In this document: piece after piece, positions 1 to 38,929 of the stretch | Numbering within the stretch: position 1 is the first letter of the stretch | Layout of the letters: every line of letters begins with the position of its first letter | Origin: Solirubrobacteraceae bacterium | GTDB lineage: Bacteria > Actinomycetota > Thermoleophilia > Solirubrobacterales > Solirubrobacteraceae | Assembly (NCBI GenBank): GCA_030690545.1 | Contig: JAUYGN010000147.1 | Span: 1-38,929 of the forward strand | Direction: 5' to 3' | Length of the DNA stretch: 38,929 nucleotides | The notes under the pieces: model-generated | Database searches by the model: none | Told to the model about the DNA's origin: nothing | Seen by the model: only the letters and a program-made list of their open reading frames with translations | Translations under genes and position numbers: made by a program

Positions 1-985
1 CGGCGCCGGGCCCGAGCACGAGCGCGCCGGCGCGCGCCAGCGCGCCCAGCGCGACCTCGATGCCGGCCACCGTGAACGCCCCGTCGTCGTCGGGCAGACC
101 GCGCGTCATGACCTCCAGCAGTCGCGTCTCGAAGACGAGCCCCAGCGACGCCGGCACGAGCCCGGTGACGTAGCCCGCGCCCGCGCGCATCGCCGCCTCG
201 GCGGCGAGGCAGGGCGCGCCCGTCAGCCCGCGCGAGCCACCCGCGACGACGACCTGGCCGGAGCTGAACTTCGTCGCGTCCGCCTGCCGGCCGGGGACGA
301 GCGCGTGGACGCGCGCCGTCAGCAGTCCGGCGTCGGGCGCGACCGGAGCACCGGCCGGGATGCCGACGTCGACGACCTTCAGCCCACCCGTCCGCTGCTT
401 GCCGGGCGCGATCCAGTGCCCCGGCTTGGCGGCGGCGAAGGTCACCGTCGTCGTCGCGGCGACGGACGCGCCGGCCACCGCCCCGGTCGAGGCGTCGACT
501 CCGCTGGCGATGTCGGCGGCGACGACGGGCACCCGCCGCAGGGCGATCGCCTCGATCGCGTCCCCCGCACGACCGCGAGGCACGCCCTCGAAGCCCGTGC
601 CGAGGATCGCGTCGACGACGACCGCGACATCGTCGAGCGCGCGCGGATCGAACGGCTCGTGAGCGCCCTCCAGCAGACCCAGGTTGTGGCCGGCGTCGCC
701 GCGGTGCTCGGGCGCCTCGGCGAGCAGCAGCACGCGCACGCTGCGCCCGAGCGCGCGCAGCAGCCGGGCGGCGACGAACCCGTCGCCGCCGTTGTTGCCC
801 TTCCCGCAGACGATCGCGATCGGGCCGCGCGGCACCTCGCGATCGGTGTGCAGCGCCAGACCGGCACCGGCCTTCTCCATCAGCTCGAGCGAGCCGATGC
901 CACGCTGCTCGATCGCCCAGCGGTCGGTCGCGCGCATCTGCTCGGCGCCGTAGAGCGGCTGGAGCCAGTCGGGTGGCGCGCTCAC
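1..985 (-). CDS. nnr: Bifunctional NAD(P)H-hydrate epimerase / ADP-dependent dehydratase (3' end cut by window)
   Basis: Repairs hydrated NADH and NADPH (NAD(P)HX): an N-terminal epimerase interconverts the R and S epimers and a C-terminal ribokinase-like domain dehydrates the S form using ADP. I read 328 residues from a GTG at 985 that overlaps the acpS stop. The YjeF_N epimerase part holds GKGNNGGDGF (61-70), an Asp at about 125 and ADIASGVDASTG (158-169). The dehydratase begins near 232 with KFSSGQVVVAGGS and reaches the nucleotide-site LVLGPG as the window ends, so roughly 150-180 C-terminal residues are missing. The acpS-nnr order is conserved in actinobacteria, where alr and tsaE often follow. 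The assignment is firm; the start is supported by the overlap. Confidence 0.93.
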   Translation of the reverse strand, partial: MSAPPDWLQPLYGAEQMRATDRWAIEQRGIGSLELMEKAGAGLALHTDREVPRGPIAIVCGKGNNGGDGFVAARLLRALGRSVRVLLLAEAPEHRGDAGHNLGLLEGAHEPFDPRALDDVAVVVDAILGTGFEGVPRGRAGDAIEAIALRRVPVVAADIASGVDASTGAVAGASVAATTTVTFAAAKPGHWIAPGKQRTGGLKVVDVGIPAGAPVAPDAGLLTARVHALVPGRQADATKFSSGQVVVAGGSRGLTGAPCLAAEAAMRAGAGYVTGLVPASLGLVFETRLLEVMTRGLPDDDGAFTVAGIEVALGALARAGALVLGPGA

Positions 986-1368
986 GACCGCGCGCGATCG
1001 CTCGCCGGGTCCTGCGTCCTGCCGGCACGCGCGCGCACGAGCGCGACCGCGCCGGCGGTGACCTTGGAGTGCGTCAGCGAGATGTCGACCTCGACGCCGA
1101 GCGCCGCGAGATCCCCGTGCAGCGCGACGCGCGTCCCCGCGCCCTGGCCGGCGATCTCGATGTCGCGCGGGTTCCACGCCTCGAGTCGCAGCGCCTTGGC
1201 AACGGCCTCCTTCGCACAGAAGCGCGCCGCGAGGTGCTGGCCGGGCCGCGCCCGCCCTGCCGCATACGCACGCTCGCCCTCGGTGAAGAGTCGCAGGGCC
1301 AGTCCCGGACGGCGCGCCAGCGCCTGCTCCATCCGCTCGATCTCCAGCAGGTCGATGCCGACGGACAT
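982..1368 (-). CDS. acpS: Holo-[acyl-carrier-protein] synthase
   Basis: Transfers the 4'-phosphopantetheine arm of coenzyme A to acyl carrier protein, which activates fatty-acid synthesis in the cytosol. The 128-residue product opens with MSVGIDLLEIERM, whose Asp6 is the usual metal ligand, and has FCAKEAVAKAL (Glu54 as second ligand) and a late LTHSK motif, all typical of AcpS. I place the start at ATG 1368 because the family begins right at this strand; ATG 1377 three codons upstream is an alternative and neither has a strong ribosome-binding site. The stop overlaps the GTG of nnr, so the two are probably cotranslated. Confidence 0.94.
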   Translation of the reverse strand: MSVGIDLLEIERMEQALARRPGLALRLFTEGERAYAAGRARPGQHLAARFCAKEAVAKALRLEAWNPRDIEIAGQGAGTRVALHGDLAALGVEVDISLTHSKVTAGAVALVRARAGRTQDPASDRARS

Positions 1369-1469
1369 GCCGTCCATCGTAGACCCGCAGGAGATCCACA
1401 CGGGTCCCCCGACCGCGTGCGTCGGCTACGAGGTCTCGCGGGAGCTCGCGCTCCTCGACCCCGAGCGGG

Positions 1470-2117
1470 TCACCCGCTCTCGGAGGCGAGGACGCCGAGA
1501 TGCTTGTTCGTCATCGTGCTGCCGCGGAAGCACGCGAGGTCGGCGCGGAAGTAGGCCTCGAATCGCGTCGCGACCTGGCCGCCTTCGCCGTCCTGGGGGT
1601 TGAGCGGCCGGATCGTCAGCGACTGGTCGACCGCGCGGCCGTTGCGCCCGCACAGCGCGGTCCCGCGGAACTCGCCGTACCACTGCCCCGGTCGATCGGC
1701 GATCGGCCGCAGCGTCACGTCCTTGAAGCCGCCGGAGTCCAGGCGCCGGCGAACCTCGAGCCGACATGCGCCGCCCGAGCAGCTCGTCGTCAGCCGCCAG
1801 TCGTGCGTGCCACGCGGCGATTCGCCGCTCGCGTTGCCCGCGGCCGGGGTGCGATCGACGATCCGCACGGCGAAGTCGCCCGTCAGCGCGACACCGTCCT
1901 CGGGAAGTCCGGCGGGAGCCCTCAGGTCGGCCGTCTCGGGATCGCCGTCCTCCTCCTCGTCGTCGTCGGGCGACGTCTCCGGCGCGTCGCCCGGCACGGT
2001 GACGGTGACGGTTCGCGGCGGGGGTCGCTCGGCGCTCGTCTCGGCCTGCGTCTCGTCATCCGAGCCGCAGCCGGCGAGCGCCAGCACGGCCACTGCGACG
2101 ATTCCGAGCGCGCGCAC
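1470..2117 (-). CDS. Putative lipoprotein of unknown function
   Basis: I do not recognise the family. From a GTG at 2117 the product has 215 residues with a short hydrophobic signal ending in a lipobox (LALAGC, Cys17), so it is predicted to be a lipid-anchored extracytoplasmic protein. After the Cys comes a low-complexity, acidic linker with a DDDEEEDGD run, then a compact C-terminal domain with four Cys residues (CSGGAC, ALCG, LACF) that could form disulfides. AGGGG lies about 13 bases before the GTG. An in-frame extension to about 2219 exists but would place charged residues before the signal. It lies between glmS and acpS on the same strand and may be cotranscribed. Confidence 0.7.
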   Translation of the reverse strand: MRALGIVAVAVLALAGCGSDDETQAETSAERPPPRTVTVTVPGDAPETSPDDDEEEDGDPETADLRAPAGLPEDGVALTGDFAVRIVDRTPAAGNASGESPRGTHDWRLTTSCSGGACRLEVRRRLDSGGFKDVTLRPIADRPGQWYGEFRGTALCGRNGRAVDQSLTIRPLNPQDGEGGQVATRFEAYFRADLACFRGSTMTNKHLGVLASESG

Positions 2118-2244
2118 GCCGATTCGGCTACCCCTGGTCGGGCACAGCCAAACCGCCGGCCCACGACCGGCGCCGCGTAGGTCGCGGCACGTCGTCCGGA
2201 CGCACCTGGGCGCCGGCACGCGAGCGTCGTCCGTCGAGCCGCGG

Positions 2245-4134
2245 CTACTCCACCGTGACCGTCTTGGCGAGGTTGCGCGGCTGGTCGACGTTCAGCCCGC
2301 GATGGCGCGCGACGTAGTAGGCGAACAGCTGCAGCGGAATCACGGCGAGCAGCGCCTGCAGCATCCAGTCGGTGCGCGGGACGTAGATCACCTCCTCGGC
2401 GACGGGCTCCAGCCGCGTGTCGCCCTCCGTCGCGATGGCGATCACATGCGCCCCGCGCGCGCGGACCTCCTGGATGTTCGAGATCATCTTGTCGAGGATC
2501 GGCATGTCGGTCGCGACGCAGACGACCGGCGTCGACTCGTCGAGCAGCGCGATCGGGCCGTGCTTCATCTCGCCGCCGGCGTAGGCGTCGGTCGCGATAT
2601 AGGAGATCTCCTTGAGCTTCAGCGCGCCCTCGAGCGCGACGGCACGGCCGACGTGGCGGCCGAGGTAGAGATAGAACTCCGAGTCGGCGTGGCGCTCGGC
2701 GGCGGCCTTGACGGGCGCGTCGAGCGTCTCGATCAGCTCGCTGATGCGTGACGGCAGGTGCTTGATCTCGGCAACGAGCTCGGCGATCCGCGCCGGCGCC
2801 AGCGTGCCGCGCAGCTCGGCCAGGCGCAACGCGAGCAGGTACATCGCCGCGACCTGGCAGACGAACGTCTTCGTCGCCGCGACCGAGACCTCCAGCCCAG
2901 CCCGCGTGTAGAGCACGCCGTCGGCGTCGCGCGTCGCCTGCGAGCCGACGACGTTCGTGCAGGCGAGCACCTTCGCGCCGCGCTCGCGCGCCAGGCGCAT
3001 CGCCGCCAGCGTGTCCGCCGTCTCGCCGGACTGCGTGATGCCGATCACGAGCTCGCGCTCGGAGACGATCGGGTTGCGGTATCGCCATTCCGACGCGATG
3101 TCCATATCGACGGGGATGCGCGCCCATTCCTCGATCGCGTAGCGACCGATCAGGCCGGCGTGAAACGACGTGCCGGCGGCGAGGATCAGGATCCGGTCGA
3201 CGTCCTGCAGCAGCGTCTCGTCGAGCTCGGCCTCGGCGAGGTCGACGCCGTCGCGGCGCGCCGTGCGATCGGCGACGGTCTCGGCGACGGCGTCGGCCTG
3301 CTCGTGGATCTCCTTGAGCATGAACGTCTCGTAGCCGCCCTTCTCGGCCGTCGCCTCGTCCCACTCCACGCGCGTGATCGCGCGCTCGATCGGCGTGCCG
3401 TCGGGCGTCAGGAAGTCGACGCCGCCGGGCCGCAGGACGACGATCTCCTCGTTGTCGATGAACTGCACGTCGCGCGTGTGGGCGAGGAAGGCGGGGACGG
3501 CCGAGCCGAGGAACTGCTCGCCGTCGCCGCGACCGACGATCAGCGGGCACTCCTTGCGCGCTCCGACGAGCGTGTCCGGCTCGTCGGCGCTCATCGCGAC
3601 GAACGCGTAGTGGCCCTCGAGCTCGGCGTAGGCGGCACGGACGGCCTCCACGAGGCTGCCGCGGGCCATGTGGTGCGAGATCAGATGGGCGATGACCTCG
3701 GCGTCGGTCTCCGACGTGAAGTCCGCGCCGACGTCGCCGAGGCGCGCCTTCAGCGCGAGGTAGTTCTCGACGATCCCGTTGACGACGACGTGGACGCGGT
3801 CGCTCGTGTCGAAGTGCGGGTGGGCGTTGGCCTCCGTGACGCGCCCGTGCGTCGCCCAGCGGGTGTGGCCGATGCCGCTCGTGGCCGGCAGCTCGGCGAC
3901 CGCGACGGACCCCTCGGCGAGGCCCTCGGGCGGCGCGGCGCCGTTGCTCGAACGCAGCACCGCCTCGCGCAGCTTGCTGAGGTTGCCGACCGCGCGCACC
4001 GATCCGATCGCGCCGTCGGCGGCCAGCACCGAGACCCCCGCGGAGTCATAGCCGCGGTACTCGAGCTTCTCCAGACCGGCCAGGAGGATCTCCTGGACGG
4101 GACGCTGACCGACGTATCCGACGATTCCGCACAT
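2245..4134 (-). CDS. glmS: Glutamine-fructose-6-phosphate aminotransferase (isomerizing)
   Basis: Makes glucosamine-6-phosphate from fructose-6-phosphate and glutamine, the first step toward UDP-GlcNAc for cell-wall synthesis. The product is 629 residues, usual for the family. It starts MCGIVGYVG, giving the N-terminal catalytic Cys after Met removal in the class II amidotransferase domain (1-220). Two SIS sugar-isomerase domains follow, with LAAGTSFHAG and ITQSGETADT in the first, and the chain ends NLAKTVTVE, the standard GlmS C-terminus. It lies 85 bases downstream of glmM, so two successive amino-sugar steps are adjacent. I saw no glmS ribozyme in the short leader; regulation is not visible. 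Confidence 0.97.
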   Translation of the reverse strand: MCGIVGYVGQRPVQEILLAGLEKLEYRGYDSAGVSVLAADGAIGSVRAVGNLSKLREAVLRSSNGAAPPEGLAEGSVAVAELPATSGIGHTRWATHGRVTEANAHPHFDTSDRVHVVVNGIVENYLALKARLGDVGADFTSETDAEVIAHLISHHMARGSLVEAVRAAYAELEGHYAFVAMSADEPDTLVGARKECPLIVGRGDGEQFLGSAVPAFLAHTRDVQFIDNEEIVVLRPGGVDFLTPDGTPIERAITRVEWDEATAEKGGYETFMLKEIHEQADAVAETVADRTARRDGVDLAEAELDETLLQDVDRILILAAGTSFHAGLIGRYAIEEWARIPVDMDIASEWRYRNPIVSERELVIGITQSGETADTLAAMRLARERGAKVLACTNVVGSQATRDADGVLYTRAGLEVSVAATKTFVCQVAAMYLLALRLAELRGTLAPARIAELVAEIKHLPSRISELIETLDAPVKAAAERHADSEFYLYLGRHVGRAVALEGALKLKEISYIATDAYAGGEMKHGPIALLDESTPVVCVATDMPILDKMISNIQEVRARGAHVIAIATEGDTRLEPVAEEVIYVPRTDWMLQALLAVIPLQLFAYYVARHRGLNVDQPRNLAKTVTVE

Positions 4135-4219
4135 GCGCCAGATCCTAGGTGCTGGACGAACCCGCCGAACGGCGCGCCGGCGCGTTCACGGCCAAACCGG
4201 CCCGCTGGCAAGCACGGAT

Positions 4220-5539
4220 CTATCGCGCGGCCGCAGCCTGGACGATCGCGACGAGCCGCGCGCAGACCGCATCGGTCTCCTCCGAGCTCGGCGCCTCGAC
4301 CATCACGCGCACGAGCTGCTCCGTTCCGGAGGGGCGCACGAGCACACGTCCACGACCCTCGAGCGCCGCAGACTCCTGCGCCGTCGCCGCACTCAGCGCC
4401 TCGCTTGCCATCGCGCCATCGCGATCGGCGACGCGCACGTTGACGAGCTTCTGGGGCAGCTTGGTGATCGCGTCGCGTTCTGCCAGATCGCGGCCGGCGA
4501 GTGCCTCGAGCGTCAGCAGCGCCGAAGCGATCCCGTCGCCGGAGGGGACGAAGCCCATGTCGATGATGTGGCCCGACTGCTCACCGCCGATCGCCCAGCC
4601 GCGCTCGCGCAGCTCCTCGAGTACGTAGCGGTCGCCGACGGCCGTCGTCGCGACCTCGACGCCGGCGTCGCGCATCGCCGTGTGGAAGCCGTAGTTCGTC
4701 ATCACCGTGACGACGACGCCGCCGCCCGCCAGGCGGTCCTGGCTGCGCAGGTGCAGCGTCGCCAGCGCGACGAGCTCGTCGCCGTCGACGAGCGCGCCGG
4801 TGCGGTCGACGGCAAGGACGCGATCGCCGTCGCCGTCGAACGCGAAGCCGATGTCGTGGCCCCCGTCGCGCATCGCGGCGACGATCGACGCGGTGTGCGT
4901 CGAGCCGCAGCCGTCGTTGATGTTGCGCCCGTCGGGCCCGCCGGCGAGCACGGTCACGGTTGCTCCGAGGCGGCGGAAGATCGTTGGCGCGGCGCGGTAC
5001 GTCGACCCGTTCGCGCAGTCCAGCACGACGTCCACCCCCTCCAGCGAGAGATCGGCGAACCGCTCCTGCAGCGCGCGCAGATAGTCCTCGTCGGTGCCGT
5101 GCAGCTCGTCGATCGCACCGATCCGCTGCGGGGCGGCGTCCGTGCCCGCCTCCAGCCGACGCTCGATCGCGAGCTCGGTCGCATCCGACAGCTTGAAGCG
5201 GTCGGCGCCGAAGAACTTGATCCCGTTGTCGGCGTACGGATTGTGCGACGCGGAGATGACGGCTGCCAGATCGAAGCCGTAGCGGCCGAGCAGCAGCGGC
5301 GCGGCAGGCGTCGGCAGCACGCCGCCGAGCAGCACGTCGCCGCCGGCTGAGGCGATCCCGGCGGCGAGCGCGGCCTCGAGCATCGCGCCGGACTCGCGCG
5401 TGTCGCGGATGACGAGCACGCGCGGGCGCGCGCCGCCGATCTCGCGCGTCGCGGCGGCACCGAGCGCGAGCGTCAGCTCAGCCGTGAGCAGCTCGCCGGC
5501 GACGCCCCGGACACCATCGGTGCCGAAGAGCTTGCGCAT
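4220..5539 (-). CDS. glmM: Phosphoglucosamine mutase
   Basis: Converts glucosamine-6-phosphate to glucosamine-1-phosphate, the step after GlmS. The 439-residue protein begins MRKLFGTDGVRG, the family signature. It carries the phosphoserine loop SASHNP with Ser98 as the phospho-carrier, the metal loop DGDGDR, and the C-terminal phosphate loop RPSGTEQ. Length and motif order are normal. It follows rpsI by 25 bases on the same strand, the common actinobacterial order rplM-rpsI-glmM, so it is likely read from the ribosomal-protein promoter upstream. Confidence 0.97.
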   Translation of the reverse strand: MRKLFGTDGVRGVAGELLTAELTLALGAAATREIGGARPRVLVIRDTRESGAMLEAALAAGIASAGGDVLLGGVLPTPAAPLLLGRYGFDLAAVISASHNPYADNGIKFFGADRFKLSDATELAIERRLEAGTDAAPQRIGAIDELHGTDEDYLRALQERFADLSLEGVDVVLDCANGSTYRAAPTIFRRLGATVTVLAGGPDGRNINDGCGSTHTASIVAAMRDGGHDIGFAFDGDGDRVLAVDRTGALVDGDELVALATLHLRSQDRLAGGGVVVTVMTNYGFHTAMRDAGVEVATTAVGDRYVLEELRERGWAIGGEQSGHIIDMGFVPSGDGIASALLTLEALAGRDLAERDAITKLPQKLVNVRVADRDGAMASEALSAATAQESAALEGRGRVLVRPSGTEQLVRVMVEAPSSEETDAVCARLVAIVQAAAAR

Positions 5540-5564
5540 CGTGGATCGCCAGCGCGTGAGCGGG

Positions 5565-6323
5565 CTAGCGCTTGGAGAACTGCGGCCGCTTGCGGGCCTT
5601 CTTCAGACCGGCCTTCTTGCGCTCCTTGACGCGCGGGTCGCGCGTCAGGAAGCCGCGGCGCTTGAGCTCGCCGCGCAGGTTGGGGTCTGCTTCGAGCAGC
5701 GCGCGCGAGACGCCATGACGCAGAGCGCCGGCCTGGGCGCTGACACCGCCGCCGTGCAGGCGAGCGACGACGTCCATCCGGTCGTCGTAGCCGACGACCT
5801 CGAGCGGCTGGCGAATGTTGCGACCCAGGGCGGGCCGGGGGAAGTACGCGTCGAGCGTCTTGCCGTTGATCGTGTACGCGCCGTTGCCGGGTCGCAGGAT
5901 CACGCGGGCGACGGCGGTCTTGCGCTTGCCGGTGGCGCGGTAGCGCGCGCCGGCGGCGAGATCGATGACCGCTGCGACGGGCTGCTCGTCGGCGCGGTCC
6001 TCCTCGGCGGCGGCAGCGGCGGCTTCCAGCGCCTCCTCGTCCTCTTGCGCCAGCGGATCGGCGCCCTCCAGAACGATGTCGACCTCGAGATCGGCGCCCG
6101 GGATCGCGGGCTTCACGCGCGGCGTCGGCGAATCGTCCGCATCGTCGTCGAGATCCTGCTCGAGCGCCGGCGCCGGCGTGGCGGCCGGAGGCTCGTCGAC
6201 GGGGACGGGCGGCGCGGTCTCGGGCGTGGCCGCCACCGGCTCGTCGGGGACGGGCGGCGCGGTCTCGGGCGTGGTGGCCGCGGGCTCGTCGGCCTCGGGC
6301 GGCTCGGCGCTCTCGTCGATCAC
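5565..6323 (-). CDS. rpsI: Ribosomal protein S9 with long acidic/proline-rich N-terminal extension
   Basis: Small-subunit ribosomal protein whose C-terminal tail reaches the P-site tRNA. Residues about 127-252 are a complete S9 core, from [15 protein letters not shown] to the basic tail [12 protein letters not shown]. The first 126 residues are extra: S9 is usually about 130 residues and up to about 170 in actinobacteria. The extension is rich in Pro, Ala, Glu and Asp, contains the repeated segment [10 protein letters not shown] and an Asp run near 59-64, and is encoded in part by a 29-bp perfect direct repeat (6201-6229 and 6246-6274). The start codon overlaps the rplM stop by 4 bases (ATGA), which supports it and so the extension. 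The core assignment is certain; the role of the extension is unknown. Confidence 0.95.
6201..6274. repeat. 29-bp perfect direct repeat inside rpsI
   Basis: Bases 6201-6229 and 6246-6274 are identical and start 45 bases apart, so the repeat keeps frame (15 codons) and encodes the duplicated Pro/Ala/Glu segment of the S9 extension. Such in-frame repeats can expand or contract by slippage. Confidence 0.85.
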
Positions 6324-6754
6324 GAGTGCAGCTCCATCGGTTGCGGTTTCTGGGCCTGGTGGGGATGCTCCGGCCCGGCGTAGATCTTCAGCTTCGTGAT
6401 CTGCTTGCGGGCGAGGCGATTGCGGGGCAGCATCCCCTTGACGGCGAGGCGCAGGACCTCTTCGGGCCGGCGATCGAGCATCTCCTCGAGCGTCCGCGTC
6501 TTCAGCCCCCCGGGGTAACCCGAGTGACGGTAGTACTTCTTGTCGGCGCGCTTGTTGCCGGTGACGGCGATCTTCTCCGCGTTGACGACGACGACGAAGT
6601 CGCCCGTGTCCACGTGCGGGGTGTAGACCGGCTTGCGCTTGCCGCGCAGCGCATCGGCGATCTGCGTCGCCAGACGCCCGAGCGTTTGCCCGGTGGCGTC
6701 GACGACGAGCCAGTTGCGCTCGCGATCATTGGCGTTGGCGACGTAGGTCTTCAT
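6320..6754 (-). CDS. rplM: Ribosomal protein L13
   Basis: Large-subunit protein that assembles early. The 144-residue product has the L13 hallmarks: [14 protein letters not shown], a [17 protein letters not shown] stretch, [14 protein letters not shown], and the motif [14 protein letters not shown]. Length is normal. It is the first gene of the rplM-rpsI-glmM-glmS run and overlaps rpsI by 4 bases. Its leader contains a strong hairpin followed by six T residues just upstream of the ATG, described separately, which may serve autoregulation. Confidence 0.97.
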
Positions 6755-6759
6755 GACTC

Positions 6760-6788
6760 AAAAAATGCCGCGCGAGCTTCCGCGCAGC
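6760..6788 (-). promoter_or_regulatory. Hairpin plus T-tract in the rplM leader (terminator-like)
   Basis: Read on the minus strand, GCTGCGCG (6788-6781) pairs with CGCGCGGC (6774-6767), allowing one G-U pair, around a 6-base loop. The stem is followed by a single A and then T6 (6765-6760). The structure looks like an intrinsic terminator but sits 5 bases before the rplM ATG. A -10-like TATGCT lies at 6802-6797, which would start the RNA almost at the hairpin. Confidence 0.5.
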
Positions 6789-6796
6789 GGACAGCA

Positions 6797-6802
6797 AGCA
6801 TA
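6797..6802 (-). promoter_or_regulatory. Candidate -10 element of the rplM operon
   Basis: TATGCT on the minus strand fits the actinobacterial TAnnnT -10 pattern. It would give a start near 6790 and a leader of about 36 bases. No convincing -35 was found at the usual spacing (TTTCGA at 17 bases). Confidence 0.35.
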
Positions 6803-6948
6803 GGGAATCGCGATCGGCATCGAAATTCCAGCGCAATCACGGGGCTGTGCCGCCGCCGGATCAGATACGGTGCCGCGCAGCAGATCGCCAGATGCACCGT
6901 CTTGACGGCGCAATCGGGAAGCATCGCACGGGACCGGGGCGTCCTGCG

Positions 6949-8121
6949 GTGAGGCGAGTTTCGGGGAGGCGGGTCAGGCTGAGGCGCATCGTCGTTGTGG
7001 TGATATGCGGGGGTTTGCTCGCCCTGGCCGCCACGCCCGCGGGCGCGTACTCGACGAGGAGCACGGGCGGCACGGCCCCTTCCGATCCGCCGCGGATCAC
7101 GAGCGTGTCCTGCGTCACCGGTTGCACGAGCGCACGAGACGCCCGGTTTGGCAGCGTGCTGCGGATCCGCGGGCGCACGATGGGCAGCGTCGCGAGGATC
7201 GTGTTCCTCGGCGGCAAGGGCAACGGCGACAACGTCACCACGCGCGCGCTCGTGGCGCGCAGCTCGAGCGTCGACGTGGCGGTGCCCGAGCGCGCCGTCA
7301 GCGGGCGCCTGCGCGCGATCAACGCCAACGGCAAGCGCTCGAGCGCGAGCCGCGCGACCGTCTCGGTGCGGCGCACCGCCCGCGCGTCCGGTCCGCTCGA
7401 CGTGGCGGTCGTCGAGCGCCGCGTCTTCTACGGCGGCGCGCAACCGGCGCGCGTCGACCTGCTCGCGCGGGAGGCGATGTCCGTCGCGATCGTGCTCGTG
7501 CGCCTGACCGACGGCGCCGTCGTGACGGGCTGGCCGGTCGCGCTCGTGCCCGGCATCATCAGCAGCGTGACCTGGGACGGGAGAGCGGCCGGCGCGGCGC
7601 AACCCCCCGGCCGCTACGCGTTCCACGTGATCGCAGGCGCCGGCGTCCCGGGCGCGCAGCCGCCGGCGCCCCTGGGGACCGTCGCGCTCGACCTGGTCGA
7701 TCACGCGTTCCCGGTCCGCGGGCGCCACACCTACGGCGGGTCGGCGGCACGGTTCGGCGCCGGGCGCGGCGGTCGCAGGCACCAGGGCCATGACGTCTTC
7801 GCGCGCTGCGGCACCCCGGTCGTCGCCGCACGGGGCGGCGTGGTGAAGGTCAGCCGGTTCGAGGCCCGCGCCGGCCACTACGTCGTGATCGCCGGGGAGC
7901 ACACCGAGATCGACTACGTCTACATGCACATGCGCGCGAGATCGCCGCTCCGGACGGGCGCGCGCGTGCGGACCGGGCAGCGGATCGGTGCCGTCGGCGA
8001 CACCGGCCACGCACACGGCTGCCATCTGCACTTCGAGATGTGGAGCAGTCCGGGCTGGCACAGCGGCGGGCAGCCGGTCGATCCGCTGCCGTTCCTGCGG
8101 GCCTGGGCCGCCTACAGCTGA
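6949..8121 (+). CDS. Secreted M23-family metallopeptidase
   Basis: Predicted zinc endopeptidase that cuts peptidoglycan cross-links outside the membrane. From GTG 6949 the product is 390 residues: a basic signal peptide ending near Ala-Gly-Ala (31-33), a beta-rich TIG-like region (about 48-150), a second Ig/FlgD-like region (about 155-240), then the M23 domain. The zinc site is visible as HQGHD (His278, Asp282) and HLHFE (His359, His361). An in-frame frame extends upstream to 6847, but the GTG directly before the basic signal fits secretion better. It stands alone and converges with znuA, whose 3' end it overlaps by 10 bases. The substrate is inferred from the family. Confidence 0.86.
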   Translation: MRRVSGRRVRLRRIVVVVICGGLLALAATPAGAYSTRSTGGTAPSDPPRITSVSCVTGCTSARDARFGSVLRIRGRTMGSVARIVFLGGKGNGDNVTTRALVARSSSVDVAVPERAVSGRLRAINANGKRSSASRATVSVRRTARASGPLDVAVVERRVFYGGAQPARVDLLAREAMSVAIVLVRLTDGAVVTGWPVALVPGIISSVTWDGRAAGAAQPPGRYAFHVIAGAGVPGAQPPAPLGTVALDLVDHAFPVRGRHTYGGSAARFGAGRGGRRHQGHDVFARCGTPVVAARGGVVKVSRFEARAGHYVVIAGEHTEIDYVYMHMRARSPLRTGARVRTGQRIGAVGDTGHAHGCHLHFEMWSSPGWHSGGQPVDPLPFLRAWAAYS

Positions 8122-9182
8122 CAGCGCGCCGCGTCGCCGCCGAAGCCGGCGGCGAGCGCCTGCGTGTTGAAGCGCAGCGCGCCGAGGTAGGTCTCCCCCG
8201 CGCTGCCCCGCGGACCGAGCGTGTCGGCATACAGCGCCGGGCCGACCGTCGCGCCGGCATCGCGGGCGATCGCTCGCGTCAGCTTCACGTCGACCGAGCT
8301 CTGGGGGAAGATCGTCGTGACGCCCGCCGCGCGGATCTCGCGCACGAGCCGCGCAACTTCGCCGGCGGACGCCTGCGCCTGCGTCGAGAGCGCGGGGATG
8401 ACGGAGCCGACGACCTCGATGCCGTAGCGGTCGGCGTAGTAGCCCAGCGCATCGTGATCGGTGACGAGCTTGCGCTTGGCAGCGGGGATCGAGCGCATGC
8501 AGGACGCGATCGCGCGGTCCAGCGCCTGCAGCCTCGTGACGTATGCGGCCGCATTCGCCGTGTACGTGGCGCGTCCGCCCGGGTCGGCGGCGATCATCGC
8601 GTCGCGGATCCTCTGCACGGCGAGCACCGCGTTGCGCGGGTCCTGCCACCAGTGCGGATCGACCTCGGCGTCATGCTCGTCATCGGCGTCCTCGCGCGCA
8701 CCGTCGTCGTCGTCATCGTGCGCACCGTCCTCGTCGTCATGCGCGTCGTCGTCATCGTGCGCACCGCCGTCGTCGCCATGCGCGTCGTCATCGTCGTGCC
8801 CGTGTCCGTCGCCTTCGCGCGTCCGGACGGCATCGATCAGCGTGACGCTCCGCGCATCGGAGCGCGCGTTGCGCAGGACGCCGTCGAGCCAGTCGTCGAG
8901 ATCTCCTCCCGAGCGCAGGACGACGACCGCGCCGCTGACCGCCGCGACATCGCTCGGTCGCGGCTCGTAGTCGTGGGGATCGGTGTTCGGGCTGAGGATC
9001 TGACGAACCTCGGCGCGATCTCCGGCCACGGCGCGAGCGAGATCGCCGACCTGCGTCGTCGTGGCGACCGCCGTGCGCGCGTCGCCCTGCCCGCCCGTAT
9101 CCCCGCCGCCCGCGCCGCACGCGGCGATCGACGCGGCGGCGAGGGCGGCAGCGGATGCGGCGATGATCGTGCGAGGAGTCAT
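8112..9182 (-). CDS. znuA: ZnuA-like metal-binding lipoprotein of an ABC transporter
   Basis: Extracytoplasmic zinc- or manganese-binding component (cluster A-I) that would deliver metal to a ZnuBC permease. The 356-residue product from ATG 9182 has a signal with lipobox (IAAC, Cys22). Family ligands are seen at NTDPHDYEP (His70), DPHWWQDP (His177) and further His/Asp residues downstream. Between them, residues 124-175 form a very Asp- and His-rich loop, typical of zinc-binding members but unusually long and acidic. No permease or ATPase gene is adjacent. A Zur-like palindrome lies 16 bases upstream of the start, so zinc-dependent repression is likely. Manganese is the alternative substrate. 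Confidence 0.87.
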   Translation of the reverse strand: MTPRTIIAASAAALAAASIAACGAGGGDTGGQGDARTAVATTTQVGDLARAVAGDRAEVRQILSPNTDPHDYEPRPSDVAAVSGAVVVLRSGGDLDDWLDGVLRNARSDARSVTLIDAVRTREGDGHGHDDDDAHGDDGGAHDDDDAHDDEDGAHDDDDDGAREDADDEHDAEVDPHWWQDPRNAVLAVQRIRDAMIAADPGGRATYTANAAAYVTRLQALDRAIASCMRSIPAAKRKLVTDHDALGYYADRYGIEVVGSVIPALSTQAQASAGEVARLVREIRAAGVTTIFPQSSVDVKLTRAIARDAGATVGPALYADTLGPRGSAGETYLGALRFNTQALAAGFGGDAARCQL

Positions 9183-9197
9183 CTCGCAGGACCATAG

Positions 9198-9212
9198 CAA
9201 GAATGATTCTTG
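9198..9212 (-). promoter_or_regulatory. Zur-like operator upstream of znuA
   Basis: CAAGAATGATTCTTG is a perfect 7-1-7 inverted repeat with core AATGATT, matching the centre of actinobacterial Zur boxes (TGAAAATGATTTTCA type). It ends 16 bases before the znuA ATG, where a bound repressor would block transcription. Zur itself is not in the window. Confidence 0.72.
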
Positions 9213-9257
9213 TTTGCGTTATGTCGCGCGGCCCTCCCGCCCCGCGGATGCGCGTCC

Positions 9258-9437
9258 TCAGCCCGGCGTCGGACCGACGAGCCCCGCGCTGAGGACGCCG
9301 GCCACGAGCAGCCCCCGGGTGAGCGCTTTGCGGCGCCGCGGCGTCAGCCACGACGGGGCCCGCGCGACGAGCCAGGCGCGGATGCCCGTCGCCCCCGCGC
9401 CGGCCGCCATCGCACCCGCCATGCACTGGATGCACAT
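9258..9437 (-). CDS. Small CxxC membrane protein (59 aa)
   Basis: A 59-residue frame from ATG 9437 encodes a product starting MCIQCMAGAM and ending with one hydrophobic segment (about 38-57: LTRGLLVAGVLSAGLVG). A central basic patch (TPRRRKAL) precedes the segment, so a single-pass protein with a cytoplasmic Cys-x2-Cys N-terminus is plausible. It starts 24 bases after the stop of the YibE/F gene on the same strand and is probably translated from the same message. Similar short Cys-rich proteins occur in actinobacteria as far as I recall, but I know no function. The CxxC and the neighbouring zinc gene suggest a metal or redox role, which is inference. Confidence 0.6.
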   Translation of the reverse strand: MCIQCMAGAMAAGAGATGIRAWLVARAPSWLTPRRRKALTRGLLVAGVLSAGLVGPTPG

Positions 9438-9461
9438 CGGCCCGAAGGCTACCGCCGCGCC

Positions 9462-10715
9462 TCAGTGGTGATGGCCGTGATCGTCGGCCGGCAGCACGTC
9501 GGCCGGCAGGCGCACGGCCATCAGCGCCGCGGCGATCGTCGTCAGCGGCACGGCGAGGACGAGCCCGATCGATCCCACGAGCGCAGCGACGACCTCCGTC
9601 GCGACGACCTCGCGGTTGATCCCGTCGCCGAATCCGATCTGCTGCGACGAGAAGATCAGCAGCAGCGGCAGCGACGCCCCCGCGTAGGCGAACACGAGCG
9701 TGTTGACGGTGGCGCCGAGGTGGTCGCGACCGACGAGCATCGCGGCGCGGTACAGCTCGGCGAGCTTCTGCGCCGGGTTGGCGCGGCGCAGCGCGAGCAC
9801 GGTCGACGCCTGCCCGACCGTCACGTCGTTGAGCACGCCGAGCGTCGCGATCAGGATCCCGGCCAGCACGAGCCCCTGCAGCGACACGCCGCCCGCGCTC
9901 AGGTTGCGCACGAGCGTGGCCTCCTCCGAGGAGGTCCCGGTGATGTGCGCGAGCTTGACGAAGAGGACCGCCAGCAGCGTGGTGGCGACGAGGCTCACCG
10001 CCGTGCCCATCAGCGCGGCGAGGCTCTTGGCGCCGATTCCGTAGACGAGCACGATCGTCGCGAACATCGCCGCGAACGAGCCGATCAGCGCGACCGCGAA
10101 CGGCGACGAGCCCTCGAGGATCGCCGGAACGATGAACGCCGTGATGAGCAGCAGGCCGACGCCGAGTCCGACGAGCGAGAGAAAGCCGACGCGCCGCCCG
10201 AGCACGACGACGAGGACCGCGAACACGAGCGCCAGCCAGCCCAGCGACGCGCGGCGCTCGAAGTCGACGAACCCGTACGGCGCCTGCGCCGGATCGGCGC
10301 CCGCGGCCGGCTCGGGCGCCAGGTCGCCGAACGTCTCGGTGTTCGGCGTCACGCGAATCGCGTCTCCGGGCGACAATCGCGGCGTCGCGTCGTCGCCGGG
10401 CAGGATCAGGAAGCTCGGTGCGCCCTCGCGCGGCCCGCCGTCGAGCCGGAAGTCCACGCGCTGACAGCCGGGGCGCGTCTCGATCGGGCAGTTCGCTTCG
10501 GCGACGGCGGTGACCTTGGCCGGAACGATCCCCGTCGAGATGATGATCTGCGACGCGTCGACGCGCGCGCCCCCGCCGCTCGGCCACAGCCAGATCAGGC
10601 CGATCAGCGTGACGAACGCGAGCGCTGCCAGGCCCGCGGCCAGGCGGCGGCCGGCGCGCGTGCGCAGCAGCGCCCGCTGCAGCTCGATCTCCGAGGCGAT
10701 CCTCTGGCGCCACAC
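9462..10715 (-). CDS. YibE/F family multipass membrane protein
   Basis: The 417-residue protein has one N-terminal membrane segment (about 24-45), an extracytoplasmic domain (about 50-160) with a Cys pair (CPIETRPGC), and then about seven membrane segments in the YibE/F pattern, including a GVLNDVTVGQAS loop conserved in that family. It ends DDHGHHH, a possible metal-binding tail. Molecular function is not established for the family. The GTG start at 10715 follows a -10-like TAGGCT by 7 bases, so the message may be leaderless. The 59-residue CxxC gene and znuA lie downstream on the same strand. Confidence 0.82.
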   Translation of the reverse strand: MWRQRIASEIELQRALLRTRAGRRLAAGLAALAFVTLIGLIWLWPSGGGARVDASQIIISTGIVPAKVTAVAEANCPIETRPGCQRVDFRLDGGPREGAPSFLILPGDDATPRLSPGDAIRVTPNTETFGDLAPEPAAGADPAQAPYGFVDFERRASLGWLALVFAVLVVVLGRRVGFLSLVGLGVGLLLITAFIVPAILEGSSPFAVALIGSFAAMFATIVLVYGIGAKSLAALMGTAVSLVATTLLAVLFVKLAHITGTSSEEATLVRNLSAGGVSLQGLVLAGILIATLGVLNDVTVGQASTVLALRRANPAQKLAELYRAAMLVGRDHLGATVNTLVFAYAGASLPLLLIFSSQQIGFGDGINREVVATEVVAALVGSIGLVLAVPLTTIAAALMAVRLPADVLPADDHGHHH

Positions 10716-10722
10716 GCGCGGC

Positions 10723-10764
10723 AGCCTACGGTGCGAGCGCCCGTCGCGGGCGCGTCACGTGACG
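10723..10764 (-). promoter_or_regulatory. Candidate promoter and palindromic operator of the YibE/F gene
   Basis: On the minus strand TAGGCT (10728-10723) fits a -10 element 7 bases before the GTG. Upstream are a GC hairpin (GCGCCCG/CGGGCGC, 10737-10753) and a perfect 12-bp palindrome CGTCACGTGACG (10753-10764), placed about where a -35 region or operator would be. No U-tract follows the hairpin, so I do not call it a terminator of the upstream kinase gene. Confidence 0.35.
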
Positions 10765-10836
10765 TGAGGTCTCGCGCGGTCGGGGCACCGCCGCCAGCGG
10801 GCCGACCATGGTCCGTCCTTGCGTGCGTGGCGAGCG

Positions 10837-11796
10837 CTAGGCGGCCGACGGCACGTTCGGTGCGGCGTCCTGCTTGCGGCTGACGTGATCGTCGCCGCCG
10901 ACGGCGACGGCGGCCTTGGCCGTCACGAGGTGATACAGGATCAGGACCTGCGTGATCGCCAGCGACTCCGACCGGTGCGCCTCGTCGGTGCCGACGGCGA
11001 ACGTCCCGAGCCGCTCGGTGCGCAGATGGCGCGCGAAGTGCATCTGCTCCCAGATCGCCTCCTCGATCGCGGCCCCGCGGTCACGATCGATGTCGCCGGG
11101 GATGTGCAGCTTGCGCTCCGAGGCGCCCTGCTCGATCGGGATCGCGTCACGGCCTTCCTCGTCGGCCATCGCCGACAGGTCGGGGTGCGGCAGCCCGTCG
11201 CGCAGCGTCAGGACGGCGTCGAGGTGATCGGGATCGTCGTGGACGCCCGGTTGGAAGGAGACGACGATGTCCGCCCGCGAGCGCTGCGGGCGGATGAAGG
11301 CCTCCGAGTCGGGCTCGCGCGTGTCGAGCTCCTTGAGCACCTGCTGCTCGGTGTAGCCGCGCTTGGTCGTGTCGCGCTTGACCTTCCACTCGCGCCGCAG
11401 CTCCTCCGGCGGTGCGAGATAGACGCGGATGTCGAAGAGCGCGCTCAGCTCGCTCGTGTGGTAGCCGAGCAGGCCCTCGATCAGCACGAAGCTCTTCGGC
11501 TTGACGTACGCCGGCCGGCCGAACGTCCCGTCGCCGTGCTGGTAGACGGGCTTGAGGATCGGCTCGCCGCGGCGCAGGTGGCCGAGGTGCTGGCCGATGA
11601 CGTCCATGTAGTTGCAGTCCGGATGCAGCGGCGTGATCGCGTGCTCCGCGCGCTCGGTGCGATCGAAGCAGTGGTAGTCGTCCATCCCGATGTGGGTGAC
11701 GTTCTCCCTGCCCAGGATCTCGACGAGGCCCTTGGTGAGCGTCGTCTTGCCTGTTGCTGAATCACCGACGACGCCGAGGATGATCGGACGTGCCAT
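10837..11796 (-). CDS. Phosphoribulokinase-family kinase, copy 1
   Basis: P-loop kinase of the phosphoribulokinase (PRK) family, expected to phosphorylate ribulose-5-phosphate or a related pentose phosphate. The 319-residue product has Walker A GDSATGKTT (11-19), the DDYH motif near 39-42, a CNYMD motif, KPVYQH and the second catalytic region IEGLLGYH, as in cyanobacterial-type PRK and unlike uridine kinase. The ATG at 11796 is preceded by AGGGGAGA at good spacing. A candidate promoter (GGGACA-17-TAAGGT) lies upstream. It is a clear paralogue of the kinase at 34604-35533. No RuBisCO is seen, so the pathway is open; uridine-kinase-like activity cannot be excluded. Confidence 0.85.
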   Translation of the reverse strand: MARPIILGVVGDSATGKTTLTKGLVEILGRENVTHIGMDDYHCFDRTERAEHAITPLHPDCNYMDVIGQHLGHLRRGEPILKPVYQHGDGTFGRPAYVKPKSFVLIEGLLGYHTSELSALFDIRVYLAPPEELRREWKVKRDTTKRGYTEQQVLKELDTREPDSEAFIRPQRSRADIVVSFQPGVHDDPDHLDAVLTLRDGLPHPDLSAMADEEGRDAIPIEQGASERKLHIPGDIDRDRGAAIEEAIWEQMHFARHLRTERLGTFAVGTDEAHRSESLAITQVLILYHLVTAKAAVAVGGDDHVSRKQDAAPNVPSAA

Positions 11797-11831
11797 GTGC
11801 AGTCTCCCCTGTCGTGTCGCCGAAGCGCGGA

Positions 11832-11860
11832 ACCTTAGCGCCTCGCGCCAGCAGTGTCCC
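11832..11860 (-). promoter_or_regulatory. Candidate promoter of PRK copy 1
   Basis: On the minus strand GGGACA (11860-11855) and TAAGGT (11837-11832) are separated by 17 bases and resemble a housekeeping promoter. Transcription would start near 11825, giving a leader of about 30 bases that contains the AGGGGAGA ribosome-binding site. Confidence 0.45.
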
Positions 11861-11940
11861 TGCCGCGCGATCCGGCGCTCGTCGGGCGCCGCCACCGGTG
11901 CGGGACGGGTCCCCGAGCGGCGGCGCGAACGTCCGTCCGG

Positions 11941-12642
11941 TTGAATGAGCCGATCGGCGTTTCCTTTCTGATTCCGGCATACAACGAGGCGGCGACGATC
12001 GGCGAGGTGCTGGCGCGGATCGACGCGCTCGGCCTCGACACGCAGATCGTCGTCGTCGACGACGGCTCGACGGACGCGACGGCGTCGATCGTCGAGGCGT
12101 ACGCCGTCGGGCGGCCGCATGTCGAGTTGCTGCGCCAGCCCAACCGTGGCAAGGGGTCGGCGGTGCGGCTCGCGGCGACACGGGTATCGAAGTCGATCGC
12201 GGTGATCCAGGACGCCGACATGGAGTACGACCCGGCGGATGTCGTGCGACTGGTCGCACCGATCGAGCAAGGGGTCGCCGACGTCGTCTACGGCTCGCGC
12301 CTGAGCGGCGGAGCGCCGCAGCGCGCCTACCTGTTCTGGCATCTGATCGGCAACCGCTTCCTGTCGCTGCTGACCGGCGTGCTGTTCAACACGACGCTGA
12401 GCGACATGGAGACCGGCTACAAGGCGTTCGACAGCGACGTGCTGCGCTCGCTGCGCCTGACGCGCGACGACTTCGGGATCGAGCCGGAGATCACCGGCGA
12501 GATCTGCCGGCGCAAGCTGCGCATCTACGAGATGCCGATCTCCTACTACGGGCGCACGTACGCGGAGGGCAAGAACATCACCTGGCGCGACGGCTTCACG
12601 GCGATCGGCGTGCTGGTGATGGTCCGGCTGCGACGGCGGTGA
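11941..12642 (+). CDS. Family 2 glycosyltransferase
   Basis: Predicted to move a sugar from a nucleotide donor to a polyprenyl phosphate or similar acceptor at the cytoplasmic membrane face. From TTG 11941 it has 233 residues beginning MNEPIGVSFLIPAYNEA. The GT-A fold signatures are VVDDGSTD (39-45) and the metal-binding QDADMEYDP (Asp91, Asp93), with GFGIEPE-like acceptor residues near DDFGIEPEIT. There is no membrane segment, as in soluble DPM1/WcaA-like members. An in-frame ATG at 11854 exists but would add a non-conserved, Arg-rich tail and overlap the opposite promoter; the TTG is my choice with moderate confidence. The stop overlaps the start of the next gene (GTGA), so the two are coupled. 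Confidence 0.85.
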   Translation: MNEPIGVSFLIPAYNEAATIGEVLARIDALGLDTQIVVVDDGSTDATASIVEAYAVGRPHVELLRQPNRGKGSAVRLAATRVSKSIAVIQDADMEYDPADVVRLVAPIEQGVADVVYGSRLSGGAPQRAYLFWHLIGNRFLSLLTGVLFNTTLSDMETGYKAFDSDVLRSLRLTRDDFGIEPEITGEICRRKLRIYEMPISYYGRTYAEGKNITWRDGFTAIGVLVMVRLRRR

Positions 12643-13616
12643 CGGCGCGCCGCGGCATGCGGCCGCTGCTGACGATCGTCGGGCTCGCGGTGACCGCGGC
12701 CTGCATGTACCTCGCGGTCCGCGGCGTCGCGCTGGACGACGCGCTCGATGCGCTGCGCGGCAGCGAGCTGTGGTGGATCGTGCCGACGCTGGCGGTCTTC
12801 GCAGTGGCCGTCGAGCTGCGCGCCGTGCGCTGGTGGGCGCTGTACGACGGCGTCGATCGTCCACCGTTGCGGGCGGTCCGATACGCGCTGCTGATCGGCT
12901 ACTTCTTCAACAACATCCTGCCCGCCCGGGCAGGCGAGGCGGCGCGCGTGATCGCGTTGCACAAGCGCGCCGCCACGCCGCGCGCGGAGACGATCGGGAC
13001 CGTCGTCGTCGAGCGCGTGTTCGACATCCTCGCGCTGCTGGCGATCCTGCTGGTGGCCTACCCATGGCTGCCGGACATCTCGTGGCTGCGCACCGCCGCG
13101 ATCGCCGGCGCCGTCGTCGTGGCGCTGCTCGCCGTCCTCGTCGCGGTGATCGTGCGCTACGACGAACGGGCGGTGCACTGGCTGCTCGCCCCGCTGCGCC
13201 GCGTCAAGCGCGCCGGCTTCGCGGCCCGCGTCGAGGTCGCCGCCGTCAATGCCACCCGCGGCCTCGTCGCGCTGCGCGACCCGCGCGTCGCGCTGCGCGG
13301 CTTCCTGCTGACCGTCGCGTCGTGGGTCGCGATCGGGACCTCGTACTGGATCCTGATGTCCGCGTTTCACCTCGACCTGCCGCTCGTCGCCGGCCTGCTC
13401 GTCACCGTCGCGATCAACTTCTCGCTGATCCTGCCGTCCTCGCCGGCGGCGCTCGGGGTCTTCGAGGCCGCGACGATCATCGCGCTGCGCGCCTTCGACG
13501 TCCCGCAGGCCGAGGCGCTCTCCTATGCGCTCGTCCTGCACCTCGTCAACCTCGTCCCGTTTCTCGTCATCGGCGCCGTCCTGCTGCGTCCCGGCGCGCT
13601 GCGACGCGACCGCTGA
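12639..13616 (+). CDS. Lysylphosphatidylglycerol synthase TM-region (UPF0104) family membrane protein
   Basis: A 325-residue multipass protein with about eight hydrophobic segments. Features of the family include the RWW motif near 65, the NNILPARAGEAARV stretch near 90-103, the VVVERVFD motif and the SSPAALGVFE motif near 268. These proteins resemble the flippase half of MprF but lack the aminoacyl-transferase domain, and are often paired with glycosyltransferases that act on lipid carriers. GTG 12639 overlaps the upstream stop, which fixes the start and implies joint function, perhaps making and moving a glycolipid. The exact substrate is unknown. Confidence 0.85.
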   Translation: MTARRGMRPLLTIVGLAVTAACMYLAVRGVALDDALDALRGSELWWIVPTLAVFAVAVELRAVRWWALYDGVDRPPLRAVRYALLIGYFFNNILPARAGEAARVIALHKRAATPRAETIGTVVVERVFDILALLAILLVAYPWLPDISWLRTAAIAGAVVVALLAVLVAVIVRYDERAVHWLLAPLRRVKRAGFAARVEVAAVNATRGLVALRDPRVALRGFLLTVASWVAIGTSYWILMSAFHLDLPLVAGLLVTVAINFSLILPSSPAALGVFEAATIIALRAFDVPQAEALSYALVLHLVNLVPFLVIGAVLLRPGALRRDR

Positions 13617-13664
13617 CGCGCCCGACCGCCGGTCCGCGACGGCGAGGTACGACATCATCCAGCG

Positions 13665-14306
13665 ATGAGCAAGCAGCCCAAGGCCGACGTCGCGCCCCCG
13701 CCGACGAACCTGCGCGAGGCGATCGGCGGACCGCTCGGGATGGCCGAGACGACGCTGCCCGTGGTCGCGTTCGTCGTCGCCTACACCGTGTCGGGCTCGG
13801 ACACGAACACGGCCGCGATCGTCGCCGTCGGGCTGGCGCTCGTGCTCACCGTCGCGCGCCTGGCGCGGCGCCAGTCGCCGATCCACGCGCTGTCGGGCCT
13901 GATCGGCGTCGCCTTCGCGGCCTTCATCGCGACCCGCAGCGGCCGCGCCGAGAACTTCTTCCTGCCGGGCCTGCTGGCAAACGCCGCCTACGCGTCGGCG
14001 TTCCTGATCTCGATCGCGGTGCGCCGCCCGCTCGTCGGGCTGATCGTCGCCAACTTCGACGGCGAGGGCAGCGAATGGCGCCGCGACCCGCAGCGGATGC
14101 GGGCGTTCATGCTCGCGACCTGGATGTGGGCCGGGCTGTTCGCGCTGCGCCTCGTCGCGCAGCTGCCGCTCTACCTGACCGAGAACGTCGTCGCGCTCGG
14201 CGTCGTGAAGACCGCGATGGGGGTGCCGCTGTTCGGAGTCGGGCTGTGGCTGACATGGCTGCTCGTGCGCCGCCATCGCGTCCCGCCGATACCGGTGCGA
14301 GCCTGA
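13665..14306 (+). CDS. DUF3159 family membrane protein
   Basis: A 213-residue protein with about five to six hydrophobic segments and the family landmarks LREAIGGPLGMAE near the N-terminus, a conserved RRPLVG turn, and an ATWMW segment near 146. DUF3159 is an actinobacterial membrane family with no known activity. ATG 13665 is supported by sequence conservation of the N-terminus; there are 48 bases between it and the upstream membrane-protein gene, so cotranscription is possible. Confidence 0.78.
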   Translation: MSKQPKADVAPPPTNLREAIGGPLGMAETTLPVVAFVVAYTVSGSDTNTAAIVAVGLALVLTVARLARRQSPIHALSGLIGVAFAAFIATRSGRAENFFLPGLLANAAYASAFLISIAVRRPLVGLIVANFDGEGSEWRRDPQRMRAFMLATWMWAGLFALRLVAQLPLYLTENVVALGVVKTAMGVPLFGVGLWLTWLLVRRHRVPPIPVRA

Positions 14307-14347
14307 CGCGCGCTACTGTCGAGCCTCACCCCGACGCAGGAGGCAGG

Positions 14348-14788
14348 ATGGCGGCTTCGAGCAGCGCGACGACGGTCTGGGAAGGCGGGCTGGCACACGG
14401 GTCCGGCGTGACGACACCGGCGAGCGGAGCGTTCCCGGCGACCGACGTGAGCTGGGCGTCGCGCACGACGCGCGCCGCCGGCAAGACGAGCCCCGAGGAG
14501 CTGCTCGCCGCCGCGCATGCGGCCTGCTACTGCATGGCGCTGTCGCACGAGCTCGGCGAGGCCGGCACGCCGCCGGAGCGCCTGGAGGCGACGGCGACCG
14601 TGGAGTTCGTCGCCGGCGAGGGCGTGACGTCGTCGCAGATCGTCGTCACCGGCAGCGTACCGGGCATCGATCAGGCAGCGTTCGAGGCCGCGGCGGCAAG
14701 CGCGGGCGACGGCTGTCCGATCTCGGGCGCGCTGCAGGGCAACGTGGCGATCGGCGTGGAGGCGACGCTGCAGAGCTCTCAGCCGTAG
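14348..14788 (+). CDS. OsmC/Ohr family peroxiredoxin-like protein
   Basis: Cytosolic thiol-dependent peroxidase family, acting mainly on organic hydroperoxides. The 146-residue product has the two redox Cys positions of the family: Cys60 or Cys62 in AAHAACYCMALS and Cys123 in GDGCPISGAL. It resembles the OsmC branch (SPEELLAAAHA motif) more than Ohr. ATG 14348 is preceded by GCAGGAGGC. The extra Cys62 two residues after Cys60 is slightly unusual. The 3' end converges with a gene remnant on the other strand. Confidence 0.88.
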   Translation: MAASSSATTVWEGGLAHGSGVTTPASGAFPATDVSWASRTTRAAGKTSPEELLAAAHAACYCMALSHELGEAGTPPERLEATATVEFVAGEGVTSSQIVVTGSVPGIDQAAFEAAAASAGDGCPISGALQGNVAIGVEATLQSSQP

Positions 14789-14819
14789 AACGCCGCCGGG
14801 CGGTCGGCCGCGGCGGCTG

Positions 14820-14987
14820 GCCGAGCCAGTCCTCGGCAGCGGCGAAGCGGTCGGCGCGGCGGCGCTCCCACGTACCCGACGGCGGCAAGCGTCCGCGGAT
14901 CGTCGCGCGCGACGGCGCGAGCAGGTGCTGGCGCGCGAGCAGCGCCCGGTTGAGCGCGCGCTCGGACAGGACGCGCTCGGCGCCCAT
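14820..14987 (-). pseudogene. Remnant of a winged-helix DNA-binding (HTH_42/AlkZ-like) gene
   Basis: From ATG 14987 a short frame reads LSERALNRALLARQHLL, which is the N-terminus of the HTH_42 (AlkZ/YcaQ-related) family. After five residues it jumps to LPPSGTWERRRAD and AAAEDWLG, a segment that lies well over 100 residues later in intact members, from memory of the family. The reading frame is kept across the join, so an internal deletion is the simplest explanation. The rest of the domain is absent and the frame soon runs into the opposite osmC-family gene. It follows guaA on the same strand. A tiny expressed protein is less likely. Confidence 0.6.
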
Positions 14988-15012
14988 CAGCAGCGCGCGC
15001 TGCGGCCGGCCC

Positions 15013-16629
15013 CTACTCCCACTCGATCGTGCCGGGCGGCTTGGACGTGATGTCCAGCACGACGCGGTTGACGTCGCGCAGCTCGTTGATCATCCGCGAG
15101 GCGATCTGCTCGAGCAGGTCGTAGGGCAGGCGCGCCCAGTCGGCCGTCATCGCGTCGTCCGACGTCACGGCGCGGATCACGACGACGCTGCCGTACGTGC
15201 GCTCGTCGCCCTGCACGCCGACGGTGCGGATGTCGGGCAGCACGCAGAAGGACTGCCACAGGTCGCGGTACAGGCCGGCCTTGCGGATCTCGTCCTGCAG
15301 GATGGAGTCGCACTCGCGCAGCAGGTCCAGCCGCTCGCGCGTGGCCTCGCCGCCGACGATCCGGATCGCCAGGCCGGGGCCGGGGAACGGCTGGCGCCAG
15401 ACGAGCCGCTCGGGCAGGCCGAGCTCGGCGCCGACGGCGCGGACCTCGTCCTTGAAGAGCGCGCGCAGCGGCTCGACGAGCTCGAACTGCAGGTCCTCGG
15501 GCAGGCCGCCGACGTTGTGGTGGGACTTGATCGTCGCCGCGCCGGTGCCGCCGCCGGACTCGATCACGTCGGAGTACAGCGTGCCCTGGACGAGGTACCT
15601 CGCATCGCCGATCTTCGCCGCCTCCTCCTCGAAGACGCGGATGAACTCGGCGCCGATCGCCTTGCGCTTGCGCTCCGGGTCGCTGACGCCCTCGAGGCGC
15701 TGCAGGAAGCGCGCCTCGGCGTCGACGGCGACGAGCGGGACCTTGAAGTGATCGCGAAAGGCCGCGACGACCTGCTCGCCCTCGTTCTTGCGCATCAGGC
15801 CGTGGTCGACGAAGACGCACGTCAGCTGATCGCCGATCGCGCGGTGCACGAGCAGCGCGGCGACGCTCGAGTCGACGCCGCCCGACAGGCCGCAGATGAC
15901 CTTGCCGTCGCCGACCTGCGCGCGGATGCGGGCGATCTGCTCGGAGACGATGCTCTCCGGCGACCACGAGCGGTCCGCCTCGCAGATCTCCTGCAGGAAG
16001 CGCTCGAGGATCGTCTGCCCATAGGGCGTGTGGACGACCTCGGGATGGAACTGGATGCCGTAGATGCCGCGCTCGATCGACTCCAGCGCAGCCACCGGCG
16101 AGCCCGTCGAGGAGGCCAGCGCGGTGAAGCCCGGCGGCGGTGCGAAGACCGTGTCGCGGTGCGACATCCAGCACGTCTGATCGGTCGGCAGGCCGGCGAG
16201 GAGCCGGCCGGGCTCGCGCACGGTGAGCTCCGAGCGACCGAACTCGCCGATCTCGGCGCCCTGCACCGTGCCGCCGAGCTCGCGCGCGATGAGCTGCATC
16301 CCGTAGCAGATGCCGAGCACCGGGATGCCGAGCTCGAGCAGCTCCCTGTCCAGCCGCGGGGCGCCCTCGGCGTAGACCGACGCCGGGCCTCCGGAGAGGA
16401 TCAGCCCCTTCGGCCGGCGCTTGCGAACCTCGTCGGCGCCCACGTGGTAGGGCAACAGCTCGCTGAAGACGCCGAGCTCACGCACCCGGCGGGCGATCAG
16501 CTGCGAGTACTGACCGCCGTAGTCGAGCACGACGACCTCGTCGACCGCGCGCGGGGCCGTGATCTCGCGGACGTCCTCCTCGACCAGCTCCGTGGCCGCG
16601 GTCGCCGAGGTGACGACGCCGTCGGTCAT
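15013..16629 (-). CDS. guaA: GMP synthase (glutamine-hydrolysing)
   Basis: Aminates XMP to GMP with glutamine and ATP. The 538-residue protein has an N-terminal class I amidotransferase with the nucleophile in GICYGMQL (Cys108) and FHPE of the His/Glu pair, then an ATP-pyrophosphatase domain with the P-loop SGGVDSS, and a C-terminal dimerisation domain ending KPPGTIEWE. About 30 residues precede the usual start ([12 protein letters not shown]), slightly longer than common. ATG 16629 overlaps the guaB3 stop by 4 bases (ATGA), so the two guanine-nucleotide genes form a translationally coupled pair. Confidence 0.97.
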
Positions 16630-17870
16630 GCGTCGGCCAGTGCTGGCTCCTGATGGACGCCGTTGCCGTTGGCGGGCTCCGCGGGCGCGGCGGCGGCCGA
16701 GCCGCGGGCGCCCATGCCGATTCCCTGCGCCGTCTGCAGCTGCTTGCCCTCGGTCTGCAGGGCCGGCGCGATCATCAGCTCGGCGCGGTTGAACTCGGCG
16801 ATGTCCTTGTAGCCGCACGTGGCCATCGAGGTCCGCAGGCCGCCCATCAGGTTGAACGTGCCGTCGTTCTGGTGCGCGGGTCCGACGAGGATCTCCTCGG
16901 TCGTGCCGTTCTGCACCGTCTTGACGCGCGCGCCGCGCGGCAGCGTCGCGTGGAACGTCGCCATGCCCCAGTGGTAGCCGCGGCCGGGCGCCTCGTAGGC
17001 GCGGGCCAGCGGCGAGCCGATCATCACCGCGTCGGCGCCGCAGGCGATCGCCTTCGAGACGTCGCCGCCGTTGCGCATGCCGCCGTCGGCGACCACCTGG
17101 CAGTACTCGCCGGTCTCGAGCATGTGCTGCGAGCGGGCGCCCGCGACGTCGGCGATCGCCGTCGCCTGCGGGACGCCGATGCCGAGCACGCCGCGCGTCG
17201 TGCAGGCCGCGCCGGGCCCGACGCCGACGAGCACGCCGGCCGCCCCGGTGCGCATCAGGTGCAGCGCCGTGTGGTAGCTCGCGCAGCCGCCGACGACGAC
17301 CGGCAGCGGGACCTCGCGGATGAACTCCTTGAGGTTCAGCGGCGGGCGCGACTCGTCGCTGGAGACATGCTCGGCCGAGACGACCGTGCCCTGGATGACG
17401 AGGATGTCGAGGCCCGCCTCGAGCGCGAGCTCGTAGTGCGAGCGGACCCGCTGCGGGGTCAGCGCGGCGGCGACGACGACGCCCTGCTCCTTGATCTCGC
17501 GGATCCGCGTCGCGATCAGCTCGGGAATGATCGGCGCGTCGTAGATCCTCTGCATCTCGCGCGTGGCCTCCTGCGTCGGCAGGGCGGCGATCCGCTCGAG
17601 CTGCTGCTCGGCGTCCTCGTAGCGCGTGAAGATCCCCTCGAGGTTCAGCACGGCGAGGCCGCCGAGCTTGCCGATCAGCCCGGCGGTGGTCGGCGAGACG
17701 ACGCCGTCCATCGCCGAGGCGAGCAGCGGCAGCTCGAAGCGGTAGTCGCCGAGCTTCCACGAGATGTCCACGTCGTCGGGGTCGCGCGTGCGCCGGGACG
17801 GCACGATCGCGATGTCGTCGAAGCCGTAAGCGCGGCGGGCTTTCTTCCCGCGGCCGATCTCAATCTCCAT
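16626..17870 (-). CDS. guaB3: GuaB3 family IMP dehydrogenase-related protein
   Basis: Member of the IMPDH/GMP reductase superfamily, expected to act on IMP in guanine-nucleotide synthesis. The 414-residue protein has the TIM-barrel with SAMDGVVS near 52-59, the nucleotide loop [13 protein letters not shown] with Cys223 in the catalytic position, and the flap region, but no CBS domains. The length and the [12 protein letters not shown] opening match the GuaB3 group common in actinobacteria. A C-terminal Ala/Pro-rich tail of about 30 residues is extra. Coupling to guaA supports a role in GMP supply. A canonical CBS-bearing guaB is not in the window. A terminator-like hairpin sits in its leader. 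Confidence 0.9.
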
Positions 17871-17897
17871 TTGCGAATCCTAGGCGTGAGGGCGGAC

Positions 17898-17923
17898 AAA
17901 ACGACCCGGCACAGACCGGGTCG
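17898..17923 (-). promoter_or_regulatory. Terminator-like hairpin in the guaB3 leader (candidate attenuator)
   Basis: On the minus strand an 8-bp perfect stem CGACCCGG/CCGGGTCG (17923-17902) with a 6-base loop is followed directly by TTTT (17901-17898), 27 bases before the guaB3 ATG. A smaller hairpin (CCGCA/TGCGG, 17937-17949) and a -10-like TAAGCT (17976-17971) lie upstream, so the hairpin would be inside the transcript leader. Confidence 0.45.
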
Positions 17924-17970
17924 GCGACGACGAATTCCGCACGTTGCGGGCGGCGGCAGCTCGCTCTTCG

Positions 17971-17976
17971 AGCTTA
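17971..17976 (-). promoter_or_regulatory. Candidate -10 element of guaB3-guaA
   Basis: TAAGCT on the minus strand fits TAnnnT. It would start transcription near 17964 and give a leader of about 94 bases containing two hairpins. No good -35 is apparent. Confidence 0.35.
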
Positions 17977-18009
17977 GCAACGGGTCCGCGACGCGGCGGA
18001 CGGATGCGA

Positions 18010-18036
18010 TGTCACAACGGCGGGCGCTGCGTCGTC
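18010..18036 (+). promoter_or_regulatory. ECF41-type promoter
   Basis: TGTCACA (18010-18016) followed after 16 bases by CGTC (18033-18036) matches the -35 and -10 motifs reported for ECF41 sigma factors. It lies 46 bases before the SDR gene whose downstream partner is an ECF41 factor. A second CGTC at 18030 would give a spacer of 13. Confidence 0.7.
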
Positions 18037-18082
18037 CCTGTCGTAGTGCCGTCCACCACGACGCAGGGAAGGTGATCGTTCG

Positions 18083-18889
18083 ATGCAGATCGCAGTACCA
18101 GGAGGAACGGGAATGCTCGGCCGGCCGGTCGTCGAGGAGCTCGTCCGGCGCGGGCACGACGTGCGCGTGCTGACACGCACGCCGCCATCGGATCCACTGC
18201 CCGGAGCCGAGCACCACGAGGTCGACCTCGTCACGGGCGCCGGCCTGGACGACGCGCTGGCCGGCGTCGACGCGGTGATCGAGGCGGCCAACACGCCCGG
18301 CACCGGCCGCAAGGCGACGCCCGTGCTCGTCGAGGGCACCCGCCGGCTGCTGCAGGCCGAGGCGCGCGCAGGCGTCGGTCACCACGTCGCGATCTCGATC
18401 GTCGGCATCGACGCGGTGCCCTTCTCCTACTACCGTGCGAAGCTCGCTCAGGAGCAGCTCGTGCAGGAGGGGCCGGTCGCCTGGAGCATCGTGCGCGCGA
18501 CGCAGTTTCATCAGCTACTGGACTGGACCTTCGCCAGCACCGCGCGGGCCGGCTTCGTGCCCGCCAACGGCTTCGCGATGGCGCCCGTCGACCCGCGTTT
18601 CGTCGCGCGAGCGCTCGTCGATGCCGCACAGGACGGCCCTGGCGGGCGGTTGGCGCCGGTCGCAGGCCCGCAGGTCGTGCCGGTCGGGCAGCTCGCACGG
18701 CAGTGGGCCTCCGCCCGCCGGCGTCGCAGGCCGGCACTGCCACTGCCACTGCCGCGCCGAGCCCGCCGCGCGCTGCGCGCCGGCGGGCTCGTCCCCGCCG
18801 GCGACGACGTGCGCAGCGGCGGGCCGAGCTTCGGCGACTGGCTGCGCTCCGACGCCCAGCCTCGCACGGCAGCGGTGGTCGCCGCGTGA
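18083..18889 (+). CDS. NAD(P)-binding SDR/NmrA-like oxidoreductase
   Basis: A 268-residue atypical short-chain dehydrogenase. The N-terminal nucleotide loop is PGGTGMLG (6-13) and the chain has the NmrA/epimerase-like features VVEELVRRGHDVRVLTR, a serine in ISIVGID and YYRAK (Tyr and Lys in the SDR active-site spacing). The substrate is unknown. It is followed by an ECF41 sigma factor with a 4-base overlap (GTGA), and it stands behind an ECF41-type promoter. Oxidoreductases and epimerases are known partners of ECF41 factors, so it is probably the main target gene. ATG 18083 has a purine-rich AGGGAAGG upstream. Confidence 0.85.
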   Translation: MQIAVPGGTGMLGRPVVEELVRRGHDVRVLTRTPPSDPLPGAEHHEVDLVTGAGLDDALAGVDAVIEAANTPGTGRKATPVLVEGTRRLLQAEARAGVGHHVAISIVGIDAVPFSYYRAKLAQEQLVQEGPVAWSIVRATQFHQLLDWTFASTARAGFVPANGFAMAPVDPRFVARALVDAAQDGPGGRLAPVAGPQVVPVGQLARQWASARRRRRPALPLPLPRRARRALRAGGLVPAGDDVRSGGPSFGDWLRSDAQPRTAAVVAA

Positions 18890-19773
18890 GCGACGTCGCC
18901 GAGCGCTTCGAGGAGCTGCGGCCGCGGCTGCTGCGGATCGCCTACAGCCAGCTGGGCAGCCTCGCCGAGGCCGAGGACGTCGTGCAGGATGCCTGGCTGC
19001 GCCTGGAGCGCGCCGATCTCGAGGCGATCGAGGATCTGACGGGCTGGCTGGTGACCGTCGTCGGTCGCCTGGCGCTCGACGCGCTCGGCTCGGCGCGGGT
19101 CCGCCGCGAGCGCTACGTCGGGCCGTGGCTGCCCGACCCGCTCGTCGGCGCGGCCGCCGGCGACGACGCCGACCCAGCCGATCGCGTGACGCTCGACGAG
19201 ACGGTCAGCCACGCGCTGCTGTTCGTCCTCGAGCGGCTCTCGCCGGCCGAGCGGACGGCGTTCATCCTGCACGACGTCTTCGGCTACTCGTTTCAGGAGG
19301 TCGGCGACGTCGTCGGCCGCACGCCCGCCGCGGCGCGCCAGCTCGCCTCGCGCGCGCGACGACACGTCGTCGAGCAGCGCCCGCGCCAGTCCGGGACGCA
19401 CGAGCAGCAGCAGCGCGTTGTCGCGGCGTTCGCCGCCGCGGCCGGTGGCGGAGATCTCGACGCGCTGCTGGCCGTGCTCGATCCCGACGTCGTCATGCGC
19501 TCGGACGGCGGCGGGCGCGTGCGGGCGGCTCGCAAGCCGCTGATCGGCGCCGACCGCGTGAGCCGCGCGCTCGTCGCGCTGGCGCGCAAGTTCGCCGCAC
19601 GATCGGACGTGCGCTTCACGGACGTCAACGGGCTGCCGGGACTGATCATGGTCAGTCGCGACGACGGGGAGCTGTCGGTCCTCGCGTTCACCGTCGACGC
19701 CGATCGGATCACGACGATCCACATGCAGCGAAACCCCGACAAGCTCAGCCACGTGGCGGTGCCGGGCGAGTGA
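18886..19773 (+). CDS. ECF41 family RNA polymerase sigma factor with SnoaL-like C-terminal domain
   Basis: Directs RNA polymerase to ECF41 promoters. The 295-residue protein has sigma2 (about 5-75, AEDVVQDAWLRL), sigma4 (about 105-162, helix-turn-helix FQEVGDVVGRTPAAARQLASR) and a C-terminal NTF2/SnoaL-like extension. All three ECF41 hallmarks are seen: WLP in the linker (81-83), DGGG (207-210) and NPDKL (283-287). In this group the extension replaces an anti-sigma factor and tunes activity. GTG 18886 overlaps the oxidoreductase stop. The promoter at 18010-18036 suggests autoregulation of the pair. The inducing signal is unknown. Confidence 0.92.
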   Translation: MSDVAERFEELRPRLLRIAYSQLGSLAEAEDVVQDAWLRLERADLEAIEDLTGWLVTVVGRLALDALGSARVRRERYVGPWLPDPLVGAAAGDDADPADRVTLDETVSHALLFVLERLSPAERTAFILHDVFGYSFQEVGDVVGRTPAAARQLASRARRHVVEQRPRQSGTHEQQQRVVAAFAAAAGGGDLDALLAVLDPDVVMRSDGGGRVRAARKPLIGADRVSRALVALARKFAARSDVRFTDVNGLPGLIMVSRDDGELSVLAFTVDADRITTIHMQRNPDKLSHVAVPGE

Positions 19774-19805
19774 CCGCGGCGCGGGTCGAGCGGGTCGCGA
19801 CCGCG

Positions 19806-21005
19806 TCAGCCGACGAACTCGATCTCGACCGGCTCGCCGGCCTCGATCCCGTCGCGGTCCTCGGGCACGAGCGCGAGCGCGTCGACGCCGAGCATCGAGG
19901 TGAGGATGTGCGACTCCTGGGACTTCGTCGGGCGCACGTGCCAGCCGTCGTCCTGCAGCGTCGTGCGGCAGCGGATCACCGTCGTGCGCCCGACCGCGCC
20001 CTCGAGCGGCTCGTCGGCGGTCGCCGTCAGCGGGTGATGCTCACCGCTGCGCCCGAGCATCGCGTCCATCGCCGGCACGACGAAGAGGCGAAAGGCCATC
20101 AGCGCGGAGACCGGGTTGCCGGGCAGCGCGAAGACGAGCGTGCCGTCCTCGCCGACGGCGACCGTGGTCGGCCGGCCGGGCTTGAGCTTGACCCCGGCGA
20201 AGACCTCGCGGTAGCCCAGGCGCTGGAGCGCCGGGCGGACGTGGTCGTGCGGGCCGACCGAGACGCCGCCGGTCGTGATCAGGATGTCGACGTCGCGCAG
20301 CGCCGCGCCGAGCACGGAGACCGTCGCCTCGAGGTCGTCGCCGACCCGCACGCGGGTCACGAGCTCGCCGCCGGCGCGGTGCACCGCGCCGCCGAGCGCC
20401 GGTCCGTTGGAGTCGCGAATCGCACCCGGCGCCAGCGGCTTGCCGGGATCGGTCAGCTCGTCGCCGGTACCGGCGATCGCGACGCGCGGGCGGCGCACGA
20501 CGCTCGGCCGCGGGATGTTCATCGAGGCCAGCACGCCGAGCTCGGCGGGACCGAGCAGCGATCCGGCAGGCACGACGAGCTCGCCGGCGTTGATGTCCTC
20601 GCCGGGCGGCCTGACGTGGTAGCCGAGCGCGATCTGGCCGTCGATCGCGACGGACGTGCCGTCGCTGCGCGTCAGCTCCTGGGGCACGATCGCGTCGGCC
20701 CCGTCGGGCACCGGGGCGCCCGTCGAGATCCGCACGGCGGTCCCGCGGCGGACGCTGACGCCCGCCTCGCTGCCGGCCTTCGCCTCGCCGATCAGCTCGA
20801 GCTCGGCCGAGCCGTCGATCGTGTCGGCGGCGCGGATCGCGAAGCCGTCCATCGCCGAGGCGGCGAACGGCGGGACGTCGTTGGGCGCGCTCGCGTCGAG
20901 CGCGAGCGCGCGGCCGAGCGCGTCGTCGAGGGCGACCTCCTCGGCGCCGAGCACATGGGCGTGCTCGAGTACGGCGGCGCGCGCCTGCTGGATCGAGACG
21001 GGCAT
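19806..21005 (-). CDS. moeA: Molybdopterin molybdenumtransferase
   Basis: Inserts molybdate into adenylated molybdopterin to give molybdenum cofactor. The 399-residue product has the MoeA pattern: PPFAASAMDGFA (45-56), an STGAPVPDGADA loop, GTGDEL, the catalytic TTGGVSVGPHD and LPGNPVSA, then the C-terminal beta domain. Length is normal. The window also encodes a molybdenum nitrate reductase at 27993-31520 that needs this cofactor, though the two are 7 kb apart and on opposite strands. Upstream, 21006-21136 holds no convincing gene. Confidence 0.95.
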   Translation of the reverse strand: MPVSIQQARAAVLEHAHVLGAEEVALDDALGRALALDASAPNDVPPFAASAMDGFAIRAADTIDGSAELELIGEAKAGSEAGVSVRRGTAVRISTGAPVPDGADAIVPQELTRSDGTSVAIDGQIALGYHVRPPGEDINAGELVVPAGSLLGPAELGVLASMNIPRPSVVRRPRVAIAGTGDELTDPGKPLAPGAIRDSNGPALGGAVHRAGGELVTRVRVGDDLEATVSVLGAALRDVDILITTGGVSVGPHDHVRPALQRLGYREVFAGVKLKPGRPTTVAVGEDGTLVFALPGNPVSALMAFRLFVVPAMDAMLGRSGEHHPLTATADEPLEGAVGRTTVIRCRTTLQDDGWHVRPTKSQESHILTSMLGVDALALVPEDRDGIEAGEPVEIEFVG

Positions 21006-21136
21006 CCTGCGGCCCTATGCCGCTTCCGTCCGCGCGACGCGACGCCGCCCGGCACCGGTCTGAGCGGCGAACGCCTCGCCGAGCTCGCTCGCGGTCATCG
21101 GCGGGACGCTACCAGCGACGGGTCGTCGTCCTGGCT

Positions 21137-22498
21137 TCAGCCTTGGCGGACGATCTGCGCGAGACGACCGATCGCGTGCTCGATCGCGGCCTCGCCGAGG
21201 TTCGCGTAGCCGAGGACGAGTCCGGGTGCGCCGGCGCCGATCCCGCCGACCGCGACCCCGGCGGCGCGCGCGGCGGCGACGATGCGCGCCTCGTCAGTCC
21301 CATACGGCAGGCGGATGGCGACGAAGAGGCCGGCCGCCGCTCCGTGCACGGTCGCCTCGGGCAGCTGGGCGGCGAGCGTCGCGAGGACGGCATCGCGCTT
21401 GCGGCGGTAGCGCCGGCGCTGGCGACGCAGGTGGCGGTCGAGCTCACCGCGCTCGATGAGGTCGGCGAACGCGAGCTGCTCGAGCGCCGCGGGCATTCCG
21501 CCTCGCACGCGCTGCAGCTGCGCGACGGGCTCGACGAACGTCTCCGGCAGGACCAGCCAGCCGAGCCGGATCGCGGGAGCCAGCGACTTGCTGGCCGAGC
21601 CGCCGTACACGACCGTCCCGGGCGCGAGACCCTGCAGCGCGCCGATCGGCTCGCGGTCGTAGCGGTACTCGGCGTCGTAGTCGTCCTCGACGACGATCGC
21701 CTCGTGCTCGTGCGCCCACGTCACGAGCTCCGCACGACGCGCCGGCGACAGCACCGCACCGGTCGGATACTGGTGCGCGGGGGCCACGGCGACGGCGTCG
21801 ACATCGGCGCGGTCACGAAGCCGCGCCGTGATCAGACCGTCCTCGTCGAGCGGCATCGGAGCGACCGCCAGGCCGGCCTCACCGGCCGTCTCCGCGAAGC
21901 CGCGCCAGCCGGGATGCTCGACGCCGACGTGGCGCGTGCCGTGCGCCGCCAGCACGGGCCACAGCAGCGAGAGCCCCTGGCGCAGGCCGTTCGTCACGAC
22001 GATCTGGTCGGGCGTCGTCCGCACGCCGCGCGCGCGAGCGAGGTAGACGGCGAGCGCGCGGCGCAGCTCCGCAAGCCCTTCGCCGGCGGGCAGGTCGAGG
22101 CGATCGTCGGGCGCGCTGCGCAGGACGCGGCCCAGCGCGGCGCGCCACGCCGTCCGCGGGAACGCGCCGAGCGACGGGACGAACGGGCTCAGGTCGTACT
22201 GCACCGCGGGCGGCGCTGCCGCGACCGCGCGGCGCGGCTGGTCGGACGGGCGACCCGTGGTCGCGACGGTCGTCCCCGCTCCGCGACGAGCGGTGAGATA
22301 GCCCTCGGCGGTGAGCTGCGCGTACGCGTCGACGACGACGCCGCGCGACACTCCGAGCTGCTCGCTGAGCACCCGCGTCGAGGGCAGCCGCGTCTCCGGG
22401 TGCAGCAGGCCCGTGCGGATGCCGTCGCGCAACGCGGCCTCCAGCCGTGCGCGCAGCGACGAGCCCGGCGTGCGGGCGAGGTCGAGATGAAGGTCCAT
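21137..22498 (-). CDS. MocR (GntR/aminotransferase fusion) transcriptional regulator
   Basis: Regulator with a GntR-type winged helix-turn-helix (about 10-75, LPSTRVLSEQLGVSRGVV) joined to a fold-type I aminotransferase domain that binds pyridoxal phosphate as effector. The PLP lysine is Lys304 in GGSASKSLAPAIR, with Asp272-Asp273 in VVEDDYDAEYRY and HQYPTG (242-247). The 453-residue length is typical. It is divergent from a pyridoxamine-phosphate-oxidase-like gene with 60 bases between them, which holds repeated GGTCC/GGACC half-sites. That arrangement suggests it controls its neighbour and itself in response to a B6 vitamer or an amine. PdxR is possible but not proven. Confidence 0.9.
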   Translation of the reverse strand: MDLHLDLARTPGSSLRARLEAALRDGIRTGLLHPETRLPSTRVLSEQLGVSRGVVVDAYAQLTAEGYLTARRGAGTTVATTGRPSDQPRRAVAAAPPAVQYDLSPFVPSLGAFPRTAWRAALGRVLRSAPDDRLDLPAGEGLAELRRALAVYLARARGVRTTPDQIVVTNGLRQGLSLLWPVLAAHGTRHVGVEHPGWRGFAETAGEAGLAVAPMPLDEDGLITARLRDRADVDAVAVAPAHQYPTGAVLSPARRAELVTWAHEHEAIVVEDDYDAEYRYDREPIGALQGLAPGTVVYGGSASKSLAPAIRLGWLVLPETFVEPVAQLQRVRGGMPAALEQLAFADLIERGELDRHLRRQRRRYRRKRDAVLATLAAQLPEATVHGAAAGLFVAIRLPYGTDEARIVAAARAAGVAVGGIGAGAPGLVLGYANLGEAAIEHAIGRLAQIVRQG

Positions 22499-22544
22499 TG
22501 GTCCCCTTCGTCAGTACTCGAATGGTCCTGTTCGCCGGACCAAT
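22497..22544. promoter_or_regulatory. Repeated ATTGGTCC half-sites between MocR gene and its divergent neighbour
   Basis: Three related half-sites are present on the plus strand: ATTGGTCC (22497-22504, overlapping the MocR start codon), AATGGTCC (22521-22528) and GGACCAAT (22537-22544). The last two form an inverted repeat with an 8-base spacer, the first two a direct repeat 24 bases apart. This fits MocR binding, which uses repeated half-sites. Confidence 0.6.
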
Positions 22545-22558
22545 CCTGACGTATCGTC

Positions 22559-23233
22559 GTGCCCGTGGCCACCGCTCCGTCACAACGCGCGCGGGTCCGC
22601 CGCGCTCCGTCGCGCGCCGCGTACGACCGCGACGCGATCGACGCGATCCTCGACGAGGCGCTCGTCGCCCACGTCGGCTTCGCGGTCGACGGACAGCCGT
22701 ACGTCATCCCGACGCTGCACGCGCGCGCCGGCGAGACCGTCTACATCCACGGCTCCGCGGCCAGCCGCACGCTCCGCACGCTCGCGACCTCCGCTCCCGC
22801 CTGCCTGACCGTGACGCTGCTCGACGGCATCGTGCTCGCCCGCTCGGCGTTTCACCACTCGATGAACTACCGCTCCGTCGTCGTCCTCGGCGAGGCCAGA
22901 CCGGTCGACGACCCCGCCGAGCAGCTGGCGGCGCTCGAGCAGTTCACCGAGCGCCTCGTTCCCGGCCGCTGGGGCGAGGTCCGCCCGCCGAGCGCGCAGG
23001 AGCTGAAGGGCACCCGCGTGCTGGCGATGGGGCTCGACGAGGCCTCGGCGAAGGTGCGCAGCGGACCGCCGGTCGACGACGAGGAGGACTACGCGTCGGA
23101 CGCCTGGGCCGGCGTGATCCCGTTGGCGCTCACGTCGGGCGCGCCGGTGCCCGACCCGCGCCTCGATGCCGGCGTCGCACCGTCGCCGTGCGTGCAGCGC
23201 TGGGAGCCGGTCGCCCGGCGCGCAGCACGCTGA
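22559..23233 (+). CDS. Pyridoxamine 5'-phosphate oxidase family (FMN-binding split-barrel) protein
   Basis: A 224-residue protein with the split-barrel fold used by flavin enzymes. The pattern is HVGFAVDGQPYVIPTLHAR (about 38-56), an IHGSAASR loop, and a SMNYRSVVVLGEAR strand. It resembles the NimA/Rv-type FMN group rather than true PdxH, so flavin or heme binding is expected but the reaction is not known. Two GTG starts 6 bases apart (22559, 22565) are possible. It is divergent from a MocR regulator, with operator-like repeats between, which argues that its expression answers to a PLP-related signal. Confidence 0.82.
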   Translation: MPVATAPSQRARVRRAPSRAAYDRDAIDAILDEALVAHVGFAVDGQPYVIPTLHARAGETVYIHGSAASRTLRTLATSAPACLTVTLLDGIVLARSAFHHSMNYRSVVVLGEARPVDDPAEQLAALEQFTERLVPGRWGEVRPPSAQELKGTRVLAMGLDEASAKVRSGPPVDDEEDYASDAWAGVIPLALTSGAPVPDPRLDAGVAPSPCVQRWEPVARRAAR

Positions 23234-23255
23234 AGCGAGCGTGGCGGCGCGGCGC

Positions 23256-24314
23256 TCAGCTCGCCAGCAGCGCTTCGAGCGTCGCCGCCGCGCGACCGTC
23301 GGCGATCGCCGTCGTCGCGAGCGCCGCGCCCGCGCCGACGCTGTCGCAGCGCCCGGACGCATAGAGCCGCACGCCCGCGCTGAGGATCGCGGTGTGGCCG
23401 GCGATGCCGTGCTCCTCGCCCGCCGCGATCGCGCGCGTGAGCTCGGCGGCGATCTGCGGATCGGCGTCGCCGCGCAACACGCTGCCCGGCGCTTCGCCGA
23501 TCTCCAGCGGGCCGTTGGCGTCGGCCGCCGACGGGCGTCCCGTGCGCAGGATGTCGGCGCCCTCCATGCCGCGCACCGCGACCGCCCGCTGCGCGCCGAG
23601 CAGCTCGAGCGCGCCGAGGATCCGCTCGCGATAGGAGCTGTGCGTATGGCCGACGACGAAGCAGGTCGCGCCGAGGTGGTCGACGAGCTTCTCGGCGCTG
23701 TGCAGCGGGCCGCGCAGGCCGATCTCGTCGCGGATCCCCGCCAGGGCGTCCCAGCCGGGGATCGCCGCGCTCGCGTGGACGAGCGCGACGTCGGAGCGTT
23801 CGAGCATCGCCAGCGAGTCGGCCGGCTTGGGCCGCAGGGGTCCGCCGAGCGCGACGAGCACGTCGGCCGGCGTCGTGCCGCGCTTTGGTCCGATGCGCGA
23901 GCCGCAGTGCACGACGACGCGCGCGCCCGCCGCCGCCGCCAGGACGGCGGCCGCGAGCGAGAGCTGCGGTGCTTCGCTCATGCCGTCGTAGGCCCCCGCG
24001 CAGGCGACGATCGGACGGCCGCCGTTCGGCGGATCGGGCGCCACCGCGCGGGCGGCGTCGCGCAGGGCTCGGGCGATCCCGGCAAGCTCGGCCGGGGTCT
24101 CCCCCTTGATCCGCATCGCGACGAGGAAGGCACCCGCCTGCACGGGGCTGACATCGCCGGCGAGCAGGCCGGCGGTCGCGCCGCGCGCCTCCTCGAACGT
24201 CAGCGCGCGGCTGCCCCGTGGTCCGGTCCCGACGGCTTTGATGACGGCGCGGAAGCCGGGGTAGTCACTGCGCCCGCGACGTTCGGACAGCTGCGTGCGT
24301 GGCCGCGCGCTCAT
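23256..24314 (-). CDS. TrpD-like glycosyltransferase family 3 protein (YbiB/TrpD2-like)
   Basis: Resembles anthranilate phosphoribosyltransferase in fold: an N-terminal helical domain (TFEEARGATAGLLAGDVSPVQAGAFLVAMRIKGET broken over 43-77) and an alpha/beta domain. Where true TrpD has the PRPP-binding GTGGD motif this protein has CAGAYDGMSE, and the anthranilate-site residues are not obvious. That is the pattern of the TrpD2/YbiB group, which has been reported to bind nucleic acid rather than act in tryptophan synthesis. ATG 24314 overlaps the stop of the GlnR-like gene by 4 bases (ATGA); an alternative ATG is at 24326. The 352 residues are normal for the group. The link to nitrogen regulation is unexplained. 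Confidence 0.75.
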   Translation of the reverse strand: MSARPRTQLSERRGRSDYPGFRAVIKAVGTGPRGSRALTFEEARGATAGLLAGDVSPVQAGAFLVAMRIKGETPAELAGIARALRDAARAVAPDPPNGGRPIVACAGAYDGMSEAPQLSLAAAVLAAAAGARVVVHCGSRIGPKRGTTPADVLVALGGPLRPKPADSLAMLERSDVALVHASAAIPGWDALAGIRDEIGLRGPLHSAEKLVDHLGATCFVVGHTHSSYRERILGALELLGAQRAVAVRGMEGADILRTGRPSAADANGPLEIGEAPGSVLRGDADPQIAAELTRAIAAGEEHGIAGHTAILSAGVRLYASGRCDSVGAGAALATTAIADGRAAATLEALLAS

Positions 24315-24985
24315 GCTCCCTCCCACCGGTAGCCGACGCTGCGCACGGTCTTGATCCGCCCGGCGTGCTCGCTGCCGAGCTTCGCGCGGACACGCCGCAC
24401 GTGGACGTCGACCGTCCGCGCCCCGCCGTAGTAGTCATAGCCCCAGACGCGGTTGAGCAGCGCCTCGCGCGAGAAGACGCGCTTGGGATGGGTGACGAGG
24501 AACTTCAGCAGCTCGTACTCCATGAACGTGAAGTCGACCGGCCGCCCGTCGATCGCGACCTGATAGGTCGCGAGGTTCATCTCCAGGCTGCCGACGCGGA
24601 CGATGTCGTCGTGATCGATGCCGTTGACCGCGCGACGGGCGCGCGCGATCCGCGCCTGCAGCTCCTCGGCGGTGAACGGCTCGACCAGCAGCTCGTGTCC
24701 CTCGGCGACGCCGATCCCGGCGCCGAGCACGTCGGCCGGCAGCGCGACGATGACCGGCACTTCGCCGAGCTCCTCGTCGGCGGCCAGGCGCGCGCACAGC
24801 TCGGCGCAGGACGGCTGCTCGAGGCCGTTGGCGAGCACGAGCGCGAGCGCCGGTGCGCGCGACTCGCCCTCGACCGGGCGCAGCGTGCCGTTGGCGGCCA
24901 CGCGGTGTGGGCTGAAGCCGAGCTCGGCGAGCAGCCGCGAGCTCGTATCGCTGCCATGGCTGCCGTAGATCCAGGCGTCGCTCAC
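24311..24985 (-). CDS. glnR: GlnR-like OmpR-family regulator with atypical receiver
   Basis: Probable transcriptional regulator of nitrogen metabolism. The 224-residue protein has a receiver-like N-terminal half (1-118) that lacks the phosphoryl-acceptor Asp, since the expected position reads ALVLANG. A winged-helix domain (about 130-222) follows with the GlnR-like stretches THPKRVFSRE, WGYDYYGGARTVDVHVRR and a TVRSVGY end. An unphosphorylated receiver and this DNA-binding helix are hallmarks of actinobacterial GlnR. The GTG start at 24985 gives MSDAWIYG. It lies 56 bases after glutamine synthetase on the same strand and a GlnR-box is found before nirB. Orthology to GlnR is inference; another orphan OmpR regulator is possible. 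Confidence 0.75.
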   Translation of the reverse strand: MSDAWIYGSHGSDTSSRLLAELGFSPHRVAANGTLRPVEGESRAPALALVLANGLEQPSCAELCARLAADEELGEVPVIVALPADVLGAGIGVAEGHELLVEPFTAEELQARIARARRAVNGIDHDDIVRVGSLEMNLATYQVAIDGRPVDFTFMEYELLKFLVTHPKRVFSREALLNRVWGYDYYGGARTVDVHVRRVRAKLGSEHAGRIKTVRSVGYRWEGA

Positions 24986-25041
24986 GACGGCGCGCCGTCG
25001 CTCGTCGGGATGCTCGTCGCAGCGGTCATCGCATGTCCTCG

Positions 25042-26349
25042 CTACAGCAGCCTCAGGTAGCGGGCGCGGTCGAACTCGGTCACGGTGCGCCGCTCGTCGT
25101 CGAGCTCGCGGCGCTTGTTGGCGACGAAGACGTCGCAGAGGCGGTCGCCGAGCGTCTCGCGGGCGAGCTCGGAGGCGTCGAACAGGTCGGTCGCCTCGCG
25201 CAGGTCCAGCGGCAGCCGGGCGGCGCCGCCGGGATCGTCGTCGATCGACTCGGCCTGCAGCTCGTAGCCGCGCTCGATCCCGCGCAGGCCGGCGGCGAGG
25301 ATCAGCGCGAGGACCATGTAGGGGTTGCAGGCCGGATCGGGCGAGCGCAGCTCGAAGCGCGTGCTCTCGGCGCGACCCGGCCGGCGCGACGGGACGCGCA
25401 CGAGCGCCGCGGCGCCGCGCCGCGTCCAGCTGACGTAGTCGGGCGCCTCGAAGCCGGTCGCCAGGCGCCGGTAGGAGTTGATCCACTGGTTCGTCACGGC
25501 GGTCAGCTCGCCTGCGTGCGCGAGGACGCCGGCGAGGAACGCGCGGCCGGTCGGTGACAGCGACCGCTCGGGATCGCTGTCGTGGAAGGCGTTGCGCTCG
25601 CCCTCGAAGAGCGAGATGTGCAGGTGCATGCCGCTGCCGGGATGGGCGGCGAGCGGCTTGGGCATGAACGTCGCGTACGCGCCGAGCTCGTGCGCGGCCT
25701 CCTTGACGGCGAGGCGAAACGTCGTGACCGCGTCGGCCATCGACAGCGCGTCGGTGTGGGCGAGCTGGATCTCGTGCTGGGACGGCGCGACCTCGTGGTG
25801 CGACGCCTTGACGGGAATCCCCATCTGCTCGAGGTAGTCGATCGTGCGGCGGCGAAAGTCGCTGCCGACGTCGAGCGGCGTGAGGTCGAAGTACGCGCCG
25901 TCGTCGAGCGTCGTCGGGGCGGCGCCGTTGGAGCCCAGCGGGCCGAAGACGAAGAACTCGACCTCGCAGCCGACCTGCATCGTGTAGCCCAGCGCCGACG
26001 CCTGCTCGAGCACCCGCCGCAGCGTCGCCCGTGAGTCGCCCCCGAACGGGCCGTCGTCGGGCTGGCGCACGTCGCAGAACATCCGCGCGACGATCGAGTC
26101 CGGGCGCCAGGGCAGGATCTGAAACGTCCGCGGGTCGGGGTGGGCGATGACGTCGTGCTCGCGCAGGCGCGACGCGCCCTCCAGCGACGAGCCGTCCAGG
26201 CCGACGCCGTCCTGCAGCGCCGAGTCGAGCTCTGAGACGGGAATCGAGATGCTCTTGAGCAGGCCGAGGACGTCGATGAACCAGAGGCGGATGAACTTCA
26301 CGCCCCGCTCCTCGACTGTGCGCAGCACGAACTCGTCCCTGGCGGTCAC
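25042..26349 (-). CDS. glnA: Type I glutamine synthetase
   Basis: Forms glutamine from glutamate, ammonia and ATP. The 435-residue protein has a beta-grasp N-terminus (RLWFIDVLGLLKS), the metal and glutamate motifs EVEFF, HHEVAPSQHEI and GSGMHLHIS, and the ATP/ammonium region RFELRSPDPACNPY. The length matches the short GSI-alpha type, and the adenylylation-site Tyr motif (NLYDLP) of GSI-beta enzymes is missing, so feedback by adenylylation is not expected. A GTG at 26349 is the start, without a strong ribosome-binding site. The downstream GlnR-like gene suggests nitrogen control. GlnA-like enzymes acting on other amines share this shape, so substrate is probable rather than sure. Confidence 0.88.
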   Translation of the reverse strand: MTARDEFVLRTVEERGVKFIRLWFIDVLGLLKSISIPVSELDSALQDGVGLDGSSLEGASRLREHDVIAHPDPRTFQILPWRPDSIVARMFCDVRQPDDGPFGGDSRATLRRVLEQASALGYTMQVGCEVEFFVFGPLGSNGAAPTTLDDGAYFDLTPLDVGSDFRRRTIDYLEQMGIPVKASHHEVAPSQHEIQLAHTDALSMADAVTTFRLAVKEAAHELGAYATFMPKPLAAHPGSGMHLHISLFEGERNAFHDSDPERSLSPTGRAFLAGVLAHAGELTAVTNQWINSYRRLATGFEAPDYVSWTRRGAAALVRVPSRRPGRAESTRFELRSPDPACNPYMVLALILAAGLRGIERGYELQAESIDDDPGGAARLPLDLREATDLFDASELARETLGDRLCDVFVANKRRELDDERRTVTEFDRARYLRLL

Positions 26350-26403
26350 TCGTCGGACCGTATGGGCGCAACCGTGATCTGTCTTTGGCCGTTCGGTCCA
26401 TAG

Positions 26404-26426
26404 CCACTCGACATCCGGTCGAGTGG
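26404..26426. repeat. Perfect 9-bp inverted repeat upstream of glutamine synthetase
   Basis: CCACTCGAC (26404-26412) and GTCGAGTGG (26418-26426) form a perfect stem with a 5-base loop, 55 bases before the glutamine synthetase GTG. It could be an operator or a leader hairpin. It does not match the GlnR-box pattern and has no T-tract. The rest of 26350-26557 shows no gene. Confidence 0.6.
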
Positions 26427-26557
26427 ACGCTCCGTCCCGGCGAATCGACGTGGTCCGGCGCGGCCCAGGCCGTGGGCGGCGCCACGGCGGGCGAGCATCA
26501 CCGCGCGGTCGTGGTCGTGCGCCGCAACCGACGTCCGGCCCGCGCCGTCACACCCCG

Positions 26558-26979
26558 TCAGGCGCGAGCGATCCGGCGAGCCGTCCACAACGCCAGCAGC
26601 GCGCCGCTGAGCAGGGCAGCGCCGCCCGTCGCGACGAGAACCGCGCTCGATACGCGCCGCGGTCGGCCGGCGACCGCGTACGCCGTCTGCCCACGCGCAC
26701 CCGTCCGCGACGGGGACGTCGCGGACGCTCTTGCTGCCACCACGCAGGTCGACGACGGCGTCAACGCGCAGCCGCTGGCCCTCGCGCAGCGCGACGGCGT
26801 AGAACGGGGTCTCCTGTGGCAGGATCGTTGTCGGTGTGCGTCCCGGCCGCCGGCAGCGGCGCATCGTCGAACGAGCCGCCGCCGTTGACCGGCGTCGCGA
26901 GCGCCGCGGACGTGCCGACCGTGCAGACGGCGGCCAGCGTCGCGATGGCGAGCGTGGCCGTCCGGCGAACCGCCCTCAC
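26558..26979 (-). pseudogene. Decayed gene for a secreted, C-terminally membrane-anchored protein (gene B)
   Basis: A GTG at 26979 opens a signal peptide (VRRTATLAIATLAAVC) and a mature start GGGSFDDAPLPAAG. At about 26827 the sensible reading shifts frame: one frame has GTHTDN, the next continues TILPQETPFYAVALREGQRL, so removing one base restores a continuous GTHTD-TILPQ reading. Near 26690 the reading moves to the third frame, which supplies AVLVATGGAALLSGALLALW (a membrane segment), and a basic tail before the TGA at 26560-26558. Spacing suggests a deletion in the middle. I do not know the family by name; intact relatives with this signal, stalk and anchor occur next to VWA-domain proteins in actinobacteria, from memory. 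Confidence 0.5.
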
Positions 26980-27210
26980 CTCCGGGCCCCGATCGCGCGC
27001 CGGAGCCCGAGCAGGACAAGCGCTCCCGGCAGCAGGCAAGGTACGGCTCACCACTGCGGCTGCCGCGAGGCGCTGACCGACGCCGAGCTCGACCGCGTAC
27101 CAGCGCTCCTCGTCAGCACCGATGCGATCGAGGTAGCGGCCGCTGCCGATGTTTGCCGCATCGAGATCCGAGGACGCCGCCAGACGCTGATCGGCGCCCG
27201 ACGTATCCGG
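26976..27210 (-). pseudogene. 3' remnant of a membrane-anchored stalk protein (gene A)
   Basis: Below a stop at 27213-27211 one frame reads SSDLDAANIGSGRYLDRIG then EERWYAVELGVGQRLAAAAV. A shift then gives LLPGALVLLGLRRAIGARR, a short membrane anchor, ending in a TGA at 26978-26976 that overlaps the GTG of gene B (GTGA). The stalk motif G-x-Y/H-x-D-x(8-9)-W/F-YAV-x-L-x2-GQRL recurs in gene B, so the two were paralogous, translationally coupled neighbours. The N-terminal part (perhaps a VWA domain) has been lost, and the cupin gene now starts 38 bases beyond. Sequencing error could explain a frameshift but not the missing parts. Confidence 0.48.
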
Positions 27211-27247
27211 TCAGACGTTGGAAGAAGGGCCACTAGGATCCGACGCG

Positions 27248-27685
27248 ATGGCTGCGCGCGTGCTTCCCGCAGGCGACGCCCACTGGAGGCCTTCCAACCA
27301 GATGGGCGTGCTCAACTGCGACCTCGGCAAGCAGCTCGATGCCGCCCCGCTCGCCGCACGCTACTGGCGGCTGACGCCGGGCCAGGCGTCAACGAGGCAC
27401 CGCCACATGACGCAGACCGAGCTCTACGTGGTGCTCGAGGGCACCGGGCGGATGCGAATCGGTGGCGATGACGCAGCGCCGCTGACGCTCGCGCCGCTGT
27501 CGACGGTGCTCGTCGAGCCCGACGAGGTGCGTCAGGTCTTCAACGACACCGACGCAGACGCGCTCTGGCTCGTGGTCGGAACGCCGCCCGAGCTCGCCAA
27601 CACGCTCGAGATGACGGCTGCGCAGCTCGCCCAGCTGTACCCGGACGGCCCGCAGGCGCTGCCGCCCGAGCTCGCTGGCGAATGA
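27248..27685 (+). CDS. Small cupin-domain protein
   Basis: A 145-residue single-domain cupin. The first cupin motif is visible as TRHRHMTQTELYVVLEGTG (His51, His53, Glu58), followed by a beta-barrel core and the second region around EPDEVRQVFND, where the usual His is replaced by Val/Arg; metal binding may therefore be through three ligands. The reaction is unknown. ATG 27248 is preferred over an in-frame upstream start at 27218 since it begins near the conserved fold. It stands between a decayed locus and the nitrate genes and shows no clear link to either. Confidence 0.72.
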   Translation: MAARVLPAGDAHWRPSNQMGVLNCDLGKQLDAAPLAARYWRLTPGQASTRHRHMTQTELYVVLEGTGRMRIGGDDAAPLTLAPLSTVLVEPDEVRQVFNDTDADALWLVVGTPPELANTLEMTAAQLAQLYPDGPQALPPELAGE

Positions 27686-27717
27686 CCCCGCGACGGGCGG
27701 CCGGCGTCGACCTGCCG

Positions 27718-27813
27718 TCAGACGTTCGAGCCAAAGCCGACGACCACGACCACCACGACGAGCATGACGGCGGCGGCGGCCAGAAACGCGAAGCCGATGT
27801 TCGATACGTCCAT
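27718..27813 (-). CDS. 31-residue single-pass membrane peptide
   Basis: A short frame from ATG 27813 encodes MDVSNIGFAFLAAAAV followed by MLVVVVVVVGFGSNV, almost entirely one membrane helix with a polar N-terminus and no charge after it. An AGGGGGG ribosome-binding site lies 6 bases before the ATG, one of the best in the window, which makes a chance frame less likely. It is divergent from the nitrate reductase gene with about 180 bases between. I know no family. It may assist a membrane protein such as a transporter, which is speculation. Confidence 0.55.
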   Translation of the reverse strand: MDVSNIGFAFLAAAAVMLVVVVVVVGFGSNV

Positions 27814-27930
27814 GTGAACCCCCCTGATTTGGTTCGTCGATTTTCAGGCGGCTACGGGTGTCTGCGCGCCAGGGATCAGAAGCTGGCGCGTCGGCGCTCG
27901 ACGACGTCCCGCCTCCCCGCGATGGCGCAG

Positions 27931-27968
27931 TTCACAGAGCGTTCATCGTTGCGACGCGCCCGGGAAAC
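27931..27968 (+). promoter_or_regulatory. Degenerate GlnR-box-like element before the nitrate reductase
   Basis: Four pentamers at 11-base steps read TTCAC-n6-TTCAT-n6-GACGC-n6-GAAAC. Only the outer two match the GlnR consensus (gTnAC and GaAAC), and these outer two are the same as the outer two of the clear box before nirB. The centre is 43.5 bases from the GTG at 27993. Confidence 0.35.
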
Positions 27969-27992
27969 CCCCTGGCCGCACCCTTCCAGACA

Positions 27993-30900
27993 GTGCAGAC
28001 CACCCCGACCCAGTGTCCCTACTGCGGCGTCGGCTGCGGCCTGCTCGCCGACGTCGACGACGACGGCCGCCTGACCGCGGTCCGCGGCGACATGCGCCAC
28101 CCCGCCAACCGCGGGCGCACGTGCCGCAAGCCGCTCGGCCTGCCGTTCGCCGTCAGCGCGCCCGACCGCGCGACGACGCCGCTGTACCGCGACGACCGCG
28201 ACGACCGCTTCGAGCCGACCGGCTGGGAGGACGTGCTCGGCGCGCTCGCCGGCAAGCTACGCGCGATCGTCGACGAGCACGGGCCCGACGCCGTCGCGTT
28301 CTACATCTCCGGCCAGCTGCTGACCGAGGACTACTACGCGATCAACAAGCTCGCGAAGGGCTTTCTCGGCACGAACAACGTCGACTCGAACTCGCGCCTG
28401 TGCATGTCCTCGGCCGTCGCCGGCTACAGCGGCGCGTTCGGCTTCGACGGCCCGCCGCCGGCGTACGCCGACATCGCGCTCGCCGACTGCTTCCTGCTGC
28501 TCGGGACGAACACGGCCGCCTGCCACCCGATCCTCTGGGGACGGATCCGCGACCGCCAGGCCGAGGGCGCGTTCGTCATCTGCGCCGACCCGCGGCGCAC
28601 GCAGACCGCGAAGGGCGCCGACCTGCACCTCCCGGTCCGCCCCGGCACCGACCTCGCGCTGCTCAGCGGGCTGCTGCATGTCGTCGATCGCGACGGGCTC
28701 CTCGACGAGGGCTTCATCGGACGCCACACGAGCGGCTGGGAGGACGCGCGGGCAGTCGCGCGGGAATGGTCGCCCGCGCGCGCCGCCGAGGTCTGCCAGG
28801 TCGAGGCCAAGCTGATCGAGCAGGCCGCGCACCGCTTCGCGAGCGCGGGCGCCGCGATGGCGCTGTGGTCGATGGGCGCCAACCAGTCGACGGTCGGGAC
28901 GCTGAAGAACCGCGGCCTCATCAACCTCTGCCTGGCGACCGGCCAGATCGGCCGGCCCGGCAGCGGCCCGCTGTCGCTGACCGGCCAGCCGAACGCGATG
29001 GGCGGTCGCGAGACCGGTGGCCTGTCGCAGCTGCTGCCCGGCTACCGCAAGGTCGCCGACGCCGACGATCGCGCGGCGATGGAAGCGCACTGGGGCGTGC
29101 CGGCCGGGCGCCTGTCGCCGACCCCCGGCCTACCGGCGGTCGAGCTCTTCGACGCGCTCGAGGCGGGGACCGTGAAGGCCGTCTGGGTGATGGCGACGAA
29201 CCCGCTCGTCTCGCTGCCCGACGGCCAGCGCGCGCGGGCGGCGCTCGAGCGCGCCGAGCTCGTCGTCGTGCAGGACCCGCATCATCCGACCGAGACGTCC
29301 GCGCTCGCCCATGCCGTCCTGCCGGCCGCGGCATGGCCGGAGAAGGAGGGCGCGATGACGAGCTCCGAACGCCGGATCGGCCTCGTCCGGCGGGCCGTGG
29401 CGCCGCCGGGCGAGGCCAGGCCGGACTGGGAGATCGTCGCCGGCCTCGCGCGTCACCTCGGCTACGGCGACGCGTTCGCATGGCCCGACAGCGCCGCCGT
29501 GTTCGACGAGTTCGCCGCCTGCACGGCCGGGCGGCCGTGCGACATGACCGGCGTCTCGCACGAGCGCCTGCGCCGCGAGGGCGGCGTGCAGTGGCCCGCG
29601 CCGGCGCAGGCCGTCGGCGAGCACGAGGGCACCGTGCGCCTCTACGAGGACCACCGCTTCCCGACGCCCGACGGCCGCGCGCGCTTCGCGCCCACGCCGC
29701 ACGCGGCGCCCGCCGAGACGCCCGACGCGGACTTCCCGCTGCTGCTGACGACCGGTCGCGTCGCCGACCAGTGGCACACGATGACGCGTACCGGCCACTC
29801 GCCGACGCTGCGCGCGTCGGCCGGCGAGGCGACGCTCTCCTGCCATCCGCTCGACGCGTCCGCGGCCTCCCTCGGCGCCGGCGACCTCGTGCGTGTCGTC
29901 TCACGCCGCGGCGAGCTGCGCCTCCCGGTCGCACTCGACGACGGCCTGCCGCGCGGCGTCGCCTTCGCGCCGTTTCACTGGGGCGCGATGCATGCCGCGG
30001 CGGGCGCCGGGGTGCTCAACGCGCTGACGATCGCCGCCGTCGACCCGACCTCCAAGCAGCCCGAGCTGAAGGCGCTCGCCGTGCGCCTGGAGCCCGTCAG
30101 GCAGCGCGACGAGCCGGTCCGGCGGCGAGCGCCGGCGAAGCCCAAGCGACTCGTCGTCGTCGGCACCGGGATGGCCGGCCTGGCGGTCGTCGAGGAGGCG
30201 CTGCGCCGGCGCCCGACGAGCGACTGGAAGATCGTCATGCTCGGCGAGGAGCCGGGCCCGGCCTACAACCGCGTCCTGCTGAGCAAGCTGCTGGCGCGCA
30301 CTTGCGGGCCCGGCGAGCTCGAGCTGCGCCCGCTCGCCTGGTACCGCGCGCACGACGTCGACCTGCGCGGCGGCAGCCGCGCGGCGGCGCTCGACCTCGA
30401 CGGTCGCGCGGCGATCGACGATGCCGGCATCCGCCATCCCTACGACGCGCTCGTGCTCGCGACCGGCTCACGCGCGTTCGTCCCGCCGGTGCCCGGCGCC
30501 GAACTCCCGCATGTCGACGTCTTTCGCACCTGGCGCGACGCCGACGCGCTCGCCGCCACGCCGGCCGGCGACCGCGCGGTCGTCATCGGCGGCGGGCTGC
30601 TCGGCCTCGAGGCCGCTGCCGGGCTGCGCGCCCGCGGCGTCGCGGTCACCGTCGTCGAGCTCGCCGCGCAGCTGATGGGCCAGCAGCTCGATGCGGGCGC
30701 CGCCGGCATGCTGCAACGCGCGCTGGAGTCGCAGGGGATCGCCTGCCGGCTGGGACGCAGCGCCGCGCGGATCGAGGCCGACCGTGTCGTGCTCGACGAC
30801 GGCGACGAGCTGCCGGCGACGCGCGTCATCGTCGCCGCAGGGGTGCGCGCCGAGACGTCGCTGGCGCGCGCCGCCGGCCTGGCCGTCGGGCGCGGCGTCG

Positions 30901-31520
30901 TCGTCGACGACGCGCTGCGCACGAGTGCTCCGGCGGTCTGGTCGGTCGGCGAGTGCGCCGAGCACCGCGGCGTCGTCTACGGGCTGTGGGCACCGCTCGC
31001 CGAGCAGGCGCGCGTCGCGGGCGCCGGCGTCGCGGGCGACCCGGCGGCGTTCCACGGCGCGGTCGCCGCGACGACGCTGAAGGTCAGCGGCGTCGACGTC
31101 TACGCGGGCGGCGAGTCGGCCGGCGCGGCGCCGGACGGCCACGACGAGATCGTCCTCAGCGACACGCGGCGCGGCATCTATCGCCGTCTCGTGCTCGACG
31201 GCGAGCGCCTGACCGGCGCCGCGCTCGTCGGCGACGTCGCGGCTGCGCGGCACCTGACCGAGCTGCTGCGCAGCGGCGAGCCGGTCCCGTCGGATCTGCT
31301 GGAGTCGCGCCCCGGACCGAGCGCCGACGCGCTCGCCGCCGACCCCGCCGTGCTGATCTGCTCGTGCAACGCCGTCAGCGTCGGCGACGTGCAGGCGGCG
31401 ATCCGCCGCGACGGCCTCAGCACGATCGCCCAGGTCAGCCGACAGACACGGGCCGCGACGGGCTGCGGGGGCTGCTCGGCCGACGTGCAGACCCTGCTCG
31501 ACGCCGCTGCAGCATCGTGA
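27993..31520 (+). CDS. nasA: Assimilatory nitrate reductase fused to NirB-like FAD/NAD(P) reductase and [2Fe-2S] domain
   Basis: Reduces nitrate to nitrite in the cytosol with electrons from NAD(P)H, apparently in one chain. From GTG 27993 the product is 1175 residues. Part 1 (1-700): molybdopterin oxidoreductase with a [4Fe-4S] set (Cys8, 11, 15, 44), the molybdenum ligand Cys137 in SRLCMSSA, and a C-terminal dinucleotide-binding domain. Part 2 (about 718-1090): pyridine-nucleotide-disulfide reductase fold with FAD loop GTGMAG and NAD loop IGGGLLGLE (about 864). Part 3 (about 1120-1165): BFD-type [2Fe-2S] with Cys1123, 1125, 1158 and 1161. In Bacillus, parts 1 and 2 are separate subunits (NasC, NasB). 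The frame could open earlier (27858), but conservation begins at the GTG. NirB follows. Confidence 0.9.
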   Translation: MQTTPTQCPYCGVGCGLLADVDDDGRLTAVRGDMRHPANRGRTCRKPLGLPFAVSAPDRATTPLYRDDRDDRFEPTGWEDVLGALAGKLRAIVDEHGPDAVAFYISGQLLTEDYYAINKLAKGFLGTNNVDSNSRLCMSSAVAGYSGAFGFDGPPPAYADIALADCFLLLGTNTAACHPILWGRIRDRQAEGAFVICADPRRTQTAKGADLHLPVRPGTDLALLSGLLHVVDRDGLLDEGFIGRHTSGWEDARAVAREWSPARAAEVCQVEAKLIEQAAHRFASAGAAMALWSMGANQSTVGTLKNRGLINLCLATGQIGRPGSGPLSLTGQPNAMGGRETGGLSQLLPGYRKVADADDRAAMEAHWGVPAGRLSPTPGLPAVELFDALEAGTVKAVWVMATNPLVSLPDGQRARAALERAELVVVQDPHHPTETSALAHAVLPAAAWPEKEGAMTSSERRIGLVRRAVAPPGEARPDWEIVAGLARHLGYGDAFAWPDSAAVFDEFAACTAGRPCDMTGVSHERLRREGGVQWPAPAQAVGEHEGTVRLYEDHRFPTPDGRARFAPTPHAAPAETPDADFPLLLTTGRVADQWHTMTRTGHSPTLRASAGEATLSCHPLDASAASLGAGDLVRVVSRRGELRLPVALDDGLPRGVAFAPFHWGAMHAAAGAGVLNALTIAAVDPTSKQPELKALAVRLEPVRQRDEPVRRRAPAKPKRLVVVGTGMAGLAVVEEALRRRPTSDWKIVMLGEEPGPAYNRVLLSKLLARTCGPGELELRPLAWYRAHDVDLRGGSRAAALDLDGRAAIDDAGIRHPYDALVLATGSRAFVPPVPGAELPHVDVFRTWRDADALAATPAGDRAVVIGGGLLGLEAAAGLRARGVAVTVVELAAQLMGQQLDAGAAGMLQRALESQGIACRLGRSAARIEADRVVLDDGDELPATRVIVAAGVRAETSLARAAGLAVGRGVVVDDALRTSAPAVWSVGECAEHRGVVYGLWAPLAEQARVAGAGVAGDPAAFHGAVAATTLKVSGVDVYAGGESAGAAPDGHDEIVLSDTRRGIYRRLVLDGERLTGAALVGDVAAARHLTELLRSGEPVPSDLLESRPGPSADALAADPAVLICSCNAVSVGDVQAAIRRDGLSTIAQVSRQTRAATGCGGCSADVQTLLDAAAAS

Positions 31521-31635
31521 TCGCACCCGGGAATTGGACGCCGTCCTTCAGCCGGCGCCATCGGGCCCCGCGGCCGGCGCCGCGCAGCTCGACGATGCCG
31601 GGATCTGACCAGCGTCTCGGAGGACGTCCTCACCG

Positions 31636-31673
31636 TTCACCGGGTGGAAACACGTACGGCACGCCGGGGAAAC
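31636..31673 (+). promoter_or_regulatory. GlnR box upstream of nirB
   Basis: TTCAC (31636) n6 GAAAC (31647) n6 GGCAC (31658) n6 GAAAC (31669) matches the GlnR consensus gTnAC-n6-GaAAC repeated twice, with exact 11-base steps and AC-n9-AC kept at all four sites. Its centre (31654.5) is 41.5 bases before the nirB ATG. A 7-bp inverted repeat (ACGCCGG/CCGGCGT, 31661-31679) overlaps its end. Confidence 0.75.
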
Positions 31674-31683
31674 CGGCGTCCCA

Positions 31684-31689
31684 CAGGAT
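31684..31689 (+). promoter_or_regulatory. Candidate -10 element of nirB (leaderless transcript)
   Basis: CAGGAT fits five of the six positions of the actinobacterial -10 pattern (TAnnnT with purine-rich centre) in a loose sense and lies 6 bases before the ATG, so transcription would start at or near the start codon. Confidence 0.35.
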
Positions 31690-31695
31690 GCCCAC

Positions 31696-34134
31696 ATGAG
31701 CCACGGAGTCGTCATCGTCGGTGGGGGGATCGCCGGCCAGGCCGTCTGCGAGGCGCTGCGCGAGCGCGACGCCGACGTCGCAATCACGCTGATCTGCGGC
31801 GAGCGCAGCGCACCCTACGATCGCGTGCGCCTGTCGGAGATCCTCGTCAGCGGCGAGGACCCGCAGACGCTGCAGCTGCGTCCGCCGGAGTGGTACGAGG
31901 ACAACGGCGTCGAGCTGCTCGTCGGCCGGACCGTCACGTGGGTCGACGCCGAGCGCGGCGCGCTCGGGCTCGACGACGTCGACGAGCTGGCCTTCGACCG
32001 GCTCGTGCTGGCGACCGGCTCGCAGCCGCTGATGCCGCCGATCCCCGGGATCGACCTCGCCGGCGTGCACCCCTTCCGCGACCCTGCCGACTGCGACGCG
32101 ATCCGGGTCGCGGCCGCGCAGGGCGGCGTCCGGCGCGCGGCGGTCATCGGCGGCGGGCTGCTCGGGCTGGAGGCCGCGCGGGGGATCGCCGCGCAGGGCT
32201 GCGCGGTCACCGTCGTGCACCTGCTCGACCGCCTGATGGAGCGCCAGCTCGACGCGGGCGCGAGCGCGCTGCTGGCGCCCGCCCTGCTCGGCCTCGACAT
32301 CGACGTCGAGTTCGAGCGCAGCACGCAGCAGATCATCGGTCCCGAGCGCGCCCACGGGCTGCGCTTCAGCGACGGCTCGGAGCTGCTCGCCGACCTCGTC
32401 GTCGTCTCGATCGGGATCCGGCCGGAGACCGAGCTGGCCCGCACGATGGGCGTCGTCTGCGACCGCGGCATCATCGTCGACGACGCGATGTGCACGAGCC
32501 TGCCGAACGTGCTCGCCGTCGGCGAGTGCGCGCAGCACCGCGGCGTGGTCTACGGCCTCGTCGCCCCGATCCACGACCAGGCGCGGGTCGCCGCCGCGAC
32601 GCTGACCACGCAGCGCGCGCCGGTCGGCGGCCCGACCGACGGCGCTCCGGGCGCGCTCTACCTCGGCTCGGTGCCGAGCGCGAAGCTCAAGGTCGCCGGC
32701 ATCGACCTCGTCTGCGCGGGCGACGCAGCCGGCGACCTGGAGGCCGTCGTCAGCGACGCCGCGACCGGCGTCTACCGCAAGCTCACCGTCCGTGACGGCC
32801 GCGTCGTCGGCACGGTCCTGCTCGGCGACACGCGCGGCTCGGAGGCGCTCGTCGCCGCGGTCCGCGCCGGCGATCCGGTCGACAATCCGCTGCAGGCGCT
32901 TGCCGACGCCTCGCTCGCCGGTCCGGCCGACCTGCCCGACACGGCGCAGATCTGCGACTGCAACGGCGTCTGCAAGGGCGACCTCGTCGCGGCCGTCAGC
33001 GAGGGCGGCTGCGCGACGCCGCGCGAGGTGATGGCGGTCACCCGCGCCGGGACCGGCTGCGGCTCCTGTCGCCCCGCGGTCAAGGAGATCGTCGCCGCCG
33101 CGACCGGCGGGCTGAGCGACGAGCCGACCTACCTGTGCCCCTGTCGCAAGCAGACGCGCGAGCAGCTCGCCGCCGAGATCCGCGACGCCGGCATGCAGTC
33201 CGTCAGCGAGGTCGCGGCGACCTGCGGCACCGGGCGCGACTGCGGCACCTGCAAGCCGGCGCTCGCCTACCTCGTCTCGGAGGTCTGCGCCAACCAGCAT
33301 CGCGAGGAGCGCGACGCGCGGTTCATCAACGACCGCGTGCACGCGAACATCCAGCGCGACGGCACGTTCTCGGTCGTGCCGCGGATGTACGGCGGCGTGA
33401 CGACGCCCGACGAGCTGCGCCGGATCGCCGACGTCGCCGACAAGTACGAGGTCCCGATGGTGAAGGTCACCGGCGGCCAGCGACTTGACCTGCTCGGCGT
33501 GCGCAAGCAGGACCTGCCCGCGATCTGGCGCGATCTCGGGATGCCCTCCGGCCACGCCTACGCGAAGGCCGTGCGCACGGTCAAGACGTGCGTCGGCACC
33601 GACTTCTGCCGCTTCGGCCTGGGCGACGCGGTCGGCCTGGGCATCGAGATGGAGAAGCTCTGGGAGGGCCTACACACTCCACACAAGGTCAAGTCCGGGG
33701 TATCCGGCTGTCCGCGCAACTGCGCGGAAGCGACGGTGAAGGACATCGGCTGCGTCGCCGTCGAGGGCGGCTGGCAGGTCCGCGCCGGCGGCGCGGCCGG
33801 TGGCAACGTGCGCGAGGCCGACATCCTGGCGACCGTGGAGACCCGCGCCGAGGCGCTGCGGATCGCGACGACGTTCCTGCAGTACTACCGCGAGAACGCC
33901 GACTACAAGGAGCGCACGTACGACTTCATCCCGCGCATCGGCCTCGAGACGGTGCGCGAGATCGTGCTCGGCGAGGACAGCGGCGCCGCGCTGCGCGAGC
34001 GCCTGCGGATCGCGAAGGCGGCGACGGCCGATCCGTGGCTGGAGCGCGACGACCCCTACCACCCGCGACAGTTCGAGGACCTCGACGCGCCCGAGCCGGT
34101 GCTCGCCGGCCCGCCCGCCGGGGGCGAGCGGTGA
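31696..34134 (+). CDS. nirB: Nitrite reductase [NAD(P)H], large subunit
   Basis: Reduces nitrite to ammonium with NAD(P)H electrons. The 812-residue protein has an FAD domain (VGGGIAG near 9) and NAD domain (IGGGLLGLE near 152), two BFD-type [2Fe-2S] domains (Cys420, 422, 455, 458 and Cys481, 483, 516, 519), a ferredoxin-like half-domain, and the siroheme/[4Fe-4S] site CVGTDFC (632, 638) with SGCPRNC (672, 676). ATG 31696 is fixed by the FAD loop just after it. The gene follows the nitrate reductase by 175 bases and overlaps nirD by 4 bases. A GlnR box lies directly upstream. Siroheme synthesis genes are not in the window. Confidence 0.97.
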   Translation: MSHGVVIVGGGIAGQAVCEALRERDADVAITLICGERSAPYDRVRLSEILVSGEDPQTLQLRPPEWYEDNGVELLVGRTVTWVDAERGALGLDDVDELAFDRLVLATGSQPLMPPIPGIDLAGVHPFRDPADCDAIRVAAAQGGVRRAAVIGGGLLGLEAARGIAAQGCAVTVVHLLDRLMERQLDAGASALLAPALLGLDIDVEFERSTQQIIGPERAHGLRFSDGSELLADLVVVSIGIRPETELARTMGVVCDRGIIVDDAMCTSLPNVLAVGECAQHRGVVYGLVAPIHDQARVAAATLTTQRAPVGGPTDGAPGALYLGSVPSAKLKVAGIDLVCAGDAAGDLEAVVSDAATGVYRKLTVRDGRVVGTVLLGDTRGSEALVAAVRAGDPVDNPLQALADASLAGPADLPDTAQICDCNGVCKGDLVAAVSEGGCATPREVMAVTRAGTGCGSCRPAVKEIVAAATGGLSDEPTYLCPCRKQTREQLAAEIRDAGMQSVSEVAATCGTGRDCGTCKPALAYLVSEVCANQHREERDARFINDRVHANIQRDGTFSVVPRMYGGVTTPDELRRIADVADKYEVPMVKVTGGQRLDLLGVRKQDLPAIWRDLGMPSGHAYAKAVRTVKTCVGTDFCRFGLGDAVGLGIEMEKLWEGLHTPHKVKSGVSGCPRNCAEATVKDIGCVAVEGGWQVRAGGAAGGNVREADILATVETRAEALRIATTFLQYYRENADYKERTYDFIPRIGLETVREIVLGEDSGAALRERLRIAKAATADPWLERDDPYHPRQFEDLDAPEPVLAGPPAGGER

Positions 34135-34463
34135 GCGTCGCGATCGGTCGGTACGTCTGCCAGGTCGACGACGTCCCGCTCGGCGAGGGGCGCGCGATCA
34201 CCCTCGACGGCCGCCGGATCGCGGTCTTCCGTGCCGCGGGCGGCTGGTTCGCGCTGGACGCCATCTGCCCGCACCGCGGTGGCCCGCTCGCGGACGGCAT
34301 CGTCTGCGACAGCGCCGTGATCTGCCCCCTGCACGAGCGCCGCTTCGACCTCGCGACCGGCTCCGGGCTGACGACCGACGACGCGGTCGTCGCCCATGCC
34401 GTCGAGCTGCAGGGCGAGCGCGTCTTCATCACGCTCGCCGCCGAGCAACGCGCCGCGGCCTGA
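34131..34463 (+). CDS. nirD: Nitrite reductase small subunit (Rieske-type)
   Basis: Partner of NirB with a Rieske-like fold. The 110-residue protein keeps the full cluster set: CPHRGGPL (Cys46, His48) and CPLHERRFDL (Cys65, His68), so it likely binds [2Fe-2S], while some NirD proteins have lost these residues. GTG 34131 overlaps the nirB stop (GTGA), giving translational coupling. The spacer to the next gene (34464-34603) has a GC-rich inverted repeat but no T-tract. Confidence 0.93.
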   Translation: MSVAIGRYVCQVDDVPLGEGRAITLDGRRIAVFRAAGGWFALDAICPHRGGPLADGIVCDSAVICPLHERRFDLATGSGLTTDDAVVAHAVELQGERVFITLAAEQRAAA

Positions 34464-34529
34464 CGCCGGCGACGCGCCCGGCGCCGCTCGCCGGCGCCGA
34501 CCGCGCTTCGCGAAACGGGCCTGCGGCGC

Positions 34530-34535
34530 TAGTCT
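34530..34535 (+). promoter_or_regulatory. Candidate -10 element of PRK copy 2
   Basis: TAGTCT fits TAnnnT, with a weak TTCGCG at 17-base spacing upstream (34507-34512). The flank GGCGCTA is shared with the promoter of PRK copy 1. The leader would be about 60 bases and ends in a purine-rich GGAGAGGAGGAG ribosome-binding site. Confidence 0.35.
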
Positions 34536-34603
34536 GAGGCGCGCTGACCGGTCGCGGGACCCGGCAGCGTGCACCGTCCGCGGAGAGGAGGAGCGAGAAC
34601 CGC

Positions 34604-35533
34604 ATGGCACGACCGATCATGCTCGGGATCGTCGGCGATTCGGCGTCGGGCAAGACGACGTTGAGCAAAGGGCTCGTGAGGCTCCTCGGCGAGGAGTCCG
34701 TCACGCACATCTGCACCGACGACTACCACAAGTACGACCGTCGCCAGCGCGCCGAGCGCGGCATCACGCCGCTGAACCCGGAGTGCAACTACCTCGACAT
34801 CATGGCCCAGCACCTGCAGTGCCTGCGGCTCGGCGAAGCGATCCTCAAGCCCGTCTACCAGCACCACGACGGAACCTTCGGACCGCTCGTCTACACGCAC
34901 CCGGAGAGCTTCACGCTGATCGAAGGCCTGCTCGGCTACCACACCGAGGGGATGCGCTCGGCCTACGACGTGCGCGTCTACCTCGACCCGCCCGAGACGC
35001 TGCGCCGCCAGTGGAAGGTCGACCGCGACTGCTCCAAGCGCGGCTACACGACTGACGAGGTGCTCGCCGACCTCGACCGCCGCGAGCCCGACTCCGAGGC
35101 CTTCATCCGTCCGCAGCGCCGCAACGCCGACATGGTCGTCTGCCGCATGGAGAACCCCGACGACCCGTTCATCCTCGACGCCGAGCTGACGCTGCGCGAC
35201 AGCCTCCCGCACCCCGATCTCAGCCCGTTCGTCGAGGAGAGCGACGGCCAGATCACGATGACCGAGCGCGCCGGCGAGCGCACGCTCTTCATTCCCGGCG
35301 CGCTGGCCCGCGAGCGTGCCGCGGCGATCGAGGAGTCGATCTGGGACCGCATGCACTTCGCCCGCCACCTGCGCTCGGAGGCGCTCGGCGAGTTCACCGT
35401 CGGCAACGACGTGCATCGCTCGGAGTCGCTCGCGCTCGTCCAGCTGCTGATCCTCTATCACCTCACGACGGCGCGGGCCCGTGTCTCGCTCGGCGACGAG
35501 CCGGGCGTCGACGACCACGCCAGCGTGGCCTGA
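34604..35533 (+). CDS. Phosphoribulokinase-family kinase, copy 2
   Basis: Paralogue of the kinase at 10837-11796; by eye well over half of the positions are identical along the whole length, beginning with the shared MARPI opening. The 309-residue product has GDSASGKTT (11-19), DDYH near 39-42, CNYLD, KPVYQHHDG, IEGLLGYH and RPDSEAF-like REPDSEAFIRPQR. ATG 34604 has a strong ribosome-binding site (GGAGAGGAGGAG). It follows nirD on the same strand but with a 140-base gap and its own candidate promoter. A PfkB sugar kinase converges with it. The substrate is expected to be a sugar phosphate; the absence of RuBisCO leaves the product's use unknown. Confidence 0.85.
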   Translation: MARPIMLGIVGDSASGKTTLSKGLVRLLGEESVTHICTDDYHKYDRRQRAERGITPLNPECNYLDIMAQHLQCLRLGEAILKPVYQHHDGTFGPLVYTHPESFTLIEGLLGYHTEGMRSAYDVRVYLDPPETLRRQWKVDRDCSKRGYTTDEVLADLDRREPDSEAFIRPQRRNADMVVCRMENPDDPFILDAELTLRDSLPHPDLSPFVEESDGQITMTERAGERTLFIPGALARERAAAIEESIWDRMHFARHLRSEALGEFTVGNDVHRSESLALVQLLILYHLTTARARVSLGDEPGVDDHASVA

Positions 35534-35542
35534 CCGACCGGC

Positions 35543-36502
35543 TCATCTGACCTCGGCCGGCGCAGGAAGCTGGCGCACGTCGACCTCGGGCACGAGCCGC
35601 TCGACCTTGTGCGGGTCGATCAGGCCGGCGCCGAGGCGCTGGACGGACTCGGCGCCGCAGGCGACGCCGAAGCGCAGGCACTCCGGGGGCTGCTTGCCGC
35701 CGTAGCGCGCCGCGACGTAGCCGGCCAGGAACGCGTCGCCGCCGCCGACCGTCGCGACCGCCTCGCGCGGCTCGATGTGCACGCGATACAGCCGCGACTC
35801 GCCTTCGTCGACGACCTGTGCGAAGCAGCCGTCCGGCACGGTCATGATCGCTTCCTGGGCGCCGAGCGCGGCGATCTCGCGGACGGCGATGACGCGGTCC
35901 TCGTCGTCGTTGAACTCGTGGCCGACGAGCTCCTCGGCCTCGAGCACGTTGGGCGAGACGACGTGTGGCTCGGCGCGCACGGCGTGGCGCAGCGGGTCGC
36001 CGTCGGTGTCGATCACGACGACGAGGCCGAGGCGGCGCAGCTCCTTGATCATCGCGGCGTAGACGTCGGAATCGACACCACGCGGCAGCGAGCCCGCGAA
36101 GACGACGATCGCCGCGCCCCGCGCGAGGTACATGAGCTTGTCGCGGAAGAGCTCGAGCTCGCGCCCGCTGACGGCCGGCCCGCGCTCGTTGATCTCGGTC
36201 TGCTGGCCGTTCGTCGGATCGAGCACCGCGGTGTTCGTGCGCGACTCCTCGCGGATGCGGACGAAGTCGTTGAGGATCGACTCGTCGGTCAGCGCCTCGA
36301 CGATGCGCGTGCCGGTCGCGCCGCCCGCGAAGCCGGTCGCGATGACCGGCTGCCCGAGCGTCTTCAGCGTGCGCGCGACGTTGACGCCCTTGCCACCCGG
36401 CAGCGTCGTCTGCTCGACTGTCCGGTGGCGCCGCCCGAGGCGGAAGTTCGGCACCGAGAGCGACTTGTCGATCGCTGCGTTGAGGGTGACGGTGATGATC
36501 AT
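35543..36502 (-). CDS. PfkB/1-phosphofructokinase family sugar kinase
   Basis: Ribokinase-fold kinase of the FruK/LacC/PfkB group that would phosphorylate fructose-1-phosphate, tagatose-6-phosphate or fructose-6-phosphate. The 319-residue protein opens with the family motif TVTLNAAID, has LPGGKGVNVARTL (about 34-46) and, near the C-terminus, TVGGGDAFLAGYV with the catalytic Asp; the usual GAGD reads GGGD here, an allowed variant. ATG 36502 overlaps the stop of the carboxypeptidase gene (ATGA). It is the last gene of a pyrF-LysM-carboxypeptidase-kinase run. The exact substrate cannot be told from the sequence; no PTS fructose genes are present. Confidence 0.87.
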   Translation of the reverse strand: MIITVTLNAAIDKSLSVPNFRLGRRHRTVEQTTLPGGKGVNVARTLKTLGQPVIATGFAGGATGTRIVEALTDESILNDFVRIREESRTNTAVLDPTNGQQTEINERGPAVSGRELELFRDKLMYLARGAAIVVFAGSLPRGVDSDVYAAMIKELRRLGLVVVIDTDGDPLRHAVRAEPHVVSPNVLEAEELVGHEFNDDEDRVIAVREIAALGAQEAIMTVPDGCFAQVVDEGESRLYRVHIEPREAVATVGGGDAFLAGYVAARYGGKQPPECLRFGVACGAESVQRLGAGLIDPHKVERLVPEVDVRQLPAPAEVR

Positions 36503-37764
36503 GGGACCGCTGACTCCTCACGCCGCCGCGCCCGCCGATGCTCTGCATCCAGCGCGCGCCTGCGCGCCAACGCCCGGCGGCGCAACAGAAGAAGAGGGAG
36601 GCTACAGACCAGCAGGGCCACCAGGGCGATGATCGTCTGCGAGCGGCGAAGCATGTCGTCCAGGCGCGCTCCCAGGCTCGCCTCGGCGACCGGGCGAGCG
36701 GTCACGATCGGCACGCGCGCGAGCACCTCGTCGTCGGTGCGGATCGTCGCCGTTCCGAGCCGCGTGCCGCGCGGCAGCGGGCCGTCGACCTCCTCCGGCA
36801 GGCCGCTCAGCGTGACCCGCGTGCGGGTGCCGGTCCGCAGCACGCGCTTGACCGTCTCGCCGGCGATCAGGTCGACGGACTCGTCGCCGCGGTAGCGCAG
36901 CGCGACGCGACCGAGCGCGCGCCCCTCGGGCATCACGGTCCGCGCGTCGTAGCTGTTCAGCCCGTAGCGCAGGAGCGCCAGCGAGTCACTGTCGCGAGCT
37001 CGCTCGCTCGGCTCGCCGAGCACGACGCTGACGACGCTCACGCCGTCGCGGCTGGCGGAGCCGACGAGGACGTAGCCCGCGCCGCTCGTCTGGCCGGTCT
37101 TGACGCCGTTGACGTGATCGATGGTGCGCACGAGCCGGTTGCGGTTGATGACGGTGCGCTGACGCGCGCCGCTGCGCAGCGTGCCGCGCGGCAGGTCGAC
37201 GGTGCGGCGGAAGTACTCGAAGCCGCGCAGGCGGATCGCGAGCCGCGCGAGGTCGCGGGCGCTGGAGTAGTTGTCCTCGTCGTCGAGGCCGACCGGATTG
37301 GCGAAGCGCGTGTTGCTCATCCCGAGCGCCTCGGCACGACGGTTCATCTCGGCGACGAACGCCTCGGTCGAGCCCATCGTCCCGACCGCGAGCGTCGCGG
37401 CCGCGTCGTTGGCGCTGGGCAGCAGCGCGGCACGCAGCAGGTCGCGGACGCTCATCCGCTCCCCCGGCTGCAGGCCGATCTGCGACTCGGCGGGCGCGGC
37501 GTTGTAGTCGGCCGCGCTGAAGACGTCGTCGAGATCGGTCCGCAGCAGCGCGACGAGCACCGTCATGAGCTTCGTCGCCGAGGCGATCGGGCGGCGCTCG
37601 TCGGCGTTGCGTGACAGCAGGACGTCGCGCGTCGTCGTCTCCATCACGATCGCCGCCTTGGCGCCCTGCAGGCGCGGCTCGCGCGGCGCGGTCTGGGCGA
37701 CGGCGCACGGTGTCGCCAGGAGCAGTGCGAGCACCGCCCCGACCAGCGCGAGTCGAGCCGTCAC
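36499..37764 (-). CDS. D-alanyl-D-alanine carboxypeptidase (PBP5-like, S11)
   Basis: Trims the terminal D-Ala of peptidoglycan stem peptides outside the membrane. From GTG 37764 the product is 421 residues: a signal peptide (LALVGAVLALLLATPCAVAQ), the penicillin-binding domain with SATK (Ser62, Lys65), SAN (Ser117, Asn119) and KTG (Lys222), a C-terminal beta domain, and a final membrane segment (about 378-397) followed by an Arg-rich cytoplasmic tail. Family members often have an amphipathic anchor; a full membrane helix with basic tail is the actinobacterial form. Both ends overlap neighbours by 4 bases, so translation is coupled with the LysM gene upstream and the PfkB gene downstream. Confidence 0.93.
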   Translation of the reverse strand: MTARLALVGAVLALLLATPCAVAQTAPREPRLQGAKAAIVMETTTRDVLLSRNADERRPIASATKLMTVLVALLRTDLDDVFSAADYNAAPAESQIGLQPGERMSVRDLLRAALLPSANDAAATLAVGTMGSTEAFVAEMNRRAEALGMSNTRFANPVGLDDEDNYSSARDLARLAIRLRGFEYFRRTVDLPRGTLRSGARQRTVINRNRLVRTIDHVNGVKTGQTSGAGYVLVGSASRDGVSVVSVVLGEPSERARDSDSLALLRYGLNSYDARTVMPEGRALGRVALRYRGDESVDLIAGETVKRVLRTGTRTRVTLSGLPEEVDGPLPRGTRLGTATIRTDDEVLARVPIVTARPVAEASLGARLDDMLRRSQTIIALVALLVCSLPLLLLRRRALARRRALDAEHRRARRREESAVP

Positions 37765-38120
37765 GGTGCGAGCTTGAGCGTCTGCCCGGTGCGCCACGAG
37801 TCCGGGTCCGCGCTGGGGTTGAGCTCGAGCAGGCGATCGACGCTGATTCCGGTGCGAGCGGCGATCGACGCCGGGGTGTCGCCGGCCTGCACCGTCGTGA
37901 AGCGACTGGAGGCCGGCGGCGCCGCGGACGACGCTCCCGTCGTCGTCGGAGCCGTCGTCGTCGCCGTCGAGCTCTGCGCGGGCGTCGAGCGGGGCGAGCT
38001 GTCGACCGCGCCGACGGGCTCGTCGCCGCTCCCGTTCGTCACGAGGATCACGAAGGCACCGAGCAGCAGCAGCGCGAGCAGGCCAGGCAGCACATAGCGC
38101 TGAGGATCGATCTCCTCCAT
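37761..38120 (-). CDS. LysM-domain membrane-anchored protein
   Basis: A 119-residue protein with a short cytoplasmic start (MEEIDPQRY), one membrane segment (about 10-28), a Ser/Thr/Ala/Pro-rich linker (about 30-72) and a C-terminal LysM domain (about 73-118) with QAGDTPASIAARTGISVDRL and LNPSAD. LysM binds the glycan part of peptidoglycan, so the protein probably tethers the membrane to the wall. Its stop overlaps the start of the D-Ala-D-Ala carboxypeptidase (GTGA), which suggests joint action on the wall. It begins 39 bases after pyrF. Confidence 0.88.
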   Translation of the reverse strand: MEEIDPQRYVLPGLLALLLLGAFVILVTNGSGDEPVGAVDSSPRSTPAQSSTATTTAPTTTGASSAAPPASSRFTTVQAGDTPASIAARTGISVDRLLELNPSADPDSWRTGQTLKLAP

Positions 38121-38159
38121 CCTGCGCAGAGGATACGGACCTGGCGCATCTGCGGCGCA

Positions 38160-38929
38160 TCACGACAGCGTCCAAGCGGACTCCCGCAGACGCTCGGCCT
38201 CGGCTCGCGCGGCGACGGCGGGAGCGGCCCCGGTCGACTCGTGCGCCGAGGCGATCGAGCGCGACGCGCTGACCAGGCCGCCGGCACGTCCCGGCGCGAA
38301 TGCCGGGGCCAGGTCCTCGACGCGGCCGCCCTGCGCGCCGATCCCCGGCAGCAGGAACGGCGCGTGCGGCATCAGCTCGCGCATCCGAGCGACGTGCTCG
38401 GGCCGCGTCGCTCCGACGACGGCGCCGACCTCCGACAGGCCGCTGACCGGCGACGGCGGCGCGCCGAGCCGGTCGACGATGCGCGCCACGCGCTCCCAGA
38501 CCGTCTCGGCGTCGTCGCCGGCGAGCGCGAGGTCCTCGATGTCGGCCGCGCCGGGGTTGGAGGTCCGCACGAGGACGAAGACGCCGGCCCCGGCCGCGCG
38601 CGCGCCGTCGATCAGCGGCGCCAGCGCGTCGACGCCGAGCAGCGGGTTGGCGGTGAAGGCGTCGGCGCTCAGTCCCTCGACGGCGCCGAAGGGCGTCGGC
38701 GTGCTGCCGACGAGCGCCTGCGCATAGGCGGCAGCCGAGACCGAGATGTCGCCGCGCTTGGCGTCGGCGAGGACGAGCAGGCCGCGCTCGCGCGCATAGG
38801 CGGCGGTCGCCGCGAGCGCCGTCCAGCCGTCGGCGCCGAGACGCTCGAAGCACGCGAGCTGCGGCTTGACCGCGACGCAGGCGGGGCCGGCGGCGTCGAT
38901 CAGCGCGGCGCATTGCGCCCGCACCGCGG
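38160..38929 (-). CDS. pyrF: Orotidine 5'-phosphate decarboxylase, type 2 (5' end cut by window)
   Basis: Last step of UMP synthesis. About 256 C-terminal residues are present and the frame stays open to the window edge, so the first 30-40 residues are missing. Type 2 signatures are AVKPQLACFERLG near the start, LADAKRGDIS (the catalytic Lys-Asp region), TPFGAVEG and LLPGIGAQGG. The usual type 2 length of about 270-290 fits. It leads the pyrF-LysM-carboxypeptidase-PfkB run on the minus strand; earlier pyr genes, if present, would be beyond the right edge. Confidence 0.93.
   Translation of the reverse strand, partial: AVRAQCAALIDAAGPACVAVKPQLACFERLGADGWTALAATAAYARERGLLVLADAKRGDISVSAAAYAQALVGSTPTPFGAVEGLSADAFTANPLLGVDALAPLIDGARAAGAGVFVLVRTSNPGAADIEDLALAGDDAETVWERVARIVDRLGAPPSPVSGLSEVGAVVGATRPEHVARMRELMPHAPFLLPGIGAQGGRVEDLAPAFAPGRAGGLVSASRSIASAHESTGAAPAVAARAEAERLRESAWTLS

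What the first reader, a model, noticed from the sequence alone, without database searches (positions are those of the whole stretch)
27993..31520. Nitrate reductase, NAD(P)H reductase and [2Fe-2S] domain fused in one 1175-residue chain
The catalytic Mo/[4Fe-4S] part, a complete FAD/NAD(P) reductase and a BFD-type [2Fe-2S] domain are read in one frame. In Bacillus the first two are separate subunits (NasC, NasB), and Klebsiella NasA has only the [2Fe-2S] tail. A single chain would carry electrons from NAD(P)H to nitrate without a partner subunit. All cofactor residues I looked for are intact.
Basis: partly seen in the sequence, partly recalled or inferred. Interest (0 to 1): 0.62.

Follow-up and report, generated by a model that had tools for sequence, protein, structure and literature searches.

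The report
Single-chain nitrate reductase built from nirB
In one order of soil actinobacteria the enzyme that turns nitrate into nitrite has been joined in one protein to a copy of the front half of its neighbour, nitrite reductase, so one chain probably takes electrons from NADH straight to nitrate; it is a new arrangement of well-known parts, not a new kind of enzyme.

Summary
One open frame (27993-31520, +) encodes a complete NasA/NarB-type Mo/[4Fe-4S] nitrate reductase, an FAD/NAD(H) reductase with its Rubredoxin_C domain, and a BFD-type [2Fe-2S] domain. It is not a frameshift artefact: same-order relatives at 55-89% identity have the same uninterrupted chain with every cofactor cysteine kept. 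About 35 of 151 sampled genomes of the order (16 of 48 genera) hold a strong match, mostly full length. I found it nowhere outside the order (Solirubrobacterales by named members), within capped searches. Catalytic parts of the fused chains form one clade, sister to unfused enzymes in MO-nirB-nirD operons of another class. The reductase part groups with the order's own NirB, so the likely origin is a copied nirB front half fused to the neighbouring reductase. AlphaFold2 predicts one compact protein (pLDDT 93, pTM 0.93). Setting (nirB-nirD, glutamine synthetase, GlnR-like regulator, GlnR-box-like sites) says nitrate assimilation. Single-chain NAD(P)H nitrate reductases are known: diflavin NasN, eukaryotic NR and ichthyosporean CS-pNR, which also took the NirB front half. 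I found no description of this architecture in the held literature. New variant of a known kind; no activity was measured.

The parts
27993..31520 (+). single-chain nitrate reductase, 1175 aa (whole gene)
   Evidence: open frame; Pfam; same chain in >20 same-order genomes
27993..30098 (+). catalytic part, residues 1-702: [4Fe-4S] (C8, C11, C15, C44), Mo-bisPGD domains, C137 at the Mo ligand position
   Evidence: Pfam; match to NapA 2nap Z 49.0, 686 residues, 1.7 A; invariant residues
30099..30140 (+). linker, residues 703-716, P/R-rich, poorly conserved, variable length
   Evidence: alignment A1
30141..31277 (+). FAD/NAD(H) reductase with Rubredoxin_C domain, residues 717-1095, NirB-front-half type
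   Evidence: Pfam; TIGR02374 NirB positions 1-470, 400 bits, over residues 720-1174; TodA/BphA4 fold Z about 40
31353..31502 (+). BFD-type [2Fe-2S] domain, residues 1121-1170, C1123/C1125/C1158/C1161
   Evidence: PF04324; invariant cysteines
31636..31673 (+). GlnR-box-like element TTCAC-n6-GAAAC-n6-GGCAC-n6-GAAAC before nirB
   Evidence: 16 of 18 consensus letters, 0 of 100 shuffles as good; consensus from PMC10704036
27931..27968 (+). weak GlnR-box-like element before the fused gene
   Evidence: 11 of 18 letters here (not significant), 14-16 at the same place in L144-L146
31696..34134 (+). nirB, siroheme nitrite reductase large subunit (source family of the fused reductase part)
   Evidence: TIGR02374 774 bits over cut-off 578; two Fer2_BFD domains
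34131..34463 (+). nirD, Rieske-type small subunit, overlaps the end of nirB (start position read from the sequence)
   Evidence: PF00355/PF13806
25042..26349 (-). glutamine synthetase-like gene, divergent
   Evidence: TIGR00653 381 bits, below cut-off 429; kept beside the fused gene in many relatives
24311..24967 (-). GlnR-like OmpR-type response regulator, divergent (GlnR identity inferred from setting)
   Evidence: OmpR/PhoB-family matches below cut-offs; co-occurrence with the glutamine synthetase and fused gene

Best explanation
This is a cytoplasmic assimilatory nitrate reductase with its electron supply built into the same chain. Proposed path: NADH reduces FAD in the NirB-type reductase part, electrons pass singly to the C-terminal [2Fe-2S] cluster, from there to the N-terminal [4Fe-4S] cluster and on to the Mo-bisPGD centre, where nitrate becomes nitrite; the neighbouring NirBD then reduces nitrite to ammonium and glutamine synthetase takes it up. 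Shown here: the domains, the conserved cofactor residues, the confident single-chain fold, the operon setting and the phylogeny. Inferred: the electron order, NADH over NADPH (E889 at the end of the second nucleotide-binding strand here, H in some relatives) and independence from a partner. Origin, inferred from trees: in an ancestor of this order an unfused nitrate reductase encoded beside nirB-nirD gained a copy of the front half of nirB, giving nitrate reduction a private electron feed instead of one shared with nitrite reductase.
For: Pfam architecture; invariant cofactor residues in 16 sequences; intact in many genomes; AlphaFold2 pLDDT 93.4, pTM 0.93 with NapA (Z 49) and NADH-dependent ferredoxin reductase folds (Z about 40); catalytic tree: fused chains one clade 99*, sister to unfused f20 enzymes 100*; reductase tree: groups with the order's NirB, 99/94*; nirB-nirD adjacent in nearly all fused loci; of three Molybdopterin-family proteins in the genome this is the one in a nitrite reductase operon; NarK-like transporter candidate and siroheme-type methyltransferase elsewhere; GlnR-box-like site.
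Against: No activity data found for any member. No coordinates were available, so cofactor distances could not be measured. The node uniting all fused reductase parts is unstarred (63/91 to 84/89). NCBIfam nitrate reductase models are matched well below their cut-offs. The NarK-like match is below its cut-off.
Confidence: 0.85

Rival explanations
1. The chain is fused but still works mainly in a complex with NirBD or a separate ferredoxin, which passes electrons between the two reductases, as NasG does in Paracoccus; the built-in reductase is partly redundant.
For: nirB-nirD is adjacent in nearly all fused loci; in Paracoccus NasB feeds both nitrate and nitrite sites through ferredoxin NasG (PMC4724949); the unfused sister group has no separate NasB beside it.
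Against: The chain holds every carrier needed, all invariant; nirB is not adjacent in G037.
Confidence: 0.1
2. The catalytic part is a formate dehydrogenase, so the chain would be an NAD+-linked formate dehydrogenase.
For: Best NCBIfam score is formate dehydrogenase alpha TIGR01591, 534 bits, slightly above NasA and NasC models; formate dehydrogenase structures align nearly as well as NapA (Z 46-47 against 49).
Against: Below that model's cut-off of 666; closest solved relatives by sequence are NapA; the tree places it with cyanobacterial and proteobacterial nitrate reductases; operon with nirB-nirD.
Confidence: 0.03
3. Assembly or annotation artefact: two genes joined by a sequencing error.
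For: A few relatives do show two frames at this place (G036, G383), as does the outgroup G135.
Against: Many independent genomes, including single-contig ones, have one open frame through both parts; G036 and G383 have intact congeners.
Confidence: 0.01

Closest known systems
NasN, NADPH-dependent nitrate reductase of Mycobacterium smegmatis (PMC7816997; original report Tan et al. 2020, not held)
   Same: One chain with an N-terminal Mo/[4Fe-4S] nitrate reductase and a C-terminal NAD(P)H reductase; actinobacterial; nitrogen-regulated assimilation.
   Different: NasN's electron module is a diflavin reductase; the same kind (Flavodoxin_1 + FAD_binding_1 + NAD_binding_1) is seen here in L103, L084, L113; catalytic parts are separate clades, diflavin type 100*.
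CS-pNR, chimeric nitrate reductase of ichthyosporeans (PMC6400420)
   Same: A nitrate reductase catalytic part fused to the front half (Pyr_redox_2 + Fer2_BFD) of the clustered NAD(P)H nitrite reductase.
   Different: Its catalytic part is that of the eukaryotic (sulfite-oxidase-type) NR, an unrelated Mo enzyme; it arose in a eukaryote, independently.
NasB/NasC of Bacillus and NasC/NasB/NasG of Paracoccus
   Same: Same catalytic family and the same kind of FAD/NAD(H) electron supply.
   Different: Separate subunits; here both parts are in one chain and the reductase part groups with the order's own NirB.
NasA with a C-terminal BFD tail (Klebsiella type; here many proteobacterial loci)
   Same: Mo/[4Fe-4S] part followed by a BFD [2Fe-2S] domain (e.g. 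L077 Pfam).
   Different: No FAD/NAD(H) part in the chain.
NirB, NADH nitrite reductase large subunit
   Same: Residues 720-1174 match NirB positions 1-470.
   Different: No siroheme half; a nitrate reductase part precedes the reductase instead. One BFD domain instead of two.

Membership tests
Assimilatory nitrate reductase (NasA/NarB/NasC group of the DMSO reductase family) | N-terminal [4Fe-4S] cysteines, Mo-bisPGD domains, Cys at the Mo ligand position | tested here: met
Assimilatory nitrate reductase (NasA/NarB/NasC group of the DMSO reductase family) | Phylogenetic position with known NasA/NarB-type sequences | tested here: met
   with cyanobacterial and proteobacterial enzymes and unfused actinobacterial enzymes in nirBD operons; reference enzymes were identified by taxon and operon, not by tested function
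Assimilatory nitrate reductase (NasA/NarB/NasC group of the DMSO reductase family) | Nitrate reductase activity | not testable with these tools
   needs protein or mutant
NCBIfam NasC equivalog NF047855 and halophilic NasA equivalog NF041323 | Score over the curated cut-off | tested here: not met
   510 of 1100 and 516 of 1000 bits; not filed under these two equivalogs
NasN (diflavin single-chain nitrate reductase) | Flavodoxin_1 + FAD_binding_1 + NAD_binding_1 reductase part | tested here: not met
   reductase part is Pyr_redox_2 + Rubredoxin_C + Fer2_BFD; separate clade
NirB nitrite reductase | NIR_SIR siroheme domains in the chain | tested here: not met
   absent from the fused chain, present in the neighbour 31696-34134
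CS-pNR / eukaryotic nitrate reductase | Sulfite-oxidase-type Mo domain | tested here: not met
   catalytic part is Molybdopterin/Molydop_binding type
Formate dehydrogenase alpha (TIGR01591) | Score over the curated cut-off | tested here: not met
   534 of 666 bits

The most novel reading that the evidence does not exclude
Bacteria and eukaryotes independently made single-chain nitrate reductases by the same step, copying the NADH-oxidising front half of the neighbouring nitrite reductase, because a shared NirB feed limits nitrate reduction; in this order the module was later released again from the fused chain and given a membrane anchor, creating a new NADH-oxidising membrane protein.
Probability: 0.3. 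Interest if true: 0.6.

Novelty: new variant of a known kind. Interest (0 to 1): 0.42.

Why it matters
It is at least a third solution to the same problem, feeding a nitrate reductase from NAD(P)H without a separate partner, beside diflavin NasN and the eukaryotic enzymes. The likely donor is visible in the next gene, and the unfused ancestor-like state survives in a sister group, so the cost and benefit of fusing the electron supply can be tested directly by splitting the chain or fusing the unfused pair.

Tried and rejected
Frameshift or misassembly: rejected by conserved open frames. Bacillota-type reductase as the source of the reductase part: a Niallia protein with a long C-terminal part (L182) falls with proteobacterial NirB, not with the fused parts; a true B. 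subtilis NasB was not available. Formate dehydrogenase: see rivals. Viral contigs: none. Phage records: none of the five rows looked at showed the fusion; the two best have two separate annotated genes. Papers: searches on the domain name, on NasB/NasC fusion, on Thermoleophilia and on Solirubrobacter gave no description of this chain; most subscription journals are not held. The original NasN paper is not held. Fused reductase parts as a clade that excludes the membrane-anchored relatives: rejected (p-AU 2e-5; the group was tested after the tree was seen).

Full report
OBSERVATION. The frame at 27993-31520 (+) is open and encodes 1175 residues. Pfam finds, in this order and all over cut-off, Molybdop_Fe4S4, Molybdopterin, Molydop_binding, Pyr_redox_2, Rubredoxin_C and Fer2_BFD. 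An alignment with 15 relatives at 55-89% identity keeps every cofactor residue looked at: C8, C11, C15, C44 and K46, C137 at the Mo ligand position, and the four [2Fe-2S] cysteines. The GTG start at 27993 occurs at the same place in three congeners. A frameshift is excluded by the same uninterrupted chain in many genomes.

SPREAD. In 151 sampled genomes of the order, 35 have a strong match (27 of 97 good-quality ones, 16 of 48 genera); most cover the whole chain in one frame, some are cut by contig ends or frameshifts, and three genomes of one genus have a second copy. The order is taken to be Solirubrobacterales, since Conexibacter sp. DBS9H8 and Solirubrobacter soli carry the same chain. In 296 genomes drawn from the whole phylum and in the 80 best loci of the species-level genome collection I found the three-part chain only in this order. 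These searches are capped, so rare cases elsewhere are not excluded.

ORIGIN. In the tree of catalytic parts the fused chains form one clade (99*; the single unfused row in it is the frameshifted G036), sister (100*) to unfused enzymes of family f20 in another class, which sit in MO-nirB-nirD operons without a separate reductase gene between them. The diflavin, NasN-like enzymes form their own clade (100*). In the tree of reductase parts the fused ones, with the membrane-anchored relatives, join the NirB proteins of the same order (99/94*) to the exclusion of other NirB proteins. The simplest reading is one fusion in an ancestor of the order, using a copy of the front half of nirB. The node uniting all fused reductase parts is only moderately supported (63/91 to 84/89).

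STRUCTURE. AlphaFold2 on an alignment of 85 sequences gives mean pLDDT 93.4 and pTM 0.93, so the relative placement of the parts is predicted with confidence. Residues 1-702 match periplasmic nitrate reductase 2nap (Z 49.0, 686 residues, 1.7 A) and 714-1117 match NADH-dependent ferredoxin reductases such as TodA and BphA4 (Z about 38-40).

SETTING. nirB follows at 31696 and nirD overlaps its end; a glutamine synthetase-like gene and an OmpR-type regulator lie divergently upstream, an arrangement kept in many relatives. Before nirB lies TTCAC-n6-GAAAC-n6-GGCAC-n6-GAAAC, 16 of 18 letters of the GlnR consensus gTnAc-n6-GaAAc-n6-GtnAC-n6-GAAAc (PMC10704036), not reached in 100 shuffles; before the fused gene the site is weak here and strong in L144-L146. 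The genome has two other proteins of the Molybdopterin family, a NarK-like transporter candidate below its cut-off and a siroheme-type methyltransferase over its cut-off. This is the setting of nitrate assimilation.

MECHANISM. Most likely NADH to FAD to [2Fe-2S] to [4Fe-4S] to Mo to nitrate within one chain. The order of carriers follows from the known NirB, NasB and NapA families and is inference. NADH rather than NADPH is suggested by E889, which is H in some relatives, and is weak.

COMPARISON. NasN is one chain with NADPH as donor but has a diflavin module (PMC7816997, PMC11162112). CS-pNR of ichthyosporeans is the closest parallel in construction: the front half of the clustered NAD(P)H nitrite reductase joined to a nitrate reductase, there of the eukaryotic type (PMC6400420). 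Bacillus NasB/NasC and Paracoccus NasB/NasG/NasC use separate subunits. The chain fails the defining features of NasN, NirB and CS-pNR and the cut-offs of the NasA/NasC equivalog models; it is filed as an assimilatory nitrate reductase on residues, phylogeny and setting.

VERDICT. Real, conserved and, as far as the held literature shows, undescribed in this exact form, but a new variant of a known kind.

Noticed in passing
L154:5463-7853, L155, L156:5911-8043, L157, L158, L159:6907-9333, L160: Separate reductase + [2Fe-2S] genes with a hydrophobic, apparently membrane-spanning N-terminal part without a Pfam match; they nest inside the fused reductase parts in the tree (L160 only, on a long branch), as if split off again. 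Function and gene neighbours not studied.
   Followed up: partly
window 31636-31673 and the same region of L144: GlnR-box-like tandem element between the fused gene and nirB.
   Followed up: yes
window 34604-35533 (+) and 10837-12864 (-): Two phosphoribulokinase-like genes in one 39-kb window; the first is over the cut-off of NF005655, the second was seen only as a similar translation.
   Followed up: no
G018:C1:2934104-2937199 (L021), G420:C55, G446:C98: A second, more divergent fused copy in one genus; in G018 and G420 the match ends before the [2Fe-2S] domain.
   Followed up: no
window 19806-21005 (-): MoeA-like molybdenum cofactor gene about 7 kb from the fused gene; also nearby in L139, L152, L164, L171.
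   Followed up: no
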